Positions 1 through 60,755 of a stretch of DNA of 60,755 nucleotides are shown piece after piece. The stretch lies in assembly GCA_900314575.1 (NCBI GenBank), contig OMVS01000004.1:1-60755 (forward strand). The letters run 5' to 3'. A program made the translations under genes and the position numbers. The notes beneath the pieces were generated by a model. It ran no database searches and was not told the origin of the DNA. It saw only the letters and a program-made list of their open reading frames with translations. How positions within the stretch are numbered: the first letter of the stretch is position 1; each line of letters starts with the position of its first letter. The DNA is from an uncultured Olsenella sp. Its GTDB lineage: Bacteria; Actinomycetota; Coriobacteriia; Coriobacteriales; Atopobiaceae.

Positions 1-141
1 CCGGCGGAGGCCCCGGCGGCGGGGGAGGGCGCCCCCGCGGCGGCGGGGTTCGCGCGCGTCGTCGACTGCGCGGACGAGGACGAGCCCGGCTACCCGGCGC
101 GCGCGGTCGCGCGGGCGAGGCGGATGCTCGAAGTGGGATAA
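1..141 (+). CDS. C-terminal fragment of an unidentified protein
   Basis: An open frame runs in from the left edge and ends at a TAA at 139-141, giving 46 residues. The first part is an Ala/Pro/Gly-rich tail, and the last part is charged (Asp/Glu then Arg-rich, ending RRMLEVG). It has typical high-GC codon use. No domain can be recognised from so short a piece, and the start lies outside the window. It ends 30 bases before the corA-like gene on the same strand, so the two may share a transcript. Confidence 0.45.
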   Translation, partial: PAEAPAAGEGAPAAAGFARVVDCADEDEPGYPARAVARARRMLEVG

Positions 142-171
142 CCTTGTGGCCTGTCGACGATAGGGGCTCCT

Positions 172-1152
172 GTGATTGACTTCTACAAGACGCGCTCGAA
201 GCGCTGCAAGGACGGCGGCCTCATCGCCTACACCACCAAGGTCGACGAGATCTCGGCGGGCTGCTGGGTGAGCGTCACGGAGCCGACCGGCGACGACCGC
301 AACTGGCTCATCGACGAGCTGGGCGTGGTCGAGGAGTTCGTCGACTCGGCGTTCGACGACGAGGAGACCTCGCACGTCGACTACGACGCCACCACCGGCC
401 AGACGCTCGTGATCGTGGACTGCCCCGCCATCGAGGAGGGCGACGAGGTCGTCGACCCCTCAATCGTGCAGTTCGACACGCACCCGCTCTCGGTGCTCTT
501 CCTCGAGGACGAGGACGTCGTCGTGACGGTCGCGCTCAGGCAGAACAGCACGATCAGGGCGGCGCGCGAGGGGCGCCTGAGCGAGATGGACACCTCGCAC
601 CACGCCAGAATGCTCCTGCAGCTGCTGCTCGACATATCGCAGCACTACCTCGTGGACCTGCGCTCCATCAACCGCCAGTTCCGCGAGAACGAGCGCACCC
701 TGCGCCACACGATGCGCAACTCCGACCTCATGAAGATGCTCGGGTTCGAGAAGTCGCTCGTGTACTTCTCCACCTCCCTGAAGGCGCTCGACACCACGAT
801 CGCCAGGATTGGCTACGGGCGCGTGGTCGCGCTCAGGCCAGAGGACAGGGCGCTCCTCGACGACGTGGGCATCGAGGTCAGGCAGGCCATGGAGATGTGC
901 GACATCTACAGCAGCGTCATCAACGAGACCATGGACACGATCGGCTCGCTCATCAACAACAACCTCAACGACACGATGCGCGTGCTCGCGGTGATCACGC
1001 TGGTGCTGAGCGTGCCCACCATGGTGTACGGCTTCTACGGCATGAACACGCCGCTGCCCCTCGACTCCTCCTGGGCCTTCCCCCTCGCCCTGTCGCTCGT
1101 GATGTCCGTGGCGGCCCTCGTCTGGATCGAGCGCAGCCGCGCCACCCGCTAG
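172..1152 (+). CDS. corA: CorA-family divalent metal (Mg2+/Co2+) channel
   Basis: The 326-residue protein has the CorA layout: a soluble, acidic alpha/beta N-terminal region (about 1-250) followed by two closely spaced membrane helices at the C-terminus (about 265-285 and 300-320). The diagnostic YGMN signature of the CorA pore occurs right after the first helix (YGFYGMNTP). CorA proteins form pentameric inner-membrane channels for Mg2+, and some members export or carry other divalent ions, so substrate is not settled by sequence. The frame opens with GTG at 172, with no strong Shine-Dalgarno sequence. Length is normal for the family (about 310-370). Confidence 0.9.
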   Translation: MIDFYKTRSKRCKDGGLIAYTTKVDEISAGCWVSVTEPTGDDRNWLIDELGVVEEFVDSAFDDEETSHVDYDATTGQTLVIVDCPAIEEGDEVVDPSIVQFDTHPLSVLFLEDEDVVVTVALRQNSTIRAAREGRLSEMDTSHHARMLLQLLLDISQHYLVDLRSINRQFRENERTLRHTMRNSDLMKMLGFEKSLVYFSTSLKALDTTIARIGYGRVVALRPEDRALLDDVGIEVRQAMEMCDIYSSVINETMDTIGSLINNNLNDTMRVLAVITLVLSVPTMVYGFYGMNTPLPLDSSWAFPLALSLVMSVAALVWIERSRATR

Positions 1153-1319
1153 GCCGGCGCGAGCGGTCGGGGCCGCACCAGCCCAGCCGGAACCGTATGG
1201 AGCCCGCCGCGGCGCCAGGCCACATGTCCCCCATTCGAGGTCAAGTCGCGCGGATTTATGGGGTTCGGAAAAATAGGGGCTGGGTGAGAAGAGGTGCGAG
1301 AAAATCCTCTTTAGGTCTT

Positions 1320-1325
1320 TATAAT
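1320..1325 (+). promoter_or_regulatory. -10 element (TATAAT) upstream of the fructose PTS genes
   Basis: A perfect TATAAT lies in a locally AT-rich stretch (1300-1330) in the 258-base gap between corA and the EIIA gene. The -35 region 17 bases upstream is not a good match. The start of transcription would be near 1332, leaving a leader of about 80 bases. I see no clear FruR/Cra-type operator. Confidence 0.5.
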
Positions 1326-1410
1326 CAGGTAGAGGTAACGCGGTCCTGCAGCGCCGTGGCTTGATTTGGCGTGGTGAAGCTATCCGGACGGATGAGATGG
1401 GAGCTTTGAT

Positions 1411-1866
1411 ATGGCAGATCTGGTAAGCAAGGAAGACGTCTTCTTCGACAACCCCTCCAAGACCGTGGACGCGGTGCTCGAGTTCCTCTCCGACAAGGCG
1501 GTGGAGCTGGGCGTCGCGAGCGACCGCGAGGCCGTGCTCGCCTCCTTCCGCGAGCGCGAGGCCCAGGGCTCCACGGGCATGGTCGGCGGGTTTGCCCTGC
1601 CTCATGCCAAGTCTGCAGCCATCGAGCGCACGAGCGTCATGGTCGTGAAGTTCTCCGGCGAGGTCGACTGGAAGTCCATGGACGGCGAGCCGATCAAGGC
1701 GGCCATCGCCATCTTCACCCCCACCGACCCACAGGGTGGCGTGCACCTGGCCGTCCTCGCCAAGATTGCATCCATGCTCATGCAGCCGGACTTCTGCTCC
1801 ACGATCCTCGGGAGCGACGACGCGGAGGCCATCGCGGACGCCATCAACGAGAGGCTCGCGGACTAG
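1411..1866 (+). CDS. PTS fructose-type enzyme IIA component
   Basis: The 151-residue protein is a stand-alone PTS EIIA type-2 (fructose/mannitol) domain. The phosphorylated histidine is His65 in the motif GFALPHAKS, which accepts phosphate from HPr and passes it to EIIB. It is cytoplasmic with no membrane segment. It starts at ATG 1411. The 1-phosphofructokinase gene follows 47 bases downstream and enzyme I after that, so fructose (or a related ketose) is the likely sugar. The matching EIIB/EIIC permease and HPr are not in this window and must be encoded elsewhere. Confidence 0.88.
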   Translation: MADLVSKEDVFFDNPSKTVDAVLEFLSDKAVELGVASDREAVLASFREREAQGSTGMVGGFALPHAKSAAIERTSVMVVKFSGEVDWKSMDGEPIKAAIAIFTPTDPQGGVHLAVLAKIASMLMQPDFCSTILGSDDAEAIADAINERLAD

Positions 1867-1913
1867 CGCGCGAGGGCAGGCCCTGGTCCGGGCACGGTCG
1901 AAAGGAGCACCCG

Positions 1914-2840
1914 TTGATCTACACCGTGACACTCAACCCCGCAATCGACTACGTCATGCACCCGCTGACGCTCGACATGGGCTTCACCAACCGCTCCTCG
2001 AGCGAGGAGATCCACATCGGCGGCAACGGCATCAACATCTCGACCCTCCTGAACGAGCTCGGCGTCTCGAACGTCGCGCTCGGCATAGCCGCCGGCTTCA
2101 CGGGGGAGTACCTCATCCATCGCCTGCAGGAGAAGGGCATCGCCTCCAGCTTCGTCCTCCTCGACAAGGGCAACACGCGCATCAACGTCAAGCTGCAGGG
2201 CATCGTCATGACGATGGTCAACGGCATGGGCCCCAAGATCTCACAGAAGAAGGTCGACGAGCTCCTCGACCGCATCGATGGCATCGGCAAGGGCGACACC
2301 CTCGTGCTGACGGGCTCCATCCCCAAGTCTCTGCCCGACAACATGTACGACGTCATCATGCGCCGCCTGGACGGCCGCGGGATCCGCTTCGTGGTGGACG
2401 CCCCGGGCGACCTGCTCATGGAGTCGCTCCCCGCGAAGCCCTTCCTCATCAAGCCAAACAACCACGAGGTCGGCCGCATCTTCGGCGCCCAGCCGGAGAC
2501 GCCGGAGGACTGCATGCCCTACGCCCACAAGCTCCACGAGCTCGGCGCCCAGAACGTCATCGTCTCGTGCGGCGGCCACGGCGCCGCCCTGGTGGACGAA
2601 AACGACGAGGAGCACATCGTCCCGACGGCCAAGATCAAGCTCGTCAACGCGACGGGTGCGGGCGACTCTATGGTCGCGGGCTTCATCGCCAAGGTGAACG
2701 AGGGCGCCTCGTTCGAGGACGCCCTGATCTTCGCGTCCGCCTGCGGCACGGCGACGGCCGGCTCCAAGGCCATCGCCAAGCGCTCGACCATCGATCGCGT
2801 CGTGAAGGCCCTCCACAAGCAGATGGGCATCGAGGACTAG
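1914..2840 (+). CDS. fruK: 1-phosphofructokinase (PfkB/ribokinase fold)
   Basis: FruK phosphorylates fructose-1-phosphate, the product of the fructose PTS, to fructose-1,6-bisphosphate. The 308-residue protein begins with the family-typical IYTVTLNPAIDY, has the GGNGINIS substrate-loop region near residue 38, and carries the C-terminal PfkB signature with the catalytic Asp in NATGAGDSMVAGF near residue 250. The start is TTG at 1914, preceded by GAAAGGAG. It lies between EIIA and ptsI, which supports fructose use. Tagatose-6-phosphate kinase is a close relative and cannot be fully excluded. Confidence 0.9.
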   Translation: MIYTVTLNPAIDYVMHPLTLDMGFTNRSSSEEIHIGGNGINISTLLNELGVSNVALGIAAGFTGEYLIHRLQEKGIASSFVLLDKGNTRINVKLQGIVMTMVNGMGPKISQKKVDELLDRIDGIGKGDTLVLTGSIPKSLPDNMYDVIMRRLDGRGIRFVVDAPGDLLMESLPAKPFLIKPNNHEVGRIFGAQPETPEDCMPYAHKLHELGAQNVIVSCGGHGAALVDENDEEHIVPTAKIKLVNATGAGDSMVAGFIAKVNEGASFEDALIFASACGTATAGSKAIAKRSTIDRVVKALHKQMGIED

Positions 2841-2866
2841 CGCCCTGGCGCATACGTTGGACCCGG

Positions 2867-2897
2867 AGGGGCTGGCGGACAAGTTCCGTCAGCCCTT
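2867..2897 (+). terminator. Hairpin between fruK and ptsI
   Basis: Arms at 2867-2879 and 2885-2897 pair over 13 positions (two G-U wobbles) around a five-base loop. It is followed by CCGAGATT rather than a T-run, so it is a weak or partial terminator. It would separate EIIA-fruK from ptsI or modulate read-through. Confidence 0.45.
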
Positions 2898-2980
2898 CCG
2901 AGATTCGCGGCCAGCAGAGATTGAATCTGTAATAGAGTGTTTCAGAGGGTGTTTGTACTGCAGCATGAAAGGGGAGCCAC

Positions 2981-4684
2981 ATGTTTGAGGGTGTCAACGC
3001 ATCTGATGGTATCGGCATCGGCGTAGCGCGCGTAGCGGTGGAGCCGGACCTTACCTTCACGCCCCACAAGCCGGAGGACGTGGACGCCGAGAAGGCCCGC
3101 TATGCCGCCGCGATCGAGAAGTTCATCGGGCAGACCAACGCCCAGATCGAGCGCATGAAGTCGAACGGCCTCGAGAAGGAGGCCGGCATCATGAACGCGC
3201 ACATCGAGTTCGCCGAGGACGACGGCATCAAGGAGATGGTCAACGGCTCCATCGACGGCGGCATGTGCGCCGAGCAGGGCGTCTCCGAGGCGTATGACAT
3301 GTACTACAACATGTTCTCCAACATGGAGGACGAGCTCTTCCGCGAGCGCGCCGCCGACATCGCCGACGTCAAGACGGCGCTCCTCGCCGACCTCCTCGGC
3401 CAGGAGCTGGTCGACCTCTCGAGCCTCCCCGAGCACTCGGTCATCATCGTCCACGAGCTGACCCCATCGATGACCGCTGACATCGACAGGGACAACGTCG
3501 TCGCCATCGTCACCGAGACCGGCGGCCGCACCTCCCACTCGGCCATCATCGCCCGCGCGCTCGAGATTCCCGCCGTCCTCTCGGTCGCGGACTGCACCTC
3601 CAACATCAAGACCGGCGACATGGTCGTCGTCGACGGCGGCAAGGGCCAGGTCGTGGTCGACCCGGATGACGAGCTCCTGTCCACCTACACCGAGAAGGCA
3701 AAGAAGTACGCGGCCGACAAGGCGGCCCTCGAGGCCTTCCGCGGCGTCGCGACCAAGACGGCCGACGGCAAGCAGGTCCTGCTCGTTGCCAACATCGGCA
3801 ACCCCGGCGACGCCACCGCGGCGCTCGAGCATGACGCCGAGGGCGTCGGCCTGTTCCGCTCCGAGTTCCTCTTCATGGACGCCAAGGAGCTCCCGAGCGA
3901 GGAGGAGCAGTTCTCCGCGTACCAGAAGGTCGCCATCGCGATGAAGGACAAGCCCGTCATCATCCGCACCCTCGACGTGGGCGGCGACAAGGAGATCCCG
4001 TACCTCGACATGAAGCGCGAGGACAACCCGTTCATGGGCTTCCGCGCCGTCCGTTACTGCCTCAACAACCCCGAGCAGTACAAGGTGCAGCTCCGCGCCC
4101 TGCTGCGCGCCTCGGCCTACGGCGACATCAAGATCATGCTGCCGCTCGTGACGACCCTGGACGAGGTCCGTCAGGTCAAGGCCCTGGTCGAGACCTGCAA
4201 GAAGGAGCTCGACGCCGAGGGCGTGAAGTACAACAAGGACATCGAGGTCGGCACCATGGTCGAGACCCCGTCCGCCTCGCTGATCTCCGACCTGCTTGCC
4301 AAGGAGTGCGACTTCTTCTCCATCGGCACCAACGACCTGATCGGCTACACCATGTGCGCCGACCGCGGCAACGACCGTGTCGCGTACCTCTACAACGTCT
4401 ACCAGCCCTCCGTCCTGCGTTCGCTCAAGACCATCATCCAGAACGGCGTCAAGCAGGGCATCATGGTCGGCATGTGCGGCGAGGCCGCGGCAGACCCGCT
4501 GCTGATCCCGGTGCTGCTCTCCTTCGGCCTGACCGAGTTCTCCGTGTCCGCGCCGTCGATCCTGCGCACGCGCCGCACCATCTCCGAGTGGACGATGGAG
4601 GAGGCGGACGCCCTGACCGAGAAGGTCATGGGCCTCGAGACCTCCGCCGAGGTCCGCGCCGCGCTGCAGGCCGCCGCGAAGTAG
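2981..4684 (+). CDS. ptsI: Phosphoenolpyruvate-protein phosphotransferase (PTS enzyme I)
   Basis: Enzyme I takes phosphate from PEP and hands it to HPr, the first step of all PTS sugar uptake. The 567-residue length is standard. Domains in order are: the HPr-binding helical region (about 30-140); the phosphohistidine domain with active His186 in GGRTSHSAIIAR; and the PEP-binding TIM barrel (about 255-560) with the GVGLFRSEFLFM Arg motif and the active Cys in GMCGEAAADP near 500. It starts at ATG 2981 behind GAAAGGGGAG. It has its own 140-base upstream region with a TAATAG -10-like hexamer at 2930. ptsH is not adjacent, which is unusual. Confidence 0.96.
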   Translation: MFEGVNASDGIGIGVARVAVEPDLTFTPHKPEDVDAEKARYAAAIEKFIGQTNAQIERMKSNGLEKEAGIMNAHIEFAEDDGIKEMVNGSIDGGMCAEQGVSEAYDMYYNMFSNMEDELFRERAADIADVKTALLADLLGQELVDLSSLPEHSVIIVHELTPSMTADIDRDNVVAIVTETGGRTSHSAIIARALEIPAVLSVADCTSNIKTGDMVVVDGGKGQVVVDPDDELLSTYTEKAKKYAADKAALEAFRGVATKTADGKQVLLVANIGNPGDATAALEHDAEGVGLFRSEFLFMDAKELPSEEEQFSAYQKVAIAMKDKPVIIRTLDVGGDKEIPYLDMKREDNPFMGFRAVRYCLNNPEQYKVQLRALLRASAYGDIKIMLPLVTTLDEVRQVKALVETCKKELDAEGVKYNKDIEVGTMVETPSASLISDLLAKECDFFSIGTNDLIGYTMCADRGNDRVAYLYNVYQPSVLRSLKTIIQNGVKQGIMVGMCGEAAADPLLIPVLLSFGLTEFSVSAPSILRTRRTISEWTMEEADALTEKVMGLETSAEVRAALQAAAK

Positions 4685-4726
4685 GCGTCCGTCCGGAGAA
4701 GAACGGCTGGCACCGCGCCTGACGCA

Positions 4727-4756
4727 AAGGGCCGCCCTCGCGAGGGGGCGGCCCTT
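4727..4756. terminator. Bidirectional terminator between ptsI and the lipid-kinase gene
   Basis: An 11-bp perfect stem (4727-4737 with 4746-4756) is flanked by AA on the left and TT on the right. It lies between convergent genes and can serve both strands. Confidence 0.75.
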
Positions 4757-4787
4757 CTCCTATGCCACGTACCTGGGCCTACGCTGC

Positions 4788-5729
4788 CTACCAGGGACAG
4801 GCGGCGGGAACGAGTACCCTGAGCGCCGCCGGCTCGACGGTGACGTGGTACTCGTCTGCGTCGAGGCGCTCGCCGTCCGCCTGGCAGGGAGGCGGGCCCT
4901 CGGGGAAGCGGACGTCCAGGCGGGAGAGGCTGCGGAAGGCGAGCACGCTCGAGTGAGTGTGCAGGCCGAGGCGTGCGAGACCGAAGAGCCCGAGCGCCGT
5001 GGCGGAGTGGGGCCGGCGCCGCGAGTAGCACAGGTCGAGCCTGCCGTCTGCGGGGTCGGCGTCGGGACACACCCTGAAGCCTCCGCCGTAGGTGGGGCCG
5101 TTCTGCACCGCGAAGACGATGTCCGTGCCCTCGAGCGCCTCGCCGTCGCAGGTCGCCTCGAAGGCCCAGCCGCGCATCCCAGAGGAGAAGAGCCTGACGC
5201 CCGAGGTGGCGAAGAGCGCGGCACCCCGTTGCGTCGCGTCTTCGGCGCGGCGCCTCGTCGTGTCGAGCGCGATCGCCGCATCCATGCCGAAGGAGAGCGT
5301 CTGGACGAAGTAGGTGTCGTTGACGCGCCCCAGGTCCATCGAGCGTTCCTTGCCGGAGACGAGCTCGGCGATTGCGTGGTCGGGGTCGTTCCTCGTCGCA
5401 TGGAAGGTCCGCGCGAGGTCGTTGCCGGAGCCCATGGGAATCAGGGCGAAGCGCGGGCGCCTGCCGGCTGGCACCTCCATCAGGCCACAGGCCACCTCGT
5501 GGGCAAGGCCGTCGCCCCCGAGCGAGAAGACCGTGTCGAAGCCCGCCGAGCCGGCGGCGAGCCGTCGCCCGTCTCCTGGCCCCTCGGTCAGGACGAGCTC
5601 GTGCCCGTCCGTGAGCGAGCCGTAGCAGTCGAAGAAGCGGCCCACGAGCGCGGCGGCGCCAGCCCCGCGTCCGCTGCGCGAGGCAGGGTTCGCGATGATG
5701 AGGGACCTGCCGAACTCCACGCCTGCCAT
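4788..5729 (-). CDS. Diacylglycerol kinase / YegS-like lipid kinase family protein
   Basis: The 313-residue protein has the DAGK catalytic fold: IIANPASRSG at the N-terminus, the nucleotide-binding glycine motif SLGGDGLAHEV near residue 75, and MGSGNDLART near 105. These are the hallmarks of DgkB/YegS/BmrU kinases, which phosphorylate diacylglycerol or related lipids. The frame is open further upstream, but the ATG at 5727-5729 has a good GGAGGG seven bases before it and begins at the conserved domain, so I chose it. Soluble or peripheral to the membrane. The exact lipid is unknown. It is a monocistronic minus-strand gene convergent with ptsI. Confidence 0.85.
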   Translation of the reverse strand: MAGVEFGRSLIIANPASRSGRGAGAAALVGRFFDCYGSLTDGHELVLTEGPGDGRRLAAGSAGFDTVFSLGGDGLAHEVACGLMEVPAGRRPRFALIPMGSGNDLARTFHATRNDPDHAIAELVSGKERSMDLGRVNDTYFVQTLSFGMDAAIALDTTRRRAEDATQRGAALFATSGVRLFSSGMRGWAFEATCDGEALEGTDIVFAVQNGPTYGGGFRVCPDADPADGRLDLCYSRRRPHSATALGLFGLARLGLHTHSSVLAFRSLSRLDVRFPEGPPPCQADGERLDADEYHVTVEPAALRVLVPAACPW

Positions 5730-6007
5730 GTCGTCCCTCCACCACGTCACCACGAGCGCCCGTCGGGGGGTGCCCCGTTTCGGGCTCGATGTTAGTCCAG
5801 GCGGGTCCCGCGGGACGGGTGTGGCCGCTCGCGGTGGCACCTGGTGCCGTCGGAGGTATTCCGAGTTCGCCAGAGGGCTCGCCCGATGACAAGTGACCGG
5901 TCAACCGACATGATTTAATAGATATAGTTCGGACGAGAATAACAGGTCAGTCGAGGAACGCCGGGGTCTGCCGCGAGCCGGCGCCACCGGGCGGGGAGAG
6001 GCGTGGA

Positions 6008-7435
6008 ATGTACCCACATGACCTCGAGGGGCGGGGGTCCCTCAAGAAGTACGAGTACCTCCATAGCTGCCTCAGGCGCGACATCCGCTCCGGCGCGCTC
6101 CAGGCGGGGGTGCGGCTGGCCTCCAAGCGCGAGCTCGCCGAGCGCCTGGGCGTGAGCGTCTCGACGGTGGAGCGCGCCTACGACCTCCTCGCGAGCGAGG
6201 GATACGTGTTGGCGAGGCCCGGCAGCGGGTTCTACGTCTCCGAGGTGGCGGCGCGCGAGCTGCCGGAGGGGGAGGAGTCGGAGGAGGGTCCGGACGAGGG
6301 CGCGCGCAAGGTGTTCGACGCCAACGCCAACCGCAACGGCATCCGGCTCTTCCCGGCGAACACCTGGGTGCGCTGCATGAGGAGGATCCTCTCCGCCCAG
6401 GACTCGGAGATGTACGAGACGGTGCCCCTGAACGGCCTCTACGAGCTACGCCGGGCGATCGCGGAGTACCTCTTCGAGTCGCGGGGCATCGCGGTGGACC
6501 CCGCCTGCGTGGTGGTCGGCGCCGGGACGGAGTTCCTCTACAGCCGCCTCATCCACCTGCTGGCAGGTCGACCCCGGCTGGTCACGGGAGACATCTACCC
6601 GAAGAAGCTCGTGCAGATAGCGCGCAACAGCGGCGCTACCTGGGAGTTCGTCACTGCGGACCTGCACGGGATGAGGACCGAGGAGCTTGGCGCGACCTCC
6701 GCCCAGGCCGTGCTCGTCTCGCCCGCCAACCTCTTCCCCACAGGCGCGGTGCTGCCGATGGAAAGGCGCGAGGAGCTGTTGAGGTGGGTCGAGGCGGAGC
6801 CGAGGCGCCTCGTCATCGAGGACGACTACGACAGCGAGCTGCGCTACTCGCAGCGCTCCCTCCCCACGCTGTTCGGCATGTGCCAGTCCGAGAGGGTCAT
6901 CTACCTCAACACCTTCTCCAAGACCCTCGTGCCCTCGATCCGCATCTCCTACATGGTGCTGCCCCACCGTCTCATGGAGGTCTACCGCGACCAGGCGGGC
7001 TTCTACTCCTGCACCGCGTCGAGCCTCGAGCAGGCGACGCTCGCCGAGTTCATCTCCGAGGGCCACTTCAGGCGCCACATCAACCACCTCAGGCGCTACT
7101 ACCGCCGCCAGCGCGACGCCTTCGTCGAGAAGGTCGACTCCTCGAGGCTCTCGCTCGTCGGCCACCTCCTGCCCAGCGAGGTGGGGACCCACCTGCTCCT
7201 TTCCGTCGACACGCGCATGAGCGACCGCCAGATCGTCGAGGCCGCGGCGGAGAGGAGCCTGAGCCTGGACATGCTCTCGGAGCACTGCGCCTGCCAGGAC
7301 GTGCTCCATGCGGGCTACGTGGTCCTCAACACCGCGAGCGTCGAGGAGGCGCGCGTGGGCGAGCTCGTGTCGATTCTGGAGGACGTGTTCGCTGATGACA
7401 TCGCCCGCGCCGAGGCGAGTCGTGGGCGTCGCTGA
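6008..7435 (+). CDS. MocR-type regulator (GntR helix-turn-helix fused to class I aminotransferase domain)
   Basis: The 475-residue protein has an N-terminal GntR winged helix (about 12-80; SKRELAERLGVSVSTVERAYD) and a fold-type I aminotransferase-like domain (about 110-465). The PLP-binding elements are visible: DDYDSELRY and the Schiff-base lysine in NTFSKTLVPS near residue 310. MocR proteins use PLP or amino-compound ligands to regulate an adjacent operon; the best known is PdxR. Here the downstream neighbours are an aldehyde and an alcohol dehydrogenase on the same strand, not vitamin B6 genes, so they are the probable target (inference). It starts at ATG 6008 after GGGGAGAGG. The 5880-6007 upstream region contains an AT-rich TTTAATAGATATAG patch. 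Confidence 0.9.
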   Translation: MYPHDLEGRGSLKKYEYLHSCLRRDIRSGALQAGVRLASKRELAERLGVSVSTVERAYDLLASEGYVLARPGSGFYVSEVAARELPEGEESEEGPDEGARKVFDANANRNGIRLFPANTWVRCMRRILSAQDSEMYETVPLNGLYELRRAIAEYLFESRGIAVDPACVVVGAGTEFLYSRLIHLLAGRPRLVTGDIYPKKLVQIARNSGATWEFVTADLHGMRTEELGATSAQAVLVSPANLFPTGAVLPMERREELLRWVEAEPRRLVIEDDYDSELRYSQRSLPTLFGMCQSERVIYLNTFSKTLVPSIRISYMVLPHRLMEVYRDQAGFYSCTASSLEQATLAEFISEGHFRRHINHLRRYYRRQRDAFVEKVDSSRLSLVGHLLPSEVGTHLLLSVDTRMSDRQIVEAAAERSLSLDMLSEHCACQDVLHAGYVVLNTASVEEARVGELVSILEDVFADDIARAEASRGRR

Positions 7436-7576
7436 GCCGTCCGCTCGGCCGAAACCGGACTGCAAAAAAAGTCGTGATGCGAACCTGTCGCCTCCCTGTG
7501 GCCTTGGGTAGGGTGCCAGATGTCCACAGGGGGCCCGGATGGGCCCGACCTACTTCCGAAAGAAAGGGGAAGCATC

Positions 7577-9061
7577 ATGGCATACGAGCTCAGGAGCAGC
7601 TACGGACTATACATCGACGGGGCCTTCAGGTCGGCTTCGGACGGGGGGACCTTCAAGACGGTGAACCCTGCGAACGGCGAGGTCCTCGCCGAGTGCGCGG
7701 AGGCCACCAAGGAGGACGTCGACGCCGCGGTCGAGGCGGCCTGGGCGGCGCAGCCCGGCTGGGCCGCTGTCCAGCCGATCGAGCGCGCCGACCTTCTCCT
7801 GCGCATCGCGGACGTCATCGACGAGAACGCAGAGCTTCTCGCCCGCGTCGAGACGCTGGACAACGGCAAGCCCATCCGCGAGACCAAGGCCATCGACGTG
7901 CCGTACGGCGCAGACCACTTCCGCTACTTCGCCGGCGTGATCCGCTCGGAGGAGGGCAGCGCGTCCGTCCTCGAGGGAGGGCTGCTCAACGTCGTGCTGC
8001 GCGAGCCCATCGGCGTCGTGGGGCAGATCGTCCCCTGGAACTTCCCGTTCCTGATGGCGGCGTGGAAGCTGGCGCCGGCGCTCGCGGCGGGTGACTGCGT
8101 GGTCATCAAGTCCTCCTCCTCGACGCCCCTCTCGCTGCTGGTCCTCATGGACCTCGTCGGCGACCTCCTGCCCAAGGGCGTCGTGAACGTGATTACGGGC
8201 AAGGGCTCGAGGTCGGGCCAGTGGATGCTCGAGCACCCCGGCTTCAGGAAGCTCGCCTTCACCGGCTCCACCGAGGTCGGCCGCTCCGTCGCCCGCGCGG
8301 CCGCGGAGCGCCTGATCCCGGCGACCCTCGAGCTGGGCGGCAAGAGCGCCAGCATCTTCTTCGACGACTGCGACCTCGATCAGGCCATCGACGGCCTCCA
8401 GCTCGGCATCCTCTTCAACCAGGGGCAGGTCTGCTGCGCGGGCTCTCGCGTCTTCGTACAGGAGGGCATCTACGACGAGTTCGTCGCGGCCGCCGTGGAC
8501 CAGTTCGAGAAGGTGAGGATCGGAGACCCGCTCGACCCGGAGACGCAGCTCGGCGCCCAGATCAACCCCGCGCAGGCAAGGAAGGTGCAGTCCTACGTCG
8601 ACCTCGCCCGCGAGGAGGGCGCGACGATCCTCTGCGGCGGCGAGGCCTACACGGAGGGGGAGTGCGCCAAGGGCGTCTTCTACAAGCCCACGCTGATCGC
8701 CGATGCCACGAACGCCATGCGCTGCGCCCGCGAGGAGATCTTCGGGCCGGTGGCCGTCGTCATCAAGTTCAAGACCGAGGAGGAGGTCCTCGCGATGGCG
8801 AACGACTCCGACTACGGCCTCGGCGGCGCGGTCTGGACCCGCGACCTCAACCGCGCCATCCGCGTGGCGCGCGGGGTGGAGACGGGCCGCATGTGGGTCA
8901 ACACCTACAACCAGATCCCTGCTGGAGCGCCCTTCGGTGGTTATAAAACCTCTGGTATAGGCCGTGAGACGCACAAGATGATCCTCAACGCCTATACTCA
9001 GGTCAAGAACGTCATGGTCAACACCAACGACGGCCCCTCTGGGTTCTATCCCCACAAGTAG
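7577..9061 (+). CDS. NAD(P)-dependent aldehyde dehydrogenase
   Basis: The 494-residue protein is of standard ALDH length. The catalytic elements are present: the PWNFPF motif, the cofactor-loop FTGSTEVGRS, the general-base Glu in LELGGKSAS (about 255), and the nucleophile Cys in GQVCCAGSR (about 289, with a second Cys beside it). The protein ends in the usual FGGYKTSGIGRE. It oxidises an aldehyde to the acid; the substrate is not predictable here. I chose ATG 7577 because AAAGGGGA sits eight bases before it and the protein begins at the usual point; the frame stays open to 7520. It is followed by a Fe-alcohol dehydrogenase and preceded by a MocR regulator. Confidence 0.93.
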   Translation: MAYELRSSYGLYIDGAFRSASDGGTFKTVNPANGEVLAECAEATKEDVDAAVEAAWAAQPGWAAVQPIERADLLLRIADVIDENAELLARVETLDNGKPIRETKAIDVPYGADHFRYFAGVIRSEEGSASVLEGGLLNVVLREPIGVVGQIVPWNFPFLMAAWKLAPALAAGDCVVIKSSSSTPLSLLVLMDLVGDLLPKGVVNVITGKGSRSGQWMLEHPGFRKLAFTGSTEVGRSVARAAAERLIPATLELGGKSASIFFDDCDLDQAIDGLQLGILFNQGQVCCAGSRVFVQEGIYDEFVAAAVDQFEKVRIGDPLDPETQLGAQINPAQARKVQSYVDLAREEGATILCGGEAYTEGECAKGVFYKPTLIADATNAMRCAREEIFGPVAVVIKFKTEEEVLAMANDSDYGLGGAVWTRDLNRAIRVARGVETGRMWVNTYNQIPAGAPFGGYKTSGIGRETHKMILNAYTQVKNVMVNTNDGPSGFYPHK

Positions 9062-9161
9062 CGGGAAGGTCTGATAGAGCAAAGCTTGCGTGCACGAAGA
9101 GGATATATCAAATAAGGTATAGCTTCTTTGCGGGTATCGGCATCGGAAAGAGAGGATCACC

Positions 9162-10379
9162 ATGCAGCAGTTCATCAATCCGCGTTTCGTCTACCACGGT
9201 GAGGGCGCGCTCGATGCGCTCAAGACGCTCGAGGGGAAGAAGGCCGTCCTGTGCATGGGCGGCGGCTCGCTGAAGCGCAACGGCTACTACGACGTCATCC
9301 TCGGGGACCTCAAGGAGGCCGGGCTCGAGGTCAAGGTCATCGAGGGCATCGAGTCCGACCCTTCCGTTGAGACCGTGGAGAAGGGCGCCAAGGTCATGCA
9401 GGAGTTTGGCCCCGACTGGATCGTCGCCGTTGGTGGCGGCTCCCCGATCGACGCCGCGAAGGCCATGTGGATCAAGTACGAGTACCCCGACATCACCTTC
9501 GAGCAGATGACCACCCCGTTCGGCCTGCCCAAGCTCCGCAAGAAGGCCCACTTCTGCGCCATCACCACCACGAGCGGCACGGGCACCGAGGTCACTGCCT
9601 TCTCGATCATCACCGACTACCACAAGGGCATCAAGTACCCGATCGCGGACTTCGAGATCACGCCCGACGTCGCGATCGTCGACCCGGCGCTCGTCAAGAA
9701 GCTCCCGGTCAAGATGGTCGCCTTCACCGGCATGGACGCGCTGACCCACGCCATCGAGTCCTACGTCTCCACCGCGCACAGCCCCTACACCGACGCCATG
9801 GGCCTGCACGCTATGCGCATGATCCGCGACAACATCGTGCAGTCCTACTCCGGCGACCAGGCCGCCCGCGCCGCGATGCACGACGCGCAATGCCTCGCGG
9901 GCGTCGCCTTCTCCAGCGGCCTGCTCGGCATCGTCCACTCAATGGCGCACAAGACCGGCGCCGCGTTCGAGAACGGCCACATCATCCACGGCTGCGCCAA
10001 CGCCATGTACCTGCCCAAGGTCATCCGCTTCAACGCCGGCGTGGGCGCCACCGCCGAGCGCTTCGCCCAGATCGCCGACGTCTTGAACCTCGGAGGCCTG
10101 ACGCGCGCCGACAAGGTCGAGAACCTCATCGGGTGGGTCCGCTGGCTCAACGACCAGATGAACATCCCCCACGCCATCAAGAACTACGGCCAGGGCGGCG
10201 CCCTCGTGGCGGACGGCGACGGCATCGTGAGCGAGGAGGAGTTCGAGAAGAAGCTCTCCGACATCGCGGCCAACGCCCTGCTGGACGCCTGCACCGGAGC
10301 CAACCCGCGCCCGGTCAACCAGCAGCAGATGGAGAAGCTGCTCACCGCCTGCTACTTCGACGAGGAGATCCACTTCTAG
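9162..10379 (+). CDS. Iron-containing alcohol dehydrogenase
   Basis: The 405-residue protein is a group III (Fe-ADH) NAD(P)H-dependent enzyme. The nucleotide-binding GGGSPIDAAKA lies near residue 92. The metal-ligand region MDALTHAIESYVS (Asp and His, about 195) and the downstream MAHKTGAAF and HIIHGCANAM histidines (about 265-282) are all present. Such enzymes reduce aldehydes to alcohols in fermenters or oxidise diols. The 100-base gap from the aldehyde dehydrogenase contains an AT-rich stretch (9105-9125, TATATC and TATAGC hexamers) that could hold a second promoter. It starts at ATG 9162 with AGAGAGGA before it. The pair could balance NADH by interconverting aldehyde, acid and alcohol. 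Confidence 0.92.
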   Translation: MQQFINPRFVYHGEGALDALKTLEGKKAVLCMGGGSLKRNGYYDVILGDLKEAGLEVKVIEGIESDPSVETVEKGAKVMQEFGPDWIVAVGGGSPIDAAKAMWIKYEYPDITFEQMTTPFGLPKLRKKAHFCAITTTSGTGTEVTAFSIITDYHKGIKYPIADFEITPDVAIVDPALVKKLPVKMVAFTGMDALTHAIESYVSTAHSPYTDAMGLHAMRMIRDNIVQSYSGDQAARAAMHDAQCLAGVAFSSGLLGIVHSMAHKTGAAFENGHIIHGCANAMYLPKVIRFNAGVGATAERFAQIADVLNLGGLTRADKVENLIGWVRWLNDQMNIPHAIKNYGQGGALVADGDGIVSEEEFEKKLSDIAANALLDACTGANPRPVNQQQMEKLLTACYFDEEIHF

Positions 10380-10427
10380 GGAGCGAGGCAACCGCCCGCT
10401 CGGGCATCACGGACGAGCGCGTAGCGC

Positions 10428-10460
10428 AAGGGGGCGTCGGACCAGGTCCGGCGCCCCCTT
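10428..10460. terminator. Terminator between Fe-ADH and the ABC permease gene
   Basis: A 15-16 bp stem (10428-10443 with 10445-10460) has AAG/CTT ends and lies between convergent genes. Confidence 0.75.
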
Positions 10461-10538
10461 CGCTTCCGGCCGTCCGGCCCGACGAGCCAGGCGGTACCAT
10501 GTGCGTCCGAGCGCCGGGTTGCGCGACTCACCCCCTGC

Positions 10539-11759
10539 CTACTGGTAGCGGAGCGACTCGACGGGGTCGAGCCTCGAGGCGCGCCAGGCGGGGTAGAAGC
10601 CGAAGAGCACCCCGATGCCGACGCAGATGCCGGTGGCGAGTCCGACGGCCGTGGGGGTGATCACCGGGGTCACCTGCATGCCGTCCATCATCGAGGACGA
10701 CGACGCGACGGCGGCGAGGACGGAGGCGCCGCCGTAGCCGAGCAGGATGCCGATGACGCCGCCGATCAGGCACAGCATCACGGACTCGAGCAGGAACTGC
10801 AGGGTGATGTCGCTCCGGCGCGCCCCGAGCGCCTTCCTGAGGCCGATCTCGCGGATGCGCTCGGTGACGTTGGTGAGCATCATGTTCATGATGCCGATGC
10901 CGCCCACGACGAGCGAGACGCCCGCGACGGCGCCCATGAGCAGCTGGAACGCGGCCATGGTGGAGTCGAGCTGCTGCAGGATCGAGGCCATGGTCATGAC
11001 GCTGATGTAGTACTGCGAGCTCGAGGTGCCGTCCGTCACGGCGTCGTCGGGCACGTTGAAGTAGCGCCTGAGGTAGGCCTCGGTCGTGGCCGCGATCGAA
11101 TCCATGTCCGCGCCCTCGCGCGCGAAGCCCACGACGTGCGTGATCGCAGAGCTCCCGATGAGGCGCGCCTCCGCGGTCTTGAGGGGGACGTAGCTCGTGC
11201 CGCCTGAGAGGCTCGCCTCGGTGACGCCCACGACGGTGAAGTCATCGTTGCCGAGCCTCAGGGTCTGGCCGAGTGCGGCGTCGGGGCCCTGCGGCCACAG
11301 CTGGTCTGCGGACTGGCGGTCGAGCACGATCACGCGGGCGCCGACGCTCGCCTCGCCTTCGGAGACGAGCCTGCCCGCCGAGGCCTTGACACCAGTCGCC
11401 TGGAAGTACTCGGGCTCCACGCCCTGGATGCTCAGGCTCGCGGTCGCGACGCCGTTCGTGGCGTCGCCGCTCGTGTACGTGGTCCCCGTGATGAAGTCGT
11501 ACTGGTCGGAGAGGCCCTCCTCTAAGGCGTCGACGTCGTCCGACGTGAGGTCGCGCCCCACGTAGCAGGTGATCATCACCGTCCGCGACTGGTCGAGGCC
11601 CAGCTCGCCGACGAGGGAGGCCTTCACGCCGTCGATGAGCGCCGTCATGGAGATGACGGCGGCGATGCCGATCACGATGCCGAGGACCGTGAGCAGGCTC
11701 CGCCCCCGGTTGGCGTGGATGGCCGAGAAGGTCTCGTAGAACAGGTCGCTCATCCTCAT
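10539..11759 (-). CDS. MacB-like ABC transporter permease (FtsX family)
   Basis: The 406-residue protein has one N-terminal membrane helix (about 20-42; LLTVLGIVIGIAAVISM) and a large extracytoplasmic MacB-type domain (about 45-270). Three C-terminal helices (about 285-395) carry the FtsX signature (GIMNMMLTNVTERIREIGLRKALGA). Such permeases work with a dedicated ATPase and an adaptor protein in mechanotransmission, exporting peptides, lipoproteins or antibiotics. The start codon overlaps the stop of the ATPase gene (ATGA), so translation is probably coupled. It is the last gene of the three-gene minus-strand operon. Confidence 0.92.
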   Translation of the reverse strand: MRMSDLFYETFSAIHANRGRSLLTVLGIVIGIAAVISMTALIDGVKASLVGELGLDQSRTVMITCYVGRDLTSDDVDALEEGLSDQYDFITGTTYTSGDATNGVATASLSIQGVEPEYFQATGVKASAGRLVSEGEASVGARVIVLDRQSADQLWPQGPDAALGQTLRLGNDDFTVVGVTEASLSGGTSYVPLKTAEARLIGSSAITHVVGFAREGADMDSIAATTEAYLRRYFNVPDDAVTDGTSSSQYYISVMTMASILQQLDSTMAAFQLLMGAVAGVSLVVGGIGIMNMMLTNVTERIREIGLRKALGARRSDITLQFLLESVMLCLIGGVIGILLGYGGASVLAAVASSSSMMDGMQVTPVITPTAVGLATGICVGIGVLFGFYPAWRASRLDPVESLRYQ

Positions 11760-12502
11760 GACTCTCTCGCCTCCCCCTCGGTCGCCCCCTGCCTCATCGC
11801 GCGGACGAAGGCGCGCTCCTGCTCGTCGGTGAGGAGCCGGCCGTCCCGGATGTGGACCACGCGGTCGGCCCAGGCCGCGACCTCCGGGTCGTGGGTGATG
11901 AGGACCACGGTCTTGCCCCTCGACTGCATCCTGCGGAAGATGCCCATGACGAGCTCGCCCGTCTCGGAGTCGAGGTTGCCGGTGGGCTCGTCGGCGAGGA
12001 TGACCTCGGGGTCGCAGACCAGCGCCCGCGCGATCGCGACGCGCTGCATCTGGCCTCCCGAGAGCTCGTTGGAGCGGTGGTAGTAGAGCTCCTCGGGCAG
12101 GCCCGTCTCCGCGAGGGCGCGCCAGGCGCGCAGCTCGCGCTCGCGCGCGGGGCGGCGGGTGTAGACGAGCGGCAGCATCACGTTGCGGATGACCGTGGCG
12201 CGCGGGAGCAGGTTGAAGGACTGGAAGACGAAGCCCAGCGCCTCGGAGCGCACCTGCGCGAGCTCCGAGTCGCTCAGGGTCGAGACGTCGATCCCGGAGA
12301 GCTCGTAGGTGCCCGAGGTCGGCCTGTCGAGGCAGCCCAGGATGCTCATGAGGGTGGACTTGCCGGAGCCGGAGGGTCCCATGATGGCGAGGAACTCCCC
12401 GCGCGCGACCTCGAGGTCGACGCCGCGCAGGGCGCAGGTGAGGCCGGCGCCCGTGGCGTAGATGCGCCAGAGGCCACTGGCGCGTATGACCGGGGCCGCC
12501 AT
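11756..12502 (-). CDS. ABC transporter ATP-binding protein (LolD/MacB-type)
   Basis: The 248-residue ATPase has Walker A GPSGSGKST near residue 42, the Q-loop in FVFQSFNLLP, the ABC signature LSGGQMQRVAIARAL and Walker B ILADEPTGNLDS, all intact. The last motif is typical of the LolD/MacB/FtsE branch. It lies one base after the adaptor gene and overlaps the permease gene by four bases. Together these form a complete MacAB-like exporter without an outer-membrane channel, as expected for a Gram-positive envelope. Confidence 0.95.
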   Translation of the reverse strand: MAAPVIRASGLWRIYATGAGLTCALRGVDLEVARGEFLAIMGPSGSGKSTLMSILGCLDRPTSGTYELSGIDVSTLSDSELAQVRSEALGFVFQSFNLLPRATVIRNVMLPLVYTRRPARERELRAWRALAETGLPEELYYHRSNELSGGQMQRVAIARALVCDPEVILADEPTGNLDSETGELVMGIFRRMQSRGKTVVLITHDPEVAAWADRVVHIRDGRLLTDEQERAFVRAMRQGATEGEARES

Positions 12503-12503
12503 G

Positions 12504-13832
12504 CTAGGCCGCCGCGCCGGAGGGGGCGGGCGCGTCCCCGGGCTCCGCCTGCGCGTCCTCGAGTACCTCGTCTCCCTCGGAGACGCCGCCCTCGATGACC
12601 ACGTCGGAGCCGCCCGAGGCCCTGACGTCCACGCGGCGCCGCTCGGTTGCGGGGACGGTCCCGTCCCAGCCCGTGACGACGCACACGTAGCTGGCGCCGT
12701 CCGAGTCCGTGCCGATGGCGCTCGCGGGCACGGTGAGCGCGTCGGGGATGCTCGCGCACGTGATGTCGACGTTCGCCGTCATCCCCGGCTTGAGCGAGGC
12801 GTCGGGCTCGGGGACGAGCAGCCTCACGGCGTAGGTCACGACGGTGCCGCCGTAGCCCGCCGAGGAGGCGTCCGAGGAGGAGACGGACGCGATGTTGGTC
12901 ACCTCGGCGTCGAGGGAGAGGTCGGGGAGGGCGGAGAAGGTCGCGGTGGCAGGCTGGCCCACCTGGACCTTGGCGATGTCGAGCTCGTTCACCTGCACCG
13001 TGACGCTCATCTGGGAGAGGTCGCCGATCATGATGAGGGCCCCGGAGGAGCCCGTAGAGGAGGCCCCCGCACCGCCGGAGCCCGCCTGGGCCCCCTCGAC
13101 CGCGTTCATGACGACGACCGAGCCGGAGGCGGGGGCGAGGACGGTTCGCTTGTCGGCGTTGGCCACCGCGTCGTCGTAGGAGGACTGCGCCCCCTCGAGC
13201 GCGAGCTGGGCCGCGTCGACCGCGTCCGCGGCGGAGTTGACGGTCGAGACGTCGATCGAGCCCGTCTCGTCGGCGTAGTAGGCGTCGTAGGCGGCCTGGT
13301 AGGACTCGCGTGCGGACCGGAGCTGGTTCTTCGCGGAGCGCAGCTGGAGCTCGGCGTCGCGCACCGCCTTGTCGAGCGCGTCGTTGCCGATGAGCAGCAG
13401 GGGGTCGCCCTTCTCGACGCGGTCCCCCTGCCGGACGTAGACCTTCTGGATGATGCCGTCCACCTCGGGGGTCACCTGGACGGACTCGACGGGCTCGACG
13501 CTGCCGGAGGCCTTGACGCTCTCCGTGTAGTCCTGGCGCGTGACGGTGACGGTCGGGACGATTGCCTCGGAGGGGTCGGGCTGTCGCGAGCCGAGGGCTG
13601 CGAAGGCCGCGACCGCGGCGACGACGGCGAGGGCGACCACGAGCGCGACGACCCTCTTCGTGCGGCGGCGCCGGCGGTGCGCCATGAGGCTCTCCAGGGC
13701 GCGCTTGGCCTCGGCGTCCTCCTCGGAAGTGGTGCCGGCGGCGGGGGAGGGGACGCGGAGCGTGGCCTGGCTCTCGGCCTGGGCCTCCTCCGGCGCGGGA
13801 GGCCTGCTCGGGCTGTCGGGGGTGGACGTCAT
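12504..13832 (-). CDS. Membrane-fusion/adaptor protein of a MacAB-like exporter (HlyD/RND adaptor family)
   Basis: The 442-residue protein has a cytoplasmic Pro/Glu/Ala-rich head (about 1-50) and one membrane helix (about 60-82, VVALVVALAVVAAVAAF). Then come a biotinyl-lipoyl half-motif (VTPEVDGIIQKVYVRQGDRVEKGDPLLLIG), a coiled-coil hairpin (about 150-230) and beta-barrel domains. A Gly/Ser-rich insertion (AGSGGAGASSTGSSGA, about 265) breaks the second lipoyl half. I chose ATG at 13830-13832 because GAGGAGG precedes it; the frame is open upstream to 14000 but lacks a better start. It is the first gene of the export operon. Confidence 0.9.
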   Translation of the reverse strand: MTSTPDSPSRPPAPEEAQAESQATLRVPSPAAGTTSEEDAEAKRALESLMAHRRRRRTKRVVALVVALAVVAAVAAFAALGSRQPDPSEAIVPTVTVTRQDYTESVKASGSVEPVESVQVTPEVDGIIQKVYVRQGDRVEKGDPLLLIGNDALDKAVRDAELQLRSAKNQLRSARESYQAAYDAYYADETGSIDVSTVNSAADAVDAAQLALEGAQSSYDDAVANADKRTVLAPASGSVVVMNAVEGAQAGSGGAGASSTGSSGALIMIGDLSQMSVTVQVNELDIAKVQVGQPATATFSALPDLSLDAEVTNIASVSSSDASSAGYGGTVVTYAVRLLVPEPDASLKPGMTANVDITCASIPDALTVPASAIGTDSDGASYVCVVTGWDGTVPATERRRVDVRASGGSDVVIEGGVSEGDEVLEDAQAEPGDAPAPSGAAA

Positions 13833-13999
13833 GGTGTCCTCCTCGGTTAGGCGGCCGCTCGGGCCGGGGCTCTCGGGATCGGCTCTCAGGGTTCGGGCGA
13901 CGCTCGTCGCAGCTGGGGCCAGTATCCGCGATGCGCTCGGCGCGGACGCGGAGGATTCCGCACGCGGTCCCCCGGCGCTTGCCAACGCGAGAAAGACCA

Positions 14000-14028
14000 T
14001 TGCCTGCGAGGTGGCGGTACCCTATACT
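14000..14028 (+). promoter_or_regulatory. Promoter of the tRNA-Pro gene (TTGCCT-17-TATACT)
   Basis: A -35 box TTGCCT at 14000-14005 and a -10 box TATACT at 14023-14028 are separated by 17 bases. Transcription would begin near 14035, seven bases before the tRNA. This is one of the clearest sigma-70-type promoters in the window. Confidence 0.7.
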
Positions 14029-14041
14029 GGGCACTTAGCGT

Positions 14042-14118
14042 CGGGGCGTGGCGCAGCTTGGTAGCGCATCTGCTTTGGGAGCAGAGGGTCGCTGGTTCGA
14101 ATCCAGTCGCCCCGACCA
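14042..14118 (+). tRNA. tRNA-Pro (anticodon TGG)
   Basis: A full cloverleaf is visible. The acceptor arms CGGGGCG/CGCCCCG pair, and the anticodon loop TTTGGGA has TGG at 14076-14078. The T arm contains GGTTCGAATCC, and the CCA end is encoded (14116-14118). Confidence 0.96.
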
Positions 14119-14163
14119 TTCGCATCCGAGGGGCCCTCAGGGGCCCCTGCCAGGCGCCGGGAG

Positions 14164-14193
14164 TTGCGCTGCCGCGTGGGCTTGGTTTAGGAT
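14164..14193 (+). promoter_or_regulatory. Candidate promoter of the tRNA-Gly gene (TTGCGC-18-TAGGAT)
   Basis: TTGCGC at 14164-14169 and TAGGAT at 14188-14193 are 18 bases apart. They lie 29 bases before the mature tRNA-Gly, so it can be transcribed independently of tRNA-Pro. Confidence 0.45.
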
Positions 14194-14221
14194 GGGAGAG
14201 GTTCGGGTTCGCCCGAGCGCT

Positions 14222-14297
14222 GCGGCGGTAGTTCAATTGGTAGAGCAGCAGCCTTCCAAGCTGCCTGTTGCGGGTTCGAGTCCCGTCCGCCGCTCCA
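14222..14297 (+). tRNA. tRNA-Gly (anticodon TCC)
   Basis: The acceptor arms GCGGCGG/CCGCCGC pair. The anticodon loop CTTCCAA has TCC at 14255-14257, with GGTTCGAGTCC in the T arm, discriminator T and encoded CCA (14295-14297). Confidence 0.96.
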
Positions 14298-14306
14298 TCG
14301 CACACG

Positions 14307-14335
14307 AGGCCACGGCTACGCCGTGGCCTTTCTCG
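14307..14335 (+). terminator. Terminator after tRNA-Gly
   Basis: A 9-bp perfect stem (14307-14315 with 14321-14329) with a five-base loop is followed by TTCTCGTCTC. Confidence 0.75.
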
Positions 14336-14434
14336 TCTCGCGGCCCCCTCGGCCTCTCGCCCTTCTCGGTGACGGCGCCTGTCGCGACCCTCGACGCCGG
14401 GCTCCTGCGCCATCCGTCGCCAAGCGTTGCCATG

Positions 14435-14480
14435 AGGTTGCGAGACGGATGCGGGAAGTTTTCCGCTAGGTTGCGAGACG
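14435..14480 (+). repeat. Direct repeat in the gdhA upstream region
   Basis: AGGTTGCGAGACG occurs at 14435-14447 and again at 14468-14480, a 33-base period, each followed by GATGCG or ATGCG. It lies 120-170 bases before gdhA in a stretch without other features. This arrangement would suit tandem operator sites, but no regulator is identified. Confidence 0.5.
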
Positions 14481-14569
14481 ATGCGTCCGGTGTTACAAGA
14501 CGCGAACCTTCATAGGATTCGAAACGCCCCGGCCGTACCTTAGCCCAGAGGTACGTACCCGTCCCATGA

Positions 14570-15931
<1,362 letters not shown>

Positions 15932-15985
15932 GCCCCAGGCGACGGAAGAGGCCCGGCCATCACGGGACGGGCTTGCGCAAGGGTA

Positions 15986-16020
15986 GCGGGGCCCCGGACT
16001 TGCCGGGGCCCCGCGGTCTT
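15986..16020 (+). terminator. gdhA terminator
   Basis: A 12-bp GC-rich perfect stem (15986-15997 with 16003-16014) with a five-base loop is followed by GGTCTT. Confidence 0.75.
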
Positions 16021-16125
16021 CTCGGGGCCCCTCGTCCTTCTCGACGAACGCCAAGGCGTACAATGGGGCGCACGATCCGCGGGGGAGAGGTTTTGTGTCG
16101 ATTCTCTTACGCGGGCGGGAGGGGT

Positions 16126-16155
16126 GTGACGCCCCCTCGGGCAAGCGCCTACAAT
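16126..16155 (+). promoter_or_regulatory. Candidate promoter of carAB
   Basis: A -10 hexamer TACAAT lies at 16150-16155, with a weak -35 (GTGACG, 16126-16131) 18 bases upstream. It would give a leader of about 210 bases before carA, which contains the attenuator-like elements listed next. Confidence 0.45.
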
Positions 16156-16164
16156 TGTCACTGC

Positions 16165-16313
16165 CTTTAAGGGCGGTACCGAGATGCCGTCAAGGAGTCC
16201 AGTTGGTATTGAGCGCATACAGACGATAGGGGAGCGACTGCCTGCGGGCGGTTCTGCTCCCTTTGTTGTATTCATGGTCTCTGATATCCCAGGAGGTGGG
16301 AGCCGCCTCCTGG
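16165..16313 (+). promoter_or_regulatory. carAB leader with terminator-like hairpin (possible pyrimidine attenuator)
   Basis: In the long untranslated leader three elements are visible. First, CTTTAAGG (from 16165) and AGTCCAGTTGG (from 16196) partly resemble the conserved bases of PyrR-binding loops. Second, a hairpin pairs 16228-16235 with 16256-16263 and is followed by the T-rich tail TTGTTGTATT, like an intrinsic terminator placed before the coding region. Third, an 8-bp hairpin (16289-16296 with 16306-16313) lies 60 bases before the start. The layout suits transcription attenuation of pyrimidine/arginine precursor synthesis. The PyrR match is partial, so the ligand is uncertain. Confidence 0.4.
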
Positions 16314-16370
16314 CGGGCGTGCCGAGGGGCGCGGACCGGCTGGCGAGACGAACAGTGAAAGGGGATGCGC

Positions 16371-17620
16371 ATGAACCTCTTGGTGAGCGAGGACCGGCCG
16401 AGAGCGCTTCTGGCGCTCGAGAACGGCAGCACGTTCGCCGGCTACGCGTCTGGCGCGGAGGGCGAGGCCTTCGGCGAGGTCGTCTTCAACACCTCCATGG
16501 TCGGCTACGACGAGATCGTGAGCGACCCGAGCTACGCGGGACAGATCGTGACCCTCACGTACCCGCAGGTCGGGAACTACGGCGTGTGCGAGCGCTACCT
16601 CCAGGCCCCCGGCCTCGCGCTGCGTGGCCTCGTCGTGCACGACATGTGCTACACGCCGAGCAACTGGCAGAGCGAGGGGTCGCTCCCGGACCTGCTGAGG
16701 CGCTCCGGCGTCGTCTCCATCGAGGGGGTCGACACGCGCGCGCTGACGCTCCAGATCAGGGAGTCCGGCGCCATGCGCGCGGCGATCTCCACGGTCGACC
16801 TCGACCCCGAGAGCCTGGTCGCGCGCGTGCGCGCCTCCGAGCCCATCTCGAGCCACAACTTCGTCGAGGACGTCTCCCCTGCGGAGGAGACCGTCGTGCC
16901 CGCCAAGGGCGAGCGGCGCTTCGGCGTCGTGGCCTACCACTGCGGCATGAAGCGCGGCATCATCGAGGGCCTCTGCGAGCACGGCTGCGAGGTCACGCTC
17001 GTTCCGTGGGACACGCCCGCCAGCCGCGTGCTCGAGCTCGCCCCCGACGGCGTGTTCTTCTCCAACGGTCCCGGCGACCCCGAGCAGGTCGTGAGCACGA
17101 GCGAGGCGGCCCGCGCGCTCCTCGGCAAGCTGCCCTGCTTCGGCATCTGCCTGGGCAACCAGATGTTCACCCTGGCCGCGGGCGGCTCGATCGAGAAGCT
17201 GCCCTACGGCCACCACGGCGGCAACGAGCCGGTCATGAACCTGCTCACCGGCAAGGTGGAGATCACGGCCCAGAACCACAACTACGGCATGGTCTTCCCG
17301 AGCCTGGGCGACCTCGTGCCCGAGCTCTCGGGCGGCGAGTCTACCCACCACGACGACCTGCGCCACTGGAGCCGCCTGCACGTCGCCCCCGTCGTCAGGA
17401 ACGAGCGCTACGGCCGCATCCGCCTCACCCACGTCAACCTCAACGACGGGACGCCGGAGGGCATCCAGTTCCTGGACGTCCCGGCCTTCTCGGTCCAGTA
17501 CCACCCCGAGAGCAAGCCCGGTCCCAACGACTCCAGCTACCTCTTCGAGGCCTTCGCGCGCCTGATGGAGGGCCGCGACGACTACCTCGACATCGACGTC
17601 CGCGAGGGGAGGCGCTTCTA

Positions 17621-17621
<1 letters not shown>
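16371..17621 (+). CDS. carA: Carbamoyl-phosphate synthase small (glutaminase) subunit
   Basis: CarA hydrolyses glutamine and channels ammonia to CarB for carbamoyl phosphate, the precursor of arginine and pyrimidines. The 416-residue protein has the N-terminal CPSase_sm domain (about 8-140; [11 protein letters not shown]) and a class I glutamine amidotransferase domain. Its Cys nucleophile is in FGICLGNQM (about 262) and its His/Glu pair is in [11 protein letters not shown] (about 380). The oxyanion-region residue after CLG is Asn rather than the common His. I chose ATG 16371 over ATG 16365 because the AAAGGGG ribosome site abuts the latter. The stop overlaps the carB start (TAATG). Confidence 0.95.
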
Positions 17622-20839
<3,218 letters not shown>

Positions 20840-20904
20840 CGGCGGGGCGCAAGCGGGCGCGCGGCCGGCCGGACGAGGCGGGCCTTGGGCCTAAGGACAC
20901 GCAG

Positions 20905-20940
20905 GCGACGCCCGGGGGAGCTCCTCCGGGCGTCGCTTTG
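20905..20940 (+). terminator. carAB terminator
   Basis: An 11-bp perfect stem (20905-20915 with 20926-20936) is followed by TTTGCG. Confidence 0.8.
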
Positions 20941-21010
20941 CGTGGAAAACGAAATGCCAGGTGGCAACGGATGGGACATTTGCTATAGTCAGAGAGCTGT
21001 TTATTCCCAC

Positions 21011-21097
21011 GCGGGCGTGGCGGAACAGGTAGACGCGCTGGATTTAGGTTCCAGTGGGAGAGATCCCGTGAAGGTTCAAATCCTTTCGCCCGCACCA
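21011..21097 (+). tRNA. tRNA-Leu (anticodon TAG)
   Basis: The acceptor arms GCGGGCG/CGCCCGC pair, and the anticodon loop TTTAGGT has TAG at 21045-21047. A long variable arm is typical of class II tRNA-Leu, with GGTTCAAATCC in the T arm and encoded CCA (21095-21097). A -10-like TATAGT lies at 20984-20989, about 20 bases upstream. Confidence 0.96.
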
Positions 21098-21159
21098 TCT
21101 GGTAGAAACGGCAGTCGGGCCTCAAGGTAAGCCCGAGGCCATGAGACACTGGAGGAACG

Positions 21160-22518
21160 TTGAACATCACCGTCACCACTGAGAAGCCCGAGGACGGCAA
21201 GCTCGTCGCCAAGGTCGTCGTCGACAAGAAGGACGTCGATGCCGCGGTCGCCAAGACCTACAAGGACATCGCCCGTCAGTACAACTTCCAGGGCTTCCGT
21301 CGCGGCCACGCGCCCCGTCCCGTGATCAACAGCATCATCGGCAGGGAGGCCGTCCTCGCGCAGGCCACCAACGACCTCGTGAGCGAGGTCTCCCCGTTGA
21401 TGCTCGAGGAGCTCGACTGCGTGCCCGTCGCCCGCGTCGACTACGGCGACGAGCCCGCCAACGTCGTCGAGCACGCCGACTACGAGCTCAACGCGACCAT
21501 CCCCGTCCGCCCGGACGTCGAGCTCGACTCCTACGACGCCCCCGCGATCGAGATGCCCCCCGAGGAGGCCACCGAGGCCGAGGTCAAGGCCCAGCTCGAC
21601 ATGATCGTCTCCTACCGCACCACCCTCGAGGACGTCGAGGAGGACCGCCCCGCCGAGTCCGGCGACACCGCGGTCTGCGACGTCGAGAGCGTCGAGGGCG
21701 CCGAGCGCTTCGCCGGCGAGGGCCGCATGTTCGACCTCTCCAGCAAGATGCTGCCCGCCGAGCTCCTCTCCGGCATCGTCGGGATGGGCAAGGGCGAGGA
21801 GAAGGAGGTCTCCTGGACCACCGAGGAGGGCACCGGCGAGGACAAGAAGGAGGTCAAGCACACCGCCAAGGTGAAGCTGACCGGCCTCAAGCACTCCGTC
21901 ACCCCCGAGCTCGACGACGAGATGGTCAAGAAGAACTTCGGCTTCGACACCGTCGACGAGCTCAAGGACGCCGTGAAGCAGGAGATCGAGGAGGACAAGA
22001 AGAACCGTCTCCCCGAGCTCAAGGAGGACCGCGTCGTCGAGGCCATGGGCAAGCACCTCACCCTCGAGGAGGTCCCGCAGAACTACGCCGACAACGTCTT
22101 CAACGAGCTCGCCAGCGAGTTCCTCCAGCAGCTCCAGCGCCAGGGCCTGACGCTTGACGCCTACCTGCACGTCCGTAACATCTCGACCGACGAGTTCATG
22201 GCCGACCTGCGCCAGCAGGCTGACGAGCGCGCCCGCCAGGCGCTCGCCCTCGACGCGCTTGCCGCCAAGCTCGGCTTCGACGCCACCGATGAGGACGTCC
22301 GCGGCGAGTTCGAGAAGGCCGGCGTCGACGACGTCGACGCCTCTGTCGCCGAGTTCAAGAAGGAGGGCCGCCTCCCGGCCATCCGCGAGTCCATCCGCCG
22401 CACCAAGGCCGTCGACTGGCTGGTGGAGAACTGCACGGTGACCGTCGTGGACGAGGCCGCCAAGGACGCCGAGGCCGAGGGCGACGCCGAGGCCGCGACC
22501 GATGGCGATGCCGAGTAG
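21160..22518 (+). CDS. tig: Trigger factor (ribosome-associated chaperone, prolyl isomerase)
   Basis: Trigger factor binds the ribosome exit tunnel and shields nascent chains. The 452-residue protein has the N-terminal ribosome-binding domain with the signature [11 protein letters not shown] (about 46-56; the family loop is GFRxGKxP). It also has the FKBP-type PPIase region (about 160-245) and the long helical C-terminal arm. It ends in an acidic Asp/Glu/Ala tail of about 20 residues. The start is TTG at 21160 with GGAGG four bases before it. It precedes clpP and clpX, the conserved tig-clpP-clpX order of many bacteria. Confidence 0.95.
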
Positions 22519-22530
22519 CGCCTGAGCCGA

Positions 22531-22560
22531 TTGGTATACGACCGGGGATTTGGGTATATA
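22531..22560 (+). promoter_or_regulatory. Candidate promoter of clpP-clpX (TTGGTA-18-TATATA)
   Basis: TTGGTA at 22531-22536 and TATATA at 22555-22560 are spaced 18 bases apart, between the tig stop and clpP. Transcription would start near 22567, just before the hairpin at 22574-22614. Confidence 0.5.
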
Positions 22561-22573
22561 GCCCCCGGAATGA

Positions 22574-22614
22574 GACGTGCCCCGGGAGCCGCCCTAGCTC
22601 CCGGGGCACACGTC
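22574..22614 (+). promoter_or_regulatory. Strong hairpin in the clpP leader
   Basis: A 13-bp perfect GC-rich stem (22577-22589 with 22597-22609) extends by GAC/GTC after a two-base bulge. No T-run follows. The ribosome site AAGGAAGG of clpP comes five bases after it. It could end tig transcription or act as a 5' structural element of the clpP message. Confidence 0.5.
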
Positions 22615-22631
22615 ACAGAAGGAAGGTACGC

Positions 22632-23252
22632 ATGGTAAACCCGAAGAGCATCCCCCTGATCCCCTACGTCGTGGAACAGACCCCGCGCGGCGAGCGCAGC
22701 TACGACATCTACTCGCGCCTGCTGAACGACCGCATCGTCTTCCTCGGCGAGGAGATCACGCGCGACTCCGCCAACCTCGTCATCGCGCAGCTCCTCCACC
22801 TCGAGAGCCAGGACCCCGACAAGGACATCTCCCTCTACATCGACTCGCCCGGCGGCGAGGTCTACGCGGGCCTGGGCATCCTCGACACGATGAACTTCAT
22901 CAAGCCGGACGTCTCGACGATCTGCGTCGGCATGGCCGCCTCCATGGCCTCCGTGCTGCTCGCTGCCGGCACCAAGGGCAAGCGCCTGGCGCTGCCCAAC
23001 TCCATGATCTTGATCCACCAGCCGAGCTCCGGCGCGCAGGGCCAGCAGACCGACATCCAGATCGCGGCCGACGAGACCAGGTGGATCCGCAACCACATGA
23101 ACGAGCTGCTCTCCGAGTACACCGGGCAGACGACCGAGAAGATCAACGCGGACACCGAGCGCGACAACTACATGCGCGCCCAGGAGGCCCTCGAGTACGG
23201 CCTCATCGACCGCGTCGTCAAGTCGCGCAGCGAGCAGTCCAGCGAGGAGTAG
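22632..23252 (+). CDS. clpP: ATP-dependent Clp protease proteolytic subunit
   Basis: The 206-residue serine protease has the catalytic triad visible: Ser in [11 protein letters not shown] (about 102), His in SMILIHQPS (about 127) and Asp in the later region near [10 protein letters not shown] (about 176). ClpP forms a tetradecameric barrel fed by ClpX or ClpC. It starts at ATG 22632 behind AAGGAAGG. clpX follows after three bases, so the two are co-transcribed. Confidence 0.97.
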
Positions 23253-23255
23253 CGG

Positions 23256-24533
23256 ATGGCGTCATACAACGACGATATGAGGTGCTCCTTCTGCGGCAAG
23301 TCGAGGAGCCAGGTGCGCAAGCTCATCCAGGGGCCCAACGGGGTCTACATCTGCGACGAGTGCGTCAAGGCCTGTGGCGACATCATCCGCGACTCCGAGG
23401 ACGAGCCGGAGGACGACTTCGGCCCGGTGGAGGACGCCCCGATCAAGGACCTCCCCACGCCGCACGAGATCTACGACGAGCTCTCGCAGTACGTGATGGG
23501 GCAGGAGGAGGCCAAGCTCGCGATGAGCGTGGCCGTCTACAACCACTACCGTCGCATCGTGGCCGGCGCGGACAGGGCCGAGGAGGGCGAGGAGTCCGTG
23601 GAGCTCGCGAAGAGCAACATCCTTCTCCTCGGTCCCACCGGCACGGGCAAGACGCTCCTCGCACAGACGCTTGCGCGCTTCCTCGAGGTGCCCTTCGCCA
23701 TCGCCGACGCCACGACCCTGACCGAGGCGGGCTACGTGGGCGAGGACGTGGAGAACATCCTCCTCAAGCTCATCACCGCGGCAGACGGCGACGTCTCGCG
23801 CGCCGAGGTCGGCATCGTCTACATCGACGAGATTGACAAGATCGCGCGCAAGGCGGAGAACCTCTCCATCACGAGGGACGTCTCCGGCGAGGGCGTGCAG
23901 CAGGCCCTGCTCAAGATCATCGAGGGCACGGACGCAAGCGTGCCTCCCCAGGGAGGGCGCAAGCACCCCCAGCAGGAGCTCATCCACATCAACACGAACA
24001 ACATCCTCTTCATCTGCGGCGGGGCCTTCGTCGGCCTCGACAAGATCGTCGCCGACAGGGTCGGCAAGAAGGGCATCGGCTTTAACGGCACGCTCGCCCA
24101 GAAGGTCGAGGACAACGAGGACGAGCTCATGAGCCGGGTCATGCCCGAGGACCTGCACAAGTTCGGCATGATCCCCGAGTTCGTGGGCCGCATCCCCGTG
24201 ATCTGCTCCACGCGCGAGCTCAAGGAGGCCGACCTCGTCGAGATCCTGACGAAGCCCAAGAACGCCCTCGTGAAGCAGTACCGCAGGATGTTCGCCATCG
24301 AGGGCGTGGACCTCGAGTTCGAGGATGACGCGCTCACGGAGATCGCCCACCAGGCCATCAAGCGCAACACCGGCGCCCGCGGCCTGCGCGCGATCATGGA
24401 GGCGACCCTCCAGAGGACGATGTTCGACGTCCCGAGCGACCTCTCGGTCACCAAGGTGACCGTGACCAAGGGCGCGGTGGACGGCACGAGCGAGCCCGTC
24501 ATCGAGCGCGACGCCGCCGGCGCGTCCGCGTAA
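23256..24533 (+). CDS. clpX: ATP-dependent Clp protease ATP-binding subunit ClpX
   Basis: ClpX unfolds substrates and feeds them to ClpP. The 425-residue protein has an N-terminal four-cysteine zinc finger (CSFCGKS...CDEC, about 10-35). The AAA+ domain has Walker A GPTGTGKT (about 127) and Walker [11 protein letters not shown] (about 190). The pore loop is GYVGEDV, and the IGF loop that docks on ClpP is seen as KGIGFNG. The C-terminal domain ends normally. It starts at ATG 23256, three bases after clpP. Confidence 0.97.
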
Positions 24534-24602
24534 GGCCGAGGGAAGGGCGCCCATCGTCCGCGAGGGGCGCCAGGCCCGCGACCACACGACAAGGCAGGGA
24601 GG

Positions 24603-24635
24603 GAGGGGCGCGACCGCGAGGCGGGCGCGCCCCTC
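24603..24635 (+). terminator. clpX terminator
   Basis: A 10-bp perfect stem (24603-24612 with 24626-24635) is followed by TGCTC. It lies 70 bases after the clpX stop. Confidence 0.65.
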
Positions 24636-24761
24636 TGCTCGCAAATCCGTTTTGGCGCCGGTCCGCACGCGCGGGGTAGGGGTAGTTGCTATCCTAGAGC
24701 GGACACTCGTTACTGCTTCGGGGCCGGGAGGGCCGGCCCTTGGGAATCGTTGGGGGCTCGT

Positions 24762-26369
24762 ATGGTCGACAGCTTGGTTGAGGCGCGTAAGGCCCAGCAG
24801 GAAGCCAGCAAGGCGGTGGGGGCGAGGACGGCCGAGCGCGCCGAGGCGTACGCCGCCACGGAGGCGGCAAAGAGCGCGCTCGAGGCCGCCGAGCAGGAGA
24901 GGGCCCAGGCGCGCTCGAAGCTCGACCAGCTGAGGGCCGACCTCAAGGCCAGGAGGGACGAGGGGACGGCGGACACCGTCGCCGCCAAGAAGGCAAAGCT
25001 CGAGTTCGAGCTCGCCCAGCGGCAGCTCGAGGAGGCGAAGGCGCGCCTCGCCTCGCTGGAGGAGGGGATCGCGCAGGCCGAGCGCGCCCGCGACGAGGCG
25101 GACGGCTCCCTCAAGGAGGCGCAGCGCCGCCTCGAGGAGGCCGGCAGCACGGCGAGCGCCTCGCGCGCCGACCTGGACGAGCGCGTCCAGCGCGCGACCG
25201 AGGCTCAGCGCAGGCTCGACGTCGCCACGGCGGCCCAGGAGAGCGCCGAGCTCGCCTCCCAGGCGGCCAGCCAGGCGCTCGAGGCCGCGCGCGAGCGCAT
25301 GGGGGAGGGGCCGGACGTCGCCTCGGGGCTCGAGGAGGAGGTGGGCGCCAGGCAGGGCGCCTACGACGAGGCGAAGGCCGCCTCGGAGGACGTCGCCCGC
25401 GCCTACGAGGCCGCGCGCAGGAAGCAGATCCTGGCGGAGAAGGCCGCGGCTGCCGCCAAGCACGACTACGACGAGGCCCAGCTCAACCTCAAGACGGCCA
25501 TCGCCGCCTGCGACAGGGCGGAGGCCGAGATGCACGAGCGGCAGCAGGACGCCTACGCGGACGACGAGCAGGCCAAGGGCGCCTACTCGGAGGCGGTCTC
25601 CGCGTACGCGAGCGCGAGCGACGTGCGCAGCGCCGCGATGACCGTGAACACCCAGGCGCTCACGGCCCTCGCCGACGCGGACGTCGAGGCCATCCGCGCA
25701 CGGCTCGCCTGCGACCGGGCCAAGGGCGACCTCGACCACGCCAATGCGGGGCTCGCGCGCGCCGAGCGCGAGCTCGCCGAGGCAAAGGACGCCGTCGTGA
25801 GGGAAAAGGCGGCCCGGGAGGCCGCCGAGGAGGAGCTGCGCGCCCTCGAGGAGGAGGCCGAGAAGGCCGAGGCCACCGTGGCGGGCGCTAAGGCGGAGCG
25901 CGAGGCGGCCGCACGGAGCAACGCCGAGCTGCAGAGGGGCCTGAAGGAGCTCCAGGACGACGCGGTGCGCCAGGGCCACGAGAGCCAGGTCGCCTCGGAC
26001 GCGCTCGCGACCCGCCGCGAGGAGGTGCGCCAGGCCGTGATGGCGGTGGAGCGCACGCGCGCCGAGCGCGAGGCCGCGCAGGAGGCGCTCGCCACCGCCG
26101 ACGAGCAGATCCGCGCGCGCGAGGAGGCGAACCGCGAGGCGGACGCCCTTCTCGCCGCGCAGGAGCGCGCCGTGGGCGAGATGGAGGCCGGGATCGAGGC
26201 GCACAAGGCCGCGCTCGCGGAGTGCGAGACCAAGGTCGGCGAGCTCGCGGCGGCCTACCGCCGCTCCAAGGAGGAGCTCGCGGCCGCGCAGGCGCGCCTC
26301 GACGCGGCGAACTCCAAGCTGGCGGACGCCGAGGTCGCCCTCATCATGGCCGAGATCGACTCGCACTAG
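24762..26369 (+). CDS. Unrecognised long coiled-coil protein (Ala/Glu/Arg-rich)
   Basis: The 535-residue protein is almost entirely predicted alpha-helix with continuous heptad character from about residue 5 to the end. It is rich in Ala, Glu, Arg, Lys and Gln, for example KAELEFELAQ-like segments, with few aromatic residues and hardly any proline. I see no signal peptide, membrane segment, Walker motif or globular domain, so it is not an SMC ATPase. A repeated dodecad-like A-x-x-A-L-x-E pattern suggests a rod or filament. ATG 24762 has GGGGG six bases upstream; a TTG at 24750 is an alternative. It is isolated by terminators between clpX and valS. Function unknown. Confidence 0.75.
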   Translation: MVDSLVEARKAQQEASKAVGARTAERAEAYAATEAAKSALEAAEQERAQARSKLDQLRADLKARRDEGTADTVAAKKAKLEFELAQRQLEEAKARLASLEEGIAQAERARDEADGSLKEAQRRLEEAGSTASASRADLDERVQRATEAQRRLDVATAAQESAELASQAASQALEAARERMGEGPDVASGLEEEVGARQGAYDEAKAASEDVARAYEAARRKQILAEKAAAAAKHDYDEAQLNLKTAIAACDRAEAEMHERQQDAYADDEQAKGAYSEAVSAYASASDVRSAAMTVNTQALTALADADVEAIRARLACDRAKGDLDHANAGLARAERELAEAKDAVVREKAAREAAEEELRALEEEAEKAEATVAGAKAEREAAARSNAELQRGLKELQDDAVRQGHESQVASDALATRREEVRQAVMAVERTRAEREAAQEALATADEQIRAREEANREADALLAAQERAVGEMEAGIEAHKAALAECETKVGELAAAYRRSKEELAAAQARLDAANSKLADAEVALIMAEIDSH

Positions 26370-26417
26370 GGAGCCCGTCGCCTGGCCACGCGCGAGGCGC
26401 CCACAGGAACCACGTAG

Positions 26418-26464
26418 CCACGCCCGGTCGGGTTCGCGCCCGGCCGGGCGTGGTATGCTCTTTT
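26418..26464 (+). terminator. Terminator of the coiled-coil gene, overlapping a valS promoter-like element
   Basis: A 10-bp perfect stem (26418-26427 with 26444-26453) is followed by TATGCTCTTTT. The TGGTATGCT at 26451-26459 also reads as an extended -10, so the same bases may start valS transcription. Confidence 0.65.
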
Positions 26465-26573
26465 CCGTCTGCGCTACGCAGGCGCTTATCGGCAATGCCC
26501 CGCCCGGCGGCGCGCGCCCAATACACGAGTGCCGACACCGACCGTCCGAGGCGACGTGTGAGGTGATATCAGC

Positions 26574-29261
<2,688 letters not shown>

Positions 29262-29370
29262 CTTCGCGCGTGCGCCGCGTGGCCTACGGTAGGCCTCGAG
29301 CGGGCCTCGGCGGGCCTCGAGGAACCTCGCGAAGGCTCAGGCGGACATAGCGAGAGATGCTGCACCACAG

Positions 29371-29403
29371 GAGCCCCGGCAGGCCACGTGCCCGCCGGGG
29401 CTC
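29371..29403 (+). terminator. valS terminator
   Basis: A 10-bp perfect stem (29371-29380 with 29394-29403), extended by inner GG/CC pairing, is followed by GTGCTTG. It lies 110 bases after the valS stop. The tail is not T-rich, so efficiency is uncertain. Confidence 0.55.
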
Positions 29404-29488
29404 GTGCTTGCCCGTGCTGCGGCGGGGCGCCGCGGGGCGCCGCCCGCCCGGGCCATCGCGCACCTCCGACGCAGTTCTCAGCACGGGA

Positions 29489-29674
29489 TTGTGCAATTTG
29501 CCGGGTTGGGGATAGGCCACGGGCGGGCCGGGGGCGCCTGGTGACTCGATTCGGACCTCGGCTTCGACGTTTCCCCAGGATTCGGAGGCCAGAGGAAGCC
29601 GGAGGCGTGGCCGTGGGCAAGGGATGGCCCCCCGGCGTGCCCGCGACCCGTCCCTAAGTGGCGGAATTGCACAA
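29489..29674. repeat. Inverted pair TTGTGCAATT / AATTGCACAA
   Basis: The 10-base arms at 29489-29498 and 29665-29674 are perfect complements. With mismatches, similarity extends outward and inward (GATTGTGCAATTTGCC against GGCGGAATTGCACAAA). They are 166 bases apart. Related sequences occur in two other intergenic regions (48873-48950 and 60121-60296). Confidence 0.5.
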
Positions 29675-29692
29675 ACCGAATCGAGAAATGCC

Positions 29693-29772
29693 GCGGGGCC
29701 CGCGCGGGGGGCGCGGGCCGCGGGGCCTGCGCGGGGGACGCGGGCTGCGGGGCCCGCGCGGGGGCGCGGGCG
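29693..29772. repeat. Three tandem 27-base GC-rich units
   Basis: The units at 29693-29719, 29720-29746 and 29747-29772 each begin GCGGGGCC and contain GCGCGGGG. They differ at a few positions, and the last has one deletion. It is a candidate variable-number repeat in non-coding DNA. Confidence 0.65.
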
Positions 29773-29947
29773 AGCGGGTTCGGCGCGGGGCGATCAAGGC
29801 CGGCGCGGTCGAGCGGTTTCGGTAGGGACGCCGCGACGGTGCCCGGGCGACCGCGGTTCCAGGGCGGGACCGGGTCCCGCGAAGGCGCGGTGCGCCCGGC
29901 CCGCGACAAACCGCACGGCGCCGCCCGTGCCGGCGCCTGTGGGCAGG

Positions 29948-30916
29948 CTACAGCTCGAGGAGCCGACGGGAGTTGTGGGCGCAGGTCGCGCGGAGCGCCT
30001 CCACGAAGGCAGGGCCGACCTGCGGGCCGGCCCCGGCGCGGCCTGCGGAGCGGATCCGCGCGAGACCGACGAGGGCGCGCTCGAGCGAGCCCACCAGCTC
30101 TCCCTCGAGAAGCGGCTCGCCCTCGTGCGCGGGGAGGTCCGTCTCAAGCAGGAGCCGGTCTGCCGGTATGAGCTTCAGCTGCTCCTTCGCCCTCCGGGTG
30201 CGGACCTGCCGCTCGTTCACGGAGAAGTAGCAGCCGGCCCGGATGGCGCGCCAGAGCTCCGGCGTGGAGCCGGAGAACCAGTGCAGGACGCAGCGGCAGC
30301 GCCCCGCGGCCCCGTCGGCGGCGCCGGTAGCCCCGGCGGCCCCAGCGGTACCGGCATCCGCGGAGTCCAGGGCCCCAGCCTCCTGCAAGACGTCCAGGCA
30401 CGCGTCGACGGAGGCAACCGAGTGGATCGACACGACCGCCCCCGAGCGCGCCGCCACGCGTGCCACGCGCCGGAACGCCGCGAGCTGTCGGTCGTGGGAG
30501 GCGGGGTCGGTGTGGCGGTCGGAGAAATCGAGCCCCACCTCGCCGACGTAGGGGACGTCGCCCAGCGAATCCAGGAGCTCGAGGTCCTTGTCGCCCACGC
30601 GGCCGTCCGCGACCCACCACGGGTGCAGGCCCAGGCCGAGCCTCACGTTGGGCGAGAAGGACCAGGGCTCGCGGCGCGCGGCGAGGTACGCCGCGGGTTC
30701 CACCGTGTTGGCGAACAGGGCGACGGCGTCGCGCTCGGCGCGGGCCACGACGTCGGCCGCGTTCGACATGAGGTCGAGGTGGACGTGGGCGTCGCACAGG
30801 CGCGGGGAGCCGCCGTGCGCGTCCGGCGTGTCGCGCGCGTACGCCGTGCCGCAGGCGTCTCCCGTGCCTCTGGTGCGTCCCTCGCCGCGAGGGAGCGCTG
30901 CCTCGCGCGCGCCCAC
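29948..30916 (-). CDS. TatD-family metal-dependent hydrolase (DNase-like)
   Basis: The 322-residue protein shows the TatD metal ligands in order: HVHLD (about 43-47), Glu in GEVGLDFSD (about 125), His in VVSIHSV (about 165), His in LHWFSG (about 212) and Asp in LLETDLP (about 262). TatD enzymes are 3'-5' exonucleases or D-aminoacyl-tRNA-type hydrolases acting in DNA repair. Two oddities are a 38-residue Arg/Gly-rich N-terminal extension and an Ala/Gly/Thr low-complexity insertion (about 185-205). The start GTG 30916 is uncertain. It is the last gene of a four-gene minus-strand operon, one base after the ThiF-like gene. Confidence 0.85.
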   Translation of the reverse strand: MGAREAALPRGEGRTRGTGDACGTAYARDTPDAHGGSPRLCDAHVHLDLMSNAADVVARAERDAVALFANTVEPAAYLAARREPWSFSPNVRLGLGLHPWWVADGRVGDKDLELLDSLGDVPYVGEVGLDFSDRHTDPASHDRQLAAFRRVARVAARSGAVVSIHSVASVDACLDVLQEAGALDSADAGTAGAAGATGAADGAAGRCRCVLHWFSGSTPELWRAIRAGCYFSVNERQVRTRRAKEQLKLIPADRLLLETDLPAHEGEPLLEGELVGSLERALVGLARIRSAGRAGAGPQVGPAFVEALRATCAHNSRRLLEL

Positions 30917-30917
30917 G

Positions 30918-31778
30918 CTACCAGCCCCCGCGTCCCGGCTGGGCGCACTCGAGGCCGACGAGGTCGCAGATGACGCGGCCGGCGATGACCTGCCCCATGA
31001 CGGGCGGGATGTAGCTCATCGTGCCGAGGATGGAGCCCTTGTCGGCCGGCCTCGTGCTGTGGTCGCGCGGCCCGTCGATGGGCTCCACGGACAGCGGGAC
31101 CTCATCGGACCAGAGCACCTTGAGGCCCTTGATGCCGCGGCGGCGGCACTCCTTGCGCATGACGCGGCAGAGCGGGTCGACCTCGGTCCGGGAGATGTCG
31201 GAGACGCGGAAGCGGGTGGGGTCGATCTTGTTCGCCCCGCCCATGGAGGAGATCTCGCGCAGGCCCTCGTCGGCGCACCATCGGGCGATCGCGAGCTTCT
31301 GGGCCACGGTGTCGATGGCGTCGACCACGTAGTCGGGCCGGGGGAGGGCGCCGAGCTGCTCGGCGACGCGGTCCTTCTCGATGAAGGCCTTGAGGCAGGT
31401 CACGTGGCATGCGGGGTTGATGTCCGCCACGAGCTCGCGCATGGCCTCGGTCTTGTCGCGGCCGAGGGTGCTCACGCGCGCGACCGCCTGCCGGTTGATG
31501 TTGGAGGGGCCCACCACGTCGCGGTCGACGAGCACGAGGCCGCCGACGCCGCCGCGGGCGAGCGCGACCACGCAGTTGGAGCCCACGCCGCCGAGGCCGA
31601 GCACCATGACCGTCGAGGCTCGGAGACGATCCAGGCCCTCGCGGCCGAGCACAATCTGGAGGCGGTCGGTTGCGGTCTCCTCGCGCGCGACCGCCTGCGA
31701 GTCTGCCGCCCCCTCGCGCGCGGGCGTCCCCACGCCCGCCGCCTGCCGCGCGTCCCGCTCCGTCTCGGCCTTCTGCAC
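30918..31778 (-). CDS. tcdA: ThiF/E1-like adenylating enzyme, TcdA (CsdL) type
   Basis: The protein has the E1-like Rossmann nucleotide motif VLGLGGVGSNC, the DRDVVGPSNINRQ adenylation segment typical of MoeB/ThiF/TcdA, and the DAIDTVAQK element. The TcdA subgroup makes the cyclic form of the t6A37 tRNA modification (ct6A), and the segments DKTEAM, SSMGGANKIDPTRF and CRVMRKECRRRGI match that subgroup. GTG at 31776-31778 is the first plausible start after the preceding gene, with GGAAGGAAGG upstream, giving 286 residues. The upstream in-frame extension consists of tandem Gly-Ser-Pro codons without a start. Confidence 0.85.
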   Translation of the reverse strand: MQKAETERDARQAAGVGTPAREGAADSQAVAREETATDRLQIVLGREGLDRLRASTVMVLGLGGVGSNCVVALARGGVGGLVLVDRDVVGPSNINRQAVARVSTLGRDKTEAMRELVADINPACHVTCLKAFIEKDRVAEQLGALPRPDYVVDAIDTVAQKLAIARWCADEGLREISSMGGANKIDPTRFRVSDISRTEVDPLCRVMRKECRRRGIKGLKVLWSDEVPLSVEPIDGPRDHSTRPADKGSILGTMSYIPPVMGQVIAGRVICDLVGLECAQPGRGGW

Positions 31779-31812
31779 CTGGACCCCCGCCTTCCTTCCG
31801 CGTACCGCTGCC

Positions 31813-31872
31813 GACCCTGACCCCGGCGACCCTGCCCCCGGCGACCCTGACCCCGGCGACCCTGCCCCCGGC
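31813..31872. repeat. Four tandem 15-base units between the peptidase and ThiF-like genes
   Basis: GACCCTGMCCCCGGC is repeated four times exactly, alternating A and C at the eighth base. It lies between the peptidase stop (31877) and the ThiF-like start, and would be transcribed but probably not translated. Confidence 0.8.
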
Positions 31873-31876
31873 GACC

Positions 31877-33166
31877 CTAACGATAGCGCGCGAGCGCTTT
31901 GAGCATGATGCCGAGGATGACCGTGAGGCCGTCGACGAGGCTCGCCTCGCTCACCCACTCGTCGCGGGTGTGGAGCAGCCCGCCGCGCACGGCGCCCACG
32001 TTCACGGCGGGGACCTTGAGGGAGAGGGGGATGTTGGCGTCGGTGGAGGCCGGCGTGAGGTCGGGCTTCTCGCCCGTGACGGCCTCCACGACCTCGGCGG
32101 CCTCGCTCTCGATGACGGCGAGCTTCTCCTGGTCCACGCCGCTGTCGCACGGGCGGTCGCCGATGAGCTCCACGTCGATGCGCGCGTCGGGGCGCTCGGC
32201 CTCGTGCACGATGTGCATCAGACGGTCATGGAGGCGAAGCAGCGACGCCTGGCTCTGCGCGCGGTACTCCACGGTCATCGTCGCGTTCGCGGCGATGCTG
32301 TTGACGGTCGAGCCGCCCTTGATGGTGCCGACGTTGTACGTCACGCCCTCGGGCGGCTCGAGCGCGTAGAGGCCCTCCACGACCTGGCAGAGGACCTCGA
32401 TCGCGTTGGTGCGCCCGAAGTCCCTGAGGGAGTGGCCGCCCTGGGTCGTGCAGGTGATTCGGTAGCGGTGCGAGCCGACCGCGTGGGTGATGACCTGCGG
32501 CAGGTAGAGGTCGAAGCTGTGGTGCTCGCAGATCCTCTCCCCGTACTCCTCGTAGAGGGCGCGCGTGCCGCGCAGGTTGCCGAGGCCCTCCTCGCAGGAG
32601 TTCGCCACCACGAGGACTGCGGTGCCGGTGGGGAGGAGCTCCTGGTTGGCGAGGAGGAAGCGCGTCGCCATGAGCAGGCCGACGAGGTTGGCCGTGTCGT
32701 CGCCCACGCCGGGCGCGAAGAGGCGGTTCTTGTCCTCGTGCATCGGGAGTCGCGAGAGGTCGGGGGCCACGATGTCGGTGTGGGCGGAGAAGGCCACGAG
32801 CCTCGGGGCGTCCGGGTCCCCGACGAGGCAGATGGCGTTCTTGGCGTCGTCGACCTTGACGCGCGAGGCACCGGCCGCGAGCAGCCACTCGATCACGAAG
32901 CGGGCGCGGGCCTCCTCGTGCCCCGAGGGGGAGGGGATCCGCGCAAGCGTCTTCAGGAGCTCGACCTCCTGGGGCAGCACGCGCGAGGCGTAGGCGCGGG
33001 CGCTCGCGATGGTCGGGAGCGGGCGGCGCGGCCGGGTGGGCGGGGTCGCGGCTACCGTGGCCGCCCCGCTGCCCTCGGTCGCCCGCGGCTCGGCCGCGTG
33101 GCTGGCGGTCGCGGGGGTATCGGTCGTGGCGGCGCCGGTCGGCCGCGTCTGGTCGTGAGTGGGCAT
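31877..33166 (-). CDS. M20-family metallopeptidase (peptidase T / tripeptidase-like)
   Basis: The 429-residue protein has the M20 metal-site pattern: His and Asp in FSAHTDIVA (about 145), Asp in PGVGDDTAN (about 170), Glu pair in NSCEEGLGN (about 206), and a late His in LLHTRDEWV (about 400). The dimerisation domain lies at about 235-340. Such cytosolic enzymes remove N-terminal residues from di- and tripeptides using two zinc ions. The first 55 residues are an Ala/Thr/Pro-rich disordered extension. I chose ATG at 33164-33166 for its GAGGAGG. It starts 25 bases after the MFS gene and belongs to its operon. Confidence 0.85.
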   Translation of the reverse strand: MPTHDQTRPTGAATTDTPATASHAAEPRATEGSGAATVAATPPTRPRRPLPTIASARAYASRVLPQEVELLKTLARIPSPSGHEEARARFVIEWLLAAGASRVKVDDAKNAICLVGDPDAPRLVAFSAHTDIVAPDLSRLPMHEDKNRLFAPGVGDDTANLVGLLMATRFLLANQELLPTGTAVLVVANSCEEGLGNLRGTRALYEEYGERICEHHSFDLYLPQVITHAVGSHRYRITCTTQGGHSLRDFGRTNAIEVLCQVVEGLYALEPPEGVTYNVGTIKGGSTVNSIAANATMTVEYRAQSQASLLRLHDRLMHIVHEAERPDARIDVELIGDRPCDSGVDQEKLAVIESEAAEVVEAVTGEKPDLTPASTDANIPLSLKVPAVNVGAVRGGLLHTRDEWVSEASLVDGLTVILGIMLKALARYR

Positions 33167-33191
33167 GCTTCCTCCTCGGTCCTTGCGCCCA

Positions 33192-34679
33192 TTATGCACG
33201 AGCGCCGGCCCTCGCGCGTCCGCCGAGAAGGACGCGCAGCTGGAGGGCGAGGTCGGCGAGGGTCAGCGCGACGAGGACGGCGAGGGAGGCGCGGGTGCCC
33301 CGCATGGTGGCGAGCGCGTACGCCTCGCTGCCGAGGGCGGCGCCGGTGGCGAGGGCGCCCGCCTGCGCGGCGTTGACGACGGCCGTGACGACGCTCGTGC
33401 CCAGGGCGCCCGCGAGCTGCATGAGCGTGTTCAGCGACGCGTTGCCGTCCGGCTTGGTGCGGGCGGGCAGGGCCGAGAGGGCGCTGGTCATGAGGTTGCC
33501 TGCCAGGAGCCCCTGGCCGAAGGCGAAGACGAGGTAGAGGAGGGTTGCCGTGAGGGTGGACTGCGCCTCGGCCGTGGCGAGCAGCAGGGCGCACGCCACG
33601 ATTTGGCAGGCGCAGCCGACGAGGATGGGGCGCGCGGCGCCGAGGCGGTCGTAGATGCGCCCGGAGACGGGTGCCAGCACGGCGCCGACGAGGCAGCCGG
33701 GCAGCAGGATGGAGCCGGCCGTCGTGGCGCCGGCGCCCATGACGAGCTGCGAGTAGTTGGGGAGCAGGAACGAGAGCGCGAGCACGGTGAACTGCATGCA
33801 GACGAGGGAGAGCAGGGTCAGGCGGAAGCGGCGGCTCGAGAGGATCGAGAGGTCGATGAGCGGCCGCTCCTGAGAGCGCTCGACGCGCGCGAAGGCGAGG
33901 AGCAGGACCGCGAAGGCGGCGAGGAGGGCAAGGACGACCGGGCTCCAGAAGCCGAGCACGCCGGCCTCCGAGCTCGCGAGCACGAGGCACACGAAGGAGG
34001 CGTCCAGGACGAGCCAGCCCCTGACGTCGAAGCGCTCGCGCGCGACCTCGTGGCTCTGGCGGATCGAGCAGAGCCCCAGGACGAGCGCGACGAAGAGGAC
34101 GGGGAGGAGCGCGAGGAAGATCCAGCGCCAGCCGAGGTTCTCGGAGATCCAGCCGCCGAGCGAGGGTCCCACGGCCGGCGCGAGGGCGCACACCAGGCTG
34201 CCGACGCCCATCATGGTGCCCATCTGCCGCTCGGGCGCCTGCTCCTGGATGATGTTGAACATGAGGGGCAGCGCGATGCCCGTGCCCGCGCCCTCGAGGC
34301 AGCGCCCGAGCAGGAGCGCGCCGAAGCTTTGGGCCGAGGCGCCGCAGGCGATGCCGGCGATGTAGAGGCACATCGCCACGAGGAAGATCGGCCTGGTCGC
34401 GAACGTGCGGTTGAGGTGCCCGGAGGTCGGGATCACAATCGCGAGGACCAGCAGATATGCGGTGGTCATCCACTGGACCGTGGAGGTCCCCACGGAGAAC
34501 TCCGCCATGAGGGCGGGGAAGGTCACGTTCATGGCCGTCTCGACCACGACGTCCGAGAAGGACATGATGCCCGCGGCGACGACCGATAGGACGAGCCGCG
34601 CGTCGAGCCGCCTCTCGAACGGCGCGGGTGCGCTGCCCTCGCCCCGTGCGTCACGGCCCCTCGTCGTAACCTGCTGCAT
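33192..34679 (-). CDS. MFS multidrug exporter (EmrB/QacA, DHA2-like)
   Basis: The 495-residue protein has about 14 hydrophobic helices and the DHA2-family features. These are FSDVVVETAMNVTFPAL in helix 1, the motif-A-like loop GHLNRTFATRPIF, and helix-4 LLGRCLEGAGTGIALPL with the conserved Arg. Motif C (GPSLGGWI) is followed by NLGWRWIFL. Such proteins export drugs or toxic metabolites against protons. It starts at ATG 34677-34679 after GGGAGG. A perfect palindrome 50 bases upstream is the likely repressor site. It is the first gene of a minus-strand operon that continues with the peptidase, ThiF-like and TatD genes. Confidence 0.92.
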   Translation of the reverse strand: MQQVTTRGRDARGEGSAPAPFERRLDARLVLSVVAAGIMSFSDVVVETAMNVTFPALMAEFSVGTSTVQWMTTAYLLVLAIVIPTSGHLNRTFATRPIFLVAMCLYIAGIACGASAQSFGALLLGRCLEGAGTGIALPLMFNIIQEQAPERQMGTMMGVGSLVCALAPAVGPSLGGWISENLGWRWIFLALLPVLFVALVLGLCSIRQSHEVARERFDVRGWLVLDASFVCLVLASSEAGVLGFWSPVVLALLAAFAVLLLAFARVERSQERPLIDLSILSSRRFRLTLLSLVCMQFTVLALSFLLPNYSQLVMGAGATTAGSILLPGCLVGAVLAPVSGRIYDRLGAARPILVGCACQIVACALLLATAEAQSTLTATLLYLVFAFGQGLLAGNLMTSALSALPARTKPDGNASLNTLMQLAGALGTSVVTAVVNAAQAGALATGAALGSEAYALATMRGTRASLAVLVALTLADLALQLRVLLGGRARAGARA

Positions 34680-34728
34680 GCGTCCTCCCGGCTCTCGTAA
34701 CTAGGCTTCCGAGGGCAATGGTAGGAGG

Positions 34729-34754
34729 CGAAACTGAAAGGCTCTTCAGTTTCG
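34729..34754. promoter_or_regulatory. Perfect palindromic operator upstream of the MFS operon
   Basis: CGAAACTGAA-N6-TTCAGTTTCG: the 10-base arms are perfectly complementary around AGGCTC. A minus-strand extended -10-like element (GGTATTCT, complement of 34775-34780) lies just upstream, so a bound dimer would sit at about +15 to +40 and block transcription. The size and symmetry suit a MarR- or TetR-type repressor. No such regulator gene is adjacent. Confidence 0.65.
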
Positions 34755-34955
34755 TACGTGGCGGCCGGCGCACCAGAATACCTACAGACGCCAGGCCTCG
34801 CGGGCGGCGCGGCGCCGGGCGCCGCGGCGGCGGCCGGCTGCGCCATCCGAAGGCGAGCCGCGTCGCGCCCCTTTGCGCCGCCGGGGAAAGAGCGCTAGCG
34901 TATCCAGAGCGGATGGGAGGGGGCGAGGCCCCGTGACTCGTGATTGGAGAGAAGG

Positions 34956-35582
34956 ATGGCGAAGGTTCTGCTCCTCAACGGCAGCCCGCACAAGGCTGGC
35001 TGCACGGCGACGGCGCTCGGGCTCGTGCAGGGGGAGCTCGAGGCCGCGGGCGTCGAGTGCGAGGCGGTCTGGCTGGGCAACGACCCGAGCGCCGGCTGCA
35101 TGGCGTGCCACTATTGCGCGACGCACGGCGCGTGCGTGCGCAACGACGTCGTGAACGAGCTGCTGCCCAAGTTCGAGGAGGCGGACGGCCTCGTGGTCGG
35201 CAGCCCGGTCCACTACGCGAGCGCGACGGGCACCGTGACCTCGGTCCTCGACAGGCTCTTCTACGCGAAGGACTTCGACACGCGCCTCAAGGTGGGCGCG
35301 GCCGTCGTCAGCTGCAGGCGCGGCGGCGCGAGCGCGACCTTCGACCAGCTCAACAAGTACTTCACCATCTCGCAGATGCCGGTCGCCTCGAGCCGGTACT
35401 GGAACAGCGTGCATGGCAACACGCCCGAGGACGTCCTCAAGGACGTGGAGGGCTGCCAGACCATGCGGATGCTCGGCCGCAACCTGGCGTTCCTCGTGAA
35501 GTCCATCGCCCTGGGCAAGGAGGCCTACGGCCTTCCCGAGGTGGAGGACTCCAAGTGGACCAACTTCGCGGACGGCAAGTAG
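34956..35582 (+). CDS. Flavodoxin-fold NAD(P)H-dependent FMN reductase / iron-sulfur flavoprotein-like
   Basis: The 208-residue protein has the flavodoxin-like FMN site: LLLNGSPHKAGCT at the N-terminus, GSPVHYASATGTV near residue 85, and SCRRGGAS near 120. A central CMACHYC...GAC cysteine group (about 50-62) resembles the compact cluster of iron-sulfur flavoproteins (Isf), though spacing differs and cluster binding is only possible. Such proteins pass electrons from NAD(P)H or ferredoxin to quinones or small acceptors in anaerobes. ATG 34956 has GGAGAGAAGG upstream. It is divergent from the MFS operon and precedes the cyclo-ligase gene by 64 bases. Confidence 0.85.
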   Translation: MAKVLLLNGSPHKAGCTATALGLVQGELEAAGVECEAVWLGNDPSAGCMACHYCATHGACVRNDVVNELLPKFEEADGLVVGSPVHYASATGTVTSVLDRLFYAKDFDTRLKVGAAVVSCRRGGASATFDQLNKYFTISQMPVASSRYWNSVHGNTPEDVLKDVEGCQTMRMLGRNLAFLVKSIALGKEAYGLPEVEDSKWTNFADGK

Positions 35583-35646
35583 GCGGTCCGGAGGCAGCCG
35601 CCCGGCGGACGGGCGGCGCGCGGGCCGAGAAGGGCGGGCGAGGCCG

Positions 35647-36291
35647 ATGAGCGAGGATACGAGGGGCGAGGGCGTCCGTGCGGGCGCCCCCGGCGTGCGC
35701 GAGGCCAAGCGGGAGCTGAGGGCGCGCATGCTCGAGGCGAGGTCCCGCCTGGGCGCCGAGGCGCGCGCCCGGGCGGACGGGCGGATCCGGCAGAACCTGG
35801 TCTCCCTTCCCGAGTTCGCGCGGGCGGACGTGGTCCTCTCCTACCTTGCCATGGGCGACGAGGTGGAGACGCGGGGGGTCATCCGGGACGCGTGGGCTGC
35901 GGGCAAGGCCGTCGCGCTCCCGCGCGTGGAGGGGCCGCACCGCATGGGCTTCTACCTCGTCGACGCGCGCGACGGGTTCGAGGAGTCGCTCGAGAGGAGC
36001 GCCTTCGGGGTGCTGGAGCCCCACGGAGACCCCGACCGCCGCGTCTGCCCGGACGCGCTCGACGCGCATGCCCTGGCGGTGGTGCCGGGGCTCGCCTTCG
36101 ACCGCACGGGCCTGAGGCTCGGCTACGGGGGCGGCTTCTACGACGCGTTCCTCGCGGGGTTCTGCGGAGCTGCGGCCGGGCTCTGCCGGGAGGCCTCGCT
36201 CCTCGACGCGCTCGAGGCCGAGCCGCACGACCGTGCGGTGGGCGTCGTCGTCACCGAGGGCGGCTGCATCAGGACGAGTTGCGCCGTATGA
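35647..36291 (+). CDS. 5-formyltetrahydrofolate cyclo-ligase
   Basis: The enzyme converts 5-formyl-THF to 5,10-methenyl-THF with ATP, returning a dead-end storage folate to the C1 pool. The 214-residue protein has the N-terminal KRELRARMLEAR helix, the FLAMGDEVET-like segment (YLAMGDEVETRG), and the signature GLRLGYGGGFYDAFL near residue 160. Length is slightly above the usual 180-200. The start is ATG 35647. It begins the C1/folate gene island that runs to 42.3 kb, though 134 bases separate it from fhs. Confidence 0.92.
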   Translation: MSEDTRGEGVRAGAPGVREAKRELRARMLEARSRLGAEARARADGRIRQNLVSLPEFARADVVLSYLAMGDEVETRGVIRDAWAAGKAVALPRVEGPHRMGFYLVDARDGFEESLERSAFGVLEPHGDPDRRVCPDALDAHALAVVPGLAFDRTGLRLGYGGGFYDAFLAGFCGAAAGLCREASLLDALEAEPHDRAVGVVVTEGGCIRTSCAV

Positions 36292-36425
36292 GTCTATTGG
36301 ATGGCCGAGCGCCCGTTTTCGCGACGCGGGGGCGACGGTGGGGCACAATGGGAGGTGGTCAGTTCGTCCCATGAAACCCGGTAACCATTGGCGTCGACCA
36401 GCGCCATAAAGCGAAAGGAACCAAG

Positions 36426-38093
36426 ATGGCAAAGACGGACATCGAGATCGCCCAGGAAGCGACCATGCTCCCCATCACGCAGGTGGCCGAGAGGGCCGGC
36501 CTCAAGCCCGAGCAGCTCGAGCTCTATGGCAACCACAAGGCCAAGGTCGACATCCACGCCCTCAAGGACGCCCCGATGAAGGGCAAGCTCGTGCTCGTCA
36601 CCGCCATCAACCCCACGCCGGCCGGCGAGGGCAAGACCACCACGTCCGTCGGCCTCGAGGACGCACTCTGCAGGATGGGCAAGAACGCCCTGCTCTGCCT
36701 GCGCGAGCCCTCGCTCGGCCCCGTCTTCGGCATCAAGGGCGGAGCCGCGGGCGGCGGCTACGCCCAGGTCGTCCCCATGGAGGACATCAACCTGCACTTC
36801 ACCGGCGACTTCCACGCCATCGGTGCCGCCAACAACCTCTGCGCCGCCATGCTCGACAACCACATCAAGCAGGGCAACGCCCTCGGCATCGACCCGCGCC
36901 GCATCGTCTGGAAGCGCTGCGTCGACATGAACGACCGCCAGCTCAGGAGCGTCGTCGACGGCCTGGGCGGCGTCGCGAACGGCATGCCGCGCGAGGACGG
37001 CTTCGACATCACCGTGGCCTCCGAGGTCATGGCGGTGTTCTGCCTGGCGACCGACCTCATGGACCTCAAGGCGCGCCTCGGCCGCATGGTCGTGGCCTAC
37101 ACCTACGACCGCAAGCCGGTCACGGTCCACGACATCCACGCGGAGGGCGCCATGACGGCGCTGCTCAAGGACGCCATCAAGCCCAACCTCGTGCAGACGC
37201 TCGAGAACAACCCCGCCTTCGTCCACGGCGGGCCCTTCGCCAACATCGCCCACGGCTGCAACTCGGTCGAGGCCACGACCACGGCCCTGAAGCTCGCGGA
37301 CTACGTCGTCACGGAGGCCGGCTTCGGCGCGGACCTCGGCGCGGAGAAGTTCCTCGACATCAAGTGCCGCTACGCGGGCATCAAGCCCGACGCGGTCGTG
37401 CTTGTCGCGACGGTGCGCGCGCTCAAGTACAACGGCGGCGTGCCGAAGGCCGAGCTCGGCGAGGAGAACCTCGAGGCCGTGCGCGCGGGCCTGCCCAACC
37501 TGCTGCGCCACGTCTCCAACGTCAGGGACGTCTGGGGCCTGCCGGTCGTCGTGGCCGTCAACGCCTTCCCGACGGACACGGAGGCGGAGCTCGCGCTCGT
37601 CGAGCGCGAGTGCGAGAAGCTCGGCGTCAACGTCGCGCTCTCCGAGGTCTGGGCCAAGGGCGGCGAGGGCGGCCTCGCGCTCGCCGAGGAGGTCGTGCGC
37701 CTGTGCGAGCAGCCGAACGACTTCCGCTTCGCCTACGAGCTCGACGAGTCCCTGGGCGATAAGATCTCGGACATCGCGACCAAGGTCTACCACGCCGACG
37801 GCGTCGACTACACGACCAAGGCAGCCAAGCAGCTCAAGGAGCTGGAGGACCTCGGCTTCGGCGGCCTGCCGGTGTGCGTCGCCAAGACCCAGTACTCCTT
37901 CACCGACGACCAGCACAAGCTGGGGGCCCCCGAGGGCTTCCGCATCACGGTGCGCAACCTCAAGGTGTCCGCGGGCGCGGGCTTCGTGGTCGCCCTCACC
38001 GGCGACATCATGACGATGCCGGGCCTCCCCAAGGTGCCCGCCGCCGAGAAGATCGACGTGACGCCTGACGGCAGGATCGTCGGCCTGTTCTAG
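36426..38093 (+). CDS. fhs: Formate-tetrahydrofolate ligase
   Basis: The 555-residue enzyme makes 10-formyl-THF from formate, THF and ATP. The family ATP site [14 protein letters not shown] lies near residues 60-73, and the [21 protein letters not shown] stretch near 97 is characteristic (quoted as [18 protein letters not shown]). Length is exactly typical. It lets a pfl-dependent fermenter recover its own formate as C1 units for purines and thymidylate. It starts at ATG 36426 with GAAAGGA upstream. A hairpin follows, so it may be partly insulated from fchA-folD-folE-folC. Confidence 0.97.
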
Positions 38094-38119
38094 GCGACGA
38101 GACCGAGCGAGGACATGCG

Positions 38120-38150
38120 GGCGGGGCGCCCCGATCCGGAGCGCCCCGCC
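38120..38150 (+). terminator. fhs terminator
   Basis: A 10-bp perfect stem (38120-38129 with 38141-38150) is followed by TCGTCTGT, 27 bases after the fhs stop. Confidence 0.65.
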
Positions 38151-38192
38151 TCGTCTGTGGCCCAGATGACCACCGTGAGAAAGTTGGCTTCC

Positions 38193-38825
38193 ATGTACCA
38201 GAGAGTCGTGGACGCGAGCTGCGCGGAGTTCGCCGAGAGGCTCGCCGCGAAGCTGTCCGTCCCGGGCGGCGGGAGTGCCGCCGCCTACGTCGGTGCCCTC
38301 TCGAGCGCGCTCTGCTCGATGACGGCCGTCTTCACCGTAGGCAAGCCGCGCTATGCCGAGCACGAGCGTGACCTCGAGCGGATCCTCGGCGAGGCGGAGG
38401 GGGTCCGCCTCAGGCTCCTCGAGCTCGTCGACGCCGATGCCTCCGCCCTCGAGCCGCTGACGAGGGCCTACGCCCTCCCGAGGACGGACCCCGCTCGCGC
38501 GGCCACCCTCGAGCGGGCGACGAAGGACGCCTGCGCGGCGCCGATGGAGGCGATGGAGCTCGTGGCGCGCACGATCGACCTCGTCGACGAGGCGCAGCGC
38601 AAGTGCTCAAGGCTGCTCGTCTCGGACGCGGGGGTGGCGGCCCTTCTCGCTCGCGCGGCGCTCGAGGCGGCGAGCCTCAACGTCTTCGTGAACACCGCCA
38701 ACCTCGCCGACCGCGCCTGGGCCGAGGCCACGGAGGCGCGCTGCGACGAGCTGCTCGCCACGTACGTGCCGAGGGCCGAGGCCGTCGAGGCGAGGGTCAT
38801 GGAGAAGATCAGGGGGGCTGAGTGA
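38193..38825 (+). CDS. fchA: Formimino-/methenyl-THF cyclodeaminase-cyclohydrolase (FchA family)
   Basis: The family folds as an all-helical dimer and either deaminates 5-formimino-THF or hydrolyses methenyl-THF. The sequence shows the typical opening [20 protein letters not shown], the GKPRYAEHE segment near residue 50, and the late [13 protein letters not shown] motif near 160. ATG 38193 gives 210 residues, close to the usual size. ATG 38166 is an alternative, and frames further upstream overlap the fhs terminator. The stop overlaps the folD start. As the gene sits between fhs and folD, a role in the formate-to-methylene-THF route is more likely than histidine breakdown. Confidence 0.88.
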
Positions 38826-39682
38826 TGGCACGGCTGATGAGGGGGGCGCCGGTCGCGAAGGCGCTCGTGGAGGAGGTCGCCGGGCGCGCGTCCGCGCTCG
38901 CGTCGGCGGGGGTGGTCCCGAAGCTCGCCGTCGTGCGGGTGGGCGCGCGGGAGGCGGACCTCTCCTACGAGCGGGGGATCGAGAAGCGCTGCGCCGCCTG
39001 CGGGATCGAGCTGGAGCACGTCCTTCTCGGCGACCGATGCACCTCGGCCGAGCTCGTCTCTGCGATCGAGCGCGTGGGCGAGGACGCCACCGTGCACGGG
39101 TGCCTCCTCATGAGGCCGCTGCCGGAGGGGCTCGACGAGGCCGCGGCGTGCGCCGCGATCGCGCCGGAGAAGGACGTGGACTGCGCGACGGCCGCCTCGC
39201 TGCTGGGCGTCTTCGAGGGGCGGGCGGTGGGCTTCCCGCCGTGCACGGCCGAGGCGGTCATGCAGGTCCTGCGCCACTACGGGGTCGCGCTGGCGGGCGC
39301 CGACGCCTGCGTCGTCGGCCGCTCCCTCGTGATCGGCCGGCCCGTGTCGATGATGCTCATGGGCGCCGACGCGACCGTCACGACGTGCCACTCGAGGACG
39401 CGCGACCTCGCCGCGCACTGCCGGGCGGCGGACGTCGTGGTCGTCGCCGCGGGGCATGCGGGCACCTTCGACGCCTCGTGCGCCGCCCCGGGCCAGGTCG
39501 TGGTCGACGTGGGGATCAACTGGGACGAGGAGGCGGGCAGGCTCGTGGGCGACGTCGACTTCGGAGCCGTGGAGCCCGTCGTGGGCGCGATCACGCCCGT
39601 GCCGGGCGGGGTGGGCGCCGTGACGACGGCCTGCCTGGCCATGCACGTGGTCGAGGCCGCGGAGAGGAGCGTGGGAAGATGA
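38825..39682 (+). CDS. folD: Bifunctional methylene-THF dehydrogenase / methenyl-THF cyclohydrolase
   Basis: FolD interconverts methylene-, methenyl- and 10-formyl-THF. The 285-residue protein has the catalytic Tyr and Lys in [17 protein letters not shown] (Lys near residue 48). It has the signature [12 protein letters not shown] (about 138) and the dinucleotide-binding segment [17 protein letters not shown] (about 160-176), and ends [12 protein letters not shown]. It starts at ATG 38825, overlapping the fchA stop, and its own stop overlaps the folE start (ATGA). The coupling implies balanced production of C1-folate enzymes. Confidence 0.95.
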
Positions 39683-40332
39683 TCGAGGAGACGAGCTCCT
39701 ACCGCGAGGCGGAGCTGACGGGGGAGCGCGACGCCTTCGGGCGCGAGCTCAACGACCAGGGCTTCGCCCGCCTCGACAAGGCGAGGGCGGAGGCCGCCGT
39801 GCGCGAGTTCCTCCTCGCCATCGGGGAGGACCCGGACCGCGAGGGCCTCGCGGGCACGCCCGAGCGGGTGGCGCGCGCCTGCGAGGAGCTGCTCGGCGGC
39901 ATGCAGGAGGACCCCGGGGCGCACCTGAGGAGGCAGTTCAGGGAGGACCACAACCAGGAGATGGTGGTCGTGAAGGACATCCCGTTCTCCTCGATGTGCG
40001 AGCACCACATCCTGCCCTTCGTGGGACGCGCCTCCGTCGCCTACATCCCGCGGGCGGGCCGCATCACGGGGCTCTCGAAGATAGCGCGCTGCGTCACGGG
40101 CTACGCCCGGCGCCTCCAGGTGCAGGAGCGGCTGACGTCCGAGATAGCAGACGCCCTGGTCGCCGAGCTCGATCCCCTGGGTGCGATGGTCGTCCTCGAG
40201 GCGGAGCACACCTGCATGACCATGCGGGGCGCGAGGAGCGCCGGGTCGCTCACCACGACGTCGGCCGTGCGCGGCGTCTTCAGGGAGGACATAAGGACGC
40301 GCGAGGAGGCCCTGCGCCTCCTCGGCAAGTAG
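39679..40332 (+). CDS. folE: GTP cyclohydrolase I
   Basis: FolE converts GTP to 7,8-dihydroneopterin triphosphate, the first step of folate (and queuosine) synthesis. The 217-residue protein has the core motif [21 protein letters not shown], quoted in part as CEHHILPF, with the zinc-binding Cys and His near residue 111. It also has [21 protein letters not shown], and the second zinc Cys in [11 protein letters not shown] near 180. The N-terminal 35 residues are a loosely conserved extension. The ATG at 39679 lies inside the folD stop (ATGA). Confidence 0.95.
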
Positions 40333-40355
40333 GCGCGAGGCGCGCGAGGAGAGAC

Positions 40356-41816
40356 ATGTACCAGGTTCCGTTCGAGATTCCCGAATACACCTACGAAGAG
40401 GCGACGGCTCGGCTGCGCGAGACCCGGCGCTTCGGCATCCAGCCGATGCTCGAGAGCGTGGAGGACATGCTGGCAGAGCTCGGCGACCCCGACCTCGCCT
40501 TCAGGAGCCTGCAGGTCGCGGGCACCAACGGCAAGACGTCGACCTCGCGCTTCGCGGCGCAGGTCCTCATGGGCGAGGGCCTGCGGGTGGCGCTCTACAC
40601 GTCGCCCGAGCTCGTGTGCCTGACCGAGCGCATGGAGGTGCAGGGCCACCCCGTGAGCGAGCCCGCCTTCGCCCACGGCGTCGCGGCGGCCCGCGAGGCG
40701 GGCCTGCGCGTCAACGCGCGCCGCGCGGCCGCGGGCGAGCGCCCCTACGACGTCACCGAGTTCGACCTCATCACCGTCGCCGCCTGCGTCGTCTTCGCCG
40801 AGGCCGGCGTGGACGTGGCGGTCCTCGAGTGCGGGATGGGCGGCCGCTGGGACGCCACCAGCGCCGTGAAGTCCATAGAGGGCGTCGCCGTGACCGGGAT
40901 CGGCCTCGACCACATGCGCATCCTCGGCGACACGCTGGAGAAGATCGCGGGCGAGAAGGCCGCCATCATCAGGCGCGGCCGTACCTGCGTGCTCGGCGCG
41001 GGCACGGCGACGCCCGCCTCGGTCGAGGACGTCTTCCTCGCGCGCTGCGAGGAGGAGGGTGTGACGCCGGTGCTCGTGAGGCCCGAGGAGCCAGCCGACG
41101 CCGCCGGCGTGATGCAGCCCGGCGAGCCGCGGGCCCACGAGGGGCTGCCGCTCGCGACCTTCAACGTGCGCCAGCGCCCCGACAGGATCGGCGCCGCCCT
41201 CATCGTCGACGTTCGCCTGCCCGACGGCAGCACCCACGAGGGCCTCTCCGCGCTCAAGCCCGCCTACCAGGCCGCCAACGTCGCCTGCGCGACCGTCCTC
41301 TGCGAGCGCTGGCTCGGGCGGCGCCTCGACGACGAGCGGCTCTTTGACTCGGTGGTCCGCTGCCCCACACCCGGCCGCTTCGACGTCCTGCGCGCCGACC
41401 CCTGCGTCCTCATCGACGCCTGCCACAACCCGCAGAGCGTCGCCGCCTTCCTCGAGTCCGTGCGCGAGGTCGCGCCGAGAGAGGCGGAACGGCCGGCCCT
41501 TCTCTGCGCGGTCCTGGCCGACAAGGACGTCAAGGGCATCGTGCGCCTGCTCGCGCCCGAGTTCCCCGAGGTCTACGTGACCGAGACCTCCTCGCCGAGG
41601 GCGCTTCCGGCCCCAGAGCTCGCGGAGGCCTTCCTGCGGGAGGGAAGGCCCGTCTCGGGGACCTTCGGCTCCGTGCCCGAGGCCTGCGCGGCCCTCGCCG
41701 AGGTCGCGTACGTGGCCTGCGGCTCGATCACGACGGCGGGCGAGGTGGCCGCCATCCTGAGGCCGGGCGTCCAGAACAGGCGCGGGGGAGACGACATCAC
41801 GGCCGGGCGCGCGTAG
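40356..41816 (+). CDS. folC: Folylpolyglutamate synthase / dihydrofolate synthase
   Basis: The 486-residue Mur-ligase-like enzyme adds glutamate to dihydropteroate or folates. The ATP P-loop is VAGTNGKTSTS near residue 52. The omega-loop-like region SPELVCLTERM is near 88, the metal-site motif ECGMGGRWDATSAV near 160, and the C-terminal domain DACHNPQSV near 357. ATG 40356 follows GAGGAGAG. It sits 23 bases after folE, so it is in the same operon. Confidence 0.93.
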   Translation: MYQVPFEIPEYTYEEATARLRETRRFGIQPMLESVEDMLAELGDPDLAFRSLQVAGTNGKTSTSRFAAQVLMGEGLRVALYTSPELVCLTERMEVQGHPVSEPAFAHGVAAAREAGLRVNARRAAAGERPYDVTEFDLITVAACVVFAEAGVDVAVLECGMGGRWDATSAVKSIEGVAVTGIGLDHMRILGDTLEKIAGEKAAIIRRGRTCVLGAGTATPASVEDVFLARCEEEGVTPVLVRPEEPADAAGVMQPGEPRAHEGLPLATFNVRQRPDRIGAALIVDVRLPDGSTHEGLSALKPAYQAANVACATVLCERWLGRRLDDERLFDSVVRCPTPGRFDVLRADPCVLIDACHNPQSVAAFLESVREVAPREAERPALLCAVLADKDVKGIVRLLAPEFPEVYVTETSSPRALPAPELAEAFLREGRPVSGTFGSVPEACAALAEVAYVACGSITTAGEVAAILRPGVQNRRGGDDITAGRA

Positions 41817-41844
41817 GCGCCGGCCACGGGGAAGGAGCAGCAGG

Positions 41845-42267
41845 TTGTACGGACTCAAGACTGAGGCGAGCTTCGACTCGGCCCACTTCCTGACCGACTA
41901 CCACGGCAAGTGCGAGAACCTCCATGGGCACCGCTGGCGCATGGTCGCCTACATCCGCCAGGACGGCCTGGGCCAGGAGGGCACCGAGCGCGACATGGTG
42001 CTCGACTTCGGAGCCTTCAAGCGCGTCGTGCGCGAGGAGGCCGCGCGGCTCGACCACACCTTCCTCGTGGAGGAGGGGTCGCTCGCGCCGGAGACGCTCG
42101 AGGCGCTGAGGCGCGAGGGCTTCTCGCTCACCGTGCTGCCCTTCCGCACGACGGCCGAGAACCTCGCGCGCCACTTCGCGGAGCGCCTCCTCGCGCGCGG
42201 CCTGCCGGTGAGCCAGGTCGACTGCTACGAGACGCCGCTCAACTGCGCGACCTACTTCGTGGGCTAG
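41845..42267 (+). CDS. queD: COG0720 pterin synthase (QueD / PTPS-I/III-like) with CEXXHGH motif
   Basis: The 140-residue T-fold enzyme acts on dihydroneopterin triphosphate. Zinc ligands are His in DSAHFL (about 14) and the two His of HGH (about 29, 31). The active-site stretch is KCENLHGH: Cys as in 6-carboxytetrahydropterin synthase (QueD) and, immediately after it, Glu as in PTPS-III enzymes that make 6-hydroxymethyldihydropterin and replace FolB. From what I know of the family, this combined CEXXHGH motif marks dual folate/queuosine enzymes. It starts at TTG 41845, 28 bases after folC. No other queuosine gene is near, so a folate role is favoured. Confidence 0.88.
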   Translation: MYGLKTEASFDSAHFLTDYHGKCENLHGHRWRMVAYIRQDGLGQEGTERDMVLDFGAFKRVVREEAARLDHTFLVEEGSLAPETLEALRREGFSLTVLPFRTTAENLARHFAERLLARGLPVSQVDCYETPLNCATYFVG

Positions 42268-42514
42268 GCGCGTTGTCGCCGGCGCGCCGACGGCGGTGCG
42301 GCGACGGCGGTGCGGCGGGGCCCGCCGCCCCCTCGCCAGGCTGGCGCTCGCCGGCCGCACGGCCGTGGAGTCCGCCGATGTCCCCGCGCCACCAGGGCGC
42401 CTTTGCTACAATCAGGGGAGCTTGGCTGGCGGCTTGCTGGCCGGACGGCTGCCAGCGGTGCCGGCACGGCCTGGCTGCCAGCGCCTGAGACGAACCCCAA
42501 AGGAGCCTGTGCCC

Positions 42515-42946
42515 ATGTCTGATCTTCTCGAGCAGATTATCACGCCCGAGGTGAGGATGGTCCTCTACCTCATCGTCGCCTTCATCGTGATGCTGTACGT
42601 GCTGTCGATCGTCTACGTGGTCCGCGACGCGCAGCGCAGGGGCGCCAACCCCTGGTGGCTGTGGGCGATCATCTCGGTGATCCCCATCATCGGTCTGCTC
42701 GCCTACGTGATCCTGCGCCCGAGCTCCTACCTCGTCGACCGCGAGGAGCAGGACCTCGACATCGCCCTGCGCGAGCACCAGCTCTCGCACTACGGCATCT
42801 GCCCGCAGTGCGGCGCGCCCATCGACCGCGACTTCGTGGTCTGCCCGATGTGCAACACGCAGGTCCGCAACGTCTGCCCGACCTGCCACCGCCCGCTCAA
42901 CGCGGACTGGAAGGTCTGCCCGTACTGCCGTACGAGGATCCAGTAG
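42515..42946 (+). CDS. Membrane-anchored double zinc-ribbon protein
   Basis: The 143-residue protein has two membrane helices (about 14-36 and 47-67) with a short loop RDAQRRGANPWW resembling PLDc_N/YidD-like small membrane proteins. It is followed by a cytoplasmic tail with eight cysteines in four CPxC knuckles (Cys96/99/110/113 and Cys121/124/135/138), i.e. two zinc ribbons. Such proteins are common in Actinobacteria and Firmicutes, and their function is not established. It starts at ATG 42515 with AAAGGAG upstream. A TACAAT -10-like box lies at 42407-42412. It is monocistronic, ending at a strong terminator. Confidence 0.85.
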   Translation: MSDLLEQIITPEVRMVLYLIVAFIVMLYVLSIVYVVRDAQRRGANPWWLWAIISVIPIIGLLAYVILRPSSYLVDREEQDLDIALREHQLSHYGICPQCGAPIDRDFVVCPMCNTQVRNVCPTCHRPLNADWKVCPYCRTRIQ

Positions 42947-42990
42947 CCCGCCCGTGCATGCCCGGCCGAGGCCGACCAGGCAGGCTAAGC

Positions 42991-43030
42991 AGAGGAGGGT
43001 CCCGGCTTCGGCCGGGGCCCTCCTCTCGTC
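42991..43030. terminator. Terminator between zinc-ribbon and tannase-like genes
   Basis: A 15-bp stem (42992-43006 with 43011-43025, one G-U pair) with a TTCG tetraloop is flanked by purine/pyrimidine tails. It lies between convergent genes. Confidence 0.85.
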
Positions 43031-43036
43031 TCGCCC

Positions 43037-44581
43037 CTAGGGGCGCGGTCCTGCCGCCACGTAGCTAGAGGGGTTGGCGGGGTCGCCCCCTGAGTAGCGC
43101 GCGTAGTGCGGGTAGGCGAACAGCGGGAGGGGGTGGCTCCCCTCGCGCCCCTGGCGGTCGTATGCCACGACGCCGTCGGGGGCGGTGCCGGCGCAGACCC
43201 ATTCGTCGAGTGCGCCCAGGAGGTCCGCGCCCATGTCGAACGCCCCGATCCCGTGGCCCATGCCAGGCACCACGAAGAGCCGCGCGAAGTCGCTGGTGTT
43301 CTCGCCGTAGCGCCCGGCCAGCGCCTCGAACCAGCGGATGGTTGCCGGGAAGGCGATGAGCTGGTCGTAGGTCCCGTGGTAGACCACGAGCTTCCCCCCG
43401 CGGTGGGCGAACCCGTCGAGGTCGGTGGACGAGGCGTCCAAGAGGCGGGCCGCCGCGATCAGCTCGTCTGCGTGGGCGCCTGCGTCGAAGTCCCGCGGGT
43501 CGAAGCCGGGGTCGCGCATGACCAGGTAGGAGAGGAAGTCGTCGGCGAACTGGGTGACGAGCCCGTCGCGCTCGGTGGGGCTGCTGGGGAGCACGTTGAT
43601 GGCGACCAGGTTGGAGTCGTCTCGCAGGGGCTCGCCGAGCTCGACGGCGGGGCCGGGGTACTCGTCGGCCAGGGGGTAGCCGATGCCTTTGAGGTCGTAG
43701 GGCGCGGCGATGGCGGAGACGAGGTCCAGCTGGTGCGGGCTCAGGACTCCCGCCAGCACCGAGAGCGTCTCGTCGCGCCTTCCGGACGCCGCCGCAAGGT
43801 TGCAGACGAGACCGTCCTCCAGGCCGTCCAGGCCATCCAGGGTCCTCACGACCGCCCGCTCCGCCCGCTCCCAGAGCTCGGGGCCAATCCACGCGTCGGC
43901 CCCTGCGCGCTGGACGATGTCCCCGCACCGGGAGCCCCAGAGCCCCATCGCGACCCAATAGATGGCGGGGTAGCCCGCTATGACGCCGTCGAAGTCGGCG
44001 GGGTAGAGCTGCGCCGCTTTGAGCGCCTCCCTGCCGCCGTTGGAGGAGCCGCAGAAGTAGCTGTGCTCGGCGCTCATGCCGTAGGCGTCGCGGACCAGGG
44101 CCGCCACCACGTCGTGGACCTTCTTGACGTGCTCGTGCGCGAAGTTGGCGAGCATCTCGTCGTCGAGGGCGAAGGTCGCCTGCTCGGGCTGGGCGAGGCC
44201 GCCCGCGGGGGCGCTGTGGCCCGAGTCGCTGCCGTAGACGACGTAGCCTTGCTCCACGGGCGTGGGCACGCCGTACCACTGTTCCGAGCCGACGCCCACC
44301 CTGTCCATGAGGGGGACGGAGCCGTCGAAGCCGCCGCCCCCGACCTGCAGCATCCTGCCGTTCCAGGTGTAGCGCGGCAGGCGCGCCTCGAAGCGGATGG
44401 GCTCCGCGGTGCCGCCCGCGGGGAGGATGCGCCCCCGGACGAGCCAGTAGGGGTCGGGCCCGTCCTCGTCCTCCTCGCTGACGAGGTCGACCTCCGCGCC
44501 GCCCGTGGGGAGGTCAATAAGGTCCCGGGGGATGTGGGAGGGGAGGGGCGTCTCGCCCCAGGGCTCTGCTTGTGTGCTCAT
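43037..44581 (-). CDS. Tannase / feruloyl esterase family alpha/beta hydrolase
   Basis: The 514-residue protein has the tannase-family signature with the nucleophile in FCGSSNGGREALKA near residue 180, then DFDGVIAGYPA. The acid is in YHGTYDQLI and the base His in VPGMGHGIGAFD, as in family PF07519. The family hydrolyses gallate or ferulate esters. The usual Cys before the Ser and the Cys after the His, which form a disulfide in classical tannases, are Ser and Gly here. There is no signal peptide, so it is intracellular. I chose ATG at 44579-44581 for its CGAGGT. It is divergent from the Crp/Fnr gene. Substrate unknown. Confidence 0.82.
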   Translation of the reverse strand: MSTQAEPWGETPLPSHIPRDLIDLPTGGAEVDLVSEEDEDGPDPYWLVRGRILPAGGTAEPIRFEARLPRYTWNGRMLQVGGGGFDGSVPLMDRVGVGSEQWYGVPTPVEQGYVVYGSDSGHSAPAGGLAQPEQATFALDDEMLANFAHEHVKKVHDVVAALVRDAYGMSAEHSYFCGSSNGGREALKAAQLYPADFDGVIAGYPAIYWVAMGLWGSRCGDIVQRAGADAWIGPELWERAERAVVRTLDGLDGLEDGLVCNLAAASGRRDETLSVLAGVLSPHQLDLVSAIAAPYDLKGIGYPLADEYPGPAVELGEPLRDDSNLVAINVLPSSPTERDGLVTQFADDFLSYLVMRDPGFDPRDFDAGAHADELIAAARLLDASSTDLDGFAHRGGKLVVYHGTYDQLIAFPATIRWFEALAGRYGENTSDFARLFVVPGMGHGIGAFDMGADLLGALDEWVCAGTAPDGVVAYDRQGREGSHPLPLFAYPHYARYSGGDPANPSSYVAAGPRP

Positions 44582-44743
44582 GGTGACCTCGCATACGTGC
44601 CGCCTGGGATCGCGTCCCGGCGGGATGCCGGGCGTCGCGGGGATGGCACCTCCCCGCGGGGGCATCGTAGCACCTGTGCGGCCGCGTGGGCCGGCCCCGT
44701 CCGTGCGCGCGGGGGACCGTCTCGCGTGCGGGCGGCCCGCCTC

Positions 44744-44752
44744 TGGTATGGT
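44744..44752 (+). promoter_or_regulatory. Extended -10 (TGGTATGGT) of the Crp/Fnr gene
   Basis: TGnTATGGT lies 23 bases before the ATG at 44775. The -35 region is not conserved, as is usual for extended -10 promoters. Confidence 0.4.
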
Positions 44753-44774
44753 GGTCGCGCGAGAAGGGGGAGAC

Positions 44775-45587
44775 ATGGGCGAGGGGGTCTTCGGGAGAGA
44801 GTCTCAGGGAGGGGGGCGCGCGGCCTCGGTCGGCGTCGCGGCGGCGCGCGGAGTGGCTCCCATGGCGGCGGGGGAGCTCGGGAGGCACGGCGCCTGTCCC
44901 CTGCGCTCGGGTCCCGACGGCTCCTGCCTCGACGGCATCCGCCTCTTCGCGAAGCTCCCCCGCGAGGCCAAGTTCGAGCTCATGCGGGGCGCCAGCCACC
45001 GGTCCTTCTCGCACGGGGAGACCGTCGTCAGGGAGGGCGACCCCATCAGCTCCATCCTCGTCATCAGGCGCGGGCGCATCAAGACCTTCCGGACCGACGT
45101 GGACGGGGAGGAGATCGTGCTCGACGTCCTCCACGAGGGCCAGGCGATCTGGCACGGCATGTTCATGGAGGAGAGCGCCTACCACTACTCCGTCGGCTGC
45201 CTCGAGGACACGGAGGTCTGCTCTATCAGCCGGAGGAGCTTCGAGCGGATGCTCTCCTCCAACCCGCAGGCGAGCTTCGCCCTCATCCGGATGCTCTCCA
45301 CCGAGCTGGTGGAGGCGGAGGAGAAGGCCATGCTGCTCGGGGTGCGCGACCCCAGGCGCCGCGTGGCCGGCTACCTGCTGCTTCGCGAGAAGCGCTGCCT
45401 GCACGGCGAGATCTCGCTCAAGCTCGAGGACATCGCCGGCTCGGTGTGCCTGAGGCCCGAGACCGTCTCGCGCAACGTGTCCAGGCTCGCGCGCGAGGGC
45501 GTCATCAAGCGCCTGGGCCGCGGCAAGCTCGTGGTCACCGACCACGAGAGGCTGCGCCGCATCGCCGAGTCCGAGAGCGACGAGTAG
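44775..45587 (+). CDS. Crp/Fnr-family transcription regulator, probable oxygen/redox regulator of pfl
   Basis: The 270-residue protein has a cyclic-nucleotide-like effector domain (about 55-165; FSHGETVVREGDPISSI), a dimerisation helix and a Crp-type winged helix (about 205-260; LEDIAGSVCLRPETVSRNVSRL). An N-terminal 40-residue Gly/Ala-rich extension precedes Cys41 and Cys51, and Cys142 and Cys149 lie in the sensor domain. FNR proteins bind a [4Fe-4S] cluster through N-terminal cysteines plus one internal, so a cluster is plausible, but the spacing differs from E. coli FNR. It starts at ATG 44775 after GAAGGGGGAG. It immediately precedes pflA-pflB and an FNR-type palindrome. Confidence 0.88.
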   Translation: MGEGVFGRESQGGGRAASVGVAAARGVAPMAAGELGRHGACPLRSGPDGSCLDGIRLFAKLPREAKFELMRGASHRSFSHGETVVREGDPISSILVIRRGRIKTFRTDVDGEEIVLDVLHEGQAIWHGMFMEESAYHYSVGCLEDTEVCSISRRSFERMLSSNPQASFALIRMLSTELVEAEEKAMLLGVRDPRRRVAGYLLLREKRCLHGEISLKLEDIAGSVCLRPETVSRNVSRLAREGVIKRLGRGKLVVTDHERLRRIAESESDE

Positions 45588-45646
45588 GGCGCACGCCCCT
45601 TCCCGGCGAAATGTGTGCTTCCCGCTAGTATTTGGGGAAATCCCGC

Positions 45647-45668
45647 TTCCTTGACCAGAATCAAGGAA
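45647..45668. promoter_or_regulatory. FNR/Crp-type operator upstream of pflAB
   Basis: TTCCTTGA-N6-TCAAGGAA is a perfect 8-base inverted repeat containing the FNR/Crp core TTGA-N6-TCAA (45651-45664). With the -10-like TATCTT at 45687-45692, transcription would begin near 45699. The site centre (45657.5) then falls at -41.5, the class II activator position. Confidence 0.75.
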
Positions 45669-45686
45669 CTGCGCGCGGACCGCCGA

Positions 45687-45692
45687 TATCTT
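45687..45692 (+). promoter_or_regulatory. -10 element of pflAB (TATCTT)
   Basis: It is placed correctly relative to the FNR-type site and has no recognisable -35, as expected of an activator-dependent promoter. The transcript would have a leader of about 38 bases before the GTG of pflA. Confidence 0.45.
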
Positions 45693-45736
45693 GTGCTTGT
45701 CAGTTGACGAGGGCGCAAGGTGTTGAGGGGGTACGC

Positions 45737-46477
45737 GTGGCGCAGGGTCGCATTCACTCCATAGAGACCTTCGGGTCGGTCGACGGGCCGGGCGTCAGGT
45801 TCGTGGTCTTCGTGCAGGGCTGCACCCTCAGGTGCCGCTACTGCCACAACGCGGACACCTGGGACGCGAGCGCGGGCGAGCTCGCGGACTCCACGGAGCT
45901 CCTCGACCGCGCCGAGCGCTACCGCGCCTACTGGGGCGAGGAGGGCGGCATCACGGTCTCGGGCGGCGAGCCGCTCCTGCAGCTCGACTTCCTTCTCGCC
46001 CTCTTCGGCGAGGCGCACGAGCGCGGCATCTCGACCTGCCTCGACACGGCGCTCGCGCCCTTCACGCGCGAGCCCGGCTGGCTCGCGCGCTTCGACGAGC
46101 TCATGGGCGCGACCGACCTGGTGCTCGCCGACCTCAAGCACATCGACCCCGCCCGCCACGAGTGGCTCACGGGCAGGGGGAACGCCAACATCCTGGACGG
46201 CCTCGCCCACCTCGACGAGATTGGCCAGCCGGTCTGGGTCAGGCACGTCCTCGTGCCCGGCGTGACCGACGACGACGCCTACCTCGCGCGGACCGCGGAG
46301 TTCGTGTCGTCGCTCTCCAACGTGGAGCGCGTCGAGGTGCTCCCGTACCACACGATGGGTGCCTACAAATGGCGCGAGCTGGGGCTCGACTACCCCCTCG
46401 AGGGCGTCGAGCCGCCCGCGCCGGCAAGGATAGAGAACGCGGAGCGGATCCTCCGCGCCACGGAGACGAGGAGGTAG
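45737..46477 (+). CDS. pflA: Pyruvate formate-lyase-activating enzyme (radical SAM)
   Basis: PflA uses S-adenosylmethionine and a [4Fe-4S] cluster to install the glycyl radical on PflB. The 246-residue protein is the usual size. The cluster motif [10 protein letters not shown] (CxxxCxxC, about 28-37) follows the family N-terminus [23 protein letters not shown]-contact motifs [12 protein letters not shown] and VLADLKHID are present. GTG 45737 has GAGGGGG upstream and begins at the conserved N-terminus; the longer open frame upstream would include the operator. pflB follows after four bases. Confidence 0.95.
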
Positions 46478-46481
46478 CGGC

Positions 46482-48749
46482 ATGCGCGAGGAGTGGAACG
46501 GGTTCAAGGGGACCCACTGGCGGCGAGACGTGAACGTGCGCGACTTCATCCAGAGCAACTACGCGCCCTACGACGGGGACGAGTCCTTCCTCGCGGGGCC
46601 GACCGAGGCCACCGAGCGCCTCTGGGGCCGCGTCCAGGAGCTGCAGGCCGAGGAGCGCGCCCGCGGGGGCGTCCTCGAGTGCGAGTGCGAGGTCGTCTCG
46701 GGCCTCACCGTCTACGGCCCCGGCTACATCGACGCTGAGCATCCCGAGCTCGAGCGCGTCGTGGGCCTGCAGACCGACAAGCCCCTCAAGCGCGCGTTCA
46801 TGCCCTACGGCGGCATCCGCATGGCGCAGCAGGCGGCCGAGACCTACGGCTACCACGTGAACGACAAGTTCGACAAGATCTTCAACGAGTACCGCAAGAC
46901 GCACAACCAGGCGGTCTTCGACGCCTACACCCCCGAGATGCGCGCCGCGCGCCACTCCCACATCATCACCGGTCTGCCCGACACCTACGGCCGCGGCCGC
47001 ATCGTGGGCGACTACCGCCGCGTCGCCCTCTACGGCATCGACTTCCTCGTGGAGCAGAAGCGCGCCGACCTCGCCAACTGCGGCGACGGCACCATGACCG
47101 ACGACGTCATCCGCCTGCGCGAGGAGGTCGCCGACCAGATCCGCGCGCTCGCCGGCATGAAGGAGATGGCGCGCGCCTACGGCTTCGACATCTCCCGGCC
47201 GGCCGCCGACGCCCGCGAGGCCGTGCAGTGGCTCTACTTCGGCTACCTCGCCGCCATCAAGACGCAGAACGGCGCCGCGATGTCCGTCGGGCGCATCTCC
47301 ACCTTCCTCGACATCTACCTCCAGCGCGACCTCGCGGCCGGCAGGATCTCCGAGCAGGAGGCCCAGGAGCTCATCGACCACCTGGTGCTCAAGTTCCGCA
47401 TGGTCAAGTTCGCCCGCATCCCCTCCTACAACGAGCTCTTCTCGGGCGACCCCGTCTGGGCGACGCTCGAGGTCGCGGGCCTCGGCCAGGACGGCCGCCA
47501 CATGGTCACCAGGACCGACTTCCGCTTCCTGCACACGCTGGAGAACATGGGGCCGGCCCCCGAGCCCAACCTCACCGTGCTCTACTCGCGCCGGCTGCCC
47601 GAGGCCTTCCGCGCCTACGCGTCGCGCATCTCGATCCGCACCTCCTCGGTGCAGTACGAGAACGACGACGTGATGAGGCCCGTCTGGGGCGACGACTACA
47701 GCATCTGCTGCTGCGTCTCCGCGACGCAGACCGGCAAGGAGATGCAGTTCTTCGGCGCGCGCGCCAACCTCGCCAAGTGCCTCCTCTACGCCATCAACGG
47801 CGGCAAGGACGAGAAGTTCCTGGACAAGAGGACCGGCAGGCACCTGCAGGTGGGTCCCGAGCTCGCGCCGATCCAGGGCGAGTACCTCGACTACGACGAG
47901 GTCATGCACAAGTTCGACCTGATGATGGACTGGCTCTCCGGCCTCTACGTCAACATCTTGAACCTCATCCAGTACATGCACGACAAGTACTACTACGAGG
48001 CCGCCGAGATGGCGCTCATCGACACCGACGTGCGCCGCACCTTCGCCACGGGCATCGCCGGCTTCAGCCACGTGGTCGACTCGCTCTCCGCCATCAAGTA
48101 CGCCCGCGTCCGCTGCGTGCGCGACGAGGAGGGCGTCGCCACCGGCTTCGAGGTCGAGGGCGACTTCCCCCGCTACGGCAACGACGACGACAGGGCCGAC
48201 GAGATCGCCGTCTGGCTCCTGCGCACCTTCATCACCAAGGTGAGGAAGCACCACACCTACCGCGACTCGGAGCCCACGACCTCGATCCTCACGATCACCT
48301 CGAACGTGGTCTACGGCAAGGCCACCGGCGCCCTGCCGGACGGCCGCGAGGCCTTCGTGCCCTTCGCGCCCGGCGCCAACCCCTCCTACGGGGCGGAGAA
48401 GAACGGGCTGCTCGCGAGCCTCAACTCCGTGGCCAAGCTGCCCTACGAGTACGCGCTGGACGGCATCTCCAACACACAGACCATCAACCCCGGCGCGCTC
48501 GGGCACACGGAGGACGAGCGCGTGCGCAACCTCGTGAGCGTGATGGATGGCTACTTCGCCAACGGAGCGCACCACCTGAACGTGAACGTCTTCGGCGTGG
48601 AGAAGCTCAAGGACGCCATGGAGCACCCGGAGAGGCCCGAGTACGCCAACTTCACCATCCGTGTCTCGGGGTACGCGGTGAAGTTCATCGACCTCACGCG
48701 CGAGCAGCAGCTCGACGTGATCGCCCGCACTTGCCACGACAGGATGTAG
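46482..48749 (+). CDS. pflB: Formate C-acetyltransferase (pyruvate formate-lyase)
   Basis: The 755-residue enzyme cleaves pyruvate with CoA to acetyl-CoA and formate under anaerobic conditions. The adjacent active cysteines lie in [16 protein letters not shown] near residue 408, followed by [11 protein letters not shown]. The glycyl-radical glycine is in [13 protein letters not shown] near 730. Length and spacing match PflB rather than glycerol dehydratase or choline lyase relatives. It starts at ATG 46482, four bases after pflA. In most bacteria pflB precedes pflA; here the activase gene comes first. Confidence 0.97.
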
Positions 48750-48827
48750 GGCGACGGGCCTGTAAGAGCCATCGCGATCGCAAGTACACGGGGTGCCCCG
48801 CACCTACGGCGTCCCGCACCTACGGAG

Positions 48828-48866
48828 CGCCCCGCATCCCTTTCGGAGGGATGCGGGGCGTCTGCC
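48828..48866 (+). terminator. pflB terminator
   Basis: A 13-bp perfect stem (48828-48840 with 48848-48860) with a seven-base loop is followed by TCTGCC. Two near-identical copies of CCCGCACCTACGG (48797-48825) precede it. Confidence 0.75.
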
Positions 48867-48872
48867 GAAGCC

Positions 48873-48950
48873 GGAATTACGCACGATAGAGTTTGGGTTT
48901 GTGGATTTGCAGGGATTTCAGTAACCTTAAAGCCAATCGTGCGTAATTCC
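48873..48950. repeat. Perfect 15-base inverted repeat enclosing an AT-rich loop
   Basis: GGAATTACGCACGAT (48873-48887) and its exact complement (48936-48950) enclose 48 bases that are much lower in GC than the surroundings. Similarity extends outwards (GCCGAAGCCGG against GCCGAGGGG). It lies between the pflB terminator and the convergent HD gene. It could form a long hairpin RNA, be a small mobile-element relic or a pair of binding sites. Confidence 0.75.
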
Positions 48951-49037
48951 CCTCGGCGAACACGGTCGCAATCGCTTGGCCATGACACAACTTCCGGGGC
49001 AGGGGGCGCGGCATCGCCCCGCGCCGTTATGGTCGGG

Positions 49038-49868
49038 TCACTCGGCGGCGAGGTAGCCCGCCGCCGCCAGCCACGACCTGAGGTGGGCGTCCATGCGCGC
49101 GAACTCGCGGGCCGTGTCCGGCCTCTCCCAGGGCCGCTCGACCATGTGGAAGAGGTGGCCCTGGCGCACGGTCTCGCGCAGGCTCTCCGGGTAGCAGAGG
49201 TCCCACACGAAGCAGACGTGGCCGAGAAGGACGTCTGCTGGATGGTGGCGCGCGGCCCTGGGGATGGTGGAGTGGCGCCAGAACCAGGCCTCGCTCTCCT
49301 CGGAGAGCTCGCTTCCGAGCAGGTCGCGCTCGCTGATGCCGTAGATGTCCTCGACCGGGCGCACGCAGTTGACCTCGAGGATGTCGACCTTGTCCGCGTC
49401 CCTCAGCACCTGGCAGAAGAAGCGCGTGCGCCCGTCCAGGCGGGGAGGCAGGTGCCAGGAGCTGTGGAGGGCGACGGCGGTGCGGAGGAGGTCGTCCTCG
49501 GAGGGGTCCTCCACGAAGTCGCGGATGGCGGGAGGTGCGCCCGCGAAGCCCTCGAAGAGCACGCGCGCCCCGAGGTCGGCGTGGCTCGCGGAGCGGGAGT
49601 CGTCGAAGGTCCCCCACGTGCGGACCTGCACGAAGCGGCCGATGTCGTGGAGCAGGCCGAGGAGCCATGCCAGGTCGGCGGAGGCCTCCGGGTCCGCGCC
49701 GGGCCCTGCGCCTACCTCGCTGCGGAGCTCGGAGCGCGCGATCTTCTCGGCCAGCTGCGCCACGCGTAGGGTGTGCTCCGCCTTGAGCGAGATCTTGGGG
49801 TCGCCGGCGTCGAAGCCGCCCACGTAGGCGTCGAAGGCGGCCCGCGCCCTCTCGCGGTCGATTTCCAT
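49038..49868 (-). CDS. HD-domain phosphohydrolase
   Basis: The 276-residue protein has the HD-superfamily metal site: His32 in KAEHTLRV, His74-Asp75 in LLGLLHDIGRF, a third His in SHADLGARVL, and a late Asp in RDADKVDILEV. This single-domain architecture belongs to uncharacterised HD hydrolases that may act on nucleotides or as phosphodiesterases. It is cytoplasmic. I chose ATG at 49866-49868 for its GGAGGAAAG upstream. It is divergent from thrS. The substrate cannot be predicted. Confidence 0.85.
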   Translation of the reverse strand: MEIDRERARAAFDAYVGGFDAGDPKISLKAEHTLRVAQLAEKIARSELRSEVGAGPGADPEASADLAWLLGLLHDIGRFVQVRTWGTFDDSRSASHADLGARVLFEGFAGAPPAIRDFVEDPSEDDLLRTAVALHSSWHLPPRLDGRTRFFCQVLRDADKVDILEVNCVRPVEDIYGISERDLLGSELSEESEAWFWRHSTIPRAARHHPADVLLGHVCFVWDLCYPESLRETVRQGHLFHMVERPWERPDTAREFARMDAHLRSWLAAAGYLAAE

Positions 49869-49946
49869 GGTCTTTCCTCCTTGCGTTGCTTGCGTGACGA
49901 AGCGGCCCCGGCGGGGACCGGCTTCGTGCTCGGGCGTCAGGTGGTG

Positions 49947-49976
49947 TAGACTTTCCTGCGTATGTCGAGCTATACG
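49947..49976 (+). promoter_or_regulatory. Candidate thrS promoter (TAGACT-18-TATACG)
   Basis: TAGACT at 49947-49952 and TATACG at 49971-49976 are 18 bases apart. They give a leader of about 145 bases before thrS. The leader has no T-box sequence. Confidence 0.45.
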
Positions 49977-50128
49977 GAGGCAAGAATGCACTTAGGATCA
50001 GACCTGCCTCGCGCGGGAGCGCCGGGGACGCTGACTAGGTAGGCGCCTGCCCTTTTGCTGCGGCCCAGCCGTGCGGCAGTCGCCACCAACCGTTTGCCAG
50101 AAGACATCCAAGTGAGAGGTTTTATCAC

Positions 50129-51892
50129 ATGAAGGCACTGTTCAACGACGGCCACGTCGAGGAGATCCCCGAGGACCAGGAACTCCACGTGATCCGCCAC
50201 TCCGCAGCCCACATCATGGCCCAGGCCATCGCGCGCCTCTACCCCGGGGCGAAGTTCGCCTACGGCCCCGCGACCGACAACGGCTTCTACTACGACGTCG
50301 ACCTCGGCGACAGGAAGGTCTCCGAGGAGGACTTCCCCGCGATCGAGGCGGAGATGCGCAAGATCTGCAAGGAGAACCTCAAGTTCCAGGCCTTCGAGAA
50401 GCCGCGCGACGAGGCCGTCGCCTTCATGGCGGAGCGCGGCCAGGACTACAAGGTCGAGCACATCGGCGATCTCGACCCCAGCGCGCGCATCACCTTCTAC
50501 CAGCAGGGCGAGTACGTTGACATGTGCGTGGGGCCCCACCTCCTCTACACCAAGGCGCTGAAGGCCTTCAAGCTCACGGCCGTCTCCGGCGCCTACTGGA
50601 AGGCCGACTCCAACAACAAGATGCTCACCCGCATCAACGGCGTCGCGTTCCGCAACAAGGACGAGATGGACGCCTACTTCAAGCTCCTCGAGGAGGCCGA
50701 GAAGCGCGACCACCGCAAGATCGGCAAGGAGATGGAGCTCTTCATGTTCTCGGACTTCGGTCCGGGCTTCCCCTTCTGGCTCCCCAACGGAATGAGGATC
50801 GTCAACTCCCTCAAGCAGTACTGGATGGAGATGCAGGACGCGTACGGCTACGAGCAGGTCGACACGCCGATCATCCTCTCCCGCCAGCTCTGGGAGACCT
50901 CGGGCCACTGGGACCACTACAAGGAGAACATGTACACCACGTCCATCGACGACGAGGACTACGCCATCAAGCCGATGAACTGCCCCGGCGCCTGCCTGAT
51001 CTACAAGTCGCGCCCCCGCAGCTACCGTGACCTGCCGCTCAAGCTCGCCGAGGCCGGTAAGGACCACCGCCACGAGCTGCGCGGCGCCCTCCACGGCCTG
51101 TTCCGCGTGCGCTCCTTCACGCAGGACGACGCGCACCTCTTCATCCGCCCGGACCAGATCACCGAGCAGGTGACGGACGTCGCGCACCTGATCACGGCCT
51201 ACTACAAGCAGTTCGGGTTCCCCTACAAGGTCGAGCTCTCCACCCGTCCGGACGACTCCATGGGCTCCGACGAGGACTGGGCGCTCGCCGAGCAGGGCCT
51301 CAAGGACGCGCTGGAGGCCATGGGCGTCGACTACACGCTCAACCCCGGCGACGGCGCCTTCTACGGCCCCAAGATCGACTTCCACCTGCAGGACTGCCTC
51401 GGCAGGACCTGGCAGTGCGGCACCATCCAGCTCGACTTCCAGCTCCCGCAGAACTTCGAGCTCGAGTACACCGACAAGGACGGCAGCAAGAAGCGCCCGA
51501 TCATGATCCATCGCGCGGGCTTCGGCTCCTTCGAGCGCTTCATCGGCATGCTGACCGAGCAGTACGCGGGCAAGTTCCCGACCTGGCTCTCGCCCTGCCA
51601 GGTCAAGGTGCTCCCCGTCTCCGAGAAGACCCGCGAGTACGCCGACGAGGTCGCGCGCAAGCTCCGCGACGCCGGCGTGCGCGTCAAGGTGGACGAGCGC
51701 GACGAGAAGATCGGCTACAAGATCCGCGAGGCCCGCAGCATCGACCGCGTGCCGTACATGCTGATCCTCGGCGAGAAGGAGAAGGAGGCCGGCAACATCT
51801 CCGTGCGCGACCGCACCAACGAGACGCACACCGCCGAGCTGGACGACTTCATCGCCGACGTCACGGCCGAGATCCGCGAGCGCCGCGGCTAG
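50129..51892 (+). CDS. thrS: Threonyl-tRNA synthetase lacking the TGS domain
   Basis: The class II enzyme charges tRNA-Thr. The 587-residue protein starts almost directly with the editing domain (VIRHSAAHIMAQAI, about 21-34). Motif 2, with the zinc Cys in MNCPGACLIYKSR, is near residue 288, motif 3 is near 490, and the anticodon-binding domain is from about 495. The N-terminal TGS domain (about 60 residues) of the usual 640-residue form is absent, and no in-frame start exists upstream. It starts at ATG 50129 behind GTGAGAGG. Confidence 0.96.
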   Translation: MKALFNDGHVEEIPEDQELHVIRHSAAHIMAQAIARLYPGAKFAYGPATDNGFYYDVDLGDRKVSEEDFPAIEAEMRKICKENLKFQAFEKPRDEAVAFMAERGQDYKVEHIGDLDPSARITFYQQGEYVDMCVGPHLLYTKALKAFKLTAVSGAYWKADSNNKMLTRINGVAFRNKDEMDAYFKLLEEAEKRDHRKIGKEMELFMFSDFGPGFPFWLPNGMRIVNSLKQYWMEMQDAYGYEQVDTPIILSRQLWETSGHWDHYKENMYTTSIDDEDYAIKPMNCPGACLIYKSRPRSYRDLPLKLAEAGKDHRHELRGALHGLFRVRSFTQDDAHLFIRPDQITEQVTDVAHLITAYYKQFGFPYKVELSTRPDDSMGSDEDWALAEQGLKDALEAMGVDYTLNPGDGAFYGPKIDFHLQDCLGRTWQCGTIQLDFQLPQNFELEYTDKDGSKKRPIMIHRAGFGSFERFIGMLTEQYAGKFPTWLSPCQVKVLPVSEKTREYADEVARKLRDAGVRVKVDERDEKIGYKIREARSIDRVPYMLILGEKEKEAGNISVRDRTNETHTAELDDFIADVTAEIRERRG

Positions 51893-51938
51893 AGGGCGCC
51901 GAGGCCGCAGGCGCTTGCGGCCATCCACGCCTTGGCAG

Positions 51939-51985
51939 AAGAGCCCCCATCCGGGACCCGAGCACGGGTCGGGACGGGGGCTCTT
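51939..51985 (+). terminator. thrS terminator
   Basis: A 10-bp perfect outer stem (51939-51948 with 51976-51985) carries an inner GACCCG/CGGGTC stem and is followed by CCTCGTC. It lies between convergent genes. Confidence 0.75.
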
Positions 51986-52039
51986 CCTCGTCGGGGGACG
52001 TCTGCGCCGGGCGCAGGTGCGCCGCCGCACGCGCCGACG

Positions 52040-54088
52040 TCAGAGGAGCCAGGCAGGCGGGCAGGCGCAGGCAGGCCGGGCGCAGGCGCGGGCGTCTGCC
52101 AGCGAGAGGAAGGCGCCTGCCGCATAGGTGCCGTCCCCAGACGGCCGCAGGGCGACGCAACAGTCGATGGCGTCCCCGGCGAGCGCGACCGGCAGCAGGG
52201 GCACGACCGCATCGGTGGCCGGCACGTAGGCGGGCACGCAGGGACGGTAGCCGAGCGCGGCCGAGCGCAGCGCCCTTCGGCACGCCCGCTCGATGGGCGT
52301 GGCCAGACGGGCGAGAAGGGCCTCGTCTTCCAGAACCGCTCGGCCCAGATCGTCGGGGGAGCCCTCCGCCAGGAGCTCGGACGCGCGCGGACTCTCCGCG
52401 AGCGTCCCCTCCAGGAAGGCGCGCGGGAGCCGGCTCAGCTGGTGCAGGGCGATCTGCCCGAGGTTGAGCTCGAGTTTCGCGTCCAGCGCGGGCACGAGGC
52501 CCTCCGCGGCGTCGAGGTAGCTCGCGGGCAGCGGAAGCTCCCCGAAGGTCGCGAGGGCTGTGGGCCGCTCGTCGGCGAGGGGGTCTGCCGCGACGATTGC
52601 GTCGGCCGTCCACGGCGCGGCGACGCCGGAGGCCCCGCCCTCCTCCGTGGCTTTGAGGACGAGGTACACGTCGAGCCCGCGCGGGTCGCGCAGGCCGGTG
52701 TCGAGCGCGGCCCTCCTGCCCGAGGCGTCCTGGGCGAGCCTGCCCTGGCGCCTGATGCGGAACACGGTCGCGCAGAGGTAGTAGCGGAGAAGCCCGTGGG
52801 AGTCCGCGACGTCGCCGTCCTTCTCGGAGCACCACCCATCGGGCGCGCAGGCGGATGCGAGCGCGCCGACGAGGGCGTCCCACGAGGGGATGGCGACGAG
52901 GGAGGCGAACTCGCGCCTCACGCTGACACGCTCCTCGAAGTCGCGTCGCGCGGGGACGAGCAGCTCCCAGGGCTCGGCCTCGACCGGGCACCCGGAGGGG
53001 CCGGCGGCCTCGAGGGCCGCACCGGTCGCGTCGTCGTCCACCCGCTCGACGCGCCAGGACCTCCCGGTGGGGTCGGCCTTCCCATGGGCGAGCGCGAGCT
53101 CGATGGGGGTGCCGTCGGCGTGGAGGTAGCGCAGGGGGAAGGAGACGCGCGTGCGGCTTCCCCGGACGGCGCCGGTCGAGACGGCGTAGGCCCAGTCCTC
53201 GTCGAGGACCTTGGGGAGGTTCGCGTCGAAGGGGAGGGCGCGCGCGAGGGCGCCGGCGAGGCGCGTGGGAAGGTGCACCTCGGCGGTGAAGTCGGTCGGG
53301 ATGCCTCGCAGGTCGGGCGCCTCGTCCACGGCGATGGACTGCGCCACGGGCGCGACGGGTGCCGCGGGTGCGGCGGATGCCGTGGGGGCCGCGGGCGCGG
53401 CAGGGGCGGCAGGGGCGGAGAAGGACGTGGGCGTCGTGGGCTCTGCGGAGGGGCGGGCCGGCGCCTCGGCTGTGCCGTTGTCGCCGTCGACCTCGGCCTC
53501 GGCGGTCGGCGCCTCGTCGGCCGGAGCCTCGCCGGCGGCAACCTCACTCGCAGGTTCCTCGCTAGAAGCCGGCGCGACGCGCACGTCCTCGCCGGATGCA
53601 GCCTCGGGCTCCGCGGGCTTCTCAGCCACATCGCCCGCCACGGCCTCGGGCTCCGCGGGGGCCGCGACGGCCTCGGGCTCCGCGGGTGCCGCCGCGGCCT
53701 CGGGCTCCGCGGGCTTCTTCGCCCTGCGTACGCACTTCGGCCTGGTAGGCCGCGCGCCCTTTGGCTGGCGCCCCTTCCTCCAGGGCTTGCCGCCCGCCGC
53801 CTTGCGGTCCTTGTCGTCCCCGGCGGCCTCGAGGTACTTGTCCCAGTCGGGGAGGCGCTCGATGCGGACGTAGGAGCGGCCTCCCTTGAAGTCGAGGATG
53901 GTCACGAACTCGCCGAGCATCTCGAGGAGCTCGCGCGTGGAGGAGACGCCGAGGTCCGCCGCCGAGAGGCCGTCCTCTGCGAGCGCCTCCTCGACGTGCG
54001 TCACGAACGTCTGGCGGCCGAATCCGAAGCGCTCCGAGAGGAGGCGATAGAAGTAGAGCTTATTCCCAGGTGTCAAGGTAGGCTGCAA
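52040..54088 (-). CDS. LOTUS/OST-HTH-like plus DUF3825-like protein with long Ala/Pro/Glu linker
   Basis: The 682-residue protein has three parts. Residues 10-78 read like an OST-HTH/LOTUS winged helix (LGVSSTRELLEMLGEFV...GGRSYVRIERL), a predicted RNA-binding fold. Residues 85-245 are a low-complexity linker of repeated AEPEA and Ala-Pro runs. Residues 250-680 contain a globular region whose LLRYYLCATVFRIRR...ALDTGLRDPRGLDVYLVLK segment resembles DUF3825. No catalytic motif is evident. The start is TTG at 54086-54088 with AAGGGA upstream. The domain calls are pattern recognition and need a profile search. It is divergent from the cystathionine-synthase-like gene. Confidence 0.6.
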   Translation of the reverse strand: MQPTLTPGNKLYFYRLLSERFGFGRQTFVTHVEEALAEDGLSAADLGVSSTRELLEMLGEFVTILDFKGGRSYVRIERLPDWDKYLEAAGDDKDRKAAGGKPWRKGRQPKGARPTRPKCVRRAKKPAEPEAAAAPAEPEAVAAPAEPEAVAGDVAEKPAEPEAASGEDVRVAPASSEEPASEVAAGEAPADEAPTAEAEVDGDNGTAEAPARPSAEPTTPTSFSAPAAPAAPAAPTASAAPAAPVAPVAQSIAVDEAPDLRGIPTDFTAEVHLPTRLAGALARALPFDANLPKVLDEDWAYAVSTGAVRGSRTRVSFPLRYLHADGTPIELALAHGKADPTGRSWRVERVDDDATGAALEAAGPSGCPVEAEPWELLVPARRDFEERVSVRREFASLVAIPSWDALVGALASACAPDGWCSEKDGDVADSHGLLRYYLCATVFRIRRQGRLAQDASGRRAALDTGLRDPRGLDVYLVLKATEEGGASGVAAPWTADAIVAADPLADERPTALATFGELPLPASYLDAAEGLVPALDAKLELNLGQIALHQLSRLPRAFLEGTLAESPRASELLAEGSPDDLGRAVLEDEALLARLATPIERACRRALRSAALGYRPCVPAYVPATDAVVPLLPVALAGDAIDCCVALRPSGDGTYAAGAFLSLADARACARPACACPPAWLL

Positions 54089-54222
54089 TTGTGGTCCCTT
54101 CGTAGTGTGCTAGACGATGGTAGCACCAGCACACCCTCCCGCGCCGCCTGCCACCCTGTCTTGGACCAGCGGCTCGCCCGAGGCGCACCGGTCGCATCCT
54201 TGCGGATGGCGCTTTCAGGCGA

Positions 54223-54231
54223 TGTTACACT
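54223..54231 (+). promoter_or_regulatory. Extended -10 (TGTTACACT) before the cystathionine-synthase-like gene
   Basis: TGn-TACACT lies 54 bases before the TTG start, with TTGCGG at 54200 as a distant -35 candidate (20-base spacing). Confidence 0.45.
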
Positions 54232-54285
54232 CTGCTTTAAGAAATCTATGAAAGGGGCGGTAGGGACACGAGGGAAGGAGACGCC

Positions 54286-55170
54286 TTGGAATCTGGACGC
54301 GCGGCCGAGCTTGAGAGGAAACTGGACGACCAAGCCGCGTACGAGGACGCCCTCGCCACCATCGAGGACGGCTTCTCGAGGCGGCTGTGCGCGGTGCGGA
54401 CCCGCGTCGTGGCGATGGAGGACGGCATCGGGGCGCTCAGGCGGCTGGGCCTCGAGCGCAAGGTCAGGTTCCTGCGCGTGCTGGGCGGCAGGCCGGTCAC
54501 GTGCCACGACGTGCGCCAGGCCGCCGGCGACGCCCGGGACGCCGGGGAGCTCCTCGTGGCGGACAACACGCTGGCCACCTCCTTCGGGTGCCAGGCGACG
54601 CGCCTCGGGGCGCATATCGCCTACGAGGAGCTGGACCACGTGGTGCAGCGCGAGGGCTCCAACCTCATGGCGATCAGCGTCTCGAGGGACGCCGTGCAGG
54701 CCGTCACCGACCTTGGCCGGAGGCTCAAGGGCATCCGGAGGCCCACGGCGGCAGAGGTCGTAGAGCTCGCCGCCGGCCTGGAGGACTTCGACGAGCGCCG
54801 CCGCGCGGCATTCGACTGCGCGCAGGTCGTGGCCTACTACCTGCTCTGCCACCCCAAGGTCGCCCACGTCTACTACCCGGGCCTGCCGCATGACCCGTCG
54901 TTCGCCGTGGCGTCGAGCATCATCAGGAACGGCTTCGGGAGCTGCGTCGACTTCGAGCTCGACCTCACGGACGCCGGCTCCATGGCCCGCGTCCTCGAGA
55001 GCGCGCGCGAGGTGCTGGACCCGTGGGCCCCCGGGGGCGACGGCGTGGAGTTCCTGAGGCTCGCGCAGGGCGAGAAGGACCCGCTGCATGCGCTCGTCCG
55101 CCTGCGCTGCGGCCACGCGAAGCCCCTGCCGTTCGTCTCCAAGCTCGAGCGCGTCCTCGCGACCGCATGA
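54286..55170 (+). CDS. Cys/Met-metabolism PLP-enzyme homologue lacking the catalytic lysine (pseudoenzyme)
   Basis: The 294-residue protein aligns by eye with the cystathionine gamma-synthase/lyase family over its last 220 residues. LLVADNTLATSFG matches the VVDNTFATP loop with the PLP-contacting Asp. HPKVAHVYYPGLPHDP matches the HPKV-YPGL block, and LVRLRCGH matches the carboxylate-binding Arg block. But the SATK Schiff-base motif is replaced by EELDH, the Lys position being His, and about 100 N-terminal residues of the family are missing. It therefore should not form the PLP aldimine. It starts at TTG 54286 after GGAAGGAG. The stop overlaps the start of a lipoprotein gene. Confidence 0.7.
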   Translation: MESGRAAELERKLDDQAAYEDALATIEDGFSRRLCAVRTRVVAMEDGIGALRRLGLERKVRFLRVLGGRPVTCHDVRQAAGDARDAGELLVADNTLATSFGCQATRLGAHIAYEELDHVVQREGSNLMAISVSRDAVQAVTDLGRRLKGIRRPTAAEVVELAAGLEDFDERRRAAFDCAQVVAYYLLCHPKVAHVYYPGLPHDPSFAVASSIIRNGFGSCVDFELDLTDAGSMARVLESAREVLDPWAPGGDGVEFLRLAQGEKDPLHALVRLRCGHAKPLPFVSKLERVLATA

Positions 55171-55883
55171 GGTCGCGAGGGGTTCGTCCAGCAGCCTGGC
55201 GCTCGGTCCGGCGGGCGGCGGGGCACGCGGCCCGGCCGGCAGCCTGGCGCTCGGTCCGGCGGGCGGCGCTGACAAGGACGTGGCGGGTCGTAGCCCTCGC
55301 GCTGGCGGCCGCCCTCGCGCTCGTCGCGCCCGTCGGCCTCGCGGCGTGCACGGATGACGCGGGCCAGGCTCGGGCGTCCGCAGCCGCTGTCCTCGACGTA
55401 CTCAAGGACCCCACGAGGGAGGGCCTCGAGGGGCTCGTGGGCACCTCCGGGGCGGCGGAGCTCGACGCGGCGGCGACCGAGCTCGCGGGGGAGGGCATCG
55501 ACCTCTACGAGCTGATGTCGCACCTCGGGAGGCACTTCGACTACACGATCGACTCCGTCCAGGTCACGGGCGACGAGGCGGTCGTGACCGTCTCGAGCTC
55601 CAACGCGGACTTCTCGGCGGCGATGGCCTCCGCGGAGGCGCGCGCGGACGCGTGGCTCGAGAGCGAAGATGGCCAGCAGGCGTACGCGGCGGGCGACAAG
55701 GACGCGATCTCGAGGCGCTACGCGGAGCTCCTCTACGAGGAGGTCGACGCGTCGACGGAGACGGTCAGCGGCTCCGGCGAGCTCAGGCTCCGCCGCGCCG
55801 ACGGCTCGTCCTGGAGGCTCGAGGACGGCAGCCAGGACGAGCTCGTCTCCGTCTTCTTCGCCGGCCAGCAGGTCGCCTGGTAG
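55167..55883 (+). CDS. Putative lipoprotein with duplicated N-region
   Basis: The 238-residue protein has a hydrophobic signal segment (about 40-58, VVALALAAALALVAPV) ending in the lipobox GLAAC with lipid-modified Cys61. The mature part (about 62-238) is acidic and helical with no recognised domain; a central YTIDSVQVTGDEAVVTVS strand pair resembles DUF-type secreted proteins. The n-region is unusually long (about 38 residues) because RPAAWRSVRRAA is encoded twice in a 48-base duplication. ATG 55167 overlaps the previous stop (ATGA), so the two are coupled. Function unknown. Confidence 0.72.
   Translation: MRSRGVRPAAWRSVRRAAGHAARPAAWRSVRRAALTRTWRVVALALAAALALVAPVGLAACTDDAGQARASAAAVLDVLKDPTREGLEGLVGTSGAAELDAAATELAGEGIDLYELMSHLGRHFDYTIDSVQVTGDEAVVTVSSSNADFSAAMASAEARADAWLESEDGQQAYAAGDKDAISRRYAELLYEEVDASTETVSGSGELRLRRADGSSWRLEDGSQDELVSVFFAGQQVAW
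55191..55268 (+). repeat. 30-base perfect direct repeat in the lipoprotein signal region
   Basis: 55191-55220 is repeated at 55239-55268, a 48-base period that keeps the frame and duplicates 16 codons. Confidence 0.85.
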
Positions 55884-55890
55884 GGGAGGT

Positions 55891-55935
55891 GCCACGGCGC
55901 GGTCGCCGGCGCGCGGCCGGGACCCGCGCCGTGGC
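55891..55935. terminator. Terminator between lipoprotein gene and folA
   Basis: A 12-bp perfect stem (55891-55902 with 55924-55935) encloses a GC-rich 21-base loop. It lies between convergent genes, with no T-run. Confidence 0.55.
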
Positions 55936-55975
55936 GCGGTCGCGCATGGCGCACTCCCCGTCGACCCCGCCGTAC

Positions 55976-56488
55976 CTACATGCGTACGCGCTGGTAGGTG
56001 ACGTAGGAGAAGGGCACGCCCCCGGCGGTCACCCCTCCGGGCGCCTCCTCGGCGACGACCCACGACGGGTCCGCGTCGAGGTCGGGGAAGAAGGCGTCGG
56101 CGGGGAGCACGACGTCGTTCTTCGTGACGTAGGCGAGCTCGCAGGCGGGGAGGAGCTCGCGATAGACGCTCTCGCCCCCGATGAGCCAGGCCTTCTCGAC
56201 CTTCTCGCCCTTCTCACCTGCCCCTTCCGAGACGGCGCGCAGGGCCTCGTCGACGTCGTGGACCACCTCGACGCCGGTGGCCCGGAAGCCCCCGTCGCGG
56301 GTGAGGACGACGTTGCGGCGCCCCTTGAGCGCCCCGCCGGGGAAGCTCTCGAAGGTCTTGCGGCCCATCAGCACGGTGCCGCCCATCGTGAGCTCGACGA
56401 AGCGGTGCATGTCGGCCTTGTTCCTCACGAGGAGCCTGCCCTCGGAGCCGATGCCCCAGTCGCCCGTCACAGAGACGATCGCGTTCAT
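55976..56488 (-). CDS. folA: Dihydrofolate reductase
   Basis: FolA reduces dihydrofolate, the product of ThyA, to tetrahydrofolate with NADPH. The 170-residue protein has the N-terminal MNAIVSVTGDWGIG, the VLMGRKTFESFPGGALKGRRNVVLT block (seen as LMGRKTFESFPGG) and AWLIGGESVYRELLP near residue 110. The conserved Asp/Glu of the active site is represented in the NKADMHRFVELT segment. It starts at ATG 56486-56488. It lies eight bases after thyA on the minus strand, the usual thyA-folA pairing. Confidence 0.93.
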   Translation of the reverse strand: MNAIVSVTGDWGIGSEGRLLVRNKADMHRFVELTMGGTVLMGRKTFESFPGGALKGRRNVVLTRDGGFRATGVEVVHDVDEALRAVSEGAGEKGEKVEKAWLIGGESVYRELLPACELAYVTKNDVVLPADAFFPDLDADPSWVVAEEAPGGVTAGGVPFSYVTYQRVRM

Positions 56489-56496
56489 CTGGCCTC

Positions 56497-57299
56497 CTAG
56501 ATAGCGATGGGGATGTTCTTGACCTGCGGGCCGTGCTGGTAGTCCTCGACGACGAGGTCGTCGGTGGTGAAGTCGTAGAAGTCCGTGACCTCGGGGTTGA
56601 GCGAGACCTTGGGGGCCGGGTACTGCGGGCGCTCGATGAGCTCGCGCACGACGTCGACGTGGCGGTCGTAGATGTGGGCGTCCGCGATCATGTGGACGAG
56701 CTCGCCGGCGACCATGCCCTCGACCTGCGCGACCATCATGAGCAGGAGCGCGTACTGGCAGACGTTCCAGTTGTTGGCCGCGAGGACGTCCTGGCTGCGC
56801 TGGACGAGCAGCAGGTTGAGCGTCGGCCTCTCGTCGCCCGGCGCGCGCGTCACGTTGTAGATCGCGTTGAAGGCGCACGGGTAGAGGTGCATCTCCGAGA
56901 GGTCGTGGAAGTTGTACAGGTTCGTCATGATGCGCCTGCTGTAGGGCTCGTGCTCGAGCTGCCACAGGACGCGGTCCATCTGGTCGAAGTCGCCCTCGGG
57001 GTAGTGGCTCCTCTGGGCCACCTGGTAGCCGTAGGCCTTGCCGATCGAGCCCGTCTCGTCGGCCCACTCGTCCCAGATGTGGCTGTGGAGGTCGTGGATG
57101 TTGTTGGACTTGCGCTGGTAGATCCAGAGGCCGGGAACTCCTTCCTGAGGTCGTAGCGATTGCACACGCCGAAGCGCTTGATGGTATAGGCGCTCGTGCC
57201 GTCCTCCCAGTGCGGGCGGACCTTCTGGCCCTCGGTCGTGGTTCCGTTCTTGATGATATCGTCGCACATGGCGACGAAGATTTCGTCTGCCTTGCTCAT
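56497..57299 (-). pseudogene. thyA: Thymidylate synthase with internal deletion and frameshift
   Basis: Reading from ATG 57297-57299 (GGAG upstream), 57 codons give a normal ThyA N-terminus (MSKADEIF...RYDLRKEFPA). At 57129-57131 the frame is lost. The remainder (LWIYQRKSNNIHDLHSH to the stop at 56497, 210 codons) is intact in another frame, with the catalytic Cys in LYPCAFNAIY and RSQDVLAANNWNV. About 15-16 residues expected between KEFPA and LWIYQ are missing, including the HELL-type Glu (Glu58 of E. coli). The two frames overlap by one base, so the deletion is 3n+1 bases. It is a genuine pseudogene or an assembly/sequencing error. Confidence 0.85.
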
Positions 57300-57340
57300 G
57301 TGGCTCCAATCTGTCGTCGTCCGCTGCCCTCGGGCAGCCC

Positions 57341-57781
57341 CTAGGCGGAGAGGCCGCCTGTCGCGCCCGGCAGCCCCGCGCCGAGCCCGTCTGCGGGCGC
57401 GTCGCCCAGCCCGTAGCCGTCGCCGTCGCCCAGCCCATAGCCGTCGCCGTCGCCCAGCCCGTAGCCCGGGACGCCATCGTAGCCGTCGCCGTCGCCGTCG
57501 TCCAGCCCGTAGCCCGGGACGCCATCGTAGCCGTCGCCGGGCACGAGGAGCCGCTCCTCGGGGCAGCCGTCGGAGTACAGCAGGTATTCCTCTGCCAGCC
57601 GGCCGGCGCAGGAGGCGACGGACGAGGAGAGCAGGAGCAGGGCGAGAAGGACGGTGGCCACGAGGACGTAGGCGCCGTTCCCCGAGGCTGTGTTGTCGGG
57701 CGAGGTCGTCGCGCTCGCGGTCTCTATGGTCTGCCCGGGCTGGACCTCGTCCGCCCGCGCGCGCTTGTCGTCGGTCTCCAA
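57341..57781 (-). CDS. Small membrane protein with Gly/Tyr/Asp-rich repeat tail
   Basis: The 146-residue protein has a polar N-terminus, one membrane helix (about 37-58, AYVLVATVLLALLLLSSSV) and, from about residue 82, a repetitive tail. The tail is built of GDGYGLGD and DGYDGVPGYGLGDG units encoded by 24- and about 42-base DNA repeats. The start is TTG 57779-57781 after GGGAGGGG. It lies between the Nudix gene (17 bases) and thyA (41 bases) in the minus-strand operon. I do not recognise a family. The tail probably faces outside or forms a flexible region. Confidence 0.7.
   Translation of the reverse strand: METDDKRARADEVQPGQTIETASATTSPDNTASGNGAYVLVATVLLALLLLSSSVASCAGRLAEEYLLYSDGCPEERLLVPGDGYDGVPGYGLDDGDGDGYDGVPGYGLGDGDGYGLGDGDGYGLGDAPADGLGAGLPGATGGLSA
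57361..57540. repeat. Tandem repeats encoding the Gly/Tyr-rich tail
   Basis: Units around CAGCCCGTAGCCGTCGCC of 24 bases occur about three times, followed by two longer units containing CAGCCCGTAGCCCGGGACGC. It is an in-frame, potentially length-variable coding minisatellite. Confidence 0.75.
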
Positions 57782-57798
57782 GAGCCCCTCCCGGTCCC

Positions 57799-58221
57799 CT
57801 ACAGGTGCTCCGCCGAGAACAGCGCGTCCCAGAGGCCGCCGAGCGACATCGCGACCTTGCGGTCAGCCGGCAGCCAGTCAACGTCCAGGAGCTCGTCGCG
57901 GCCGAGCCAGCGCGCGTCGGAGTGCTCGAGGAGGGTCGGCTCCTCGCCGGGCGCGAGGGTGCAGACGTAGCAGTCGAGCGTGAGGTGGAAGTCCCCGTAG
58001 TCCTGCTCCACCGTGTCGAGGAACCACACGGTGGAGAGGCGCGCCGCGAGCTCCTCGGAGATCTCGCGCCTGAGGGCCTGCTCGCCCGTCTCGCCCTTCT
58101 CCACCTTGCCGCCGGGGAACTCCCAGCCTCCCTGCATGTCGCCGTGCCCGCGCTGGCAGCAGAACACGGAGCCGTCGCGGCTGATGACGGCGCAGACGGC
58201 GTGGACCTTACGCTCTGCCAT
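57799..58221 (-). CDS. Nudix hydrolase (MutT-like, 8-oxo-dGTPase candidate)
   Basis: The 140-residue protein carries a complete Nudix box near residues 37-59: GGK...GE...REISEEL with all conserved Gly, Glu and Arg residues. It begins ERKVHAVCAVISRDG, and WEFPGGKVE just before the box is the pattern of MutT/CTP pyrophosphohydrolase enzymes that clean damaged nucleotides from the pool. It lies two bases after the thioesterase gene, so it is co-transcribed. Its neighbours thyA-folA also serve nucleotide supply. Confidence 0.9.
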   Translation of the reverse strand: MAERKVHAVCAVISRDGSVFCCQRGHGDMQGGWEFPGGKVEKGETGEQALRREISEELAARLSTVWFLDTVEQDYGDFHLTLDCYVCTLAPGEEPTLLEHSDARWLGRDELLDVDWLPADRKVAMSLGGLWDALFSAEHL

Positions 58222-58223
58222 GG

Positions 58224-59000
58224 CTAGGCCTCCCTTCCGGCGCCCGACGGCGAGGGGAGCGGCGCAGGGGCGCCGGGCTCCGTCTGAGGCGACTCGAAGC
58301 TCACGATTGCGTAGGACGACCCCGACTCGTCGGCGAGGTCAACGATGTAGCCGCCTTCCGTCGCGTGCAGGCGCGGGCAGACCACGTCTCCGAGCAGCGC
58401 CATGCTGCGGTACTGCACGCGGATGACGCGGGTCGAGAACTCCGGGTCGCGTGCGCGGACGATGCCGTCGGCGATCGAGACGTACTGGGCGTTGTTGACG
58501 TGGTTGTTGGTGTCGAGCATCTGCTCGACCACGTGGAAGCTCGGGAGCTTGACCCCGCCCTTGGGCACCTTGATCTTGCGCGAGGTGCGCGGCAGGTCGA
58601 GCCTCGGCTCGTCGGTGACGTAGACGTGCTCGAAGTCCGGGATCCGGCAGGGGCTCTTGGCCGCCGTGTCGTAGGTGAACCAGATGGAGTCGGCGAGCAC
58701 GCAGGGCTCGCCTCCCTCGTCGGTGATGGAGAAGTTCCTGTTGGAGGTCACGCTGCCCATCTCGTAGGCGTTCGTGGAGACGCGGATCTTCTCCGCGAAC
58801 CTGGGGAGCCTGAGGACGTGGATTTGCCAGGCGGCGATGAACCAGGCGTAGTCGTGCGCCGCCATGAACTCCAGCCCGTGGCCGACGTGGTCGGAGTGGA
58901 AGGTCGTGCAGTCCTGTAGGTAGTCGATCAGGCCGACGATGGAGAGCCTGCCGCTCTTGTCGCACTCGCTGTAGCGGACCCTGCTGTCGAACGAATACAT
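58224..59000 (-). CDS. Acyl-ACP thioesterase (FatA/FatB-like, double hotdog)
   Basis: The 258-residue protein has two hotdog domains. The first opens MYSFDSRVRYSECD...LSIVGLIDYLQDCTTFHS and the second contains the signature VVEQMLDTNNHVNNAQYV with the catalytic Asn/His near residue 160. Bacterial members release fatty acids from acyl-ACP, terminating or tuning chain length. I chose ATG 58998-59000 because GAGGAG precedes it. It is the first gene of a minus-strand operon (thioesterase, Nudix, membrane protein, thyA, folA). A TATACG -10-like hexamer is at 59022-59027 on the minus strand. Confidence 0.9.
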   Translation of the reverse strand: MYSFDSRVRYSECDKSGRLSIVGLIDYLQDCTTFHSDHVGHGLEFMAAHDYAWFIAAWQIHVLRLPRFAEKIRVSTNAYEMGSVTSNRNFSITDEGGEPCVLADSIWFTYDTAAKSPCRIPDFEHVYVTDEPRLDLPRTSRKIKVPKGGVKLPSFHVVEQMLDTNNHVNNAQYVSIADGIVRARDPEFSTRVIRVQYRSMALLGDVVCPRLHATEGGYIVDLADESGSSYAIVSFESPQTEPGAPAPLPSPSGAGREA

Positions 59001-59129
59001 GCAACTCCTCACTGTTGGCTCCGTATACGTTAGCACCCGGCGCCCGCCCTGCCAGCGCGCCGTCTCGGCCTACGCCTGCTGTCCATGGGACGGCCGGCGC
59101 TGGCCGCGGACGCGTCTTCCGCGAGCTGG

Positions 59130-59173
59130 CCGGCTTCGTGCCGCCCGCTAGCAGTCCGGCTTCGTACCGCCCG
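59130..59173. repeat. Direct repeat between the thioesterase and tetR genes
   Basis: CCGGCTTCGTRCCGCCCG occurs at 59130-59147 and 59156-59173 with one difference. It lies in the divergent promoter region 40 bases before the TetR-family start, a possible tandem operator. Confidence 0.5.
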
Positions 59174-59214
59174 TCTGCGATGGTGGTATCGTGGTGAGGA
59201 TTGGAGTGGATGGC

Positions 59215-59916
59215 ATGGCCCGAGAGACAGACATTCGCGTCATCAAGACCAAGCGCGCGATTCGCGAGGCGGTGATCGAGCTGATGCGCGATCACGACCC
59301 GCGCGAGATCACGGTGCGCGAGGTCGCGGACGCCGCCTACATCAACCGTCGCACGTTCTTCGCGCACTACGGCTCCGTGTCGCAGGTGGTCGACGAGGTC
59401 GTGGAGGAGGGAGCGACGGAGGTCGTCCGCATCCTGGACGAGGGCGACTCCACGTCCCTGCGCGGCGTCTATGCCATTATCCGCAAGATATACGCCCAGT
59501 CCAAGGACGCGTCGAGCCCCTTCGGGAGGGTGTTCATGACCTCGGCGCGGCTCGAGGTCTCAAACGAGGTGCGCTCCGTCCTGAGCAGGCGGCTCCTCAG
59601 CCGCTACTCCGGTGGCGCCGAGGTGGGCGCTTCGGCGGCGTGCGGGGAGATCGGGACGACCGGGGCAGAGGGGGCACCTGTGATGCCCAGGACGTCCGGG
59701 ATGCCTGGGGCGAGCGGGAACCTTTCGCAGGAGCGCACCGCCTACCTCTCTGACTACATCGCCGGCGGCATCGTGTCTCTCACGCTCAGGTGGCTCACGC
59801 GCGACAACGACATGAGCGCGGAGGAGACCGAGGAGGTCAGCTCCCTGACCTACGACCTGCTCGTCGAGGGCATCAAGCGCCTGAGCGCCTCGCGCAAGGT
59901 CGTGCTGCAGAGCTAG
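59215..59916 (+). CDS. TetR-family transcription regulator
   Basis: The 233-residue protein has an N-terminal TetR helix-turn-helix (about 12-58; IREAVIELMRDHDPREITVREVADAAYINRRTFFAHYGS, seen here as VREVADAAYINRRTFFAHY). It is followed by an all-helical ligand domain. A Gly/Ala/Thr-rich insertion (about 135-175) interrupts that domain. A late TLRWLTRDNDMSAEE segment matches the TetR_C/DhaS-type members. ATG 59215 has GGAGTGGA upstream; GTG 59191 is an in-frame alternative. It is divergent from the thioesterase-thyA-folA operon, which is the most likely target besides itself. Confidence 0.9.
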   Translation: MARETDIRVIKTKRAIREAVIELMRDHDPREITVREVADAAYINRRTFFAHYGSVSQVVDEVVEEGATEVVRILDEGDSTSLRGVYAIIRKIYAQSKDASSPFGRVFMTSARLEVSNEVRSVLSRRLLSRYSGGAEVGASAACGEIGTTGAEGAPVMPRTSGMPGASGNLSQERTAYLSDYIAGGIVSLTLRWLTRDNDMSAEETEEVSSLTYDLLVEGIKRLSASRKVVLQS

Positions 59917-60514
59917 CGCGGAAAGGCACCCTCCTGGGTGGCGGGCGCGTGGGCTTCGGCGGACGTGCGGGAGTCCGCGTGGCGCCGTACCGGTTGCCCC
60001 GCCCCCAAGCTATCCAAATGCAGAATCCGGTCGAAAGGGCTGCGTCGGGTCGGTGGATCGCCGGAGCGGAGGCGCCGCGCGGGCCGCCGTCGGGGTCCGT
60101 GCGCAGCCCCCGCTCCGCACCCGTGCAAATCCGGGACCTGTGGACGTGTCAGCCATGGTTGACTGACGCTCGTGAGCGGTATGAGCGCCAACGGCTCCGA
60201 GAGACCAAGCCCAATCCTGGGCGAATGCGAGTTGCATGCGCCCGCGACGTCGTCGGACGCCTCCGGACCCGTCCATAACTCCGAGAATCGCACAGGCCGT
60301 GCGTGAGAGTTGAGTGAGCGCGGCTCGCATAGGCCGGTGCGCCCGGCTGCCGCGCCTGTCGCGCGCGCAAGGAGGGGGCCACAAAGATGGGGCCACAACG
60401 AGGGGCCACAAAGATGGGGCGGGGCCCACCAGGACCCCGCCCCACTAAACGGTTGACGCTCGAGCGGCATCCGGGCTGGTACGTGCACCCGCCGAACACC
60501 GTTGCATCACTGCG
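59917..60514. other. 598-base gene-poor stretch
   Basis: No convincing gene was found. It contains AAATGCAGAATCC (60016-60028), GTGCAAATCC (60123-60132) and GAATCGCACAGG (60285-60296), which resemble motifs in two other intergenic regions. It also has a duplicated GGGGCCACAAAGATGGGG (near 60374 and 60400) and a terminator hairpin (60413-60442). Open frames crossing it lack ribosome sites. Confidence 0.55.
60413..60442 (-). terminator. Terminator of the minus-strand gene at the right edge
   Basis: A 10-bp perfect stem (60413-60422 with 60433-60442). Read on the minus strand it is followed by TCTTTGTGG. It lies 70 bases beyond the stop at 60515. Confidence 0.65.
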
Positions 60515-60755
60515 CTAGTCGAGAACCGCCTCGCGCTCCTCGTCGTTCGCCTTCATGCGACGAACCTTCTCCTCGGGCTCGAGGTCGTTGACACCGTCGT
60601 TGAAGACCTTCTTGCCCGTGGGATGCTCCTCGAGCCAGAGCTTGTTGGCCGTGGGTGCCCAGCTGGCGGCGTAGGGCGCGGTGCGCTCCTCGATGCTCTC
60701 CGGGGTGACCGGGGTGACGTACTCGGTGCAGTGGGCGCCGGCCTCCTTGACCATC
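60515..60755 (-). CDS. C-terminal part of an unidentified protein
   Basis: An open frame enters from the right edge and stops at 60515-60517, giving 80 visible codons. The sequence contains HCTEYVTPVTPESIEER, SWAPTANKLWLEEHP and a charged end EEKVRRMKANDEEREAVLD. I do not recognise the family. An ATG codon falls at the very edge (60752-60754), but the protein probably continues beyond the window. Confidence 0.6.
   Translation of the reverse strand, partial: MVKEAGAHCTEYVTPVTPESIEERTAPYAASWAPTANKLWLEEHPTGKKVFNDGVNDLEPEEKVRRMKANDEEREAVLD

Follow-up and report, generated by a model that had tools for sequence, protein, structure and literature searches.

The thyA Locus

The window analysed here is an entire contig (C73) of 60,755 bases from an Olsenella-like gut bacterium of the Atopobiaceae; the nearest relatives of its genome are Olsenella and other Atopobiaceae. 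The thymidylate synthase gene thyA lies on the minus strand at 57299-56497, and its reading frame is broken internally (Table 1). The start of the gene is correct (MSKADEIF), and past the junction the conserved ThyA sequence resumes in another frame as LWIYQRKSNNIHD and runs on to its natural end, KNIPIAI. A preliminary description had read the gene as two conserved halves in different frames which meet at this junction, and both the frames and an alignment with 17 relatives bear this out.

Table 1. Features of the thyA region in the window
Feature	Coordinates	Strand	Remarks
folA (dihydrofolate reductase)	55976..56488	(-)	directly downstream of thyA; open; matches dihydrofolate reductase models
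thyA, 3' two thirds	56497..57129	(-)	210 aa, LWIYQRKSNN...KNIPIAI; frame differs from the 5' half
thyA frame as written from the start codon	56925..57299	(-)	predicted truncated product of 124 aa with an out-of-frame tail
Junction	57129..57131	(-)	46 bases of all aligned relatives absent; placement ambiguous by 1-2 bases
thyA, 5' half	57129..57299	(-)	57 aa, MSKADEIF...RYDLRKEFPA; NF002495 profile positions 1-55
Small membrane protein	57341..57781	(-)	146 aa, GYGLGDGDG tail; upstream of thyA
MutT/Nudix hydrolase	57799..58221	(-)	next gene upstream of the membrane protein

The open reading frame holding the thyA start spans 56925..57881 and is closed by an out-of-phase stop at 56925. No full-length open frame over the thymidylate synthase model PF00303 is found, a single frame covering profile positions 60-262 only, and this second half alone scores 227.7 bits in the family search, far above chance. 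The conserved PC motif with the catalytic Cys is retained in it as LYPCAFN. The junction is internal to the contig and reads clean, and there is no N at the junction or elsewhere in the window.

The downstream folA is intact, as had been described. On the other side the small membrane protein gene sits between the Nudix gene and thyA, and the same order is kept in a sister genome (G001). The protein has a conserved SATTSPDN motif in addition to its GYGLGDGDG repeat tail, and its homologues come in a short form (105-153 aa) and a long form (~270 aa) that carries one more domain at its C terminus. Two sister genomes encode a protein some 125 aa longer, and the shorter one in the window was considered as a possible second lesion; this was rejected, the 105-153 aa forms being common in other relatives. 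The partial thyA of G001 was likewise rejected as a lesion, since the gene stops there at a contig end.

The Segment Missing from thyA

Against the 17 aligned relatives the gene lacks exactly 46 bases in one gap; the region of 280 bases compared has no other insertion or deletion, and the segment is present in every one of these relatives. The absence of 15-16 residues and 46-49 bases that had been proposed is confirmed in the sequence, and the relatives, in which the segment is intact, narrow it to 46 bases, or 15 residues. In 20 of the 20 relatives listed 45 bases lie between the Ala codon and the Leu codon at the site; the window lacks these 45 bases and one more. In the closest relative (L007) the 15 lost residues read LTLRRTALKSAMDEV. 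Among them is a Glu, that of DEVLW; in alignment with thymidylate synthases of solved structure it falls in ELLW, and by our own count we take it to be Glu58 of E. coli ThyA. The catalytic Glu is therefore within the missing stretch, as the preliminary description had it.

No direct repeats longer than 6 bases flank the site in the relatives, so that a simple collapse of repeats is not visible. A search of the genome with the DNA of a relative, meant to recover a complete copy of the segment at another position, hit the known locus and otherwise nothing but short chance matches, and exact searches of a viral collection with the junction and with its left flank gave no match.

What remains of ThyA is well preserved. 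At 155 near-invariant columns defined on 41 relatives the window protein has 1 change, and intact relatives have 0-10. On this count the rest of the protein is free of decay, and any real loss must be very recent. The split form was found in no relative in a survey of the family.

Other Routes to dTMP

The genome comprises 2.13 Mb in 144 contigs, with an estimated completeness of 96.5% and a contamination of 0.5%. Rescue by a thyX, a second thyA or thymidine salvage had been suggested should the lesion be real, and none of these was found. In the 96.5% complete genome there is no second thyA by family search or by search with a relative's DNA, no thyX by family search (6 of 14 control genomes matched), and no match to thymidine kinase (TK, PF00265), deoxynucleoside kinase (dNK, PF01712), the concentrative nucleoside transporter (CNT, PF07662) or pyrimidine-nucleoside phosphorylase (TIGR02644). 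Control genomes gave matches in each of the family searches. The ~3.5% of the genome which is absent from the assembly could hold a salvage gene. Among the routes searched there is no known route to dTMP, and the only dTMP gene is the one broken thyA. Lacking the last four functions, a thyA-null cell would be unable to use external thymidine by these routes.

Within the family thyA is present in 136 of 140 genomes (100 of the 101 of good quality), nearly always at full length. ThyX-like matches are confined to a single family genome (1 of 101, or 1 of 81 in a narrower count), and TK was found in 3 of 21 relatives (2 of 15 of good quality). Bacteria of the family appear to depend on ThyA, which makes a fixed thyA null implausible.

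A Second Gap in the Assembly

The quality of the assembly was assessed by comparing 683 kb of the 2.1 Mb with the complete genome G058, a comparison which covered 254 non-overlapping conserved genes. After antisense open reading frames and natural differences had been discarded two disruptions were left among the 254, the 46 bp in thyA and 79 bp in the gene for phosphate acetyltransferase. The latter gene (pta; G000:C83:98989-99887, or L235 18989-19887) is single-copy and has a clean internal gap of 79 bases with a frameshift; the segment is present in two sister genomes and in G058. The gene is located ~1.6 kb before the high-coordinate end of its contig. The gaps in thyA and pta are alike in being clean and frame-shifting, and both fall in highly conserved genes that are otherwise intact. 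One-base frameshifts or nonsense mutations were not seen among the 254 compared genes. Ordinary decay would mix lesion types, and the pattern of two gaps is better fitted by local deletions in the assembly.

Several other candidates were set aside. A number of apparent disruptions were antisense open reading frames, ribosomal protein L16 has a natural end, and the apparent disruption at pgsA-cinA is a fusion in G058: the two genes are adjacent and separate in the present genome (G000:C67; L131 3000-4300) and form one fused frame in the complete one. In-frame losses were also scanned; they look like natural differences in loop length and cannot be counted as lesions. Many of the 144 contigs are 2-4 kb long, which indicates a short-read draft, probably metagenome-derived.

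Explanations for the Broken Gene

The preliminary description left the choice between a real lesion and an assembly error. The latter is favoured by the second clean deletion, in pta, and the striking adaptation which it had also envisaged finds no support. We consider it probable that the draft assembly is locally at fault in the 46-base gap and that the living population carries an intact thyA. The assembler, or a gap-closing step, would have joined two ends over a stretch that was skipped. An assembly error comes out ahead because none of the other routes to dTMP that were searched for was found in the genome and because the same kind of clean gap is found in another conserved gene. Against this it can be argued that the two deletions might instead be two recent real mutations.

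A real and recent thyA null in the sampled population is unlikely. Such cells would need external thymidine or thymine and might be trimethoprim-resistant, like thymidine-dependent small-colony variants. The clean junction, free of N, inside a contig of this length would agree with it, as would the intact folA; co-trimoxazole resistance is known to arise by loss of thyA, and the residue lost here is the one altered in the E. coli clinical auxotroph Glu58Gln (PMC9269972). What speaks against it is that imported thymidine would be unusable by the routes searched, and that pta has a gap of the same kind. We give an equally low probability to a mixed population, in which most cells are intact and a minority deletion allele entered the consensus. 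This would account at once for a clean junction without repeats, for the lack of decay and for the lack of salvage genes, but assemblers usually keep the majority allele, and the gap in pta is not explained by a mixture alone. Two further possibilities were considered. That this is a gut bacterium which naturally does without thymidylate synthase and known thymidine salvage, obtaining dTMP by an unrecognised route of uptake or synthesis, is very improbable. Conserved sequence is kept in both halves of ThyA, as would be expected if frameshifting joined them or if the fragments associated into a functional enzyme; any joined product would nevertheless be 15 residues short, the Glu58 equivalent among them, and the form is seen in no relative, so that we regard this as hardly conceivable.

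With a fault of the assembly as the preferred reading, the practical lesson is that clean gaps of tens of bases occur within genes of this assembly, and claims of gene loss or auxotrophy made from it need care. Were the gap real, the mutation itself would be an ordinary thyA null of a well-known class giving thymidine dependence; the bacterium, having no recognised way to make dTMP, would be remarkable.

Comparison with Known Systems

The gene resembles the ThyA family of thymidylate synthases (PF00303; NCBIfam NF002495, PRK01827.1-1) in that its two halves both fit the profile, in the correct order, with folA directly behind. It differs from the family in the 15 absent residues and the shifted frame, and as written it is no working member.

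In bacteria where ThyX replaces ThyA a thyX gene is present; none was found in this 96.5% complete genome. The thymidine-dependent thyA mutants known as small-colony variants of S. aureus and E. coli are a closer parallel. An E. coli clinical thymidine auxotroph is caused by Glu58Gln in ThyA, which shows the importance of the residue (PMC9269972), and here too thyA function would be lost with the same catalytic residue hit. The S. aureus and E. coli mutants use external thymine or thymidine, whereas no salvage route for either was found among those searched in this 96.5% complete genome, and for the gene described here a fault of the draft assembly is the likelier origin.
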